A DNA stretch of 51,980 nt from Candidatus Schekmanbacteria bacterium. Lineage in GTDB: Bacteria; CSSED10-310; JACPHN01. Position 1 is the stretch's first letter; the number at the start of each line of letters is the position of its first letter. The stretch lies in the NCBI GenBank assembly GCA_016188575.1, contig JACPHN010000088.1:1-51980 (forward strand), in the 5' to 3' direction. The position numbers and the translations under genes were made by a program. Under the pieces are notes generated by a model, which saw nothing but the letters and a program-made list of their open reading frames with translations, was not told the origin of the DNA and made no database searches. Positions 1 to 51,980 of this stretch are shown here, one piece after another.

Positions 1-582
1 GACCGTTGCCAAGGCCCTTTCCCGTCGCTCTTGATTGCCTGATGCTCCCCTGAAACCGCGACTCAGTTGAAATTTCGGATTCGCACCCTGGTCGACTTCT
101 GGCCGGCACAGATGGCCTGATTTTCGCCAGCGGCGAAGGCCGAAGCAGCTCTGGGAGGTCGCGGGCGCCGTACATGTCGCTTTGCAGTAGCTCGCGCCGG
201 TCGAGTATCGCGCCCGGCTGCTCGGGTTTTCTCCAGGCATATCGGCGCTCAGTCTCGCGGTGCTGGGCGCCAGGCCCAACTTGCGCCGAGCGCGCAGGGG
301 CGGTAGGCTTGCCTGACGTCAAGCGACAGGTACAACGGCTGCGCGGCGCCGGCCATCGTTAGCCACTCCCGGATTGGCCGCACCTCCTGCCACTCTGGGA
401 GCTTGCCACAAAGAATGAGTTTTCGCTGTAGTCGATCGGGGCGCGCGTGGGAATCCTCCTTTGCTGGGCGCTGCTCTCTGCCTGTGATGACGGTAGCAAC
501 CCTAAACCAAGGCTCGAGTTGTCCAGCTCCGTGTTGGATCTACGACCGATTCGCTTCACCTAACGCTGTGGCGACGGGAAGC
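1..582. other. No gene recognised
   Basis: I see no convincing coding region here. Short open frames exist on both strands, but they lack the strong G/C preference at third codon positions shown by real genes in this window, and none has a recognisable motif. The stretch may be further decayed mobile DNA, given the recombinase remnant that follows it. Confidence 0.5.
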
Positions 583-910
583 CTCCTTCCCATCGTCTTC
601 GAAGTCCCTCGAGACGACGACCTCGAGGCCCCGGCGGACTTCTACTTTGGCCTCCGCGTTACGATGTCCAAGCTCTCCCGGAAGGAGCAGCGGCGGGACA
701 TCGGGCTCTTCCTCGCCTTCCTCCGCCTCGAGATCGGCGGGACGGAGCGCCGACGGTGGACGCCCCACGTATCAGCCGACTTCCTCGAGCACCTCGGGAA
801 GCACGACGGGAGCATCGGCCCCGCGGAGCGTGAGCCGGATCGGGGAGGAGGTCTGCGACCTCGCGAGCGTCGAAGGCAAGGGCTGCCACGCCGCCCGGCA
901 TGCTGATTGA
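583..910 (+). pseudogene. Tyrosine recombinase (phage-type integrase) remnant
   Basis: Two stretches with very high third-position GC lie in different frames. The first (about 583-825, frame 1) encodes a helical segment containing LSRKEQRRDIGLFLAFLR and RRRWTPHVSADFLEHL, which resembles the N-terminal core-binding domain of tyrosine recombinases. The second (about 829-910, frame 2) encodes VSRIGEEVCDLAS followed by GKGCHAARHAD and a stop; H-A-A-R-H matches the HxxRH box of the catalytic domain. Between the halves the whole catalytic region with the first arginine is missing, and nothing follows for the final tyrosine. I infer a dead integrase from an old mobile element, brought to this state by an internal deletion with frameshift plus loss of the 3' end. 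The family call rests on motif resemblance only. Confidence 0.5.
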
Positions 911-937
911 GTGGGTGAAGTGAGATTCAGGTATAAT
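907..937 (+). promoter_or_regulatory. Sigma70-like promoter of the toxin-antitoxin pair
   Basis: TTGAGT (907-912) and a perfect TATAAT (932-937) are separated by 19 bases. The expected transcription start is near 944, only two bases before the ATG at 946, and there is no Shine-Dalgarno sequence in between, so the transcript should be leaderless. The -35 box overlaps the end of the recombinase remnant. Confidence 0.55.
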
Positions 938-945
938 GTCATCCC

Positions 946-1269
946 ATGGCAATCATCGATGACATCCGCGAGAAAATTGCAAGCGGTCAGTTCGAGTTCT
1001 CCCAGCACGCCTTGGACCAAAGTATCGTGCGCCATATCAGTGTTCAAGAACTGCGTGAGGCTATTGCCGTTGGCGAAGTCATCGAGGAGTATCCCACGGA
1101 CAAGTATGGGCCAAGCTGCTTGGTGTTCGGTGTGACCCTGGCTCTCCGCCCTTTGCATATCCAATGCAGCTACCCCTCGCGGCCTCTCGTGAAGATCATC
1201 ACCTTGTACGAACCCGACCCGCAACACTGGGTCGATTTCAAGGTGAGGAGGACCTCCGATGAGCAATGA
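946..1269 (+). CDS. DUF4258-domain protein, putative toxin of a type II toxin-antitoxin pair
   Basis: A 107-residue protein. The core, FEFSQHALDQSIVRHIS near residues 24-40, followed by a strand-rich half with GEVIEEYPTDKYGPSCLVFG and a final KIITLYEPDP, is the usual layout of DUF4258 proteins, small basic domains commonly paired with YgiT/MqsA-type partners and thought to act as toxins. The downstream gene overlaps it by 11 bases (1259-1269), so the two are translationally coupled. The ATG at 946 lies about two bases from the predicted transcription start and lacks a ribosome binding site. The pair sits beside a dead integrase, as such cassettes often do. Toxicity is inferred from family and context, not shown by any catalytic motif. 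Confidence 0.65.
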   Translation: MAIIDDIREKIASGQFEFSQHALDQSIVRHISVQELREAIAVGEVIEEYPTDKYGPSCLVFGVTLALRPLHIQCSYPSRPLVKIITLYEPDPQHWVDFKVRRTSDEQ

Positions 1270-1486
1270 AGAGTGGAAGGAGACCTTTGAGCAACAAAAA
1301 GTTACCTATGTCCTGGAGCACCAAGGAAAGGTGCTCATTATCGAGAATGTCCCCGCGCGAGTGTGCAGAGAGACGGGCGAACGTCTGTTTGCGCCAGAGA
1401 CTGTTGAACGCTTGCAACAAATTGTCTGGGAGCAAAGAAAACCAATCCGCATGGTCGAGACTCCCGTTTTTGAGTTTGTGGCATAG
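1259..1486 (+). CDS. YgiT/MqsA-like antitoxin lacking the zinc finger
   Basis: A 75-residue acidic protein whose middle, ENVPARVCRETGERLFAPET, is the signature of YgiT-type proteins that accompany DUF4258 toxins. Most family members start with a CxxC...CxxC zinc-binding domain; here the N-terminus (MSNEEWKETFEQQKVTYVLE) has no cysteine and the protein has only one, so metal binding is lost or never existed. There is no C-terminal helix-turn-helix, so it is unlikely to repress the operon by the MqsA mechanism. The start overlaps the end of the toxin gene in the arrangement ATGAGCAATGA. Confidence 0.6.
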   Translation: MSNEEWKETFEQQKVTYVLEHQGKVLIIENVPARVCRETGERLFAPETVERLQQIVWEQRKPIRMVETPVFEFVA

Positions 1487-1643
1487 AGCGCGCGCAAGGC
1501 TCTCGAGCAGGGCGTGGAGCTGCCGGAGCTCCACCAACGGGAGACGGGTGCGGCAACTGCCGAGACTCTGGATCTCCCACTGAAGCCACTTTTCGGGGGC
1601 TTGGCAGGCCTCGGATGACCCGGTAGATTTGCAGCCATGAACC

Positions 1644-3350
1644 ATGAACCGTCCAAAAGGCCGAAAGCCGAAAATCCTCCTTGCAGCTTGTCTGGTTCTT
1701 TTCGCCTTCCCCACCTTTCTTGCTGCCGAGTCACCGTCAGGACTGTCGAAAACGCTCTACGCGATCGATGTCGATCCGCAGGATCTCGGCACGCTCTACG
1801 TCGACACCAGGGCGGGGATATTCAAGGGAGCTCATGGCGGCCGAGAATGGACGAACCTCCGGGACAAGGACAGCGTTGTGTCTCTCGCCGTGGCGTCGCC
1901 CAGCGTCCTCTATGTCGGAACCGCCAAATCAGGTCTCCTCAAGAGCACGGACGGCGGAGGGAGCTACAACCGGATCGCCGGGGGCAAGCCAGTGACGAGC
2001 CTGGCGATCGATCCTGGGAGCTCCGAGAGCCTCTGGGCGGGGACAGATGGCTATGGGTTGTGGAGGACCTCGGATGGTGGGGGGACCTGGCAGGAGATCT
2101 CGGGGATCGCAAGCAAGAGCGTAACTTCGGTCGCCGTAGAGCGTGGGATTGTGCTTGTGGGGACCGCGGGCCATGGAGTCTTCAGAAGTACCGATGCTGG
2201 TCGCCTCTGGAAGGAAATCAATACCGGCCTCGTCGACTAGGATATCGTCGCGATACGCATTGCTTCCTTGTTACCGCCCACGCTGTACGTGGGGACGGCC
2301 GACCACGGGGTGTTCAAGAGCGCCAACGGCGGGGACACCTGCTCTCCTGCTAACGCGGGCCTCACCGATACAGATGTCAAGTCCGTTGCGGTCGATCGAG
2401 AGAACCCCGAGACACTCTACGTGGGTACCGACGAGGGTCTCTTCGCAAGCGCGGATGGCGGCACTGGAACCTCGTGGCCTCTGTTGCGCTGGGCGTCGGG
2501 GACTTGGGTATACGCGCCATCTTGCTCGGCCACGAATCGCAAACCATCTGCGTGGGCACTGCGATTGGCGCATTCGGTGCTGTATTCAAGAGCGAGGACG
2601 GAGGCAGAAGCTTCGCGAACATGACGAGTGTCCCTCCCGCACAGATCTCGGCGGTTGCTCTTCATCCACAGCAAGAACAAACGGTCTACGTAGCGGGATT
2701 CGTCCCAATGGGCACGGCCTTCGTCCTGACGGCTGAGGATCAGCGCCTGGGGGCGGAGCCCGGACCACTCATGAGGAGTACGGACGGAGGGGGTATCTGG
2801 ACCCTGGTCAACACTGTTCCGCGTTACAATCTCCATGCCCGTATGGTAACAGATCTCGAGGTAGCTCCTGGTACGCCGGAGACCATCTATGCGGCGACGC
2901 ATTTTGGACTATTCAAGACGGTGGATGGTGGAATCAACTGGGCACTAGCCAATAAGGGATGTCCGAAGGTCGATGCTATCAGCGTTGATCCGCGGGTGCC
3001 ATCGACGATCCATGCTGGAAGCCGCAAAGGAATGTGTAGGACCACCGATGGAGGCAATACGTGGGTGCTGGCGAGTATGTCCGATAGTGAAATCGTGGAC
3101 ATCGCCGTTCATCCGCTCAGGCCGGACATTCTGTATGCAGGCGAAGAACAGTTGGACATGTGGGCTCTTCGCCACCGACGATGGTGGAGAAAAGTGGAGA
3201 TCGGTGCCGGCACCCTGGGGCAGCGAGACCTATGCCGTGGCTGGGCTAGCGTTCTCCCTTACGGTGCATCCCAGCGACGCGCGCAGGATGTATCTTGGTT
3301 CACCCATAGGCATCTACGCCAGCACAGACGGCGGAGGGACTTGGGACTGA
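1644..3350 (+). pseudogene. Secreted BNR/Asp-box beta-propeller protein, broken
   Basis: The frame opens with a signal peptide (ILLAACLVLFAFPTFLAAES) and then about eleven Asp-box repeats of the form S/T-x-D-G-G-x-x-W, for example KSTDGGGSY, RTSDGGGTWQ, RSTDGGGIW, KTVDGGINW, RTTDGGNTW and ASTDGGGTW. These build sialidase/sortilin/photosynthesis-stability-factor type propellers, usually extracytoplasmic. Reading is interrupted by an in-frame TAG at 2238, a frameshift near 2463 (one base lost within DGGTxWNLV) and a second shift near 3160 between LYAGEEQLD and GLFATDDGGEKW. The repeats stay well conserved across each break, so decay is recent or the breaks are sequencing errors. The 597-base first segment could still yield a short secreted product ending at 2240. 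The substrate is unknown. Confidence 0.75.
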
Positions 3351-3368
3351 CCAGTGCCAGCCCCCGCA

Positions 3369-3414
3369 CGCCCAGGGGTTGGTGCGGCGCCGCTCTCGGA
3401 CGCGCTGGCGAGCG
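3369..3414. repeat. 46-bp imperfect direct repeat, copy A
   Basis: Matches 3821-3866 at 41 of 46 positions. All five differences are transitions (four T/C and one G/A). The similarity stops sharply on both sides. Confidence 0.7.
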
Positions 3415-3514
3415 GTGTCGCGCCGTCCGGCAGATGGCCATCAGGCGCCACGTGGTCTTTCGCCCGGCGCGAGCGACCGCCCGCCTCCGCAGGGCGCGGC
3501 CGGGACGACGCCAT

Positions 3515-3543
3515 CCTGGATTCCGCTTTCGGGGGAATGACAG
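3515..3543. repeat. Dispersed palindromic element (GGATTCCGCTTTCG...GAATGAC type)
   Basis: The core reads GGATTCCGCTTTCGGGG followed by GAATGAC. This is the pattern of a short palindromic repeat that is common in many GC-rich proteobacteria and often mis-translated as FPRKRNPG. A degenerate relative lies at 23016-23043. Assigned by resemblance. Confidence 0.55.
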
Positions 3544-3820
3544 TCGTCGCAACTTGCGGCGCGCCCGACTTGGCGAGCTCTGAAGCTTGACCGTCTCGGC
3601 AAGCTGCTCGTCCCTCCTCGCCTGGCGCAGGCGCCGACGCTCATCCGCCAAGCCGAGCCGCTCCATCCGGTCGCCAAGGAGATGGCGCTCCGCAAGGGTG
3701 TTCCCGGTGGTCGTCGGGGATCCGTCCGCCACGGTGAGGGCGACTACCCGACCTCCACGCTCGGCGCCCTCCGCACCGTCAGGGTCTCCGGCCGCCTGAC
3801 CAACCTGCGCGAGCAGGCCG

Positions 3821-3866
3821 CGCCCAGGGGTCGGTACGGCGCCGCCCCCGGACGCGCCGGCGAGCG
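3821..3866. repeat. 46-bp imperfect direct repeat, copy B
   Basis: Second copy of the 3369-3414 repeat, in the same orientation and 452 bases further on. Confidence 0.7.
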
Positions 3867-4086
3867 AGGTCACCGGCCGAAAATTCAACCGCTCATAGCC
3901 TGGTGGTGGCCGGCACCGGGGCGACCGCCGAGGCGCGGCTCGAGAGCCAACAGACCGCGCTCGACCAGCCAGCGCCGCTGTGCTTCCGTAAACTCCGCGA
4001 CTCTCCCCGCAAGCAGCGGCAGGGCTGGAGCGGGGTGCTGCCGCGCCGACATCTTGGTGGATTCAGCAGGCGCTCGTCCTCGCCCC

Positions 4087-4138
4087 TTGACAAGGAGACC
4101 GACGCGCGGAATTACTAAATTCGTTTGAATATTTGAAG
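4087..4138 (+). promoter_or_regulatory. Promoter and probable self-operator of the ArsR-rhodanese gene
   Basis: A consensus TTGACA lies at 4087-4092, with AATTAC at 4110-4115 (17-base spacer) or neighbouring AT-rich hexamers as the -10. Immediately downstream, 4111-4137 is an AT island in GC-rich DNA containing ATTC-GTTT-GAAT and then ATTTGAA. This kind of AT-rich dyad is where ArsR-family repressors bind their own promoters. Operator function is inferred. Confidence 0.5.
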
Positions 4139-4148
4139 AGCCACCGCG

Positions 4149-4820
4149 ATGACCTCACGACAGTTCAAGGACGCCATCTACGAACAGATCGCCCGCGTGG
4201 GCAAGGCGCTGGCGAGCGCTCCTCGACTGGAGCTTCTTGACCTGTTGTGCCAGGGGCCCCGGACCGTGGAAGTCCTGGCCCAACAGTTGGGGCAGTCGAT
4301 CGCCAATACCTCGCACCACTTACAGATCCTGCGCCGGGCTCGACTGGTCGAGGCTCACAAGGATGGCACCTTCGTCACCTACCGGCTCGCGGTCGAGCAA
4401 GTCGGCACCTGTTACGTCGCGTTGCGCCAGTTGGCCGAGACCCGTCTGCTCGAGATCGAACAGTTCACACGACAGCTCCTCGAGAGCCGCGCCGGCCTGA
4501 CGTGCGTGGATCGAGAGACCTTGATCGAGCGGATCCGCCGCGGCGAGGTGACGCTGCTCGATGTGCGCCCGGCCGACGAATATCGGGCAGGCCACCTGCC
4601 GGGAGCGCTGTCGGTACCGTTGCGCCAGCTTCGCGACCAGCTCGATCGACTGCCGCACGACCGCGAGATCGTGGCGTATTGCCGCGGTCCCTACGGCGTG
4701 ATGGCGCTCGACGCGGTCGCGGTGCTGCAGGATGCGGGGTTTCCGGCCGCCAGGTTGGACGAGGGGGTCCTCGAGTGGAAAATGCGAGGGCTGGCAGTTG
4801 TAGTGGGAGACGAGCGGTGA
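4149..4820 (+). CDS. ArsR-family regulator fused to a rhodanese domain
   Basis: A 223-residue protein. Residues about 1-100 form a winged helix-turn-helix of the ArsR/SmtB family (LELLDLLCQGPRTVEVLAQQ, then LGQSIANTSHHLQILRRARL). Residues about 115-220 form a rhodanese domain (LLDVRPADEYRAGHLPGA) with the active-site loop YCRGPYGVMA, so the catalytic cysteine is present. Proteins of this architecture are usually local repressors that sense sulfide, persulfide or related reactive sulfur through the rhodanese cysteine. The downstream open frame begins inside its stop codon (GTGA, 4817-4820), so a co-transcribed operon once followed; it now consists of remnants including a sulfide:quinone-reductase-like gene, which fits the proposed signal. 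The metal-binding cysteine pair of metal sensors is not seen. Confidence 0.85.
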   Translation: MTSRQFKDAIYEQIARVGKALASAPRLELLDLLCQGPRTVEVLAQQLGQSIANTSHHLQILRRARLVEAHKDGTFVTYRLAVEQVGTCYVALRQLAETRLLEIEQFTRQLLESRAGLTCVDRETLIERIRRGEVTLLDVRPADEYRAGHLPGALSVPLRQLRDQLDRLPHDREIVAYCRGPYGVMALDAVAVLQDAGFPAARLDEGVLEWKMRGLAVVVGDER

Positions 4821-5101
4821 GCGACGGTTGGATCGGCAATGAGGTGTGGGTGCGTTTGGCGGTATTCGGCACGGTGCTCGTCGCGACGGCGGTCTGGGAG
4901 TCCGCCGCACCGAAACGAGCGCGCCGGGAACGACCGTCGCACCATTGCCTACGCAATCTGGCGCTCGCCGCAATCGGTACTGGGGCTGAAGACTATCACG
5001 AGGTGGGCTGGTCTGGCCAACGTGTGCGCAACTTGTCTGGAAGACCGCGGCATGGCAGAGCAAGAGCTCACCGCTTTGGCGCGACGCAGCACGCTGGATG
5101 A
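4817..5101 (+). pseudogene. Sterol desaturase/fatty acid hydroxylase family, N-terminal remnant
   Basis: The GTG at 4817 overlaps the stop of the regulator. The first 55 codons encode a membrane helix (VWVRLAVFGTVLVATAVWES) followed by APKRARRERPSHHCLRNLAL, the usual start of sterol-desaturase-type membrane hydroxylases (WE-x3-P-R/K ... R-W-x-NL). After about 4980 the match stops, and the remaining residues look like out-of-frame reading of another gene. None of the histidine boxes of the di-iron site is present. It is a truncated gene joined by deletion to the fragment that follows. Confidence 0.5.
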
Positions 5102-5147
5102 GCTCACAGAGTGGACCCCGTGGGCCGATAGCGTCCTCGTGTTCTGA
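4985..5147 (+). pseudogene. C-terminal fragment of an unidentified protein
   Basis: In the frame ending at the TGA at 5145-5147, codon usage is strongly gene-like and gives LKTITRWAGLANVCATCLED, GMAEQELTALARRSTLDELT and EWTPWADSVLVF. It has no start and joins directly to the desaturase remnant near 4985, so it is the tail of a gene whose front was lost. I do not recognise the family. A five-base gap separates it from the next start, so it once belonged to the same operon. Confidence 0.4.
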
Positions 5148-5150
5148 GGA

Positions 5151-5309
5151 ATGGCGATGGAGTCGGTGCTTTCAGCGACTTACGCCCGATGGCGCGCCTC
5201 GCCCCAGGGCGCGGTGACGGAGCACCGCGAGCACGACGTCGGAGCGGCTCTCCTCGCGGCCGTCGGGGCGAAGCCACAATCACCAAAGCGAAAAGGAGAA
5301 GTGCCGTGA
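5151..5309 (+). CDS. Small hypothetical protein
   Basis: A 52-residue frame (start MAMESVLSATYARWR, end KPQSPKRKGEVP) with gene-like codon use. Its TGA overlaps the GTG start of the next gene (GTGA, 5306-5309), and its ATG follows the previous stop by three bases, with GAGGA just upstream. No motif or membrane segment is seen. It may be intact or another truncated piece; its function is unknown. Confidence 0.4.
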   Translation: MAMESVLSATYARWRASPQGAVTEHREHDVGAALLAAVGAKPQSPKRKGEVP

Positions 5310-5944
5310 ACCAGACCATCCTCGTGCTCGGCGGCGGCGCCGGTGCGGTCGTGACCGCCGTGGAGCTTCGCAAGACGCTGGCAAAGAACCACCGTATCGT
5401 GCTCGTCGACCGGGAGGAGCGGCACGTGTTTGCGCCGTCGCTTCTCTGGCTCATGACTGGAGATCGGACCGCCGAGAAGATCTCGCGCCCGCTCGACCGG
5501 CTCGCGCGGCGCGGCATCGAGGTCGAGCGCGGCGAAATCACGTCGATCGATCCCGTGAGCCGCCGGGTAGAGGTAAACGGCCGTGTGCTCGAAGGCAGCT
5601 TCCTCGTCGTCTCCCTCGGCGCCGAGCGCGTCTACGCCATAGGCGACGTGACCGGCATCCCGTTGAAAGCAGGCAAGCCGCTCCCCAAGGCGGGCGTCTT
5701 CGCGCATCGCCAGGCATCGGTAGTGGCGCGGAACATCACACAGGCCATCACCGGCAGAGGCGAGACCACCTCCTTCGACGGCCACGGCGAGTGCTTCGTC
5801 GAGGTAGGCGACGGCAGAGCCGGCTTCGGAAGCGGTACCTTCTACGCCGAGCCGGCGCCGGTAGTGCGGATGCACCGGCCCGGCCTTCGATGGCATTGGG
5901 GGAAGGTGCTGTTCGAGAAGTACTGGCTGCGGCGCTGGTTCTGA
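5306..5944 (+). pseudogene. Sulfide:quinone oxidoreductase-like flavoprotein with internal deletion
   Basis: The frame is open for 212 residues, but relatives are about 380-400. Residues 1-107 match the N-terminal FAD-binding half (ILVLGGGAGAVVTAVELRK, then EERHVFAPSLLWLMTG and FLVVSLGAE). Residue 108 onward jumps straight to the C-terminal half (VYAIGDVTGIPLKAGKPLPKA, then GVFAHRQASVVARNI and the hydrophobic tail FEKYWLRRWF). About 180 residues, including the NAD/quinone-side domain and the cysteines needed for sulfide chemistry, are gone without loss of frame. It would probably not fold as an active flavoenzyme. The link to the upstream ArsR-rhodanese sensor suggests a former sulfide or persulfide detoxification operon. 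Confidence 0.7.
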
Positions 5945-5969
5945 CGGGAACCGAAAACAAGGGCCGTCG

Positions 5970-6082
5970 GCACCTCGAACGCGCTCTCGCCGGACCTCAC
6001 TCAGCTCTGGTTCATGCGCAGGCGCAACACCGCGATCGAGCTCAGGTTCGAGCTGCCATGGCTGGCCGGCGCAGCGGGCTAG
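5970..6082 (+). pseudogene. C-terminal remnant of an unidentified gene
   Basis: A short stretch with strongly gene-like third positions ends at TAG 6080-6082 and reads TSNALSPDLTQLWFMRRRN, then TAIELRFELPWLAGAAG. There is no start codon or upstream continuation. It lies directly downstream of the deleted flavoprotein and is probably the last scrap of the next gene of the same operon. Family not recognised. The remainder to 6174 holds nothing I can call. Confidence 0.3.
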
Positions 6083-6174
6083 CGCTCGGTTTTCCGGCAC
6101 TCCGTCGTGGTCGAATGGGTCCCACCGGCCTCCCGCAAGGTGGGCTCCGCTACCCCGGCGCCGGCCGCAGGCGC

Positions 6175-8868
6175 TCAGAGCACCCGCATGAGGGCGTCGA
6201 CGAGCGCCTTCTCTGAGTCCCGCGACTTGATGAGCACGCCTTGGGTCTGCACGGCGAGGGCGGGATCGAGCTCCTGACCGGTAAACACGACGACCGGAAT
6301 GGGCGGCTTGGCCGCCTGGATCGCAGGAAACAACGCCAGACCGGAGCCGTCGGGTAGACCAACATCGAGAATCACGGCGTCAAAGTGCTCGCGCGCGAGC
6401 CGCCACCGGGCGTCGGCGAGGGTCGCGGCGTGATCGATCCGGATCTCACCACCGGCAAGCGCGGTGACGACGCGAACAATATCTTCATCGTCCTCGACGT
6501 GAAGAACGCACGGTCTCGCGCCGGGATTGGCTCGCGTCGCGCGCCGCAGGGCAGCGAGGAGCCGCTCGCTATCTAGCGGCTCCGTAAGCCAGTCAACGAC
6601 GCCGGTCGAGCTCCAACAGGCGTCCTCGCCGCCCTCGCCTGGACCGGCTGAAATCACGACGATTGGCAAGAACCGGTGCTGCTTGTCGGCGCGCAGCGCC
6701 TGCAGAAGAGACATCCCCTCTCGGTCCGCCGCGCCGAGCTCGACGATCAGGGCGTCAAAGTGCGCCGCGTTCAGTTGCTGGCATGCCGCCGAAGCAGATT
6801 GCGCATGCTCGACCCGAAATCCTGCCCGCGACAGCGTCATGCGAACAGCGCTGGTCTGCGTGGCCTGGCTTCCGCATACGAGAACCAGGCGTCCGGACGC
6901 TGCGGCCACTGGGGTGGTTTCCCGCTCTTCCACGCGCTCCTGAGGGAGCTCGAAATGAAACGTCGTGCCGACCCCCAGTTCCGTCTCGAAACCCAATCGC
7001 CCACCCATGTGCTCAATGAGCGCGCGACTGATGCTCAGCCCCAGGCCCGTTCCTCCCTTCCTGCGCGTATCGGACGAATCGGCCTGCGCGAAACGCTCGA
7101 AGACTCTCGGACGGAAGCTTTCGGGGATTCCTTCGCCGTGATCGCGAACGCTGACCCGCACAACACCATCGGAGATTTCCATCAGGATCTCAACGGGGAC
7201 GCCGGGGGGCGAGAACTTCGCCGCGTTCGAAAGGAGATTATCCATCACCTGGGTGAGGCGATCCGCATCGGCGTGCACGCGCACGCCAGCGATCGCGGCG
7301 CGGAGCTCGTACCCGACTGCAAATTTCTCGGCATAGCCGCAGTTTGCGGCAATCGAACGTTCGATGACGGGCAAGAGCTCGATGGAGTCGAGCCTGAGCT
7401 CGGTCTTGCCGGACTCGAGTTTCTCGATGTCGAGGATGTCATTGATCAAGCGCACCAGGCGGTCGCTGTTATGCGCGGCGATCTCCAGCATTGAGCGCAG
7501 GTGCTCGGGTACCTCACCCACGGCACCTCCGATGATCAACCCCAGCGAGCCGCGGATCGAAGTGAGCGGCGTGCGAAGCTCGTGGCTTACCGTCGAGACG
7601 AACTCGCTCTTGAGCGCCTCGACGCGTTTGCGCTCGGTGATGTCGCGCAGGTGCGTCAGGTATCCCAGAAACTCACCACTCGCGTCCCGTATTATGGCCC
7701 CCACGGCTTCCCCTGGGAAGCACAGGCCATTCTTCCGCCGGTAGGTGAGCTCGAATGGCTCCCAGCTCGCTTCGGCGTCAAGGTTGTACCGCTGGACACC
7801 CTGGCGCTCGAACTCGGCCTTGTCTGCGTAAAGAAGCGAGGTCTCTTGACCCAGCAGCTCGTGGGGCTCGTACCCGAATACGCGCAAGGTCGCGGGGTTG
7901 ACCATCACGATTCGCCGTTGGGCGTTCGCGAGAAAAGTGGGGTCCACGAGGCCATGGAAGACCGCCTCGAGCAGCGCCTTTTGTCGCCCGATTTCGCGGC
8001 GGCTTTGCAGCTCCGGCCCGACGTTTCGCAGAAAGCTCAGCGTGGATCCGGATTGGTCATGAGCAGGAGCTTTTTGACGTACGGTGCGCTCGAGCTCGAC
8101 TCGCTCGCCGCCCTTGGACAGAAACGTCACCCCGAGGTCGGGCGACCGCCCCACGGCGTCGCCCAATCCAAGGAGACCCGCGGCATGCTGCCGGCATTCC
8201 GGGGCAATGACGTCGAAAATCGACAAGAACGCGAGATCCGCGTCGTGGAAGCCGAGAGTTTCGCGCCAGGCCCGGTTGACGTATTCGAACCGTCCGTCAG
8301 GACCGATTCGTTGAATGAGGTCGGAGGTATTGTCAAGAATGTCATCCCGGACGGCTTTCAGTCTGGCTAGCTCGTGGAGCTGGTTCCGCAGCTCGATTTG
8401 CCTCATGACTTGACGCGCAAGCAGCATCAGCATCTCAGCCTGGGCAGGCGTGAGAGCACCGGGGCAGTGGTCGGCCACGCACAGCGTTCCCAGGACGAAG
8501 CCGTTGGGGGTCACGAGAGGCGCGCCCGCATAAAAACGGATTGCTGGTGCTCCAGTCACGAGCGGGTTGTCGAAGAAACGGCTGTCCCGCGTCGCGTCGG
8601 GTACGATCAAGAGCTCGCCGGAGGCAACGACATGGCCGCAGAACGATATCTCGCGCGGCGTTTCCGTCGCATCAATGCCGACATGTGACTTGAACCACTG
8701 CCGGTGCGACTCGACCAGTGAGACGAGGGCAATTGGCACGCTGCAGATGTGGGCGGCAATCCGCGCCAATTCGTCGAAGGTCGCTTCAGGAGACGAATCG
8801 ATGATGCCGTAGCCACGCAGCGCCACCAATCGGTCTTGTTCGCACGCTGGAATCGCCGGCTCCTTCAT
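6175..8868 (-). CDS. Hybrid sensor histidine kinase, GAF-PAS-PAS-HisKA-HATPase-REC-REC
   Basis: An 897-residue cytoplasmic kinase with no membrane segment. Domains in order: GAF at about 20-165; PAS at about 168-290; PAS at about 296-410 ending in the linker GYLTHLRDITERKRVEAL; HisKA at about 418-480 with the phospho-acceptor H429 in STVSHELRTPLTS; HATPase with N-box DNLLSNAAKFS, DHGEGIP and GGTGLGLSIS; then two receivers. The first receiver (about 660-775) is degenerate, with glutamate E710 where the phospho-aspartate should be. The second (about 785-897) keeps D835 in VILDVGLPDG. Its start overlaps the stop of the GGDEF gene by four bases (ATGA), with GAGG upstream. It probably feeds phosphate into the relay encoded just upstream. 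The GAF domain may sense a small molecule, light or redox; the signal is not evident. Confidence 0.9.
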   Translation of the reverse strand: MKEPAIPACEQDRLVALRGYGIIDSSPEATFDELARIAAHICSVPIALVSLVESHRQWFKSHVGIDATETPREISFCGHVVASGELLIVPDATRDSRFFDNPLVTGAPAIRFYAGAPLVTPNGFVLGTLCVADHCPGALTPAQAEMLMLLARQVMRQIELRNQLHELARLKAVRDDILDNTSDLIQRIGPDGRFEYVNRAWRETLGFHDADLAFLSIFDVIAPECRQHAAGLLGLGDAVGRSPDLGVTFLSKGGERVELERTVRQKAPAHDQSGSTLSFLRNVGPELQSRREIGRQKALLEAVFHGLVDPTFLANAQRRIVMVNPATLRVFGYEPHELLGQETSLLYADKAEFERQGVQRYNLDAEASWEPFELTYRRKNGLCFPGEAVGAIIRDASGEFLGYLTHLRDITERKRVEALKSEFVSTVSHELRTPLTSIRGSLGLIIGGAVGEVPEHLRSMLEIAAHNSDRLVRLINDILDIEKLESGKTELRLDSIELLPVIERSIAANCGYAEKFAVGYELRAAIAGVRVHADADRLTQVMDNLLSNAAKFSPPGVPVEILMEISDGVVRVSVRDHGEGIPESFRPRVFERFAQADSSDTRRKGGTGLGLSISRALIEHMGGRLGFETELGVGTTFHFELPQERVEERETTPVAAASGRLVLVCGSQATQTSAVRMTLSRAGFRVEHAQSASAACQQLNAAHFDALIVELGAADREGMSLLQALRADKQHRFLPIVVISAGPGEGGEDACWSSTGVVDWLTEPLDSERLLAALRRATRANPGARPCVLHVEDDEDIVRVVTALAGGEIRIDHAATLADARWRLAREHFDAVILDVGLPDGSGLALFPAIQAAKPPIPVVVFTGQELDPALAVQTQGVLIKSRDSEKALVDALMRVL

Positions 8869-10946
8869 CCGTTTTCCTCGATTTCGCTGGACGATACCAG
8901 GATCCGCGAGCGGCCGGCGCGTTTCGCGTGGTACAGGCGGCGGTCCGCGACCTCCAAGACCGCGGACAGGCCTTTGCCCTCCGCCGGGAACGCGGCGATG
9001 CCGGCGCTGAAGCTCGCCCGGAACGTCTCGCCCTCTTCGGACTGAAAAGGAAAACTGCGGAATTCGTCAAGAATTCGGTCCAAGGAGCGCTTGGCCGCTT
9101 CGGCAGGCGTGTCTCCGTACGCGATGACTATCTCCTCTCCACCCCAGCGGCACGCGGCATCTTCCGTCCTAAGGCGCATCTTGAGCAGCTTTCCCAGAGT
9201 GGCAAGCACCCGGTCGCCGCAGAAATGCCCGTATGCGTCGTTGACCCGCTTGAAGTGGTCGACGTCGAGAAGTGCGAAGGCGATTTCGGAGCGGCGCCGC
9301 ACCGCGTCGGCCATGCGGGCCAGGATGACCGGCTGGAACGTGCTTCGCAGTGCGAGTCCCGTGAGCGAGTCGTGTCGTCTATGCTCGCCGCAGACCCGCG
9401 CCCGCTCAAGCCTGGCGCGGATACGCCCGAGCAGCTCCTCCTTGACGATCGGCTTCAGCACGTAGTCGTCAGCGCCAGCATCGTATGCGGCTTTCCGAAA
9501 CGTGGAGTCGGTGCCCGCCGTGATCAGCACGATCGGAATCTCGCTCCACTCGAGCTGAGATCGCACGATGCGGCAGAGATCGAAGCCGCTGATTCCGGGC
9601 ATGATGATGTCGGAAATGACGATGTCGGGGCGTTCCCGCTCCAGAGTAGCGAAGATCTCGGTCGGCTCGTTGAGGTGAACCGAGTCTATGCCGCTGCCGG
9701 TGAGCTCCTGGCTCAAGAACCCGGCGAAATCGGCGTCGTCCTCGACGATGAGCGCTTTCGGGCGCGCCTGGCGGGACTTGATCATCAGGCGATCGATTAC
9801 CTGGGCGTACTGCTCGGGGTCGGACGACTGCACGAGGAAAAGATCCGCTTCGGCTTCGACGGCAAGCAGGCGTGTTCTCAGGTCGTCCGTATCCGCGATG
9901 AAGGCGACCCCCATGCGGTTGCACCCGATCCGGGATCGTATCGACGCGGCGAGCCGGTAGGGATTGCCGCCGTCGGGGAGAGACGTGGAAATGAGCGCCG
10001 CGTCTATCTGCTGGTTGCGCGTGCCCGCCAGCGCTTGTGCCTCATCCGCGAAGGCGCGCACGGCGAAGAGGTGCTTTTCGCCGATTCGGGCAATTTGGCC
10101 AAGGAGCTGCGGATCGGCGTGCACGATCAGAGCGGTCCCGTTGGCAAGACGCCGGTCCTGATCCCCGCTCTCCACCTGCCCATCCCGCAGCGTCGGGGCT
10201 GCGAGCTTTTCTTCCGCTTCCGCAAGGACGGCTTCAATCGTCTCGTAGAAGCGCTCCGTGCGCAGCTCCGGCTCGACTTCTGACTCCGCCATCAGAGATT
10301 CGATGCGACCGAGGTTGGCGCTCACCTCGGGATACCCGCATGTCCCCGAAGTTCCGTGGAGCTTGTGAGCCAGAAACCGCACGTTGCTCGCCGCTGCTTT
10401 GCGACGTTCCTTGCTCGCGGCAGCTTCACGCACCTCCTTTCGCAGCGCGCCGAGCTGGTCGCGGAGCTTTTGGACGTAGGCCAGGCGCAAATCCTCGAGC
10501 TCGGTTGCCAGAGCGCTTTCGCCGGCCCACTCCGGTTGATTATTGCGCGCACCCGTCTCTCCGCGACCGCCGTCCGACTGCAGCAGGGACTCGATTTGGG
10601 CGACAAGCTCGGTGGCGATGAGCGGCTTGCGAAGAACGAGACTCACCCTCAAGTCATCGACGAGGCGCCGGTGGGTGAGCTTGTCGTGGAACCCCCGAAA
10701 GGCAGACACGAAGATTCGCCTTGTCTTCGATTCTGACTGGGCGATTTCGGCAAGGAGGTCCAGGCCATTGCCGTCCGGAAGCAGGCCGTCGACGATGACC
10801 AGATCGATCTGGCGCGCGGCGAGCTCGGCGCGCGCCTCGGAAATGCGGCGCGCCTCGTAAAGGCGCCATCCCCTTGACGCGAAAACCGCCCGCAGCAGAC
10901 GCCGAAATGCCGCGTCGTCATCGACGACGAGAATCGAGCTTACCAT
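8865..10946 (-). CDS. Multi-receiver diguanylate cyclase, REC-Hpt-pseudoREC-REC-GGDEF
   Basis: A 693-residue protein. REC1 (about 1-125) has D53 in LVIVDGLLPDG. An Hpt domain (about 165-245) has H194 in AHKLHGTSG. A third domain (about 268-390) has receiver layout but serine in place of the aspartate (AALISTSLPDG). REC2 (about 397-515) has D446 in IVISDIIMPG. GGDEF (about 525-685) has an intact GGEEI signature and the inhibitory I-site RTED five residues before it, so it should make cyclic di-GMP with product inhibition. Aspartate, histidine and aspartate on one chain can run a full phosphorelay. I chose the ATG at 10946 over the GTG at 10961 because AGTGAGG lies nine bases before it. It overlaps the downstream kinase start by four bases. 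Confidence 0.88.
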   Translation of the reverse strand: MVSSILVVDDDAAFRRLLRAVFASRGWRLYEARRISEARAELAARQIDLVIVDGLLPDGNGLDLLAEIAQSESKTRRIFVSAFRGFHDKLTHRRLVDDLRVSLVLRKPLIATELVAQIESLLQSDGGRGETGARNNQPEWAGESALATELEDLRLAYVQKLRDQLGALRKEVREAAASKERRKAAASNVRFLAHKLHGTSGTCGYPEVSANLGRIESLMAESEVEPELRTERFYETIEAVLAEAEEKLAAPTLRDGQVESGDQDRRLANGTALIVHADPQLLGQIARIGEKHLFAVRAFADEAQALAGTRNQQIDAALISTSLPDGGNPYRLAASIRSRIGCNRMGVAFIADTDDLRTRLLAVEAEADLFLVQSSDPEQYAQVIDRLMIKSRQARPKALIVEDDADFAGFLSQELTGSGIDSVHLNEPTEIFATLERERPDIVISDIIMPGISGFDLCRIVRSQLEWSEIPIVLITAGTDSTFRKAAYDAGADDYVLKPIVKEELLGRIRARLERARVCGEHRRHDSLTGLALRSTFQPVILARMADAVRRRSEIAFALLDVDHFKRVNDAYGHFCGDRVLATLGKLLKMRLRTEDAACRWGGEEIVIAYGDTPAEAAKRSLDRILDEFRSFPFQSEEGETFRASFSAGIAAFPAEGKGLSAVLEVADRRLYHAKRAGRSRILVSSSEIEENG

Positions 10947-10950
10947 CAAG

Positions 10951-11361
10951 TCATGCCTCACTTTCTCTACGCGGCTGCCGTTCGGTGCGGCACGTCAGAA
11001 GGTCTCGGATCGCTTCCGGCAGCGCCATAGGGTCGAATGGCTTGGTGAGGACACCTGCTCCCCCGAGACTCTCGAGGCGGTGGACTTCGTGGCGCTGCGC
11101 CTTGGCCGTCAGGAAGATCACGGGAATGTGGCGAGTCGCATCATGGGCGCGAAGCTCAGCAAGCGTGGTGGGACCGTCCATTCCCGGCATCATCACATCC
11201 AGAACGATGAGATCCGGGGTTTCGGCCCGAGCCTGCGCGATGGCTTCGCGGCCTGAAGCCGCCGTCCACACCCTCCAACCGCCGACGTTCGCCAGGCTTG
11301 TCTTGCCGATCGCGCGGATGTCTTCGTCATCATCCACAAGTAGCACCGAGCTGATATTCAT
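10951..11361 (-). CDS. Single-domain response regulator (CheY-like receiver)
   Basis: A 136-residue lone receiver: acidic pocket VLLVDDDEDIR, phospho-aspartate in LIVLDVMMPGMDGP, threonine in VIFLTAK and lysine in LTKPFDP. All residues needed for phosphorylation are present and there is no output domain. The ATG at 11361 follows GGGAGG by five bases; an upstream in-frame GTG at 11364 is less likely. Its stop lies four bases before the start of the REC-Hpt-GGDEF gene, so the three genes form one unit. It probably acts as a shuttle or sink in the phosphorelay. Confidence 0.88.
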   Translation of the reverse strand: MNISSVLLVDDDEDIRAIGKTSLANVGGWRVWTAASGREAIAQARAETPDLIVLDVMMPGMDGPTTLAELRAHDATRHIPVIFLTAKAQRHEVHRLESLGGAGVLTKPFDPMALPEAIRDLLTCRTERQPRRESEA

Positions 11362-11391
11362 CACAACCTCCCTGGGCGCTCCGGGTTCGGG

Positions 11392-12360
11392 CTACAACCC
11401 TCCGTTGCGAGTCACCTCACCTGTTTTCGCGATGCTCTCCATGAACAGGTCTTCGAGGGAGCGCGCGCACGGGCCAAGGCCCGAGATGACCAGCCCGCGC
11501 TGCCGCAACGCGTCGATGGCGCGATTCGCCGCGGCCACTCCGCCACTTTCCAGAACGAGCCGCCGCGGGTCCTCCGCCAACGTGACGGCCGCACCGATAT
11601 TCTCCGCGAGCGCAGCGGGGTCGCCGAAGTCGCCGTCAGCGGCGATCCAGTAACGCTGGCTGTCCCGCAGCGTGGAAATGGGCGCCGTCGCCAGCACCTT
11701 CCCCTTGTTGAGGATGGCGACGCGATCGCATACCTGCTCGACGACTTCGAGCTCGTGGGAATTCAGAAACACGGTCTTCCCCTGCGCGCGCAGCCGTCGA
11801 AGGAGCTCACGAAACTCGCGCCTGCCGACGGGGTCGAGGCCGTGGACGGGCTCGTCCAGGAAAAGCACCTCCGGATCGGCCAGAATGGCCTGGGCAAGCG
11901 ATGCTCGCTGGAGCATGCCCTTGGAGAACGTGTCGAGTCGGTTGCGGGCCACGGAGCTCAGCCCGACGGTATCAATCGTCCGCCGCACCGCTTCTGCGAG
12001 CACGGCGCCGCGCAGGCCGGACAAGCCGCCAAACATCCTCAGCATTTCCTCCAGACGCAGGTAGGTGGGGAGCAGCATGCGCTCGGGCATGTAACCGGTG
12101 CGCCGCTTGAGCGCCGGGTTGTCGGGCGCCATGCCGAGAATCCGCACCGAACCCTTGTCCGGCCGCATCAACCCGAGCAGGATCTTGACCGTGGTCGTCT
12201 TGCCCGCCCCGTTTGGGCCGAGAAATCCGAAGATCTCCGCCCGGTTGACCGTAAGGTCGATGCCGGACACGGCACGGATTCGCTCGCGGCGGTGCCAGAC
12301 GCGATAGCTGCGCTCGAGATCGCGGACCTCGATACAGGGAGCGATGCCGGTGGCAGACAT
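11392..12360 (-). CDS. ABC transporter ATP-binding protein (exporter type)
   Basis: A 322-residue nucleotide-binding subunit of the CcmA/NatA class. It has Walker A GPNGAGKTT, a signature loop DTFSKGMLQR, Walker B EVLFLDEP followed by VHGLDPVGRREF (D-loop), and the switch histidine in FLNSHELEVVEQ. The last 80 residues are the C-terminal extension usual for ABC-2 exporter ATPases. The ATG at 12360 overlaps the stop of the upstream gene and follows AGGAG, so the protein is translationally coupled to the M16-permease fusion and is almost certainly its motor. Thirty bases separate its stop from the start of the receiver gene downstream, so the signalling genes may be co-transcribed. Confidence 0.9.
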   Translation of the reverse strand: MSATGIAPCIEVRDLERSYRVWHRRERIRAVSGIDLTVNRAEIFGFLGPNGAGKTTTVKILLGLMRPDKGSVRILGMAPDNPALKRRTGYMPERMLLPTYLRLEEMLRMFGGLSGLRGAVLAEAVRRTIDTVGLSSVARNRLDTFSKGMLQRASLAQAILADPEVLFLDEPVHGLDPVGRREFRELLRRLRAQGKTVFLNSHELEVVEQVCDRVAILNKGKVLATAPISTLRDSQRYWIAADGDFGDPAALAENIGAAVTLAEDPRRLVLESGGVAAANRAIDALRQRGLVISGLGPCARSLEDLFMESIAKTGEVTRNGGL

Positions 12361-12361
12361 G

Positions 12362-14482
12362 TCAGATGCTCCTGATCTCGAGGCGGGAAAAAGACCCGAT
12401 CCCGGCGGCGACGACGGCCGCCGTGAGCGCCACGAGGTGGACGACCGCATCCGCAGTCAGGATGCTCCCCGGATCGGCGCCGAGGACGAACGCGGCGGCC
12501 GCGGAGCGGATCTGGTCGTATTTGGGTAGCGCCCGATACAGTGCGCGCAACCCCGCCTGGCCCACCAGATCGTGAGCGAGCCGCTGGTACAGCTCCTGAG
12601 CCTGGAGTGACGCATTGCCGCCGAGGAAGGAAACGGCGGTCAGCGCCAGGGCGATTCCCGAGCGGCGCGTCAACAGGAAGAACCCCGCGTGTAGCCCCAA
12701 AACGCACGCGAGAATCAGGAGCAGCGCGGGCATGGCCAGCCACAGCCGCCAAGGGTTCGCGCGCACCACCGCGGAGAAGCTCAGATGAACCACCGCGAGC
12801 ACGGTGGCAATCGGCACCGCGCTCAACCCCACGGCAGCGGCGAGCCGTGCGGCCACGAGCTTTCCACGGCTCACCGGGCGAACGAGGTACAGCGTCGCGG
12901 CGCCTTCGTCCAGCCAGCGGCGCAGGCTGACGTGAACGGCGAGCACCAGCAATCCGGGAAGCAGCGCTCCCGCGACGAACAGAGTCGTGCTCAGGACCGC
13001 GCGCAACTCCCAGAGGTGTCGCCCCTGCCCCTGCACCGCGAGCACCGCGTGGTCGAGATTCAGAACGGTGCGGGCGACGTTGAGCAGGTCTTCCGGAGTC
13101 GCCTGCGAGCGCCAGCGATAGACGTCCGCGAAGGCCTCCAGGGGTACTTCGACCAGCAGCGTCGTGGCGGCGACGCTCAATCCGGAGTTGCGCTCCTCGC
13201 TACCCAGGTTTCGGCGGGCGACGTCGAGCTCGGCGGCTGTGGGTGGCGCGCTGCGAGCATCCTCAATGACCGTAACGAGCGCCGATTCGAGCGCGTCGAA
13301 GGCGGCGAAACCGGCGCTGCTCGCGAGCGTCGCGCCAAGCAGGACGGCGGAGCTTTTGGCGTGACGGCCAGGAAAGTAGGGCCCCGTTTCGAGCTTGAAA
13401 CGCCGGTCCTTGTTCTTGGTGAAGCGATGCCCGAGCACCTCGAGCAGAAGATGCAGATGCACGCCGGCCGCAGAAGCCGGCGGCGGTCCGACGAAGCCTA
13501 GCCAGGCTCCGACCTGGTCCTGCGCCTCGATCGGCACCGGCACCACGGAAAACGCCGCCGGAACCGTGAGCGCCTGGGCGATGGGCGCAAGGACGGCGCT
13601 GTCCTGCCGGCGAGGCACGCCCGCGAAGGCACCGGCCACGCGGGCGTGGACCGCATCGCTCGCGAGACCGGACGCCACGATTACGGTCGTGGCCTCCGGG
13701 ACGTAGTGACGGTCATGGAAGGCGGCGGCCGCCGCGGGCTCGGTGTCCGCGACCGTCTGGGCAAATCCTGACGGCCCCCAGCTCGGCGGTGCCTGTCCGA
13801 AGAGGCGCGTAAGCAGCACCTCGGACGCTCGCCCGCCGCGATAGGCCGCGTCGGGAAGGTGTGCCCCCAGCCCGATACGGACCTCTTCACCGACGACGAG
13901 CCGCTCCATCGCGAAGCGCTCGAACGAATCGAAAGACGGCGATAGGACCGCCTGCGCCAGCGCATCCAGCAGGTCGCTCAGCTCGGTATCGCGCACACCG
14001 CGGACAAAATAGGTGGTTGCGTGGAGTCCTGTGGCGCCGTTGAAGAACATGCCCCGCGACCGCAGCCACGCGTCGAGCGTCGAACCGTCGCGCAGCACCG
14101 TTGCCGAGATCACCAGGTGCTCGAGTAGATGCGCCAGCCCGGCCTCGCGCCGCTGCTCGTCGGCGCTCCCCACGGCGACGTGTACCGCGACGTCGACAAA
14201 CTCACCGAGACGCGGGTCCTCGATGGCGCACGCCCTCACACCATTCGCAAGTACGCGACGAGCGAGCTTGGGGACGTCATGCTGGGAAACCGCCCGGGGC
14301 GAAGCCGCGGCCGTGGCGCCCATGTACAGGGCGGCGAGCACGCCGGCAAACACGAGGGTGAGCAGCCTCCCCAGGACTGCATTGGCATGCGGCGAGACCG
14401 CCAGGAGGTCACTGGGCGCCGGCCGAACAGAAGTTACCCTCCCGAAAACAGGACGACAATCCCAACCGTGAGAGAATTTCAT
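12362..14482 (-). CDS. M16 zinc peptidase fused to ABC-2 type permease
   Basis: A 706-residue protein joining two functions. Near residues 35-60 is a hydrophobic segment (LGRLLTLVFAGVLAALYMG). Residues about 70-490 are an M16 (insulinase/PqqF-like) peptidase pair: HLLEH gives H118, E121 and H122, and E199 follows after the expected 76 residues, so the zinc site is complete. From about 495 to the end are about five membrane helices of an ABC-2 permease, with the coupling segment RRWLDEGAATLYLVRPVSR after the first. If the N-terminal segment stays as TM1, the peptidase occupies the periplasmic TM1-TM2 loop where ABC-2 permeases often carry large insertions. The ATPase gene overlaps its end. The ATG at 14482 lies past the hairpin at 14517-14546; a longer frame back to 14542 would run through it. 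The substrate is probably an exported peptide; no precursor gene is seen. Confidence 0.8.
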   Translation of the reverse strand: MKFSHGWDCRPVFGRVTSVRPAPSDLLAVSPHANAVLGRLLTLVFAGVLAALYMGATAAASPRAVSQHDVPKLARRVLANGVRACAIEDPRLGEFVDVAVHVAVGSADEQRREAGLAHLLEHLVISATVLRDGSTLDAWLRSRGMFFNGATGLHATTYFVRGVRDTELSDLLDALAQAVLSPSFDSFERFAMERLVVGEEVRIGLGAHLPDAAYRGGRASEVLLTRLFGQAPPSWGPSGFAQTVADTEPAAAAAFHDRHYVPEATTVIVASGLASDAVHARVAGAFAGVPRRQDSAVLAPIAQALTVPAAFSVVPVPIEAQDQVGAWLGFVGPPPASAAGVHLHLLLEVLGHRFTKNKDRRFKLETGPYFPGRHAKSSAVLLGATLASSAGFAAFDALESALVTVIEDARSAPPTAAELDVARRNLGSEERNSGLSVAATTLLVEVPLEAFADVYRWRSQATPEDLLNVARTVLNLDHAVLAVQGQGRHLWELRAVLSTTLFVAGALLPGLLVLAVHVSLRRWLDEGAATLYLVRPVSRGKLVAARLAAAVGLSAVPIATVLAVVHLSFSAVVRANPWRLWLAMPALLLILACVLGLHAGFFLLTRRSGIALALTAVSFLGGNASLQAQELYQRLAHDLVGQAGLRALYRALPKYDQIRSAAAAFVLGADPGSILTADAVVHLVALTAAVVAAGIGSFSRLEIRSI

Positions 14483-14516
14483 GCTTGCGTCCACCGTGAC
14501 CGAGAGCGCAACCAAC

Positions 14517-14546
14517 ATGGATGCCGGCCCAGAGGCCGGCATCCAT
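14517..14546 (-). terminator. Strong hairpin between the DUF35 and M16-permease genes
   Basis: A perfect 13-base stem (arms ATGGATGCCGGCC and GGCCGGCATCCAT) with loop CAGA. It lies downstream of the DUF35-SCP2 gene on the minus strand and just upstream of the next start. There is no T-run, so it may be an attenuating or RNA-stabilising structure, or a factor-dependent terminator. Confidence 0.6.
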
Positions 14547-14587
14547 ATTGGTCACTCCTGAGAATAGCCCGATCGTCGCCGCGCTGT

Positions 14588-15592
14588 CTACGACGAGCGG
14601 AGGTCGCGTCGCGTAGACCTCGGGAGCCGGTCGAGGATGGGCAAGAGCTGGAAGGCCTCCTTGTGTGGCAGCCACAGTGACCCCTCGACGGCGGCGTCCG
14701 TGAGCGAGCCGTCGTGCACCCAGCGCGTGAACACGCTCGGATCTTCGGCGACGACGATCGCATCCACTTCCGCGGCCACGCCGTCTGTGACCTGGAGCTG
14801 ACCTTCGGCCACGACCAGCGTGAAGTCCCCGCCTCCAGTCCGCACGCCCATCCGGCTCGTCTGGCCGGCGAGATCCGTGCGCGCGCGCCGGCTCAGGGCG
14901 ACGTCCGCCGCGAGCCCTCGCAGCGCCGCCAGCGCCTCCCCGAAGGCCGCGACGTGCGGTGGCGCAACCGTGACCGCCGGCGGCACAGGGCTCGCGAAAT
15001 CGAGCTCTGAAGCGCGGAGCGGTTGCTGGTCGCGCAGGTGGAGCGGAACCTCCGACATCGGCACCCAGAAGATGTCGCGGGCGCAGCCGACTGTTTCGTC
15101 CTCGAACACGAGCTTGAGCTCGAGGCCCTGCACGAAGATCCCTGGTCGGACGAGCCCGGTAGTAGTGCGCAGCCGGGAAGGCAAGAACGACGCAATCGGC
15201 GCGTCGACGGCGACGTCAACGTAGCCGCGCGCAAACGGCGCGTCACCGATGAACGTGGAGGAGGGGAAGATCGTAATCGGCGCTGTGTGCGCCAGAACGC
15301 CTTTGTGCGGCAGCTCGATCTCCTGCATCTCCGCGAAGTCGCAGCCCGGACAGTGCCAGGTGAAGGCGGGGACTGCTACCTGCTTGCACCGCGGGCAGGT
15401 GGCACCGATCAAACGCCCGGCGCGCAAGGCCAGGAAAAAACGCGAGTGCTCTCCGTAAGTCTGCTTGTAGAACGTGGTCATCTGGGTAGCAAACTGGAGA
15501 TACGTCTGTCCGTCGCGGCCCTCGAGCTCCCTGTATTCGCGTTGCAGGTCGTAGTCAGGAGGAAGCACGGAGCGTGAATCATGAGCAGTCAT
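14588..15592 (-). CDS. DUF35 OB-fold/zinc-ribbon protein with C-terminal SCP2-like domain
   Basis: A 334-residue protein. Residues about 45-90 hold the DUF35 rubredoxin-like zinc ribbon (C66-x2-C69 and C81-x2-C84 in ATCPRCK and WHCPGC), followed to about 200 by the acyl-CoA-associated OB fold. The last 110 residues (from RMGVRTGGGDFTLVVAEG, then PSVFTRWVHDGSLTDAAVEG) resemble an SCP2 sterol-carrier domain. DUF35 proteins bind SCP2-thiolase-fold enzymes and hydratases; the best known case is the Ltp2-ChsH2 aldolase complex that removes the last side-chain fragment in steroid breakdown. The thiolase-fold partner ends 11 bases upstream in the same operon. The ATG at 15592 has GGGAGG six bases upstream. 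A DUF35-SCP2 fusion suggests delivery of a hydrophobic CoA ester to the partner. Confidence 0.78.
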   Translation of the reverse strand: MTAHDSRSVLPPDYDLQREYRELEGRDGQTYLQFATQMTTFYKQTYGEHSRFFLALRAGRLIGATCPRCKQVAVPAFTWHCPGCDFAEMQEIELPHKGVLAHTAPITIFPSSTFIGDAPFARGYVDVAVDAPIASFLPSRLRTTTGLVRPGIFVQGLELKLVFEDETVGCARDIFWVPMSEVPLHLRDQQPLRASELDFASPVPPAVTVAPPHVAAFGEALAALRGLAADVALSRRARTDLAGQTSRMGVRTGGGDFTLVVAEGQLQVTDGVAAEVDAIVVAEDPSVFTRWVHDGSLTDAAVEGSLWLPHKEAFQLLPILDRLPRSTRRDLRSS

Positions 15593-15603
15593 GGAGACCT
15601 CCC

Positions 15604-16839
15604 TTATGCGCCGAGCTCGAGGACGATAGCCCCGCCGTAGCAGGCATTGATGGCGCCGGTTCCGTGGATGAGTCCCAGAGGAATCTGCCGCGCGAGCATC
15701 TCTCGGCGGCATGACCACGTGGAGAACATGTTGGAGCCGCCTACGAAGTGGCCTCCGAAGATGAGGCCGCCCGACGGATTGACGAGCAACCGGCCCGCCT
15801 CCGGACGCGCGTCGTCCGCAAGCTCCTTCGGATCGACCATGATGCCATCGTCGATCAAGCGCCGGGTCTGACCGATCGGCACGAACCCGAGCTCACCCAT
15901 CGTGACCATGAGCTGCGCCACGAAGGCGTCATGAAGCTCGATGATCCCGATGTCCCCAGCCGTGACTCCCGCTACTGCGTAAGCTCTCTCCGCCGCAATG
16001 CGGTCCGAATCGATGCGGTGTAGCCGCTTGTAGCTTCCGCCCCGCCCCGCCTGATACGATTCGTTCGCGGCGCCGATGCCCCGCACCCAGACCGGCGGCA
16101 CGCCCGTGCGCCGGGAGATTTCCGTGGCCCTCTCCTCACAGGCAAAGATCAGGGCACCCGCCCCTTCCGTGTACATGCAGGTCTCCAGCAGCCGCAGGAA
16201 GGGGGCGATGATCCACCGCGAGCTCATTACTTGCTCGGCCGTCACGGTCTCGAGCCGGCGTTGCGCATGCGGATTCCTGTTGCCGGCATGGCATAGCATC
16301 TCGATGATTCTGGCACGCACCAGCGGGTCGCCGATATCGTTGGGATAGGCGTCGTTGTAGGCCAGGCAGATTTGCATGTACGAATCGCTTGCCGTAGCGC
16401 CCAGGGGGTATTCGTAGAACGGATCCCAGGATTTGGCGATGGTGTCGACCACCATCGGCGTGGCCGTCTTGGAGCGGGGGTCGTAGCAGTCAGTGGCCTT
16501 CTCGCCGCCGATGCAGAGCACGACATCCGACATGCCCGAGGCGACCTCCATGGCGGCCATGCGCATGGCATAAAAACCTGTGGCGCCACCTGTCGTCACC
16601 CGCGTGCCCGGTTTGTTCGCCATGCCGATGATTCCCGTCAGCGAGCTTTCGGGAATCGCCTGGTGCTCGAAAATGTCGTTGTATATGCCATAAATCACCG
16701 AGTCGATCTCGGCTGTCGTGATTTGAGCATCCTGGCAGGCGCGCCGCGTGGCCTGCTGGAACAGATCCCAGTATGTCGCCTCCACCCACCGGCTCCGGCA
16801 ATCCGTGATGCCGGCACCCACAATTCCCACTCGTCTCAT
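15604..16839 (-). CDS. SCP2-thiolase/Ltp2-like thiolase-fold protein
   Basis: A 411-residue thiolase-fold protein (start RRVGIVGAGITDC, HDAF in ELHDAFVAQLMVTMGELGF, NPSGGLIFGGHFVGGSN near the end). In true thiolases a cysteine nucleophile sits at the start of the helix after the first core strand; here that place reads TTGGATGFYAMR (residues 82-93), with no cysteine. This is typical of Ltp2-type retro-aldolases and lipid-transfer thiolase homologues, which cleave or bind CoA esters without acyl-enzyme formation. The DUF35-SCP2 gene follows by 11 bases and is the expected partner. The ATG at 16839 has AGGGAGG upstream. The actual CoA substrate (steroid side chain or other branched acid) cannot be read from sequence. 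Confidence 0.8.
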   Translation of the reverse strand: MRRVGIVGAGITDCRSRWVEATYWDLFQQATRRACQDAQITTAEIDSVIYGIYNDIFEHQAIPESSLTGIIGMANKPGTRVTTGGATGFYAMRMAAMEVASGMSDVVLCIGGEKATDCYDPRSKTATPMVVDTIAKSWDPFYEYPLGATASDSYMQICLAYNDAYPNDIGDPLVRARIIEMLCHAGNRNPHAQRRLETVTAEQVMSSRWIIAPFLRLLETCMYTEGAGALIFACEERATEISRRTGVPPVWVRGIGAANESYQAGRGGSYKRLHRIDSDRIAAERAYAVAGVTAGDIGIIELHDAFVAQLMVTMGELGFVPIGQTRRLIDDGIMVDPKELADDARPEAGRLLVNPSGGLIFGGHFVGGSNMFSTWSCRREMLARQIPLGLIHGTGAINACYGGAIVLELGA

Positions 16840-17128
16840 GATCTGTAGCCTCCCTGAGCTCTCGTCAGGCGCCTTGGCCCCGCAAGAGCTGCGTCCAGTA
16901 GCTGTGAGCTCCGCCGCGGCGCATGGTAGCATGACTTCGCAGCCGCGGAAACAGGGCAGACGATCCGTTCCCTGGCGAATCGACCGCGTCACCCGCACGC
17001 ACCGGGTCTTGGCCCCCGCTGCTCGCGCCGCGCCAGCGGCAGACCCTCCGGTTGCGACGGCCGCGCCGGCGAGTACGGCCTCCGCGGGGATCAGCACCGC
17101 CGGTGCCATCGCCCGGTTCACGTCGCCA

Positions 17129-17872
17129 TCACGCCCTCCCACTGACCTGGCGCGCGTGTCGGCGATAGTACAACAGGTAGTCGGGAAGCACCGCCATACG
17201 GATCTCCTCGTGCCGTAGCGCTCGCAGCCACAAGTTGCAGTCCTCGTAAGGGATCTCGTCGCCATAGCAGAGGTCCGGGTGAGCCCTCCAGAAGGAACGC
17301 GCATAGCAAACAGACGGGTGAGCGATCACCGTGCGCCGGCGCTGCAGCGCTGCGGAGATTTCCCGAGTCGTACGACCTTCGCGCGCCAGATTCAAGCGAC
17401 CGAGCGGCAGGTCGAAGGTGACCCCCGCGATTCGAGCTTCCCGCACCAGAATGACATTTGTGGAAGTCATGTGCAGCTTATCACGGCGCATGACCGCGAG
17501 TTGACGAGCGAAGCGGGTCGGAGCGTAATAATCGTCCACATTAATGTTGAATACGTAATCGTATTCGTACGTTCCGAAGGCCGCGTCCAGGAGCCAGTTC
17601 ATGGCCTGAGCATGGTTGCACAGCGGTCTGTGCCAGGCGCGGTGTGAACGTCCCGCGCCGAGCTTCCCGGTGTGGGCGTCAAAGAGGCTCAGTTGCTGCC
17701 GAACGCCGTAGCTCAGCTCGAGGATATCAAAGTCGCGATGTGTCTGGGAGAGAACGGATTCAGCGCATTTCCTCAACCACCGAGGCGAATAGCGCAGCTC
17801 GACATCCGCGTGGTATGCGATGACCGCGACCCGAGGCGCGTTGACTGGGGATTCCGTCGTCGAACACGGCAT
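17129..17872 (-). CDS. Family 2 glycosyltransferase
   Basis: A 247-residue GT-A fold enzyme. It starts with the nucleotide-sugar strand RVAVIAYHADV, then LRKCAESVLSQTHRDFDILEL, the usual GT2 pattern. The metal-binding acidic motif is NINVDDYYAPTRF, and the acceptor-side region is GDEIPYEDCNLWLRALRHEE, with a likely catalytic acid in YEDCNLW. The end, LPDYLLYYRRHARQVS, is typical of O-antigen and surface-glycan transferases. It has no membrane segment. It is transcribed away from a PhnD-like gene and near a polysaccharide deacetylase, so surface polysaccharide assembly is likely. The sugar and acceptor are unknown. The 289 bases upstream of the thiolase operon (16840-17128) hold no gene. Confidence 0.82.
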   Translation of the reverse strand: MPCSTTESPVNAPRVAVIAYHADVELRYSPRWLRKCAESVLSQTHRDFDILELSYGVRQQLSLFDAHTGKLGAGRSHRAWHRPLCNHAQAMNWLLDAAFGTYEYDYVFNINVDDYYAPTRFARQLAVMRRDKLHMTSTNVILVREARIAGVTFDLPLGRLNLAREGRTTREISAALQRRRTVIAHPSVCYARSFWRAHPDLCYGDEIPYEDCNLWLRALRHEEIRMAVLPDYLLYYRRHARQVSGRA

Positions 17873-17998
17873 GATCCAAGGGTAGGCCTGGCGCTGCGTG
17901 ACTGCAAGTGCCGTCTTCCACGAGCGGCGATAACGAAAACCTCGAGCGACCGCACCGGCATCTGATTCGCAACATGGCGGTTGCGCGTCGAGGGCAAT

Positions 17999-18979
17999 AT
18001 GGTAGCCCCAGCTAACCGGATGCCCGTCGTGGATCGCAAGCTCCTCCGCCTATTTCCGACCTGTTTCGGATTGCTCGCCGCCGTGTGGTTTTTCGCGCCG
18101 CGCGCCGCTGCGCTCGACGACCGCATGCTAACGCTTCCTGAGCGCCCTATCGTCTACTACAACCCCGACACGATGGGCCGCGAGCCGGCAGAGATCGTGC
18201 TCCTCTTCCAGGCCTGGGTCGACGCGGTCATTGCGCCTGAAGCGGGAGCCCGGGGAAAGGTCCTGTATTTTTCGCGCCGCGGTGACCTTGAAGCCTATAT
18301 GGACGGCTGCCGACGTTCCGGCGAATATCCCCTTTTTGGCGCGCTCCACGCCGAGACCGTGCTTGAGAAGAGAAACGACTGGGGGCTTGATCTCTTTGCA
18401 TACGCTATCGATGTGGACGGGAATGCGCATCATTCGGTGGCGGTCATCGTCAGGCAAGATAGCCCCGTGCGGCGGCTCGAGGATCTGAAGAACCGCGTTG
18501 TGGTCGCCCCTGACTATTGGGGAAAGAATGTTCGGAGGTTCGAGAAGGTAGTCTTGGAGAACAAGGTGGCGCTCGCGGATCTGAAATCTCTTGATCTCAC
18601 GCCGTCATCGATCTCCGCGCTCATGGGCGTGCAATATCGGTCTGCAGACGCGGCGTTCGCTTCCAGCCGCGTCTTCAGTATCATGCGCACGAAGTCGAGC
18701 GCGGTATGGCGAGCCTTGCGTATCATACATCAGTCTCCGAGCTTGCCCATATCAACGGTAGTGACGTTCAAGGCGGCGACTCCGAGACAGCGCGAATATA
18801 TGAAGCGCGAGGCCGCGCGCATGCACGAGACAACGACCGGCAGGAAGGCGCTGGACTACGTTCGCTTGCAGCGGATCGTCCTCGGGAAGCTGGAAGACCT
18901 GTTTAGCCCGCAGGAGCTGCGGGAGGCGGTCGCCCACGAGCCGACCGCTGTTCCAGCGCCCGTGGGCCCCTCCGAATAG
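17999..18979 (+). CDS. PhnD-like periplasmic phosphate/phosphonate-type binding protein, orphan
   Basis: A 326-residue exported protein with an N-terminal hydrophobic segment (FGLLAAVWFFAPRAAA). The remainder resembles the type 2 periplasmic binding fold of PhnD-like proteins: early strand, HAETVLEKRNDWGLDLFAY, hinge AVIVRQDSPVRRLEDLKNRVV, and DAAFASSRVFSIMR in the second lobe. No transporter permease or ATPase is adjacent, so it may be a sensor or a non-transport binding protein; such orphans are common near two-component or envelope genes. I prefer the ATG at 17999 (GAGGG just before it) to a TTG at 17981. Ligand unknown. Confidence 0.6.
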   Translation: MVAPANRMPVVDRKLLRLFPTCFGLLAAVWFFAPRAAALDDRMLTLPERPIVYYNPDTMGREPAEIVLLFQAWVDAVIAPEAGARGKVLYFSRRGDLEAYMDGCRRSGEYPLFGALHAETVLEKRNDWGLDLFAYAIDVDGNAHHSVAVIVRQDSPVRRLEDLKNRVVVAPDYWGKNVRRFEKVVLENKVALADLKSLDLTPSSISALMGVQYRSADAAFASSRVFSIMRTKSSAVWRALRIIHQSPSLPISTVVTFKAATPRQREYMKREAARMHETTTGRKALDYVRLQRIVLGKLEDLFSPQELREAVAHEPTAVPAPVGPSE

Positions 18980-18984
18980 CCGAT

Positions 18985-19000
18985 CGGGGGCGTTTCCCCG
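18985..19000. terminator. Possible bidirectional terminator hairpin
   Basis: CGGGG-(GGCGTT)-like loop-CCCCG between two convergent genes that end at 18979 (plus) and 19012 (minus). The stem is about five bases and there is no T-run, so this is a weak call. Confidence 0.3.
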
Positions 19001-19011
19001 GAGGCGTTGCC

Positions 19012-20085
19012 CTACGGGACCCAGCGGCTCGACAGGACGGTCAGGCGCAGCGCGAGGACGGCGGCGGGTTCGTCCCCGACGGTCAGTCGCCGGAGCGCAA
19101 ACAGATCGTGCGGACCGCGGTTGGCGCCAGGGACCGAAGTCGCGGCGCTGGCGTAGCCGGCAGCACGAACCAGAGTCTGGATGGCAGGCGAGTAGTCCGC
19201 GTGGCGGCCGTTCGGATACGCAAAGTGGCGGACGGTGCGCCCCAATCTGGCCTCGATGACGCGGCGTGACTCGCGCACCTCGGCCTCTGCCTGCTCCGGT
19301 GGCATCCTGGTGAGGATTGCGTGCGTCACGGTATGCGCGCCGAAGTCGATCAACCCCGAGTCGGCCATGATCCGGGCCTGGTCCCAGGTGAGCGCCTCGG
19401 CGCGCTGGTCGACTGCAATGCCCAGGCACCGGAGCCTCTCGGTCAGGTCATCGACGAGTCCTGTTGCGGTCGCGTGCGGCATGCTCTTCAGCGCGGCGAT
19501 TACGCCCGCGAGTGCGCTGGCGCTGCCCGCGAATGCGCGACGAAGGCCGGCGCGCACAGCCGCCGGATAAGCCGAGTCAGGCAGCTCGAGGAGCCAGGCG
19601 CGCCGGAAGCGATTGTTCGGATCGGCGCTTCTCGTAACTGTGCTGCCGGCGGCGACCAGGAAGGCGACGCGGTCCCACCAGAGTGGCGCCGCGTCGTCGA
19701 TAAAGCGGGTCGGCAGGAAAATCGTGGCGGGAATCCGGTGCGCGCGGAGGATTGGGTAGGCAGCGCTGAACGCATCGGCGTAGCCGTCGTCCAGAGTGAC
19801 GGCGACCGCGTCGGCGTGGGGGAGCGTGCCAGCCGCGAGCGCTTCACACAGACGATCGAGAGAGACGACCGCGAAGTACCGCCGCAACAACCGCAGATGC
19901 GCAGCGAAGAGCGCCGGCGAGACGCACCCGGGCGCGCCGCTGTGACCGGGCCACCCGATTCGATGGTAGGCGAGAATCAAGAAACGACCCGGCGCGCCGA
20001 GTCGCTTTCGGGTTGCCCAGAGGAAGTGAAAAAGGCCCGCGCGAAATGCTCCGCGAACCACTGCCCGCCGCATGGTTCTTGCCAC
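19012..20085 (-). CDS. Polysaccharide deacetylase (NodB-type)
   Basis: A 357-residue carbohydrate esterase family 4 protein. The NodB motifs are present: LILAYHRIG at the start of the barrel, VTLDDGYADAF (metal and catalytic aspartates), FGAHTVTHAIL (two metal-binding histidines) and FAYPNGRHADYSPA near the end. Such enzymes remove acetyl groups from N-acetylated sugars of surface polysaccharide or peptidoglycan. No clear signal peptide is seen; the basic N-terminus RRAVVRGAFRAGLFHFLW may associate with membrane. The GTG at 20085 follows GAGG by about eight bases. The acetyltransferase gene ends nine bases upstream in the same direction, so the two are probably co-expressed in glycan modification. 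Confidence 0.85.
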   Translation of the reverse strand: MARTMRRAVVRGAFRAGLFHFLWATRKRLGAPGRFLILAYHRIGWPGHSGAPGCVSPALFAAHLRLLRRYFAVVSLDRLCEALAAGTLPHADAVAVTLDDGYADAFSAAYPILRAHRIPATIFLPTRFIDDAAPLWWDRVAFLVAAGSTVTRSADPNNRFRRAWLLELPDSAYPAAVRAGLRRAFAGSASALAGVIAALKSMPHATATGLVDDLTERLRCLGIAVDQRAEALTWDQARIMADSGLIDFGAHTVTHAILTRMPPEQAEAEVRESRRVIEARLGRTVRHFAYPNGRHADYSPAIQTLVRAAGYASAATSVPGANRGPHDLFALRRLTVGDEPAAVLALRLTVLSSRWVP

Positions 20086-20094
20086 GTTCGCGCC

Positions 20095-21144
20095 TCAAAA
20101 GAAATCCAGATCCGAGTCCGCGGCGGTGACGTACCACGGGCTCCGCTCGCGCAGACGGCGCGCCAACACCTGATTGGCGGTCACGTACGCGAGCCGTGTG
20201 CGCTCGTGGCCGAACGAGAAACCCATCTTGCGCAGCGCCGCACCGAGGCGTCCACAGGCGGCGCCCAGGCAACATTCAACCCGTTCCACGCGCCGCGCAC
20301 GCCAGTTGTCAAACGCCTGCTCGAGGAGCGCCTCGAGCGCCTGCTGATCGTCGCGCGCAGTCAGGAAATCAACCACCGTCGCGACTGGCCCGCCCTCGCT
20401 GAGCGCGAGGCGCTCCACGAGATAGCCTGCCAGCTCCCCACTTCGCCGCACGGCGTGGATCTGATGATCATGATGCGGGCAATCCAGGAACCTCCAGCGC
20501 AGAAAGGCGCAGTCGCGGACTGCGATTGCGGCGTGCGCCGTGCTGACGCGGCTCCAGAACAAGTCGAGCTCGGCGGGCACGTCCGCGAGCTCCAAGACCT
20601 CCAGGCCGCTCGTGCTCGCGCCACGGCGGGTCGACCGGTGGGCCACCCTCGCCCACAAACGGGACGCGCCCTTTGCAAGCATCGATGGCCAGCCCCGCCG
20701 CGCCAATGTCGCTTCCAGATCGAGCGGAGCGGTGTGGCGCCGCACGCGGCACCCTCGCACGTTGGTTCCGAGCGCCGCCCAGATGCCCCTCGTTCTCGCT
20801 ACCGGGAAACCGGCAACCAGTGGCCCCTCGCTCGCCAGTGCGGCCGCGAGGCGCCGCCCCTGCCCGCCGCGCCATGCTGAATCGACCATCAAGTCGGTTG
20901 CCCAGATCAAGCGATGAGCTGCGCCGTAGACGTGCAGCGCGCTCCAGATGCCTGAAATGAAACCGACGAGGTCGTCGCCACGCTCCAGGACATATCCATA
21001 CCAGCCGCCTGGCGGCACCCACGGATTCGCTTCGTGCTGCCACTCCCAGCCGCGATCGAGGTGTGCGGCAGCGCCCGCTCCCCACACACGGCCCATGAGC
21101 TTGACGAGTCGCGCCCGATCGCCGGCGCGTCCGGGTCGCAGCAT
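20095..21144 (-). CDS. GNAT-fold acetyltransferase-like protein
   Basis: A protein of about 349 residues with a GNAT-like first half: LRPGRAGDRARLVKLMGRV, then YGYVLERGDDLVGFISGIW and ATDLMVDSAWRGGQGRRLAA, the usual place of the acetyl-CoA-binding loop. The second half repeats the theme weakly (WRFLDCPHHDHQIHAV, then GELAGYLVERLALSEGG), suggesting a tandem GNAT like those found in polysaccharide-linked acetyltransferases. The start is uncertain: ATG 21144 fits the domain best, GTG 21168 and an ATG at 21252 are possible, and the last would overlap the chemoreceptor gene. It precedes the polysaccharide deacetylase by nine bases. Confidence 0.65.
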   Translation of the reverse strand: MLRPGRAGDRARLVKLMGRVWGAGAAAHLDRGWEWQHEANPWVPPGGWYGYVLERGDDLVGFISGIWSALHVYGAAHRLIWATDLMVDSAWRGGQGRRLAAALASEGPLVAGFPVARTRGIWAALGTNVRGCRVRRHTAPLDLEATLARRGWPSMLAKGASRLWARVAHRSTRRGASTSGLEVLELADVPAELDLFWSRVSTAHAAIAVRDCAFLRWRFLDCPHHDHQIHAVRRSGELAGYLVERLALSEGGPVATVVDFLTARDDQQALEALLEQAFDNWRARRVERVECCLGAACGRLGAALRKMGFSFGHERTRLAYVTANQVLARRLRERSPWYVTAADSDLDFF

Positions 21145-21214
21145 TGGCTCACTCGTGATCGCCGTCACCGGACTGGCACCGGCGCTGGGCGGAACGCTTG
21201 CTCGCAAGAACCAG

Positions 21215-22900
21215 TCAACTCCGCAACCTGTTTTCGCGTGACCCGAGAGCACTTGCCGAGCTGTTTAGGGAGCCCGCCGCCAACTCTCCGCGAGCCCTTC
21301 GCGCCGTTCCCGCTGCGGCGCCATCGCGCCAGTCCGCGTGCGCCGTGCCGGCGTGGGTCGTCCGCGCCGCCACTGCGGTCCGGTGCGCACCTGGGCGCCG
21401 TTCTCCGCTCCCACCCAGGGGGCCCTCCCGCTCCGAGAGCGCCGCTGTCGCGCCGCGCTCGCCACTACCTCCAGAAACGAGGTCCGCGAGCTCCAGCCCA
21501 ACTTGGGCGAGGCGCTGCGCCTGCGAGCGGAGCTCCGCCGACGACTCCGCCGACTCTTCGGCAGTTGCCGCTACGCCCTGCACGACGCCGTCCATGCCGG
21601 CGACCGCCGTGCTAATCTCCGCCAGGCCCTTGGCCTGCTCGCTGCTTGCCTGCGACACCTCATCGGCCAGCGCCGTAGCCCGCTCAATGCCCGTGGCAAT
21701 TTCCCCGAGCACCTCCGCCACTGCGCGGGTGACGCTGACGCCTTCATCGGCGCGCTGGCAGGACAGCTCCACCAGGCTGGCCGTCTCCTTGGCCGCATCG
21801 GCGCTCCTGGTTGCGAGATTCCGCACTTCCTCCGCGACGACTGCAAAACCCTTTCCGGATTCTCCGGCCCGTGCGGCCTCGACGGCCGCATTCAGCGCCA
21901 GCAGGTTAGTCTGGAACGCGAGCTGGTCGATGGTCTTGACGATGCGCGCCGATGCCTCCGCCGTTTGTTTGATGTTCTCGATCACTTCTTGCATCCGCCC
22001 CAGCGCTTGTCGGCTGCGGTGGGCCGTCGCTTGCACCTCTGTGGTTACGCGCCGGCTCTCCGCGGCATTGCTGGCATTCTGTCGGGTCGACGCCGCAAGC
22101 TGCTCGAGGGTGCTGCTCGTTTCCTCAAGTGCGCTCGCTTGTGCCGCAGAGTTCCTGGCGAGCTCACTGCTCGATTCTTGCGCGTCTGCTGCCGTGGCCG
22201 CCGCTCTGGTGGAGCCCTCGCCAAGCTCCGCGGCCACTGCCGCCAGTGGCCTCGTGATCCCCATTGTCAGGCGTGTCCCCGAAATCGCCATCGCCAGTGC
22301 CAGCAGCGCCGCCACGGCGATTACCGTTCTCATCATGCTGCCAGCGCTGTCGACGATCGCATTCATGGCGACAGCGAGCTCCTTCGCCCTCGCTGCCGCC
22401 ACCTCATCGAGCGCCGACGATATCGCAGCGGCGGCCTCGTCGAAAGTCGGCATGAGCTTGTTGCCTTCCTCTGGGCCGCCGCGCACATACGCCTCGGCCA
22501 TGGCCTTGCCGGTAACGTAGTAGGTTTCGAACCTCGCACCGAGGTCCGCGGCGGCTCGCAGCCCGACCGCGTCCTCTCGCGCCTCGAAATGGCGGCGATA
22601 AGCGGCAAGCTTGTCCACGAACGATGCCCGCGCCGACGCCGCTTCGGCGAAGCCGCCATCCAATCCATCGCGTCCACGAGTCGCGGAGACATCGGACAGG
22701 AACTGCTGCACCTGGATCGTGTAATACCGCATGTCGCGCGCCAGTTCTGCCAGCATGGCGCTCTCATCACGGGTCTTGATCGCGTTTTCTCGTACGATCT
22801 CGGCGACGGCGACGGTGATGAGGCCCAGTGCGGCGAGCGCGACCACCGGCGATGAAAAACCGAGAGCGAGCTTTGTTCTCAACGAGAGACGTAGCGCCAT
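21215..22900 (-). CDS. Methyl-accepting chemotaxis protein
   Basis: A 561-residue chemoreceptor. Residues about 10-32 are TM1 ([20 protein letters not shown]), about 33-190 an all-helical periplasmic sensor of the four-helix-bundle type, then TM2 ([19 protein letters not shown]), a HAMP-like stretch, and the signalling domain with the hairpin tip [20 protein letters not shown] followed by [19 protein letters not shown]. The final 80 residues are glycine/arginine/alanine-rich and unlike normal receptor tails, with no NWETF-type tether for CheR/CheB. The ATG at 22900 has AAGGAAG upstream. No other chemotaxis genes adjoin, although a cheB gene lies 25 kb away. Ligand unknown. Confidence 0.9.
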
Positions 22901-23015
22901 GACAGGCTTCCTTGCAGCAGACGAATGGAGACTTGGACCGCGCCGTGGGGTCTCATGCACAATAGCTCCGTGAGGGCGCAAGCTCCAGCACCGGCACCAG
23001 TAGGCTGGCGCTTCG

Positions 23016-23043
23016 GGGACTGCAGCTTTCGCCGGCGTGACGG
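23016..23043. repeat. Degenerate copy of the dispersed palindromic element
   Basis: GCTTTCGCCGGCGTGACGG preceded by GGACTGCA resembles the 3515-3543 element (GGATTCC-GCTTTCG-GAATGAC). It lies in the 342-base stretch 22901-23242, which has no gene. Confidence 0.4.
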
Positions 23044-23084
23044 ATAGCCTTTCTCTTCGGGTAAGACCTCCGACCTCACGTCCC

Positions 23085-23131
23085 CCCCCGCAAGCGGGGG
23101 AGAGTCGGAGGGCGGCGCTGTCGCGTCGACG
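23085..23131. repeat. Dispersed hairpin repeat (CCCCCGCAAGCGGGGG type), copy 1
   Basis: A seven-base stem CCCCCGC/GCGGGGG with loop AA, followed by GAGAGTCGGAGGGCGGC and, a few bases on, CGTCGACG. A related copy with the same order of blocks lies at 39277-39319. Both are intergenic and in the same orientation. Confidence 0.55.
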
Positions 23132-23242
23132 TCCAACCAGTGATGGATTCACGCCCTGCCGCGCGCTTGCCACTTCGGGTCATCGGCTATAGACGTTGCG
23201 CATGTCATCTCCCCGTTATGCCGTAACTCCAAGCTCCAGCGC

Positions 23243-25243
23243 ATGACCTCATCGCACCGCGAACGGCTCGCGAGCCCAGCACGGCTGCCCATCTTTGCGC
23301 CCGTCACCGCGCTCTCGTTCGCCGCATACGCGCGCACGGTCGCACCCGGCGTGTGCGGGACCGACACCGGTGAGCTGATTCTCGCCGCCTGGACGGGGGG
23401 CGTTGCGCACCCCCCGGGCTTTCCGCTCTACGTCCTCAGCGGCTGGCTCGTGAGCCATGGGCTGCCGCTCGGTAGCGTGGCGCTGCGGCTTAATCTTTTT
23501 TCCGCGGCCTGCATGGCGGCCGGCGCCGGTCTGCTGGCGCGTCTGATCCGCGCCACGCTGGCGACGGGCGACGCCGCGGATGCCTCCGAGCTTTCGCCGC
23601 AGGCGCTCGATCTCGTCGCGATCGGCGCGGGTCTGGCATTTTCCTTCTCACTGGTCCCCTGGAGCTGGGCGACTGTCTCGGAGGTCTACGCGCTTAACGT
23701 CGTCCTGATGTCCGCCATGCTCCTGTGCGGTTTCCGTGCACCGGCGGCGGCGCCGGCGGGCGATCGCCACGCCGTTGCCGTCGCTGTGCTGTGCGGGGCC
23801 GGGGTGGCGAACCATCTCTTGCTCACGCTCGTGGTCGGGGGTGCGATTGGCCTGTGGTGGCTGCTGAGTTGGAGGCGCCTCGCCGGCCGGCCGTGGCGGG
23901 AGATCGGCCTCCGTCTTGCGAGGCTTGGCGCCGTTGCGACCTTTACCGCGGCGATCCTGTACGGTGCGCTGCCGTTGCTAGCGCGCAGTGGGTCCCCGGT
24001 GAACTGGGGGAATCCGATAACGCTGGAGAGGTTGTGGTGGCACATCAGCGGCAAGCAGTATCAGGTCTATCTGCTGGCGGACGGCTGGGGTGGCCTGCGG
24101 AGCGCGTTTGCCTACGCGGCGTCGCTGCTGCCGCGAGCGCTGCCGATCCCGGGTGTGCTGCTGGCCGTCTGCGGCATCCACTGGCGCCTTCGCCGCGGCG
24201 GTGCCGCTGGCAGGGCCCAGCTCGCAGCGTTTGCCGCCATGGCCGCGGTCGATTTCCTGCTCGCGATGTTGTATGAAATTCAGTTCGATCGGAGCGCCTA
24301 CTACCTTCCTCTGGTGAGCTTCGCGGCGATCTGTTACGCCTGGGGCATCACCTGGGTTGTCGGCGGGGCGGCGCGCCTGGGCAGACATGGTCGTATTCTG
24401 GCGCTCCTGCTTGCCGCCGTCGTCGTGCCTGCCATGCTCGTCGTCACCGGCTGGCGCGGCAACGACCGGTCGGCCTATCGTGTCCACGAGATGTTCGCCC
24501 GCGACGCCCTTGCCGTCCTGCCCGAGGGCGGGCTGCTGCTGACGGGAGAATGGGAGCTCTACTCGCCGCTGTTGTACTTGCAGCGCGTGGAAGGCCTACG
24601 GCCGGACGCGACGGTCATCGATATTCTGTTGTGGCAAAATCGGCCCTGGTACCTCGACCAGCAACGTGCCGCGCACCCCGCGCTCCTCACTGGCGCCGAA
24701 CGTGAAGCGGACCGCTTTCTCGAGACCTTGCGGGCGTTCGAACGGGGGGAGGTGTCCCCCGGCGATCGCACCATCGCGCACCGGTATTCGCGCCTTTGGC
24801 GGGCGATGCTTGGCGACCTCAGGCGCCGGTCGGTGCCCGTGCGCGTCACGGGAGATGTGCTCGGCCACCTGGCTTCATTTGGCGTCGATGCACAGCGCGA
24901 GGCGGCGCCGGTCGGAGTACTGATTGACCCCTGGCCCGCGCCGTCGGCGAATCGCGCGGCCGAGCTCCTCCGCGTTCGCGAAGTGGCATGGTCAGCGCCG
25001 CTTGCGCGGCCGTGGCCGGACGACGATCCCGTCGAGCATGTTCGCGCTCACTACGCGCGGATGGCGGTAGCCAACGCCCTTTACGCGAACGGCCTGCGCC
25101 ACGCCGCGGCGCCGCCGGGATCATCGCGGCCCGCCGAGCTCGAGGCGGCGGCCCGGGCATTCGCGCGCGACGCGCTCGCGCTCGCCCCCGAAACGGCCTG
25201 GCCTCCGGCACTGCAGCCGCTTTTGGCGCCCCCAGGCCGTTGA
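23243..25243 (+). CDS. DUF2723-family membrane protein (GT-C glycosyltransferase-like)
   Basis: A 666-residue polytopic membrane protein. The N-terminal DUF2723 block is clear: SFAAYARTVAPGVCGTDTGE, then HPPGFPLYVLSGWLVSHGLP and RLNLFSAACMAAGAGLLA. Acidic residues in the first periplasmic loop (DTGELILAA) match the catalytic position of GT-C enzymes such as protein O-mannosyltransferases. About ten helices follow to about residue 400, then a soluble C-terminal domain of about 260 residues (FARDALAVLPEGGLLLTGEWEL onward). Such proteins use polyprenyl-phosphate sugars on the periplasmic face to modify proteins or glycans. The last segment, rich in Ala and Arg, looks like a TPR-type helical tail. 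It stands alone in its orientation. The ATG at 23243 has no strong ribosome site. Confidence 0.8.
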   Translation: MTSSHRERLASPARLPIFAPVTALSFAAYARTVAPGVCGTDTGELILAAWTGGVAHPPGFPLYVLSGWLVSHGLPLGSVALRLNLFSAACMAAGAGLLARLIRATLATGDAADASELSPQALDLVAIGAGLAFSFSLVPWSWATVSEVYALNVVLMSAMLLCGFRAPAAAPAGDRHAVAVAVLCGAGVANHLLLTLVVGGAIGLWWLLSWRRLAGRPWREIGLRLARLGAVATFTAAILYGALPLLARSGSPVNWGNPITLERLWWHISGKQYQVYLLADGWGGLRSAFAYAASLLPRALPIPGVLLAVCGIHWRLRRGGAAGRAQLAAFAAMAAVDFLLAMLYEIQFDRSAYYLPLVSFAAICYAWGITWVVGGAARLGRHGRILALLLAAVVVPAMLVVTGWRGNDRSAYRVHEMFARDALAVLPEGGLLLTGEWELYSPLLYLQRVEGLRPDATVIDILLWQNRPWYLDQQRAAHPALLTGAEREADRFLETLRAFERGEVSPGDRTIAHRYSRLWRAMLGDLRRRSVPVRVTGDVLGHLASFGVDAQREAAPVGVLIDPWPAPSANRAAELLRVREVAWSAPLARPWPDDDPVEHVRAHYARMAVANALYANGLRHAAAPPGSSRPAELEAAARAFARDALALAPETAWPPALQPLLAPPGR

Positions 25244-25316
25244 AGATCGGTGAGCGCAGTCATATAGTTTTGAGCCCGCAGGCGTAGCCCTCTCAGCCAG
25301 GACGGAGTACAGCACC

Positions 25317-27380
25317 GTGAACGACGATACCGCGCAGCGGCTCGCCCGGCTTCGCAACATCGGCATCATGGCCCACATCGACGCGGGCAAAACCACCGTA
25401 ACCGAACGGATCCTCTACTACACGGGCCGCATCCACTGCATGGGCGAGGTCGACGACGGCTCGGCGACCATGGACTGGATGAAAGAGGAGCAGGAGCGCG
25501 GCATTACAATCACGCTCGCCGCGACCTCCTGCCCGTGGCATGATCACGTCATCAACCTCATCGACACCCCGGGGCACGTCGACTTCACCGCCGAAGTGGA
25601 ACGGAGTCTACGGGTTCTCGACGGCGCGGTTGCCGTCTTTTGCGGCGTGGAAGGCGTCGAACCCCAATCGGAAGCGGTCTGGCATCAGGCCGATCGCTAC
25701 GGCGTGCCGCGCCTGGCCTTTGTCAACAAGATGGACCGGGTCGGTGCCGATTTTGGCGAGGTCCTGGCGATGATCCACGACAAGCTCGGTCCCGCTGCCA
25801 TCCCAATTCAACTTCCGATCGGCCGGGAATCGGCCTTCCGCGGCATTGTGGACCTCGTCGAGATGCGCGCCTACTACTGGGACGCCGACAGCGACGGCTA
25901 CGAGTACACCAGTGGCGAGATTCCACCCGAGCTGTGCGACGATGCCCAGCTCGGCCACGACGCGCTCATCGAGCGCGCGGCGGAAGCGCACGAAGAGCTG
26001 CTCGATCGCTACGCGGAGACCGGCACACTTGGTACCGCCGAGCTGCGGCGAGGTCTTCATCTCAGCACGCTGCGCGGTGACGCCGTCCCGGTGCTGTGCG
26101 GCTCGGCTCTGCGCAACATGGCCGTGCAGCCGCTGCTCGACGCGATCGTTGCATATCTCCCCTCCCCCCTGGAGCTGCCGCCCATCGCCGGCATTCGCCC
26201 TTCGTCCGGAGAGCCGGTATCGATTCCGCGCAGCGACGGTAGCCACTTTTCGGCGCTCTGCTTCAAGGTGTCTGTCGACGCGGGGCGACCGCCGCTGCAA
26301 TACTTGCGCATATACTCCGGAAAGCTCGAAGTCGGCACCACGATTCTGAACAGCACCCGCGGCATTCGCTTGCGGGCCAACCACATTTACCACATGCACG
26401 CCGCGCGCCGGGAGCGCGTCGAGGTAGCGGCCGCCGGCGACATCTGCGCGGTTGTCGGCCTCAAGGATACCGTTACCGGGGATACGCTTTGCTCACCTGG
26501 CTATCCTGTCTTGCTGGAGGTCATGCGCTTTCCCGATCCGGTAATCAGCGTTGCCATCGAGCCGCGGCGCGTCGCCGACGACGCCAAGCTCCAGGAGGCG
26601 CTCCAGGCACTCGCCCTGGAAGACCCCACGCTGGGCATCCGCGTCAACGAGGAAACCGGCCAGACGCTGCTCGCCGGGATGGGTGAGCTCCATCTGGAAG
26701 TGGTCGTCCACCGGATCTTGGAGGAATACAACGTCGACGCCAAGGTCGGCCGCCCACAGGTGTCGTATCGGGAGAGCGTGCTGCACGTGGGTGAGGGCGA
26801 GGGGCGTGTCGAGAAGGTAATCGGCGGCAAGTCCGTGTTTGGGCACTGCTCATTGCGAGCACGTCCGACCGCGCGCGGCGGCGGGGTGCGCGTGCTCCCA
26901 TACGCCGACCCGGAAACGCCACCCGAGCTCATCCGCGCCGCCGTCGAGGTCCTGTCCAGCTCGCTCGACAGCGGACCGCTGATGGGATATCCGCTCGTGG
27001 ACCTCGAGCTGCAGATTCTCGCCATCGAGTATTCGCGCGAACGCTCGACGGAGCTCGCCCATCGCATGGCGGCGAGCACCGCGCTCCGCCAAGCGCTCCA
27101 GCCCGCCGAGTCGGTGCTTCTCGAACCGGTCATGGCCGTCGACATCGTCACCCCCGCAGACTTTCTGGGCGATGTCATCGGTAATCTGAATCAGCGGCGC
27201 GGCCGCATCGAGGGCATCACCGAGCGCCGTCGCGCCCAGGTCATTCACGCCGCGGTGCCACTGCGCGAAATGTTCGGCTACGCCACCCAGTTGCGGTCTC
27301 TTTCACAGGGGAGAGCGACACACAGCATGCAGCTCTCGCACTACGCTCCCGTCGAACCGGATGCCGCCAGCGCGGGTTGA
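25317..27380 (+). CDS. fusA: Elongation factor G (stand-alone paralogue)
   Basis: A 687-residue translational GTPase with all EF-G motifs: AHIDAGKTT (G1), [12 protein letters not shown] (G2/switch I), DTPGHVDF (G3), [10 protein letters not shown] (G4) and [18 protein letters not shown] (G5), then domains II-V, with the domain IV region [18 protein letters not shown] and the end [17 protein letters not shown]. Length is normal. It catalyses ribosome translocation. It is not beside rpsL, rpsG or tuf, so it is probably a second, EF-G2-like copy rather than the str-operon gene. The GTG at 25317 has GGAG about ten bases upstream. A receiver gene starts 40 bases after its stop. Confidence 0.93.
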
Positions 27381-27420
27381 GCGCTTTACATCCGCCAGCA
27401 TTCAGACTACGCTATCGGCC

Positions 27421-27873
27421 ATGCAAGACGACAGCGATATGGGGCACGCCGAGACGCAGGAGATGAAGACGGGCGACAGCCCTGTCCGCGTTCTCGTCAT
27501 CGACGACGAGGCGCGGATTACCCGCATGCTCCAAGTGGTACTCGAGCGTCAGGGGTATCAGGTGGTGGTCGCCAACAACGGCCTCGATGGCGTTCGCATG
27601 GCCAAGCGGGAGGCGCCGAATCTCATTCTCCTGGACTTGATGATGCCGCAGCTCGACGGGTACGACGTCGCCGACGTCCTGCGCTCCGGCCAGGCCACGG
27701 CGCGCATCCCGATCATCGTGTTGTCCGCCAAGAGCGCCGCCCAAGACGCCGGCAAGAGCTATCGGCGCGGCGTGAACTACTTCATGCAGAAGCCGTTCCG
27801 CCTCAAGCGCTTTCTCGAAGTCGTCGAAGAGCTCCTCGCCAACCCCAGCGCTTGCCTCAAGGATGCCGAATAG
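27421..27873 (+). CDS. Single-domain response regulator
   Basis: A 150-residue receiver with a 20-residue acidic leader. Pocket VLVIDDEARITR, phospho-aspartate in LILLDLMMPQLDGYDV, serine/threonine site in IIVLSAKS and lysine in YFMQKPFRLKRF are all present; there is no output domain. It lies 40 bases after the EF-G gene and may be co-transcribed with it. Its 3' end overlaps the convergent engB gene by 17 bases (27857-27873), so the two transcripts would be antisense to each other at their ends. Later starts (ATG 27439) are possible. Confidence 0.85.
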   Translation: MQDDSDMGHAETQEMKTGDSPVRVLVIDDEARITRMLQVVLERQGYQVVVANNGLDGVRMAKREAPNLILLDLMMPQLDGYDVADVLRSGQATARIPIIVLSAKSAAQDAGKSYRRGVNYFMQKPFRLKRFLEVVEELLANPSACLKDAE

Positions 27874-28552
27874 CCGGTAGCGGCGGCCGCGCCACGTGCT
27901 CCCAGATTGCGTGCAGGAGCTCATTGCGGCCCTGGCGAGTCTTGGCGGAAAACAGGACCGGCGCGGGAAAGCCCGCGAGGTCCGGGTCCGCGTGCACAGC
28001 CTTGAGCGATTCCACGGCCGCCGTGGACGATAGCTTGTCCGCCTTGGTGAGCACCGGTTGAATGGGAACACCCGTGGGCCGAATCCACGCGAGGAGCTCG
28101 CGGTCGCTGGCCGTAAGCGGGTGGCGCACATCCATGATGAAAACGACGAGGCCGAGATCAGTGCCTTCCTGAAAATACGCCTCGACCATGCGTCCCCACT
28201 GCTCCTTGACGGCGACCGGGACGTTCGCGAATCCGTATCCAGGCAGGTCCACCACGTGAAACGCTCTGGAGGCTGCGGAAGCGAGCTTGACGCGCACGAA
28301 ACCGAGCGTTCGCGTCTTGCCCGGCGTGGAGCTCGTAGGAAAGAGCTTCCACCGCATCAGGAGTGCGCCGAGCAGCGAGGATTTACCGACGTTCGACCGC
28401 CCGACAAAGGCGACTTCGGTCAGACCCCCGGCGGGTTTCTGCCGGTGGTCGCTCACTTTGGTGAGCTCGGATACCTCACAGATCTTCACGCTTTCACGCG
28501 CCCGTCTGCCTGTTGCCGCCGCGCGGCCCCGCCGGGGAACCGGAGAAGACAC
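27857..28552 (-). CDS. engB: Ribosome-biogenesis GTPase EngB (YihA/YsxC)
   Basis: A 231-residue GTPase with EngB-specific motifs: VAFVGRSNVGKSSLLGAL (G1), SSTPGKTRTLGF (G2), VDLPGYGFANVP (G3, with the family PGYG), LTKADKLS (G4) and VLFSAKTRQG (G5). It acts late in 50S subunit assembly and is usually essential. The GTG at 28552 gives an N-terminal extension of about 20 residues; a GTG at 28489 (VKICEVSEL) is equally plausible. It follows clpP by 40 bases in the tig-clpP-engB order, in the place where clpX or lon would be more usual. Confidence 0.92.
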   Translation of the reverse strand: MSSPVPRRGRAAATGRRARESVKICEVSELTKVSDHRQKPAGGLTEVAFVGRSNVGKSSLLGALLMRWKLFPTSSTPGKTRTLGFVRVKLASAASRAFHVVDLPGYGFANVPVAVKEQWGRMVEAYFQEGTDLGLVVFIMDVRHPLTASDRELLAWIRPTGVPIQPVLTKADKLSSTAAVESLKAVHADPDLAGFPAPVLFSAKTRQGRNELLHAIWEHVARPPLPAIRHP

Positions 28553-28592
28553 CTGTAACGATGCGACTCCGAGTAGGCGGGCGACTCGGGGA

Positions 28593-29204
28593 CTAGTCCT
28601 TGCGCCCCGTAATCGTGCCGAGCTTGTTGACGGTGATCACCTCGTCGAGGATGCCGTAGTCGCGCGCCGCCGCGGGGCCCATGAAATAGTCGCGCTCGGT
28701 GTCCTGGCGAATGCGATCGAGATCCCTGCCGGAATGCTTCGCGAGAATTTCGTTGAGCTCTTCACGCATGCGAATAATTTCCCGCGCGTGAATCTCGACG
28801 TCCGTCGCCTGTCCCTGGAACCCACCAAGCGGTTGATGAATCATGATCCGGGAGTGGGGAAGAGCATACCGCTTTCCGGCGGTGCCGGCGCACAGCAACA
28901 GCGCCGCCATGCTGGCCGCCTGGCCGACGCAGATCGTACTGACGTCGGGCTTGATGTACTGCATGGTATCGTAGATGGCCAGGCCGGCGGTCACGATGCC
29001 GCCCGGGCTGTTGACGTACAGGTGCACGTCGCGTTCCGGGTCCTCGGCTTCCAAGAACAGGAGCTGCGCGATCACCACGTTGGCGACCATATCGTCGATG
29101 GGGGTGCCGATAAAAATAATGCCGTCCTTGAGCAGCCGCGAATAGATATCGTAGGCTCGTTCGCCTCGATTCGTCTGCTCGACGACCATTGGGATGAGAG
29201 GCAT
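28593..29204 (-). CDS. clpP: ATP-dependent Clp protease proteolytic subunit
   Basis: A 203-residue ClpP with catalytic triad S98 ([11 protein letters not shown]), H123 ([12 protein letters not shown]) and D172 ([10 protein letters not shown]). The opening [20 protein letters not shown] is the usual start with a short propeptide. It forms the tetradecameric peptidase chamber used by ClpX or ClpA. The ATG at 29204 has AGGAG upstream and lies 11 bases after the trigger-factor stop, so tig and clpP are an operon. No clpX follows; engB does. Confidence 0.96.
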
Positions 29205-29215
29205 GACGTGATCTC

Positions 29216-30622
29216 CTAGGCGAAGACTGCGTAATCGACGATGAGGCCGAGCGTCTTCAAGTGGCGGATTCGCCGCTCCAGGCTCTGTCGCTGAGCCTTG
29301 TCCGAGGCGTCGACGACGTCCGCCGCCGTAGGCCCATGGGCGTGGTGCGCGGCTCGTTCTTCCTCGGGGACCGGCTGGTGCGCAAGAGAATCGACCTCTT
29401 CGTCCGTCGCCGTGATCCCCTCGACCCGGGCGATCAGATCGAGCAGGATGGCGCGGCGCAGAGAGTCCTCGGCGTACTTTCGCGTTTCCGCCGGGACCTT
29501 GGCCGGGTCGACGGGGAGCGCGTCCGGATTGACGCCAAAATATGAACCAAAGAGCTCGGCCAGTTGCCGCCGGACCAGCTCGGGAGGCACGTCGATGGGA
29601 TTGGCGGCGACAATCAGCGCCGCGGCTTGTTCGAAGGTGGCCTCGCGGCTCTCCTCGGCGAAGCGCCTCGCGAGGCGCTCACGGATGGCTGCGGTGAGCT
29701 CCTGCAGGGTGTCGTAATCGCCGGCCGTTGCTGCGAGCTCATCGTCGATCGCCGGAGCTTCCGGCGCCTTGGCCTCCTTGATGGTCACGACGAACTGCAC
29801 GGTGCCACTCGTGGGCCACAAAGAGGAGCGCTGCGGCTCCTCAGGAAGCGCCAGAAACCCGGCCGTTTGGCCCGGCAACATGCCGGTGAGTCGGTTCTTG
29901 AAATCGATGTGCTGCAACAGCGCATCCACGCCGACCCGGTAGGGCACGTCTTTTCCCGAAAGCCCAGCGATCGCCGGTCCCATGGGAGTTGTAGGTATGG
30001 GGGCCAGACTGGGGTCGACCGCGGCGACGTGGTAGGCATCGATGTCGAGCACCACCAGGTCTTTTTCCTGAACCTCGCGATCCGTAAACGGGGAGAACGA
30101 CGTGTACCGCTCCTGCAACTCCTTGAGCTCGGCGGCGACGTCATCATCGGTTAAAGGCCGCTCTTTTCGAGTCAGCGAAAGCCCCTTGTAGCCGCTCGGC
30201 GTGAGCCGGGGGACGGTCTGCAGAGTTACTTCCAGGCGCATCGGGCCGGTTTCGGAATAGGACGCGAGCTCGAGAGCATCCATCGCCACGGACTCGAGGT
30301 TCAGCTTGTCTATCGCCGGGACGACCTCGCTTGCGAGCAACAGCTCTGTGACGCGGCCCTTGACGTAGTCGGCATAGCGCTTCGTAAGCACCTGGCGGGG
30401 CGTTTTTCCGGGTCTGAAGCCCGGCACGTGAGCTTGCTTTCGGAGGGTTTGATACTGCTCTTCCACCGCTGCGGCGACGCGCTCACCGCTGATGTCGACA
30501 GCGATGCGCGTGTAGCACGATCCCGGATGGGCGGCCGGAAGAACAGTGAGGGCGACTGCGGTGGGAGCGTCGCTCCCGGAGGCGATATCGGGGGTCGCGT
30601 GCGGGGTTTCAACGGCAGGCAT
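29216..30622 (-). CDS. tig: Trigger factor
   Basis: A 468-residue ribosome-associated chaperone. The ribosome-binding domain carries the signature [12 protein letters not shown] (canonical GFRxGKxP) near residues 79-90. The middle FKBP-like PPIase domain (from [12 protein letters not shown] to FVVTIKEAK) is present but enlarged by an insertion around [20 protein letters not shown]. The C-terminal helical arms run from about 300 to the end. It binds nascent chains at the ribosome exit. It is first of the tig-clpP-engB group, just after two tRNA genes. The long Ala/Pro/Thr-rich N-terminal leader (about 35 residues) before the domain may mean that a later start is used. Confidence 0.93.
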
Positions 30623-30708
30623 AGCTCATCACGGAAGGAGAGGGTGGGACCACGGATCGAGCCGCCCGCCGTGCGGGTGGGCGCAATCCGGACTGCTGCA
30701 TAAACAAG

Positions 30709-30790
30709 TGCGAGGAGGGAGACTCGAACTCCCACGGGCATGCCCACCAGATCCTAAGTCTGACGCGTCTGCCATTTCCGCCATCCTCGC
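30709..30790 (-). tRNA. tRNA-Leu (anticodon UAG)
   Basis: On the minus strand the acceptor stem GCGAGGA/TCCTCGC closes the molecule, with TTCGAGTC in the T arm, a long variable arm (class II) and an anticodon loop CTTAGGA giving UAG. Length is 82 bases; the CCA end is not encoded. Confidence 0.92.
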
Positions 30791-30850
30791 GTGGCGCCGG
30801 GCGTCCGTTCCAGCCGGTCGTCGCGGCACAGGTCGTCAGCCACGACCGAG

Positions 30851-30923
30851 CGCGCCCGGAGAGATTTGAACCCCCGACACTCGGATCCGAAGTCCGATGC
30901 TCTGTCCACTGAGCTACGGGCGC
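30851..30923 (-). tRNA. tRNA-Arg (anticodon UCG)
   Basis: On the minus strand the acceptor stem GCGCCCG/CGGGCGC is perfect, with D-arm AGCTCAGTGGACAGAGC, anticodon loop CTTCGGA (UCG) and T-loop GGTTCAAATC. Length is 73 bases including the discriminator G; CCA is not encoded. It is transcribed ahead of tRNA-Leu. Confidence 0.93.
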
Positions 30924-30938
30924 AGAAAACTGGGGCCA

Positions 30939-30967
30939 AGCTTAGCTCCCTCGGTTTCCAAAGTCAA
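30939..30967 (-). promoter_or_regulatory. Sigma70-like promoter of the tRNA-Arg/tRNA-Leu unit
   Basis: On the minus strand TTGACT and TAAGCT are separated by exactly 17 bases. The expected start near 30932 is nine bases before the mature 5' end of tRNA-Arg. The -35 box abuts the stop of the aconitase-family gene. Confidence 0.6.
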
Positions 30968-32959
30968 CTACAGAGTCGAGCTGTCACTCTGCAGCCGCGC
31001 GAAGACTCCGGCGCCCGCCGTGCGGATTGCCGCCACGAGCCCGCCATGGCGTTGGAGCTCCGCGACGATCGCCGGGCAGGCTTCGCCCTGATAGCGCCGT
31101 CCGGAGGCGGCGACCGTCACCGTGTTGGTGGCCCCGTCGATCGTAAGCCACGCACCGTCCTGAATCTCTTCATAGAAGCGCGCCTCACGCAATACGACGA
31201 AAGGCAGCGCGTCGTTGACCAGATTGCGCTTGTGGATGTAGGCGAAGCTCTTGGCGATGATTGCCTTCACTCCTGCGCCGAGCAGTGCCCACGCCGCTTG
31301 CTCGCGGGAGCTGCCGGTCCCCCAGCCCTCACCAGCGACCAGAATAGACTCGTCATCGTCGCGCACGCGCCGTGCGAAATCGGGGCGAATGTGATGAAAG
31401 CATTTCGTCCCGAGCTCCTCAGGAGCGGTGAGGTGGCAGAACTCCCCAGGGATAATCGCGTCGGTATCGACGTGGTCGCCGAAGAGCTGGGCCCGGCCGC
31501 GAATTTCGCGTGGCCGGTCGGGCGCGGCGGCAACGACGGGGGCGCCTGAGGCCGCCGCGGCCTTCGTAACCGGGGCTGGCGTGACCCGCGCCACCGGCCG
31601 CGATTCCACCCGCACGTCGCGCCGCAAGATCGCCGCATAGCGGTCGCGATCGATTCCGGCCAGCCGCCGCCGCGGGTCTCGGACCGTCATTTCGAGTGCG
31701 GACGCGGCGACGGTCACGGCTGACGATAGGTAGGCAAGCGAGCCCTTGCCCATGCGATTGTGGTAGTTGCGGTTTTGCGACGACAGCCAGACCTCGCCCT
31801 CGCCCGCACGTTCCGACGCGATACCCAGGCACATGGAGCACCCCGGCGGGCCGACGCGAAAACCGGCGCGCTCGTATGCTCCGAGCAAGCCGGCCGCCGC
31901 CAAGGTCCGCTCGATTTCGCGATCCCCCGGCACGACGAGGCGGCGCGCAGTGGTGACCGGCGTGGCTCCGCCGGCCAGCGCGGCCTCCAGGAGTAGGCCG
32001 GCCATGACGAGCTCCTCCTCCGTGGTCGTGCACGCCCCGATGAAGCACCCGTCCAAGGGCAAGCCGGCGAGCTCCTCGACGCGGGCCACGTTATCCGGCG
32101 AGAACGGTTTGGCGATCAGCGGACCGAGTGTCCGCAGGTCGATCGCGCGGCGCTCGGCGTACGGCGCATTGTCGTCGGCGCGCAAGAACAAGGCTTCTTC
32201 ACGGTTGTCCGGGCGAGTCGCAAGCCACGCGGCGACCACGTCGTCGGCCTCGAAGATCCCGTTTAGCCCCCCGAGCTCCGCGGTCATGTTCGCGATCGTG
32301 AACCTCGTGTCGACACTGAAGTGGCGCACACTGTCGCCGCGGTACTCGACGGAACGCTCCAGCGCCACGGTGTTGCGCCCGAGAGCAGCCAGTGTCGCGA
32401 GAATGATATCCTTCCCGGAAATGCCGAAGTCCGGCGCACCGTGGTACTCGATCGCGATCGCTTCAGGCACCTCGATCCAGGTCTCGCCGAGCACCATGGC
32501 CGCCGTGATGTCGGCGCCACCGAGGCCGATCGCGAACGCGCCCATGCCCCCGTGTGAGGAGGTGTGCGAATCGGCCCCGAGAACGACCTGGCCGGGCTGC
32601 ACCAAGTCCCGGTAAAATTTCGTATGCAGGATCGTTTCGTTGGCGTCGTAGAAATGGCGCAGACCGGCAGCCTTGGCGAAGCTCCGCGAGAGCTCGACGA
32701 GGCGGCGGGTGCGCTCGTCCGTCGCCAGCGTCACCGGATCCACGGTGTGATCCACGGCCAGATAGAAGCGCTCCGGGTGGTGCGGCCGCGGCCGTCCAAG
32801 CGCCTCATAAGTGCGGTTCATGCCGTTCCAGGCGAGCTCGGAGGCGAGCGTCCAGTCCACCGCGATCCGCAGGACGGTCCCGGGAGCCGCCGGTGTCTGG
32901 TGAGCGCCTTTGGCGTGATGAGCGAGAATTTTCTGCGTAAGCGTCATCGGGGTTGGCAT
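30968..32959 (-). CDS. Aconitase-family hydro-lyase, fused large and small subunits
   Basis: A 663-residue protein combining the LeuC-like and LeuD-like halves. The large part has GADSHTSSHGGMGAFAIGLG, and the [4Fe-4S] cysteine ligands in FIGACTTTEEEL and GPPGCSMCLG. The small-subunit swivel domain begins at GRAQLFGDHVDTDAIIPGEF and has GEGWGTGSSREQAAWAL and AKSFAYIHKRNLVN. The order and length fit the Aquifex-type putative aconitate hydratase group rather than AcnA or AcnB. It probably interconverts citrate and isocitrate, but homoaconitate or isopropylmalate substrates cannot be excluded. The ATG at 32959 follows GGGAGG by about ten bases; a second ATG lies at 32947. Confidence 0.85.
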   Translation of the reverse strand: MPTPMTLTQKILAHHAKGAHQTPAAPGTVLRIAVDWTLASELAWNGMNRTYEALGRPRPHHPERFYLAVDHTVDPVTLATDERTRRLVELSRSFAKAAGLRHFYDANETILHTKFYRDLVQPGQVVLGADSHTSSHGGMGAFAIGLGGADITAAMVLGETWIEVPEAIAIEYHGAPDFGISGKDIILATLAALGRNTVALERSVEYRGDSVRHFSVDTRFTIANMTAELGGLNGIFEADDVVAAWLATRPDNREEALFLRADDNAPYAERRAIDLRTLGPLIAKPFSPDNVARVEELAGLPLDGCFIGACTTTEEELVMAGLLLEAALAGGATPVTTARRLVVPGDREIERTLAAAGLLGAYERAGFRVGPPGCSMCLGIASERAGEGEVWLSSQNRNYHNRMGKGSLAYLSSAVTVAASALEMTVRDPRRRLAGIDRDRYAAILRRDVRVESRPVARVTPAPVTKAAAASGAPVVAAAPDRPREIRGRAQLFGDHVDTDAIIPGEFCHLTAPEELGTKCFHHIRPDFARRVRDDDESILVAGEGWGTGSSREQAAWALLGAGVKAIIAKSFAYIHKRNLVNDALPFVVLREARFYEEIQDGAWLTIDGATNTVTVAASGRRYQGEACPAIVAELQRHGGLVAAIRTAGAGVFARLQSDSSTL

Positions 32960-33123
32960 CGGTGGCGGACCTCCCTCGCTTCGAGGTGTAGGATGCTGGA
33001 GCCGGGCGCGATCTTTGTGCCCGCGAGTCCGCGCGTGGCCGCCGCAGGCCGACCCGGGCGGCGGTCCTGGCGCTCGGCTGTTCTTGTCGTCGTCGGGTGC
33101 GCTCAGAATTGTAGCCGCTGGTC

Positions 33124-33152
33124 TTGACGGAATGCAAATGAAGTGATATTGG
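33124..33152 (+). promoter_or_regulatory. Promoter of the thiolase operon
   Basis: TTGACG and TATTGG are separated by 17 bases, about 100 bases upstream of the thiolase start, in the 290-base divergent gap between the aconitase-family gene and the thiolase gene. Confidence 0.45.
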
Positions 33153-33249
33153 GGCGGCGCTCCCCGGGGAAAAAAGCGTCCGGGCCCGACCAGTGGCGCG
33201 ACTTCGCCGGGGACGTGGCAACGACACACGGTGCTCGAGGAGGCTCTCT

Positions 33250-34446
33250 ATGGAAATCGTCGTAGCGGCTGGCGCCCGCACCCCTTTTGGTGACTTTCTT
33301 GGAGCGCTCGCGGATGTCGCCCCCACGGATCTCGGCGCCGCTGCCGTTGGCGGCGCGCTGCAGCGCGCGGCGGTCGCGCCGTCGGAAGTCGACCACGTGG
33401 TCTTTGGCAATGTCCTGCAGGTGACGACGGACGCCATCTATTTCGCCCGCCACGTGGCGCTCAAGAGCGGCTGCACGATGGCGACGCCTGCGGTGACCGT
33501 CAACCGCCTGTGCGGGTCGGGTCTGGAAGCAATCGTTCAGGGAGCCCGGCTGATCCAGACCGGCGAGGCTGGGATCGTCGTGGCCGGCGGCGCCGAGAAC
33601 ATGAGTCAGACGCCGCATGCCGTATACGGGGCGCGCAAGGGATTACGCCTCGGCCAGGGCAAGCTCGAGGATACCCTGTGGGCGTCCTTGACGGACACGT
33701 ATTGCGGTCTGCCGATGGCGAAGACCGCCGAAAAGCTCGCCGCCGAGTATGGGATTTCTCGCGAGGATCAAGACGCTTTCGCGCTCCGCAGCGAGCTGGC
33801 GGCGAAGGAGGCGAGCGAATCCGGGCGGCTCGCCGCCGAGATCGTTCCGGTAACGGTGCCCGGCGGGCGGTCGGGGCGTGTCGTTGATCGGGACGAGGCG
33901 CCGACGTTTGATACAACGCTCGAAAAGCTCGCTGGCCTGCGCGCTGCATTCGGTAAGGACGGGACCGTCACTGCGGGCAACGCCAGCGGGATTGCCGATG
34001 GCGCGGCGGCCGTCGTCTTGATGTCGCGCGACACGGCGGAGAAGCGGGGCCTCGCCGCGCTCGGGCGCCTCGTCGCCCATGGTGTCGCGGGAGTCGACCC
34101 GAGCATCATGGGCATCGGCCCTGCTCCCGCCAGCCGGCAGGCCCTCGACCGCGCCGGTTGGCAGCTCGCCGACGTCGACCTCGTGGAGATCAACGAGGCG
34201 TTCGCGGCCCAGTACCTCGCGGTCGAGCGCGAGCTCGGCCTCGATCGAGAGCGCACCAACGTCAACGGCGGCGCCATCAGCCTCGGGCACCCGCTCGGCG
34301 CCAGCGGCGCGCGACTGGCCGTCACGCTGCTACACGAAATGAATCGGCGCAGGGCGAGCGGCGCGCACTCCCCAGTCAAGGGACTCGCCGCGCTGTGTAT
34401 CGGCGGCGGGCAGGGCATCGCGGCTCTATTCGCAACACTATCCTAG
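33250..34446 (+). CDS. Acetyl-CoA C-acetyltransferase (thiolase)
   Basis: A 398-residue biosynthetic-type thiolase. The acyl-accepting C88 lies in [13 protein letters not shown], the catalytic histidine in [19 protein letters not shown], and the second cysteine in [12 protein letters not shown]; the NEAFA motif is in [14 protein letters not shown]. It condenses two acetyl-CoA to acetoacetyl-CoA or does the reverse. The ATG at 33250 has GAGGAGG upstream. It heads an operon with a 3-hydroxyacyl-CoA dehydrogenase (27-base gap) and an enoyl-CoA hydratase, the classical crotonyl-CoA-forming or short-chain beta-oxidation set. Confidence 0.93.
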
Positions 34447-34473
34447 CGGTATCAGCGCAACAGGGAGAGAGAG

Positions 34474-35337
34474 ATGACGGAGGACATTCGCAAGATAGGT
34501 GTACTCGGCTGCGGATTAATGGGATCCGGAATCGCCGAGGTGTGTGCCCGGCAAGGCTTTGCTACCGTGGTCCGCGAGGTTGATGACGCACTGCTAGAGC
34601 GCGGCATGAGCCGAATCCGCAGCAGCCTCGAGAAGGCACAGTCCAGAGGCAAGATCAGCGAGGCTGATGCCGCGCAAACGCTCGCTCGCATGATCGCGAC
34701 CACGGACGTTGCGGATCTTGCCGGTTGCGACCTCGTGATCGAGGCGGTTACGGAAAACAAAGACGTCAAGGCGCAGATTTATCGCGACGTCGAAAACGTT
34801 GTGGGCGCGCAGACGATACTGGCGTCAAATACCTCGTCGCTGTGCATCACGGAGCTCGCTGCCACGACGAGCCGTCCGGATCGGTTCGTCGGCTTGCACT
34901 TCTTCAATCCAGTGCCGGTGATGAAGCTGGTGGAGGTCATTCGCGGGCTGACCACGACTGCCGATACGTTTGCTCGGGCGCACCGCTTTTGCCTCACGCT
35001 CGGCAAAGAACCCGTCGCCGCGGCCGATCGCGCCGGTTTCATCGTCAACCGCCTCCTGGTTCCCTACTTGCTGGACGCGATTCGCGCGCATGAAGAGGGC
35101 GCCGGCAGCATCGCGGACATCGATCGCGCCATGACCCTGGGGTGCGGTTACCCGATGGGACCGTTTACGTTGCTGGACTTCGTCGGCCTGGACACCACCT
35201 ACTGGATTGCCAACATCATGTTCGATGAGTTTCGCGAGGCGCGCTTCGCTCCGCCGGCGCTCCTGAAACGCATGGTGCTCGCCGGCAAGCTGGGCCGAAA
35301 GTCCGGAAGCGGTTTTTATGAATATCCCGCCAAGTAG
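34474..35337 (+). CDS. hbd: 3-hydroxybutyryl-CoA dehydrogenase
   Basis: A 287-residue NAD-dependent dehydrogenase. The Rossmann motif is IGVLGCGLMGSGIAEVCA. The catalytic dyad regions are FVGLHFFNPVPVMKLVEVI (histidine) and VEVIRGLTTTADT (glutamate), and the C-terminal domain has DRAGFIVNRLLVPYLLDAI and GCGYPMGPFTLLDFVGLDTT. The final KLGRKSGSGFYEY is typical. It reduces acetoacetyl-CoA to 3-hydroxybutyryl-CoA or the reverse, between the thiolase and the hydratase of the same operon. The ATG is preceded by AGGGAGAG. Confidence 0.93.
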   Translation: MTEDIRKIGVLGCGLMGSGIAEVCARQGFATVVREVDDALLERGMSRIRSSLEKAQSRGKISEADAAQTLARMIATTDVADLAGCDLVIEAVTENKDVKAQIYRDVENVVGAQTILASNTSSLCITELAATTSRPDRFVGLHFFNPVPVMKLVEVIRGLTTTADTFARAHRFCLTLGKEPVAAADRAGFIVNRLLVPYLLDAIRAHEEGAGSIADIDRAMTLGCGYPMGPFTLLDFVGLDTTYWIANIMFDEFREARFAPPALLKRMVLAGKLGRKSGSGFYEYPAK

Positions 35338-35385
35338 CTCGCAACCGTCCCCACGCGGGGGTGAATGGAGCGCACGGAGGCTCGC

Positions 35386-36231
35386 ATGTTTCTGGAAACG
35401 AATTTTGCGAACATAGTCGTCGACTATCGCGATGGCATTCTCGGCGTGACGCTCAATCGCCCGCAGGTATTGAACGCGCTCAACCGTGCCACGCTCGAGG
35501 AGCTGGCCGCAGTAGTGGCGTACATACAAGATCGAGCGCGGCCATCGGCAGGCGCGCCGGAGACCGCAGGCAATGCCCCGGAGGCGCGGGCCATTGGCGC
35601 GGTGATCATCACCGGCGCGGGGGAGAAAGCGTTCGCTGCCGGCGCGGATATCTCCGAGCTGGCGCAGGTCGATCCGCTCACCGGGCACCGATATGCAAGT
35701 CTTGGCAGCAACCTGCTATCATCGATCGAGTCCCTACCGATTCCCGTGATCGCGGCAGTCAATGGGTTTGCACTTGGAGGCGGGCTGGAGCTGGCCATGG
35801 CATGTCACATGAGAGTCGCCTCGCCAAATGCGAAGGTCGGGCAGCCGGAGGTCAAGCTCGGACTGATTCCGGGATATGGCGGGACGCAGAGATTGCCGCG
35901 GCTGATCGGAAAAGGGCGTGCCTTGGAGCTGCTCTTGACGGGGAAATCGATCGGCGCGGACGAAGCGCTGCGGATCGGCTTGTTCAACGCCGTGGTGCCG
36001 GCGGCGGAGCTTATGGAGACCGCGAGGAAGTGGGCCATGGAGATCATGTCGGTCGGGCCGCTCGCGGTGCGCGCCTGCCTGGAGGCGGTGTCGCGAGGAA
36101 TGGAGCTGTCGACCGCCGAAGGGTGCCGTTTGGAGGTAGACCTGTTCACCCGCGTCTGCGCGACCGAGGACATGAAAGAAGGTACGCGCGCCTTCGTCGA
36201 GAAGCGTCGCGCGGACTTTCAGTGCAAGTGA
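35386..36231 (+). CDS. Enoyl-CoA hydratase (crotonase family)
   Basis: A protein of about 281 residues. Both catalytic glutamates are present, in NGFALGGGLELAMAC and VGQPEVKLGLIPGYGGTQRL; the oxyanion loop is FAAGADISELAQ. It hydrates crotonyl-CoA-type substrates. Between the first helix and the second strand it has an unusual insertion of about 20 residues rich in Ala, Pro and Gly (from RARPSAG to EARAIG). ATG 35386 has ACGGAGG upstream; ATG 35365 would add seven residues. The end lies 13 bases before the phosphatase gene, so the partner-switching module may be co-transcribed with this metabolic operon. Confidence 0.92.
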   Translation: MFLETNFANIVVDYRDGILGVTLNRPQVLNALNRATLEELAAVVAYIQDRARPSAGAPETAGNAPEARAIGAVIITGAGEKAFAAGADISELAQVDPLTGHRYASLGSNLLSSIESLPIPVIAAVNGFALGGGLELAMACHMRVASPNAKVGQPEVKLGLIPGYGGTQRLPRLIGKGRALELLLTGKSIGADEALRIGLFNAVVPAAELMETARKWAMEIMSVGPLAVRACLEAVSRGMELSTAEGCRLEVDLFTRVCATEDMKEGTRAFVEKRRADFQCK

Positions 36232-36244
36232 CAAAGGCGATTTC

Positions 36245-37885
36245 GTGAGGCTTTCGCTGGGAATCCGAGGAAAGATCGCCGCCGCGGTGGCGGCGCTCAT
36301 TCTCGTCCTCTTCAGCGCCTTCTCGGTGCTGGCCATCTGGCGCCTGCGCGCCAACATGCTTGGCAACCTCGACCGCCTCGAGAAGACGATGGTCAAGGGC
36401 ATGGGCGACCAGGCGCTGAACATCACGACCAACGCCGCCATGGCCTGCAAGACCGCCATCGTCGGTCACGATTTCGCCTTTCTCGGCGCGGTCGTCGATG
36501 AGTCCGTCGGGTCGGTCGAGGATCTCGTTTACGGAGCAGTTCTCGTCGCCGATGGGGAAATCCGTGTGGAGCGGCTGCGGGACGGCGTCTTGCCCAAGCA
36601 AGAAACGGCAACACCACCTGCGGACGACCTCTATCAGGCATTCGGCCCGCTCGTGGAGGATCCCGCCATCGTCAAGCTCGTGGATAGCTTGCGCGGCAAG
36701 GAAGCTGCGGAAACTACCGACCGCTTCAGGCTCGGAGACCATGAGGTCTTCGCCGTGTACGTTCCCGTGGTCGTGAGCGGCAAACAGTGGGGAGCAGTGC
36801 TGTTCACGTTTTCGCTAAATCGCCTCACTGCGGAAGTGGAAACGCTTGGCGGAGCCGTTCGCAACGAGATCTGGGGAATGGCCGAACGGGTTTTCCTGGG
36901 CTCCGTAGGGCTTCTGGCCATCGGCGTCCTGGCGGTGTGGCTCATCGCCCAGGTGATTACGCGGTCTATTCATCAGCTTCACGAAAGCGTGATCGAGGTT
37001 GGTGAAGGCAATCTTGATCAGGAGGTAGCCGTGAATTCCGACGACGAGATCGGCGAGCTCGCTACGGCTTTCAACAAGATGGTGCGTGACCTGCAGCGCC
37101 ACATGGCCCTGACCGCCGAGAAGGAGCGCATGGAAGTTGAGCTGCGCACGGCGCGCACGATCCAGCAGACGTTGCTTCCCCAGGTCGTGCCCGACCTCCC
37201 GCAGATGCGCATTTGTGGGAAATCGATAACCTCGACCGAGGTCGGCGGTGACTTCTACGACTTCTTTGCGCTAGGCGATGGCGGGTCCGGCGCCGCCGTC
37301 GTCGTGGGTGATGCCACCGGTCACGGTGTTGGCGCCGGGCTGGTCGTCGCGGCGGGAAAAAGCTGCATTCTCTCTGCTCTCTACGCCGATGGCGGTCCTT
37401 TCGCTTCGGCCGCCGTCGCCCCGTCGCGCGTGTTGAACTTGCTGAATCGAGTGATCTGTGGTATCACCAAGCAGGAATACCTCATGACTCTGGTGTACGC
37501 GTCCTATGACTCCTGTGCCCGGGAGCTCACGGTCGCGAACGCGGGTCACCCTTTCCCGTATCTCTACCGGGCTCGCAGCGGTCAGCTCGAGCAACTGGCC
37601 GTCATTGGTTTTCCGCTCGGGGCGGACGAGGATATGAGCTTCGTCGATGCCAAGTTTTCCGTAGAGCCCGGTGACGTCTTGGTGTACTACACGGATGGCC
37701 TCTTCGAAGGAACCAACAGCGATGGAGAGCCGTATGGGTTTGAGCGACTGGAAGAGACCATTCGCAAGAACGTTGACCTTGACCCCGAGCCGCTCAAGGA
37801 AGCGATTCTCTCCGACGCGTTTCGGTTCTTCGGCTCCGGTGAGCTGGAGGATGACCTTACAATCGTTGTCGCCAAGTTTGATTGA
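36245..37885 (+). CDS. Membrane PP2C-type (SpoIIE/RsbU) phosphatase with HAMP domain
   Basis: A 546-residue protein. TM1 at about 11-32, a periplasmic domain to about 212, TM2 at about 217-238, then HAMP at about 239-292 (SVIEVGEGNLDQE, DDEIGELATAFNKM). After a short coiled linker, the PP2C/SpoIIE domain runs from about 310 to the end with the metal-binding acids in EVGGDFYDFF (D336, D339), VGDATGHGVGA (D356), YYTDGLFEGTN and ELEDDLTIVVA. It should dephosphorylate a STAS-domain antagonist in response to a periplasmic signal. The receiver-kinase gene follows by 16 bases and a STAS gene comes third, completing a partner-switching module. The GTG start overlaps no other gene. Confidence 0.9.
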   Translation: MRLSLGIRGKIAAAVAALILVLFSAFSVLAIWRLRANMLGNLDRLEKTMVKGMGDQALNITTNAAMACKTAIVGHDFAFLGAVVDESVGSVEDLVYGAVLVADGEIRVERLRDGVLPKQETATPPADDLYQAFGPLVEDPAIVKLVDSLRGKEAAETTDRFRLGDHEVFAVYVPVVVSGKQWGAVLFTFSLNRLTAEVETLGGAVRNEIWGMAERVFLGSVGLLAIGVLAVWLIAQVITRSIHQLHESVIEVGEGNLDQEVAVNSDDEIGELATAFNKMVRDLQRHMALTAEKERMEVELRTARTIQQTLLPQVVPDLPQMRICGKSITSTEVGGDFYDFFALGDGGSGAAVVVGDATGHGVGAGLVVAAGKSCILSALYADGGPFASAAVAPSRVLNLLNRVICGITKQEYLMTLVYASYDSCARELTVANAGHPFPYLYRARSGQLEQLAVIGFPLGADEDMSFVDAKFSVEPGDVLVYYTDGLFEGTNSDGEPYGFERLEETIRKNVDLDPEPLKEAILSDAFRFFGSGELEDDLTIVVAKFD

Positions 37886-37901
37886 TACGCAGGACAGCTA
37901 A

Positions 37902-38888
37902 ATGAGGGACGTGTTTCTCGTAGGAATCGTGGAACAGAACGAAGAGAGCCAGCGACTGCTTCGGCGTATTTTCTTGGACAGGGGATACGACGTTGAGATG
38001 GTCAACAGCCTGGCGGCCGCGATGGAGCGAATACAGGCCGTCAAGGCTGCGAGTCGCCGGCCCTTTGACCTGATTGTGGCCGACCATTCACCCCCCGCTT
38101 TTGACGGCTTTGGGTTCCTGAAGGCGGCGCACGTCCTGCTGCCTCAGGCCAAGCTGGTGCTCTATACCGACTACAGGATCGACGAGTGCATTCACCTCGC
38201 CCTCGATCAAGATGTCGGAAACGTGATCGCGAAGACATCGCCACCGGACGCGGAAGAGCTCATCTATACGGCGGACAGCTTGCTACGGCAGCAGATCCGC
38301 GGGTTGGAAGGCCACCTCGCCCCCGGAACCGAAATTCGGATCTCGCAGGTCCGTCGCCCGGCCATCGACAAGCATCAGGTCATTGACGACGTGCGCGGGT
38401 TCCTCGAGGCGCTAAATGGCGCCACCGAATACCTGCGCGATGTGGTTGGGCTGGTGCTCGACGAGATGATCGAGAACGCCGCCTACAATGCCCCGCAAGA
38501 GAAAGACGGGAGCAAGCGCTACGAGCGCGGCATGGATATCGTCCTGAGCGACGCCGAGGTCGTGACCGTAGCCTTCGGGTGCGATCGCCGTTACTTTGGC
38601 TTCTCCGTCAGTGACGCGCTCGGAACCCTGTCGCGTGAGGACATCCTGCGCAATCTGGACCGTGCCCTCAATCGCGGGCCAGCGGTGATCGCCGAGCACG
38701 GAGGCGGGGGCTTTTTCTTGATGCGGCGTTTTATCGATCGCTTCATTGTCAATATTGAACGTGGCAAGCGAACCGACTGCATTGGCCTGATTGATCTGGC
38801 CGCCGATCGCTCGCAAGCTGAAATCGCTAACAAGTCCATCCACGTGTTCCAGGTTGGGGGATTCGAGTCCGAAGTAGGTGTGGCGTGA
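37902..38888 (+). CDS. Receiver fused to an RsbW-like kinase domain (partner-switching regulator)
   Basis: A 328-residue protein. Residues 1-125 are a receiver with phospho-acceptor D61 in DLIVADHSPPAFDGF; the switch and lysine positions are imperfect (YTDYR, AKTSPPD). Residues about 150-310 resemble a GHKL serine kinase/anti-sigma ATPase: LVLDEMIENAAYNAP is the N-box (N192), and HGGGGFFLMRRFIDRF is the glycine-rich lid seen in RsbW/SpoIIAB. In such modules this domain phosphorylates the STAS antagonist and holds the final target. The STAS gene starts inside its stop (GTGA, 38885-38888). No sigma factor is nearby, so the output may be another protein. Confidence 0.78.
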   Translation: MRDVFLVGIVEQNEESQRLLRRIFLDRGYDVEMVNSLAAAMERIQAVKAASRRPFDLIVADHSPPAFDGFGFLKAAHVLLPQAKLVLYTDYRIDECIHLALDQDVGNVIAKTSPPDAEELIYTADSLLRQQIRGLEGHLAPGTEIRISQVRRPAIDKHQVIDDVRGFLEALNGATEYLRDVVGLVLDEMIENAAYNAPQEKDGSKRYERGMDIVLSDAEVVTVAFGCDRRYFGFSVSDALGTLSREDILRNLDRALNRGPAVIAEHGGGGFFLMRRFIDRFIVNIERGKRTDCIGLIDLAADRSQAEIANKSIHVFQVGGFESEVGVA

Positions 38889-39221
38889 CGGGAAGTCTGG
38901 ATCAGAACTTCGACCTCAAGAAAGACGAATTGTCCTGGCGGACCGTGGCTGGCCTGAAGAGGGCCGCTACGTGGTTGAAACTGAGTGGCTATGTCGACGC
39001 GGCGGCGCGCCCCGTGATTCTGGAGGCGTTCAAAAGCGTCAGCGGCAACGTGCTCGTCGACTTTGCCGCCGATCAAAGCCTGTAAAGACGCGAGCGAACG
39101 CGGTTGCGAGGTGCGCTTTGTGAACCTGTCCGAGCTCAACGTCAAGATCTTCCAGATGACCGGACTGCTCACCCTTGGAACCATTGTGGCTTCCGTAGAA
39201 GAGGCCAAAACGACCTACTGA
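38885..39221 (+). pseudogene. STAS-domain anti-sigma factor antagonist, broken by a small deletion
   Basis: The first 66 codons give a normal STAS N-terminal half ending in GNVLVDFAADQSL and TAA (39083-39085). In the next frame the C-terminal half follows at once: KACKDASERGCEVRFVNLSE, then LNVKIFQMTGLLTLGTIVAS and a stop at 39219-39221. Between them the D-S-x-G segment with the phosphorylatable serine is missing, so roughly 13 codons plus a frame step have been lost between about 39070 and 39077. The product cannot act as a phospho-switch. Loss of the antagonist would leave the upstream kinase always bound to its target. The two halves match the family too well for old decay. Confidence 0.7.
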
Positions 39222-39276
39222 CGCTCGCAGGGGTGAACGGAAAGCGCATCACCAAGGTCCCCCCACCTCACTTCCG

Positions 39277-39319
39277 CCCGCAGGCGGGGGAGGGACGGAG
39301 GATGGCTCTTGCCTCGACG
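39277..39319. repeat. Dispersed hairpin repeat, copy 2
   Basis: CCCGC-AG-GCGGGGG followed by AGGGACGGAGGATGGC and CTCGACG; similar in block order to 23085-23131. It lies in the gap between the STAS remnant and cutA. Confidence 0.5.
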
Positions 39320-39389
39320 CCGAGCAGGCAGGGGACCCATGGCAGCTTCCAACATTGACATACTGAGTGGCCTGCCTTAATGTGTGAGT

Positions 39390-39770
39390 ATGTCCCCTGA
39401 TCGATCAAGCCCCGCGGCGCCCTCCGGAGCCGAGTTTTGCGTCGTGCTCGTGACCGCGCCCGACGCCGCAATCGCCGCCACGCTCGGCCGTATCCTCGTA
39501 GAGTCCCGTACCGCTGCGTGCGCCAATATCGTTCCCGGGGTTCGGTCGCTGTACGCGTGGCAAGGCGAAATCTGTGACGACGCTGAAGTCCTGCTCTTCA
39601 TCAAGACACGGCGGAACCTTTTTCCCGCTGTCGTGTCCCTAGTACGAGAGAACCATCCGTACGTGACACCTGAGATCATTGCGTTGCCCATCGTGAGCGG
39701 CAGCCAGGCTTACCTCGAGTGGATCGAGGCCACCACAAAGGAGAGTGCCAATGGCGAAGATGCCTCGTAA
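39390..39770 (+). CDS. cutA: Divalent-cation tolerance protein CutA
   Basis: A 126-residue protein of the CutA1 family, a trimeric ferredoxin-like fold. Characteristic segments are CVVLVTAPDAAIAATLGRIL, RTAACANIVPGVRSLYAWQG and VRENHPYVTPEIIALPI, ending with YLEWIEATT. It is linked to copper tolerance in some bacteria, but its molecular role remains unclear. The ATG at 39390 is chosen over a GTG at 39384. Its 3' end overlaps the subtilase start by 20 bases, so the two are co-translated. Confidence 0.9.
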   Translation: MSPDRSSPAAPSGAEFCVVLVTAPDAAIAATLGRILVESRTAACANIVPGVRSLYAWQGEICDDAEVLLFIKTRRNLFPAVVSLVRENHPYVTPEIIALPIVSGSQAYLEWIEATTKESANGEDAS

Positions 39771-41550
39771 AGCGCAAACGGTAGTCGGGGTAGCTGCTGC
39801 CGTGGCGGTAGCTACGCTGTTCCTTGCGCCCGCAACCCGTTCCGCCGCGGAAGAGACCGCGCCGTTCGCTGAGATCGTCGTCAATCTCGAAGACGACATC
39901 ACCCCGGAGGCACTTGCCGAGCTGTCCGCCAGATACGGCCTGGCGCTGGTCCCCAACAGCGCCTTTTCTGACCGCGAAAAGCTGATGCGCATGCCGGCGG
40001 TCGTCGATGTAGAGGACTTGACCGGCTATCTGGACATGCTCACAGCCGATCCGCGCATCGAATATGCGGAACCTAACTATCTGTTCTCTGCGGACTTCGT
40101 GCCGGACGACCCGATGTATGGCCAGCAGTGGCACCTCAAGATGATCGATCTGGAGAAGGCGTGGGATTATGACCGCGGCGATGGCGTTGTTGTCGCCGTG
40201 ATCGATACCGGCGTCGCCTACGAAAAGCACGACCGCCAGGGCAACGTCTTCAGCCAGGTCCCGGATCTTTCCGCCACTCGTTTCGTCCCCGGTTATGACT
40301 TCGTGCACGACGATCCGCACCCGGTGGACGATAACGGCCACGGCACCCACGTGGCCGGCACGATCGCTCAGTCCACCAACAATGGCGTCGGCACGGCAGG
40401 CATCGCCTTCGGCGCCCGCATCATGCCGATCAAGGTCCTCAGCGCGCAGGGATTCGGCAACATCGCCGACATTGCGGAGGGCATTACCTGGGCGGCCGAT
40501 CATGGCGCCCAGGTCATCAACATGAGTCTCGGTGGCGCGATGCCCGCCCTGACTCTGGCCAAAGCCTGTGCCTATGCGAAGAAGAAGGGCGTGACGCTGG
40601 CGTGTGCTGCCGGGAACTCGGCGACGTCGCGGCCGCACTTCCCCGCGGGTTTCGATTCTTGCATCGCGGTCGCCGCCGTGGGACCGACCGGAAAGCTCGC
40701 ACCCTATTCGAACTATGGGAACTGGATTTCCGTGGCTGCGCCGGGCGGCGACAAGTCGGCGCGTGAAGAGGATGGCGTGCTGCAGAACACCATCGAACGC
40801 ATGAATCCGGCGAAAAACGGGTATTTTTGGTTCCAGGGCACGTCGATGGCCTCTCCCCACGTCGCGGGGGCCGCGGCCTTGATCATCTCGCGTGGCGTCA
40901 CGGCACCAGATGACGTCGAGCGGGTGCTGAAGCAGTCCGCCTCTCCGGAGAGCGGCGCGCAGAAAAACATGGGCGCCGGGATCATAAACGTTGGCAGAGC
41001 GGTCACCATCGCGGGCAAGACCCACTTTGAGCGCGGCATGTACAAAGGGATGCTGGCGGTCGGACTGGTGCTGATGCTGGTGCGCGCCGCCCGGAGACGG
41101 TCCGAACGCGTCGAAGGGCTGCGGTCAGGAGTGTTCTGGTCCACGCTGCTCGTCGTCGGTAGCGGCTTGTTCTTTCTCTCGCTCTTGCCGACGGGTTGGT
41201 GGCCAGGTTGGCTGAGCGCGCTGGCCCGCAGCTCCGCCGTCGACTGGCTCGGCGCGCTGACCGCCGCCACCCAGGCCGATCCCTTCCTCCATAGCGCTCT
41301 CCTTCCCCTCCTTGCGGTCAGCTTGCTGCTCTCGGTGCAGCGCCTCAGACCCATGCTGTTGGCCTTTGTTCTCGGCTATGCCGCGCACTTGCTGGGTGAC
41401 GCCTTTGCCACGTGCTACAGCCCCGTGTCGCTCATCCCCGGAGATTTCTGGCTCGACAAGGCCTGGCTCGCGATCAACGGCGTCGTCGCTTTTGTCCTTG
41501 CCCTGCTCATGAGCCGCCGCGGCGGCACGGCGTCGTGGAGGATGTGGTGA
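39751..41550 (+). CDS. Subtilisin-like serine protease (S8) with C-terminal multi-pass membrane domain
   Basis: A 599-residue protein. A signal peptide (VVGVAAAVAVATLFLAPATR) and an I9-type propeptide (EIVVNLEDDITPEALAEL ... RIEYAEPNYLF) precede the catalytic domain, with D152 (VAVIDTGVA), H197 (DNGHGTHVAGT), oxyanion N289 (CAAGNS) and S365 (FQGTSMASPHVAG), all intact. From about residue 430 the chain has four or five membrane helices. The last part, with FLHSALLPLLAVSLLL and AFVLGYAAHLLGDAF, resembles YdjM/DUF457 membrane hydrolases (HS...H..D pattern), an unusual tail for a subtilase. The protease domain would lie outside the inner membrane, tethered to it. ATG 39751 has AAAGGAGAG upstream. 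Confidence 0.85.
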   Translation: MAKMPRKAQTVVGVAAAVAVATLFLAPATRSAAEETAPFAEIVVNLEDDITPEALAELSARYGLALVPNSAFSDREKLMRMPAVVDVEDLTGYLDMLTADPRIEYAEPNYLFSADFVPDDPMYGQQWHLKMIDLEKAWDYDRGDGVVVAVIDTGVAYEKHDRQGNVFSQVPDLSATRFVPGYDFVHDDPHPVDDNGHGTHVAGTIAQSTNNGVGTAGIAFGARIMPIKVLSAQGFGNIADIAEGITWAADHGAQVINMSLGGAMPALTLAKACAYAKKKGVTLACAAGNSATSRPHFPAGFDSCIAVAAVGPTGKLAPYSNYGNWISVAAPGGDKSAREEDGVLQNTIERMNPAKNGYFWFQGTSMASPHVAGAAALIISRGVTAPDDVERVLKQSASPESGAQKNMGAGIINVGRAVTIAGKTHFERGMYKGMLAVGLVLMLVRAARRRSERVEGLRSGVFWSTLLVVGSGLFFLSLLPTGWWPGWLSALARSSAVDWLGALTAATQADPFLHSALLPLLAVSLLLSVQRLRPMLLAFVLGYAAHLLGDAFATCYSPVSLIPGDFWLDKAWLAINGVVAFVLALLMSRRGGTASWRMW

Positions 41551-41768
41551 CCGTCTTTCGTGGCGTTCTCAAGGAGTCCTTGGCTAACCCAGGAGGAACG
41601 GTGCTGAGGGCGGAGAACGGCAAGGAGTACGACCTGTACTTCAGCCGCGGTGCCGAGCCCAAGAATAGCATTGGGAAAAACGTGTCCATTCGTGGCAAGC
41701 TGCGGTCCGATATGATGGGAATCGGCATGGGCCCGATCCTCGAGGTCGAGAGAATCGAAGAATCCTGA
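41547..41768 (+). CDS. Small hypothetical protein, possible OB-fold
   Basis: A 73-residue protein, mostly alternating strands (TVFRGVLKESLANPGGTVLR, then ENGKEYDLYFSRGAEP, VSIRGKLRSDMMGIGMGPIL and EVERIEES). The pattern of a five-stranded barrel with a KGxV-type turn resembles small OB-fold domains, but I cannot name the family. The GTG at 41547 overlaps the subtilase stop (GTGA) and follows GGAGG by five bases, so it is coupled to the protease. No signal peptide, so it is probably cytoplasmic. Confidence 0.6.
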   Translation: MTVFRGVLKESLANPGGTVLRAENGKEYDLYFSRGAEPKNSIGKNVSIRGKLRSDMMGIGMGPILEVERIEES

Positions 41769-41770
41769 CC

Positions 41771-42280
41771 GTGCTTGCCGGAACGCGCATCCTGCGGCTC
41801 GCGGCGGGAGCCGCCATTGGCTTGGCGGTGACCGCTGCGGAGCCGACACGCGGGTGTGCGGATGGTCCACCGCCCCCCGAGGTGTGGCAGCCCGTGCCCT
41901 TGGAGCCGCGCGTACAGTCGCTGCTGGTGCCGGGGTGGGGGCAGCTCGAAACCGGCCGGACGGCGCGCGGAAGCGCTTTCATGTGCGGATTTTTTGGGCT
42001 GGTGGCGGCCAGCGTCGTCGCCGGCGTCCAGGCCGCGGAAGCGTACGACCGTTACGAGACAGCGGATACCCCGGCGAAAGCCGTCCGCTATCGCCGAGAA
42101 ACTGAACGGTATGATCGTTACCAGATGTGGTTCACCGGAAGCGCAGGGCTGCTGTGGGCGGTGAACGTTCTCGATATCCACTTCTCCCGGGGGCGCGACG
42201 ACCGGCGCATGCAGCTCGTCCTTACGTGGCAAGCCCACCGCTGCGGCGTGTCGTCGCCATTCTCACCGGCCTCCTGCTAG
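41771..42280 (+). CDS. DUF5683-like membrane protein
   Basis: A 169-residue protein with a signal-like N-terminus (LAAGAAIGLAVTAAEPTRGC) and the segment QSLLVPGWGQLETGRTARGS, which matches the P-G-x-GQ-x-x-x-x-x-x-x-x-G signature of small bacterial membrane proteins of the DUF5683 type. Two helices follow (FMCGFFGLVAASVVAGVQAA and WFTGSAGLLWAVNVLDIHFS), separated by a YDRYETADTPAKAVRYRRET helix. Function is unknown; such proteins occur near envelope and lipoprotein genes. The GTG start lies two bases after the previous stop. The last 18 residues overlap the next gene. Confidence 0.6.
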   Translation: MLAGTRILRLAAGAAIGLAVTAAEPTRGCADGPPPPEVWQPVPLEPRVQSLLVPGWGQLETGRTARGSAFMCGFFGLVAASVVAGVQAAEAYDRYETADTPAKAVRYRRETERYDRYQMWFTGSAGLLWAVNVLDIHFSRGRDDRRMQLVLTWQAHRCGVSSPFSPASC

Positions 42281-42948
42281 GCGGCTGCGCGGACCACCCG
42301 TTCGATAATCCCCTTGATCCGGACGCTGCTGCGGACGAGATCCAGGTACTGGCGGTCTACCAGATCGCCGCGCAGGATCCGTGGGATCTCGCTTGGGATG
42401 GGCTGTCGGTTGTTGTGGTTGACGCCGCCGCTGCAAAGGCCATCTTGCTCGATCCGCTGACCGCTAGCGAGCAGCGGGGCATGTATTCGCCCGGAGATAG
42501 CATGCGGGGCGTCGCCAGCAATGGAACCGATTACTATGTCCTGGATCCGCTTCGGTCGCGCGCCTACAGGCTTTCGGCGGGGGGCGGCGTGCTGGCGAGC
42601 TTCTCCATCTCGGCTCGGGATGCCGTTGCCGCCGACCTCACCGGGGACAGCCTGTGGGTGCTTGATCGCGACTCTGCAACGATACATCAGATCGAGATCC
42701 CCGGAGGCCAGGAAGTCGCGACGCTCAAGACCGCGGTTCGTCACCCCACAGGGCTCCTTGTTCGGCCCGATCACATCTGGCTAAGCGCTGAAAGCGAGGG
42801 CCGGGTCTACCGCCTCAGTCGCTCCGCAGGGACGGTCGAGGCGGTGCTAGACGCCCCAGGCAGCAACCCGCGGGGCCTGGCATTTGACGGCGAGCACCTC
42901 TGGATCGTCGATCGCTCGGGCACGCTGTTCAAGACCCGGCTGGGCTGA
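42226..42948 (+). CDS. Lipoprotein with NHL/beta-propeller-like repeats
   Basis: A 240-residue protein starting MASPPLRRVVAILTGLLLGG-C; LLGGC is a clear lipobox, so the mature protein begins at C21 and is lipid-anchored. The mature part begins with DHPFDNPLDPDA and then has repeats of about 40 residues such as PWDLAWDGLSVVVVD, MRGVASNGTDYYVLD, DAVAADLTGDSLWVLDRDS, HPTGLLVRPDHIWLSAES and PRGLAFDGEHLWIVDRSG, the pattern of a propeller built from W-V-D blades. It is likely a surface or periplasmic binding protein. The GTG at 42226 is chosen because it places the signal peptide at the start; it overlaps the upstream gene by 55 bases. Confidence 0.65.
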   Translation: MASPPLRRVVAILTGLLLGGCADHPFDNPLDPDAAADEIQVLAVYQIAAQDPWDLAWDGLSVVVVDAAAAKAILLDPLTASEQRGMYSPGDSMRGVASNGTDYYVLDPLRSRAYRLSAGGGVLASFSISARDAVAADLTGDSLWVLDRDSATIHQIEIPGGQEVATLKTAVRHPTGLLVRPDHIWLSAESEGRVYRLSRSAGTVEAVLDAPGSNPRGLAFDGEHLWIVDRSGTLFKTRLG

Positions 42949-43038
42949 TGCCACCGCACCTGGGTTGACGGCAGCATGCGCGTGCGGTATACAGGTTCGG
43001 GTGGATGTTTGCCAATCGCACTCTTGGAGCAGACCAAC

Positions 43039-43425
43039 ATGGCAAAGCAACGGTTTCACACTCCCGGCATCGACGCACACGTCATGGGGAAGCGAGTCGA
43101 GGCCTGGCTGAAATCCCAGTTCTTCGAAACTGAAGTGGCTTCCGAGGCGGACCGTGTTCTGATCCAGGCGCGCAAGAGCGGGTTCCCGCGATCCTTTGTG
43201 GCCGCGAATCGCGCCCTGAACGTGCTCATCGAGGGGAGCGAGGGGGACGTCTCGGTCCAGGTAACGACAGGACACTGGCTCGAAAACCTGGCAACAGTCG
43301 GGATTGTCGCCTACCTGACCGGGCCGATCGGCCTGGCGGCAACTACAATCTTGGCGGGGCTGACGCTCTTGGGCGAACGCGAGCTCTGGGATTACATCCG
43401 CGAGCAGGCTGCCCGCGGCGCTTGA
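43039..43425 (+). CDS. Hypothetical protein with a glycine-rich hydrophobic segment
   Basis: A 128-residue protein. The first 70 residues form a small alpha/beta domain (VEAWLKSQFFETEVASEADR, then VLIQARKSGFPRSFVAANRA and LNVLIEGSEGDVSVQVTTGH), followed by a hydrophobic stretch VGIVAYLTGPIGLAATTILAGL and a short charged end. The family is not recognised. The layout resembles small proteins that couple a soluble domain to the membrane. The pseudoreceiver gene begins six bases after its stop, so the two are co-transcribed. Confidence 0.55.
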   Translation: MAKQRFHTPGIDAHVMGKRVEAWLKSQFFETEVASEADRVLIQARKSGFPRSFVAANRALNVLIEGSEGDVSVQVTTGHWLENLATVGIVAYLTGPIGLAATTILAGLTLLGERELWDYIREQAARGA

Positions 43426-43431
43426 TAGCCG

Positions 43432-44493
43432 ATGAACGACACAGCGTGGGATTCGCCGGCAATCGGGGCGGGAGGTAAGGAGCGTACGGAGGATCAGGAC
43501 GGGGAAGAGCTCGAAATCCTCGATGCGGGAGTCTCGGTTCGCATCAGCCCCGGCGGTGAGCTCACGCTGACCTACTCCGTCAACGGTTCCACCGTATACC
43601 GCCGCGGGTTTGATCTGGCGGCGCTGGCTCCGGGCGGTGCGCGCGTGGAGATCCTGAGCGGGCTCCAATATCTGGGCGAGCTCGTGCTTGAGCTCAAGGA
43701 TACCCTCGTTCTTGACATGCGACTGGATGCGTTCGCCCGGAAATGCAGAGGGCTCGCCACGCCGCACCTTCGCTCGGAGCTGCGGGCCGAGCTCCTCGCG
43801 ATAACCGGGGCGCTACCGGCCCTGACCTCATCTCCGGCGACCGCGCCTCGCCATCAACCGCTTCTGAGGAAGTGCAGAACAATCCTGACGGATTTCGGCT
43901 TTACCGATGCGACCGAGCTTGCCGGGCTCGTGATCGCGGTGGTGGAGTCGGATCCGGCGACCGCCGACCTGGTCCGCGAGGTCGTTCGCGAGACTACTGC
44001 CCGTGTCGCGGTGTTCCCGACGGCCGACGCCTTCTTGTCGTGGGCCGCGGAAAACAGCTTCGACATGCTGTACACCAATGTCAGCCGTCCCGGCCTCCCA
44101 GATGAGCTTGATGGCCTCGACCTCATCAAGTTGCTCAAGGGAGCACGCAATGTCGTGGAAGAGCTCGGCGCCCACCGCGGCCCGGCGACTTCGGCGGCAG
44201 AGGTGTTCGAACGCTACGAGGTCAATGCCCTGTACAAGCCGTTCGAGTACCGAGTGCTCCGGGTTGCCATTTGCCGGGTTTTTGCAAATTTCGACCACTA
44301 TCTGGCTTTTCGGGATCGCGTCCGCGCCATTCCTGTTGTTGTCTGTACCGGCTTTGACCGCGGCGCAAGGATTTCGGCAATCTGCCGCGAGTGCTCCGCG
44401 GCTTATATCAAGAAGCCATTCGACACCGGATTTCTTTCCGACTACGTCGTGGCGCTGCTGACGCAGCGGGTTGTCGAAAATAGGACGGTCTAG
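43432..44493 (+). CDS. Pseudoreceiver protein lacking the phospho-aspartate
   Basis: A 353-residue protein. The first 150 residues are an unrecognised domain (SVRISPGGELTLTYSVNGST, then LELKDTLVLDMRLDAFARKC). From about 165 there is a receiver-like fold (LVIAVVESDPATADLVREV, FDMLYTNVSRPGLPDELDGL, VVVCTGFDRGA, AYIKKPFDTGFLSD). At the phosphorylation site the sequence is YTNVSRPG, so the aspartate is replaced by asparagine or threonine. About 60 extra residues, including a second KPFEYR motif, lie between the third strand and the final part, which looks like an inserted or duplicated receiver half. It cannot be a normal phospho-switch; binding or scaffold use is likely. The stop overlaps the convergent Mrp gene by four bases. 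Confidence 0.6.
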   Translation: MNDTAWDSPAIGAGGKERTEDQDGEELEILDAGVSVRISPGGELTLTYSVNGSTVYRRGFDLAALAPGGARVEILSGLQYLGELVLELKDTLVLDMRLDAFARKCRGLATPHLRSELRAELLAITGALPALTSSPATAPRHQPLLRKCRTILTDFGFTDATELAGLVIAVVESDPATADLVREVVRETTARVAVFPTADAFLSWAAENSFDMLYTNVSRPGLPDELDGLDLIKLLKGARNVVEELGAHRGPATSAAEVFERYEVNALYKPFEYRVLRVAICRVFANFDHYLAFRDRVRAIPVVVCTGFDRGARISAICRECSAAYIKKPFDTGFLSDYVVALLTQRVVENRTV

Positions 44494-45611
44494 CTGTTCG
44501 CCGGAGATGCGGCCGCGGGCCTGCCGAGCAGCCGCTCCACGCTTGCAGCGATGTCTCTGAAGGCTGCAGCGGCGGGGGAGTCCGGGAAGGAGCGCACACA
44601 GGGGCTGCCGTGGTTGCCCTGCACCCGCACGTCGAGCGGGATGCGGCCCAGTAGCGGGATGGTCAGCTCCAGCGCGACGCGCACGCCGCCGTCTCGACCG
44701 AAGAGGTACTCCTCGTGGCCGCAGGAGCTGCAGACGTAGTGGCTCATATTTTCGATGATGCCAAGCACCGGGGTGTCGACCTGCTGGAACATTCGCAGGC
44801 CCTTGCGCGCATCGAGAAGAGAGAGCTCCTGAGGCGTGGTGACGATGAGGGCGCCGGTGAGGTCGGCCTGCTGCACGAGTGAGAGCTGCACGTCTCCCGT
44901 GCCAGGCGGGAGATCGACGACGAGCACATCGAGCTCAGGCCACGCCACCCGATGCAGGAATTCGGTCACCATCTTGGCGACCATAGGTCCCCTCCAGATC
45001 ACAGGAGTGTCGCCCATCGAGATTAGCGCCAGGCTGACGATTTCAACGCCAAGGTGATGGACCGGAAGGAGAAGCTGGTCAGCGCTGATTGCGTGCGGCT
45101 CGCGCAACTCCAGGAGCGCGGGCACGTTGGGACCGTGGATGTCGGCGTCGAGCAGTCCCACGCGCAGCCCGCGGTCGGCCAGGGCGTAGGCCAGGTTGGT
45201 GCTGATCGTTGATTTGCCGACACCTCCCTTGCCGCTGGCGACTGCCAGGATTTGAGCGGCACCGGCGATTGCGGCGCGCGTGGCCTGGGCATGGTCGTGC
45301 CGGGGTTGACTGGGGGGGGTTGGGCGGCTCAGCTCGATCGCCACAGTCTTGACACCGGGGACGCTTCTGAGCGCCGCGTCGGTGTTTTTCCTGATTTCCT
45401 CAGCGAGCTCAGGTCGCTCGCTCGAGATGCTCAGTTGGAGCGCGATCGATCCCGCTGCCGGGTCTACCTTGAGGTCCTGCACGAATCCGAAGGAGATGAT
45501 GTCTCGAGACATTCCCGGGAATTTGACGTTGCGGAGAGCTGCGAGCGCAGCGTCGTAGGTGAGCGGGTGCGCCTTCTCGGAACGGCTTGTGAACAACTTG
45601 TTGATAACCAC
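44490..45611 (-). CDS. apbC: Iron-sulfur cluster carrier protein, Mrp/ApbC family
   Basis: A 373-residue P-loop ATPase. The N-terminal DUF59/MIP18 domain (ALAALRNVKFPGMSRDIISF, then GFVQDLKVDPAAGSIALQLS) precedes the deviant Walker A AVASGKGGVGKSTISTNLA, switch DADIHGPNVPALL, LVVDLPPGTGDVQLS, and the C-terminal cluster-binding CxxC in VCSSCGHEEYLFG. It loads [4Fe-4S] clusters onto apoproteins. I prefer the GTG at 45611 (AAGAGG nine bases upstream) because normal family length starts there; an ATG at 45743 adds a 44-residue Pro/Thr/Arg-rich leader. The stretch 45612-45948 upstream has no other gene. Confidence 0.88.
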   Translation of the reverse strand: MVINKLFTSRSEKAHPLTYDAALAALRNVKFPGMSRDIISFGFVQDLKVDPAAGSIALQLSISSERPELAEEIRKNTDAALRSVPGVKTVAIELSRPTPPSQPRHDHAQATRAAIAGAAQILAVASGKGGVGKSTISTNLAYALADRGLRVGLLDADIHGPNVPALLELREPHAISADQLLLPVHHLGVEIVSLALISMGDTPVIWRGPMVAKMVTEFLHRVAWPELDVLVVDLPPGTGDVQLSLVQQADLTGALIVTTPQELSLLDARKGLRMFQQVDTPVLGIIENMSHYVCSSCGHEEYLFGRDGGVRVALELTIPLLGRIPLDVRVQGNHGSPCVRSFPDSPAAAAFRDIAASVERLLGRPAAASPANS

Positions 45612-45933
45612 GGCAAACAACCTCTTGATGCTGGTTCCGGAACTGCCCCCGGTCGCCGCGGTGCGCGGGCGATGGCGACGCGATAGCGGTGCTACCGTGT
45701 CGGGGCTGCGTGTTAACGCGGCTGCCGGAGTCTGGCGCGGCATGTCAACCGCGCCGTGAGCAATTGTTGGTAACTGTGAATGACCGCTGGCGACGCGGCG
45801 CAAGACCCGCGGAGATGCGCTGCGGAGCTGTGGATAAACTGCCGGGCCACAAGCCTCCCGCCGCAATCGCCACAAGGGCCGAGCATCGCGTAGTGTATCG
45901 GATTTGCGCCGCGGAGTCAAAGGAATCGACTGA

Positions 45934-47121
<1,188 letters not shown>

Positions 47122-47133
47122 GGCTCTGGTTTC

Positions 47134-47865
47134 ATGTACCTACTTATTTCCATCGTTCACGTCATTCTTTGTGTGACCCTGATCCTCATCGTGCTTCTTC
47201 AAGCAGGGAAAGGATCGGACCTGGCCAGCGCCTTCGGCGGCGGGTCCAGCCAGACTGTGTTTGGCAGCGCGGGAGCCGCGTCATTCCTTAACAAGCTCAC
47301 CACGATCGTCGCCGTCATGTTCATGATGACGTCTCTGCTCCTGGCACTGCTCATGCCAACCGGCTCCGGGTCTGTTCTTCCGGCGGCCGCACCTGGTGAA
47401 ACGACAGGAGTCCCGGCGGAGACCGATATCGCCAGCCCCGCCCTCGAGAGTCCCACGGCGGCGGCAGCGCCTGCCGAACAGCAGCCGGTGACGGCGGAGA
47501 CGCCGGGAGCGACTGCTGAGCAAGTGAGCTCTCCGGCCGGCGCGCCGAGCCCGGCGCCGGCTGAAGCCTCCGGGGAAGCGACCGGTCAGCAGCCCGCAGG
47601 CATTGCTTCACCGGCCGCAGAGAATGCTACGCCGGTGGCGGCAGAATCTCCGGCTGGCGCGGCTCCCGAAGAAGCGCCGGCGGCGGCGCCAGCGGGCGAA
47701 CAGCCAACAACGCCGGCCGAGCCGGCCGGTAGTGGCGGAGCAACTGCGGCACCAGACGCAGCGGTGACACCGGCGACAGGGGAGTCGGCGGCGCCGTCGG
47801 AAACCGCCCCGCCAGCGAGCTCGCCCGCAAGTGGGGCGCCAGCCGATCCGGGCGAGACTCCCTGA
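47134..47865 (+). CDS. secG: Protein translocase subunit SecG with a long Ala/Pro-rich tail
   Basis: A 243-residue protein. The first 80 residues are normal SecG: TM1 (LLISIVHVILCVTLILIVLL), the conserved QAGKGSDLASAFGGGSSQTVF loop, and TM2 (FLNKLTTIVAVMFMMTSLLL). SecG helps SecYE export proteins. The family is usually 75-130 residues; here about 160 further residues are almost only Ala, Pro, Glu, Gly, Thr and Ser (TAAAAPAEQQPVTAETPGAT is typical), a low-complexity tail placed on the periplasmic side if SecG has its usual topology. The reading frame is open and keeps high third-position GC. It follows gap by 12 bases. Confidence 0.9.
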   Translation: MYLLISIVHVILCVTLILIVLLQAGKGSDLASAFGGGSSQTVFGSAGAASFLNKLTTIVAVMFMMTSLLLALLMPTGSGSVLPAAAPGETTGVPAETDIASPALESPTAAAAPAEQQPVTAETPGATAEQVSSPAGAPSPAPAEASGEATGQQPAGIASPAAENATPVAAESPAGAAPEEAPAAAPAGEQPTTPAEPAGSGGATAAPDAAVTPATGESAAPSETAPPASSPASGAPADPGETP

Positions 47866-47933
47866 GGTTGCCCGCGTGTGTGCTATCCGGTTTCGGCAGC
47901 GCTACGCGCGGGCAGGTGGCTTGAGCTCCCGGG

Positions 47934-49088
47934 ATGGACGGGGCTAGCGTGGGAGGGGACACACCGCCAGCAGAGCGCCGGTGCCGTCTGCTGATCGCCG
48001 ACGACTCTGCCCTCGTGCGCCGAATCTTGGCGCGCGAGTTTGGCAAGGATCCGGAGTTCGAGATCGTCGCCGTCGCCGAAGATGGAGGTCGGGCGGTCGC
48101 TCTATTCGCCGCTGTCCGTCCCGACGCCCTTGTTCTCGACGTGGACATGCCGGGGATCTCCGGAATCGAGGTCTTGAAGCGCGTTCGTGCCCTCGAGCGC
48201 AGTGTGCCCGTGGTCATGTTCTCCTCCTATACGCGCCGCGGCGCCGTCGCGACCGTCGACGCGTTGCTTGAGGGTGCCAATGACTACGTCGCGAAGCCCG
48301 GCCTCGCGGAAAGTGAAGCTGGAACCGGTGGTGATGTGGTGAGAACCGAGCTTGTCCCTAGAGTCAAGGCTCTATGGCGAGCGTATCGCGCCAAAGAGCG
48401 GATCGCCCGCAGCGGTCCTAACCGCGAAACCTCGCAGACGGTCGCTTCCGGCTCCTCGGAGTGGTCGCCTGGGCGGTCGCCCGTTGCGGCGGTGGTCATC
48501 GGCAGCTCTACCGGAGGTCCACAGGCGCTTGTAACCGTTTTGGCGCGGCTCCCGCGCAGTTTCACGCTACCGGTTTTCGTTGCTCAGCACATGCCGCCGC
48601 TGTTGTGCGACCAGCTTGCGGGCCGGCTTGCCGCGCGCAGCTCGCTGACCGTGCGCGCGGCCACGCATGTCGAATGCGTCCAGCCTGGCAGGGTTTACCT
48701 CGCACCAGGGAACGCCCACCTGTCTCTCGGGAAAACCGCCGAAGGCGTTGTCGAGACGCGCCTGCTTGCCGAACCGGCGATTGCGGGTAATCTGCCTTCC
48801 GTCGATTTGCTCTTCAGTGCGGCGTCCGCCGCGTACGGCTCGGGGTTGTTGGCGGTGGTCCTCACCGGCATGGGACGCGACGGAGTCGAAGGAGCGCGGA
48901 TTGTCCGCGGGCGAGGCGGGACCGTCATCGTGCAGGACGAGGAGTCAAGCGTGGTTTGGGGCATGGCCGGTGCCGTGTCGAGGGCAGGACTGGCGACTGC
49001 GGTATTGCCTTTGGAGCGGATCGCGGCAGCGCTGCTCAAGGCAGTGTCTCCCGGCAATGCGCCGCTGAATTACGCGGACGGAGCGTAG
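47934..49088 (+). CDS. cheB: Chemotaxis protein-glutamate methylesterase CheB
   Basis: A 384-residue protein: receiver (about 17-140) with LLIADDSALVRRIL, phospho-acceptor D69 in LVLDVDMPGISGIEV and KPG in YVAKPGLAE, a linker, then the methylesterase domain (about 180-370) with the triad serine in VIGSSTGGPQAL, histidine in FVAQHMPPLL and aspartate in VLTGMGRDGVEGA. It removes methyl groups from chemoreceptors and can deamidate them. No cheA, cheW or cheR gene is adjacent, so it may serve the chemoreceptor at 21-23 kb or a system elsewhere. The convergent moaC gene ends 23 bases away. Confidence 0.93.
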   Translation: MDGASVGGDTPPAERRCRLLIADDSALVRRILAREFGKDPEFEIVAVAEDGGRAVALFAAVRPDALVLDVDMPGISGIEVLKRVRALERSVPVVMFSSYTRRGAVATVDALLEGANDYVAKPGLAESEAGTGGDVVRTELVPRVKALWRAYRAKERIARSGPNRETSQTVASGSSEWSPGRSPVAAVVIGSSTGGPQALVTVLARLPRSFTLPVFVAQHMPPLLCDQLAGRLAARSSLTVRAATHVECVQPGRVYLAPGNAHLSLGKTAEGVVETRLLAEPAIAGNLPSVDLLFSAASAAYGSGLLAVVLTGMGRDGVEGARIVRGRGGTVIVQDEESSVVWGMAGAVSRAGLATAVLPLERIAAALLKAVSPGNAPLNYADGA

Positions 49089-49111
49089 CGCCGGCACGCC
49101 AGCATCCGCCT

Positions 49112-49684
49112 TCAGATCGCTATCCCGGTGCCACCTTCGCGAACGACCACGCCGCTACGCCCGCCGCTCTTGCGTAACAAGCGCACATTGTCCAGGTACA
49201 TGGTCGCGTCGATTGCTTTGCACATGTCGTAAAGAGCGAGCCCTGCGATCGAAGCCGCGACGAGAGCCTCCATTTCGGGACCGGTCGGCCCCCGCAGGAC
49301 CACGGCGGCGCGAATCTGGACGCAAGCATTGCGTTCGTCGATATCCAGCGCCACCTGCACGTGTTCCGTGAGCAGCGGATGGCACAAGGGGATAAGCTGT
49401 GCTGTCTGCTTTGCGGCCTGAATGCCGGCGATGCGGGCTACGGCCAGAGCATCACCTTTGGGGACATCTCCCGTTATCAGCCGCGTCAGCGTTTCCGGCG
49501 ACATGTGCAGAACGGCCCCGGCCACGGCCTCACGCCGCGTCGTCTCTTTTTCGGACACATCGACCATCCGTGCCCGTCCCTCCGCGTCCAGATGGGTGAG
49601 CGCGCGCGGTTCGGGTTCGACAACGGCGCCTTCAAGCGCCTTGGGCGAGTGCGTTCGGGCCGGTTCGGGATCGGAAAGCGTCAT
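49112..49684 (-). CDS. moaC: Cyclic pyranopterin monophosphate synthase (molybdenum cofactor)
   Basis: A 190-residue MoaC with a leader of about 28 residues. Conserved blocks: LTHLDAEGRARMVDVSEK, GDVPKGDALAVARIAGI, LIPLCHPLLTEHVQVAL, GPTGPEMEALVAASIAGLAL, YDMCKAIDATMYLDNVRLL and RKSGGRSGVV. With MoaA it converts GTP to cyclic pyranopterin monophosphate, the first step of molybdenum cofactor synthesis. The ATG at 49684 lacks a clear ribosome site. It is divergent from hutF across 119 bases of AT-richer DNA. No other moa genes are nearby. Confidence 0.94.
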   Translation of the reverse strand: MTLSDPEPARTHSPKALEGAVVEPEPRALTHLDAEGRARMVDVSEKETTRREAVAGAVLHMSPETLTRLITGDVPKGDALAVARIAGIQAAKQTAQLIPLCHPLLTEHVQVALDIDERNACVQIRAAVVLRGPTGPEMEALVAASIAGLALYDMCKAIDATMYLDNVRLLRKSGGRSGVVVREGGTGIAI

Positions 49685-49803
49685 TGCAGAAAGTGCGGTT
49701 CGATGGTAAAAAAGTAGAAGTAATAGCACCAGGCTCCAGCTCGTTATACACACGTGCACGTCTCACTGTCAAGCCTCACGCCAGCGAATCACAATCACAA
49801 ACA

Positions 49804-51192
49804 ATGAATGGAGCGGCTCATATCACTCTCGTCCCGGATCTGATGTGGCACCGCGGGGAGTTTCGCACCGGGCTTGCCGTCACCCTGGCCGGCGACCGCA
49901 TCGCGGCGGTGGGGCCACGCGACGATGCCGCCGGTCCGCGGACCCTCCTGCCCGGAAAAGCGCTCTTGCCGGGCCTGGTCAATGCGCACTCCCATTCCTT
50001 TCAACGCCTGCTTCGCGGTCATGCGCAAGTGCAGCGAGGCGAGCTGAAACGGAGCGACTTCTTCTCGTGGCGGGAGACGATGTATCGGCTCGCAGCCTCG
50101 CTGACACCGGATGATCTCCTGGTGGTCGCCCGCCACGCCTTTACGGAAATGTTGAGCTCCGGCATCACTGCGGTCGGTGAGTTCCACTACCTGCACCATT
50201 GCCCGGATGGGCAGCGCTACGCGGATCCACACGAAACTTCGTGGTCTCTCATTCAGGCCGCGAAGGACGTCGGCATTCGCCTGTGCCTGCTGCGCGCGTC
50301 GTATCTGCGTGCCGGTGCGGGAAAACCGCTGCAGCCGCTGCAGCGGCGCTTTTCCGACGGATCGGTGGAGGCGTGCGTGACGCTCACGACGGATCTCGCT
50401 GCTCGCGTGGCGGCTGCGAGTGATGGGCGCGTGACCGCAGGGATTGCGCCGCATTCGCTGCGCGCCCTGCCGGCTGAGGCCGTGGTGCAGTTGGCCGTTG
50501 CGGCACAGCGTCTGGATGCGCCCTTACATATGCACGTCGCCGAGCAGCCCGCGGAGATCGAGGAGGTTCGCAGCGAGCACGGAAATACGCCTCTCGCCGT
50601 TCTTGCGTCCTGCGGTGTGCTGACGCCTCGCTTTGTTGCCGTCCACGCGACCCACGTAACTGCAGCCGAGCTAGACGCGATGGCAAGCGCGGGCGCCGGC
50701 ATCTGCCTCTGTCCCGCGACCGAGGCGGACCTGGGAGATGGGGCCTTCGCGACGCCGGAGGCGCTGTGTCGCGGGCTGTCGCTGTCACTCGGCACGGATG
50801 ACCACATTACGATGGACCTCTTGCGGCAGGCCGGAGACCTGGAAATGCGTGAACGGCTGCGGCAGCAGCACCGACTGGTGCTGCCACGGGCGCCGCACGC
50901 GCTGTTGGACGCGGCGACGGCGGGCGGAGCTTCCGCCCTGAGGTTGCCATGCGGTCGAATCGAGCCCGGCAGGCTTGCTGATCTGGTCGCTGTAGACCTC
51001 GAGCACCCCGCCCTCGCGGGGTGGGAGCCGTCCGCGAACGCGCTTACGGCGTGCTTGCTCTACTCATCGGGCAGCGCCACCGTCTCCGACGTATGGGTGG
51101 CCGGAGAGCACCTCGTGCAGAGCCGCGGCCACGCGACGGCGGATGCGCACCGCTTTGCCTTCGCGAATCTCGCGAGGAGAATCTGGTCATGA
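49804..51192 (+). CDS. hutF: Formimidoylglutamate deiminase (HutF-like amidohydrolase)
   Basis: A 462-residue amidohydrolase. Metal-site motifs are NAHSHSFQRLLRGHA (H62, H64), APLHMHVAEQPAEIEE, FVAVHATHVTAAE and LSLGTDDHITMDL. The SDFFSWRETMYRLA segment and VGEFHYLHHCPDG are typical of HutF, which deiminates N-formimidoyl-L-glutamate in the histidine degradation route to formylglutamate. No other hut genes lie within the window, so pathway use is inferred from the family. An ATG at 49804 sits after the AT-rich divergent region shared with moaC. Confidence 0.85.
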   Translation: MNGAAHITLVPDLMWHRGEFRTGLAVTLAGDRIAAVGPRDDAAGPRTLLPGKALLPGLVNAHSHSFQRLLRGHAQVQRGELKRSDFFSWRETMYRLAASLTPDDLLVVARHAFTEMLSSGITAVGEFHYLHHCPDGQRYADPHETSWSLIQAAKDVGIRLCLLRASYLRAGAGKPLQPLQRRFSDGSVEACVTLTTDLAARVAAASDGRVTAGIAPHSLRALPAEAVVQLAVAAQRLDAPLHMHVAEQPAEIEEVRSEHGNTPLAVLASCGVLTPRFVAVHATHVTAAELDAMASAGAGICLCPATEADLGDGAFATPEALCRGLSLSLGTDDHITMDLLRQAGDLEMRERLRQQHRLVLPRAPHALLDAATAGGASALRLPCGRIEPGRLADLVAVDLEHPALAGWEPSANALTACLLYSSGSATVSDVWVAGEHLVQSRGHATADAHRFAFANLARRIWS

Positions 51193-51297
51193 AGCGCGCG
51201 GGGCCGGATGACGGCGAGATGGGACTTCCCGAGGTTTCTTGACAAGTGCGCGTCCGGCGGCATACCGTCTGCCGACACCGAAGTCTCGCCGCGGTTG

Positions 51298-51318
51298 CCC
51301 CGGGCTTTAGGCCTGGGG
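51298..51318 (+). repeat. Hairpin, probable left-end structure of the IS200/IS605-type element
   Basis: CCCCGGGC-TTTAG-GCCTGGGG forms an eight-base stem with one G.T wobble and a five-base loop. Hairpins with this CCCGGGCTTTAG sequence are common at the ends of IS200/IS605 and IS1341 elements, where the transposase binds single-stranded DNA. Confidence 0.5.
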
Positions 51319-51393
51319 AGGAAGCGGCTCTTCTCTCTTGCATTAGATTGGCGATCATGGTATATTTTAGCTCATGCGCTTCCTGAGGTTATC

Positions 51394-51654
51394 ATGGAAT
51401 GCCGAGCCGAGCTCCTCGAACTTGAAGTCATGGCAGATCATGTCCATCTTCTTGTCGAGGTCGATCCCCAGTTCGGCATCCATACCCTCGTCAAACGCAT
51501 CAAAGGGCGGTCCTCTCGATTGCTTCGCCAGGAATTCCCCTGGCTTCGACGCCGATTGCCCTCGCTTTGGACCAACAGATGCTTCATTTCTACTGTCGGT
51601 GGTGCTCCCTTGGCGGTCATCAAGCAATACATCGAGAATCATAAAGGCATCTGA
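51394..51654 (+). pseudogene. tnpA: TnpA (Y1 HUH transposase) lacking its N-terminus
   Basis: Eighty-six residues match the C-terminal two thirds of IS200/IS605 TnpA. The HUH motif is in VMADHVHLLVEVDPQ, the central helices in TLVKRIKGRSSRLLRQEFPW, and the catalytic tyrosine in GGAPLAVIKQYIENHKG. The first 40-50 residues of a normal TnpA (about 130-140) are absent; only about 75 bases separate the hairpin from the first matching codon. The upstream open frame back to 51208 does not resemble TnpA. An internal deletion probably removed the N-terminus, so autonomous transposition is unlikely. Confidence 0.65.
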
Positions 51655-51657
51655 ACC

Positions 51658-51980
51658 GTGAAACGTGATAAGACGCAAAGCTTCATTCTCGAACTTGGTC
51701 TTGAGACAACCTCCAAAGACGATGTGACGCTCTACAAACGCATCGAGCAAGCGGCTCGAAATCTTTACAACGCTTGCCTTGGGGAGGCATTGCGCCGTCT
51801 TGGTTTGCGTAATCAATCGCGAGAATTCCAACGGATACGGTCGTTGCCAAAGGGGCCTGAACGTACCGCGGCCTTCAAGGATCTCAACCATAAGTTTGGC
51901 TTTACCGACTTCGGTCTGCAAGCTTATGCCGGCAAGACGAAATCCTCGTGCTGGATCGGCGACCACTTGGATAGCGATAC
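51658..51980 (+). CDS. tnpB: TnpB-family RNA-guided nuclease, N-terminal part (runs off the window)
   Basis: The first 107 codons are seen: KRDKTQSFILELGLETTSKD, then LYKRIEQAARNLYNACLGEA, SREFQRIRSLPKGPERTAAF and NHKFGFTDFGLQAYAGKTKS. This is the start (WED/REC region) of IS200/IS605 TnpB, ancestor of Cas12, which cuts target DNA using a guide RNA from the element's right end. The GTG at 51658 lies three bases after the tnpA stop. The RuvC acids and zinc ribbon are beyond the window, so activity cannot be judged. Confidence 0.75.
   Translation, partial: MKRDKTQSFILELGLETTSKDDVTLYKRIEQAARNLYNACLGEALRRLGLRNQSREFQRIRSLPKGPERTAAFKDLNHKFGFTDFGLQAYAGKTKSSCWIGDHLDSD

Follow-up and report, generated by a model that had tools for sequence, protein, structure and literature searches.

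The clam shell of M16 peptidases normally consists of two subunits or of two tandem halves. In the cacaoidin cluster, an M16 peptidase and an ABC exporter are said to share one peptide, and the ABC system NosDFY is thought to act on a periplasmic partner, NosD. M16 enzymes require two halves, which alternate between open and closed states, and homodimeric M16B enzymes such as BHP are known (PMC12731061). In most members of the family an R/Y pair completes the active site (PMC12731061). The M16 peptidase AlbE/AlbF and the subtilosin ABC transporter are believed to work on a common peptide (PMC12731061). Pilin is described as requiring PilG, PilH and PilI to cross the inner membrane (PMC3724824). 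Transporter, transmembrane or fusion M16 proteins are not mentioned in a 2025 review of M16 peptidases (PMC12731061), and our literature searches turned up no report of a protein that contains both M16 and ABC-2 parts.

Here we describe a gene in which sequence comparisons support the union of an M16 peptidase half and an ABC-2 permease core within one protein, seen in one draft genome (275 contigs). An earlier note on the window (the whole stretch of DNA that was analysed, 51,980 nucleotides) had reported a single open frame without giving a strand; we recovered this frame, of 706 residues, running from 14482 down to 12362 on the minus strand. No other frame in this region shows a coding-like signal. 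The codon signal is even from about residue 60 to the C-terminal end, junction included, and is unbroken near residue 490. Rows of the M16 alignment stop at about residues 485-490 and the permease match begins at about 513. Coding signal is absent from the first 20-25 codons, and the start of the gene is therefore uncertain (ATG at 14482, ATG at 14542 or a later non-ATG codon). A 45-codon frame on the minus strand, MDAGLWAGIHVGCALGHGGRKHEILSRLGLSSCFREGNFCSAGAQ (window 14409-14546), and the beginning of the fusion gene overlap in different reading frames. The small frame has an AGGAG 8 bases upstream, a promoter-like site at 14590-14561 and a neutral codon score. It may encode a leader or a small peptide, or have arisen by chance.

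Features of the peptidase-permease locus (window coordinates)
Feature	Position	Strand	Basis or remark
M16 peptidase / ABC-2 permease fusion	12362..14482	minus	706 aa; alternative ATG at 14542
N-terminal hydrophobic helix, residues 36-58	14309..14377	minus	hydropathy; model helix 31-58; position of M16 signal sequence
Complete M16 half, two domains, residues 62-486	13025..14299	minus	Pfam, model, 5euf match
HLLEH zinc motif, residues 118-122	14117..14131	minus	H118, E121 and H122 near-invariant in alignment A5
E200, distal zinc-ligand glutamate by alignment	13883..13885	minus	conserved column
ABC-2 permease core, residues 494-706, five helices (TM2-TM6 equivalents)	12365..13003	minus	independent profile, NosY fold
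Coupling segment RRWLDEGAATLYLVRPVSR, residues 521-539	12866..12922	minus	P536 and R539 near-invariant in the permease family
ABC ATPase, 322 aa, NosF/NatA type	11392..12360	minus	ABC_tran (Pfam) E 6.6e-25; NosF E 4.5e-45

The peptidase half is readily recognised. Pfam places Peptidase_M16 at residues 93-201 (E 7e-15) and M16_C at residues 253-426 (E 1.5e-7), both above their cut-offs. The zinc site had been called complete, and our alignment agrees: H118, E121, H122 and E200 all fall in conserved columns, E200 lying 78 residues past H122. The columns that usually hold the R/Y pair, which may belong to this half or to its partner, are occupied by K363 and F370, with Y369 one residue early, in a loop modelled at low confidence. 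A model built from M16 relatives gave pLDDT values mostly between 80 and 95 across the peptidase, with the weak loop at residues 360-375. Its best PDB matches are M16B subunits (5euf, 3ami, 4nnz and 3eoq), and comparison with 5euf, an M16 protease of H. pylori, yielded E 2.5e-25 and TMt 0.84. No partner gene for a second M16 half was found beside the fusion gene.

The C-terminal part was identified by way of its relatives. The earlier note's count of about five membrane helices after the peptidase is borne out by hydrophobic peaks at residues 500-518, 547-565, 586-604, about 607-625 and 674-692, and the coupling segment that it proposed is present. Searched alone against Pfam and NCBIfam, the segment matched no family significantly, ABC2_membrane_2 falling below the cut-off; a canonical relative (L034) likewise lies just under the Pfam cut-off for that model. 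A single-sequence search matched ordinary permeases beside NatA-type ATPases (E 3e-4 to 1e-3). The relatives so collected are permeases of about 255 residues, for which the Pfam model is ABC2_membrane_2 and the nearest solved member is NosY. The value of E 1e-69 that a first profile, A1, gave for the permease segment was discarded as circular because the fusion protein itself was in A1, and an independent profile of 28 canonical permeases, with the fusion protein left out, was substituted. This profile matches residues 513-702 of the fusion with E 3.7e-9, about 770 other frames having been compared, and reported none of 500 shuffles. Other ABC-2 permeases fetched from the source genome score worse on it (1.9e-7 to 3.4e-5).

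Mixed alignments of M16 proteins and permeases were misaligned; peptidase and permease were therefore modelled separately, and the two halves were never folded together in one model. The first model left the permease part weak, and the second left the peptidase part unfolded. In the model built from permease relatives, pLDDT is 82-91 across most of residues 540-690, and all 49 of its 49 best fold matches are ABC-2 class transporters. NosY heads these matches (Z 13.3, 213 residues, rmsd 4.4), nearly equalled by PmtCD and the ABCA/ABCG exporters. Since a Z of about 13 is possible for unrelated helical bundles, it is the sequence profile that carries the identity of the permease. Profile and predicted fold agree, and together they identify the C-terminal segment as an ABC-2 permease of the NosY/PilI type. 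Alignment A9 contained no conserved stretch that could be used.

The N-terminal helix that had been noted was evident as a hydrophobic peak at residues 36-54. The accompanying proposal, that this helix is TM1 of the permease and that the peptidase fills the loop between TM1 and TM2, was not supported, for an elbow and TM1 are undetectable and the helix lies where M16 proteins carry their signal. The family alignment shows that canonical permeases begin with an amphipathic elbow and TM1. We found no counterpart of either in the fusion chain, where the match to the independent profile starts at profile position 67. Between the end of the M16 half (about residue 486) and TM2 (about residue 500) there is space for a short linker only, and no remnant of TM1 or the elbow was found in it. 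The distance from the helix to the HxxEH motif is 63 residues; among 24 other M16 frames that have a hydrophobic segment near the N terminus it ranges from 45 to 81, with a median of about 55. In sequence terms the helix looks like an M16 export signal, and an exported peptidase probably replaced TM1, as opposed to having entered the loop between TM1 and TM2. The helix may either be removed by cleavage, so that five helices remain, or stay as a signal anchor that serves as a surrogate TM1. VIA rows starting at residues 49-55 are no proof of TM1-like packing, their ranges listing first and last residues only. The location of the peptidase outside the cytoplasm, also proposed before, accords with the predicted topology of five helices, a positive coupling loop and an internal C terminus. 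Positive charge is found in the loop after TM2 and in the C-terminal tail, consistent with this arrangement.

The ATPase gene does not overlap the end of the permease, as had been thought, and instead abuts it: the stop codon occupies 12364-12362 and the ATPase ATG is at 12360, one base apart. An AGGAG at 12373-12369, within the end of the permease, precedes the ATPase start. Among the fetched loci, this ATPase best matches those that accompany the canonical permeases (35-43% identity), and NosF is among the nearest solved ATPases. PADLOC returned no match for the peptidase-permease and only generic matches for the ATPase. Upstream of the locus lie a thiolase and a small partner of it, and downstream lie response regulators. 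The flanking genes examined include no natural-product enzymes, and neither a peptide substrate gene nor a natural-product cluster was identified at the locus. Elsewhere in the window, a subtilase with a DUF5942 domain lies at 39745-41547.

How does this locus compare with systems already described? Peptidase-permease fusions are an already known kind, since the source genome itself has an ABC-2 permease with an M1 aminopeptidase. This protein (L103, contig 260, 944-4534) is 1196 aa long, carries the aminopeptidase at its C terminus and has its own ATPase gene. ABC-2/M1 fusions resemble the present protein in uniting a zinc peptidase with an ABC-2 permease on a single chain, with a NatA-like ATPase adjoining. 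They differ in that L103 has a C-terminal HEXXH peptidase and a long, many-helix permease, whereas here an HXXEH M16 peptidase comes first and is followed by a five-helix core. In the present fusion, the domains that Pfam found are all M16, with no M1 peptidase domain among them. An arrangement in which an M16 peptidase precedes a compact permease appears to be new.

The closest permease family by profile, and the closest ATPases, belong to canonical loci of the PilGHI type (L034, L035, L038, L062, L077 and L081). In these loci the permease is followed, or in L081 preceded, by a TPR protein, and a prepilin peptidase adjoins L038; we take this to be the PilGHI (pilH/pilI) arrangement of Myxococcus. 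The PilGHI-like operon of an ATPase, a permease of about 255 aa and a TPR protein is widespread, the permease profile matching 85 of 193 sampled genomes. Unlike the present fusion, PilGHI-type permeases are about 255 aa long, have an elbow and TM1 and lack a peptidase. Profile searches of the source genome revealed neither a canonical permease of this family nor a TPR partner (profile A10, which is strong in G002, G007, G136 and G182), and therefore the fusion does not simply belong to a pilus transporter. NosFY and NosDFY share with it the permease fold (Z 13.3) and similarity of the ATPase (E 4.5e-45), but NosY has no peptidase, and NosD, the periplasmic partner in NosDFY, is a separate protein. 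Systems of the AlbE/AlbF type differ likewise, having separate genes, a heterodimeric M16 enzyme and a natural-product cluster.

We searched for further fusions from both sides. Sensitive searches from the M16 side covered a broad sample of 386 genomes, 195 genomes of one phylum, 387 genomes drawn around another centre and 12 genomes, and returned stand-alone M16 proteins only; the sets of 386, 195 and 387 partly overlap, and the sample took in seven other genomes from the source phylum. From the permease side, no other permease joined to an M16 peptidase was found in 386 and 193 genomes, and plasmids held stand-alone M16 proteins only. Two GTDB scans with short exact peptides, a method that we estimate to be insensitive below about 80% identity, found nothing close, one of them returning only two distant M16 loci. 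Thus the search for the same domain order suggested by the earlier note found no second fused protein in the sampled genomes, in which the homologues stand alone. Judged by these searches, the fusion is likely rare, and because no second fused protein was found there is no sign that it is conserved.

Several loci were considered as fusion candidates and rejected. L039 and L044 consist of an ATPase and an ordinary permease, in L081 a TPR gene precedes a canonical permease, the M16 proteins of L106 to L109 are soluble, and L003 is an M16 protein with different membrane helices. The last of these, at 706-2769 of contig 76 of the source genome, is a 687-aa M16 protein whose peptidase is followed by three membrane helices and a soluble C-terminal part; its R/Y pair is present.

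The explanation that we favour, though at no better than even confidence, is that a secreted-type M16 half was fused in frame, with clean domain borders, to a NosY/PilI-type core lacking the elbow and TM1, giving a membrane dimer that exports or extracts a substrate and cleaves it. The product would reside in the inner membrane with its peptidase in the periplasm. It would form a dimer by way of the permease, in the manner of ABC-2 transporters, and be joined by two copies of the ATPase, so placed that the two M16 halves would face each other above the transporter exit. ATP-driven motion would then be mechanically tied to peptide cleavage. The likeliest job would be to export or extract a peptide or membrane component and to cut it at the outer face. 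The existence of homodimeric M16 enzymes, and the need for two halves, suit an ABC-2 dimer. Caution is due on the activity of such a dimer because the R/Y pair is displaced, and two copies may make a poor enzyme. A more elaborate form, which we put forward tentatively, is an ATP-powered peptidasome in which the ATPase would open an M16 clam shell mounted on the permease dimer, and a peptide would be threaded out, or pulled from the membrane, and cut. We know of no ABC protein with an M16 chamber.

Other explanations were weighed against export or extraction coupled to cleavage. One, which we consider rather unlikely, is that a NosDFY-like ABC module exports nothing and spends ATP on moving the M16 clam shell between its open and closed states, acting by mechanotransmission as an ATP-powered periplasmic peptidase. 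NosY is the nearest solved permease and NosF is among the nearest solved ATPases, and NosD is itself periplasmic; however, PmtCD and the ABCA/ABCG exporters match nearly as well as NosY, and a common fold proves no function. The cycling of M16 enzymes between open and closed halves (PMC12731061) would also fit such a machine. Less probable still is simple anchoring, where the permease part would merely hold the peptidase near the membrane or would be a decayed transporter. An undetectable elbow and TM1, and the occurrence in the same genome of another M16 protein with a membrane C-terminal part (L003), accord with anchoring, but the near-invariant P and R are kept in the coupling segment, and the ATPase gene that directly follows the permease is complete. 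An assembly artefact, or a very recent deletion that joined two neighbouring genes, is the most doubtful of all: it would account for the absence of a fused homologue from all searches and might be expected of a draft of 275 contigs, but the frame is continuous, its codon signal is even, its junction falls at domain borders with no remnant of TM1 or the elbow between the parts, and its spacing to the ATPase is operon-like.

M16 enzymes open and close two halves, and ABC-2 transporters move two halves by means of ATP; the fusion would unite both. If it is built as we propose, the domain motion in M16 catalysis could be driven by ATP and measured, and the coupling between export and processing could be viewed directly. 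With it, the few permease-peptidase fusions known so far would also gain a second peptidase family.
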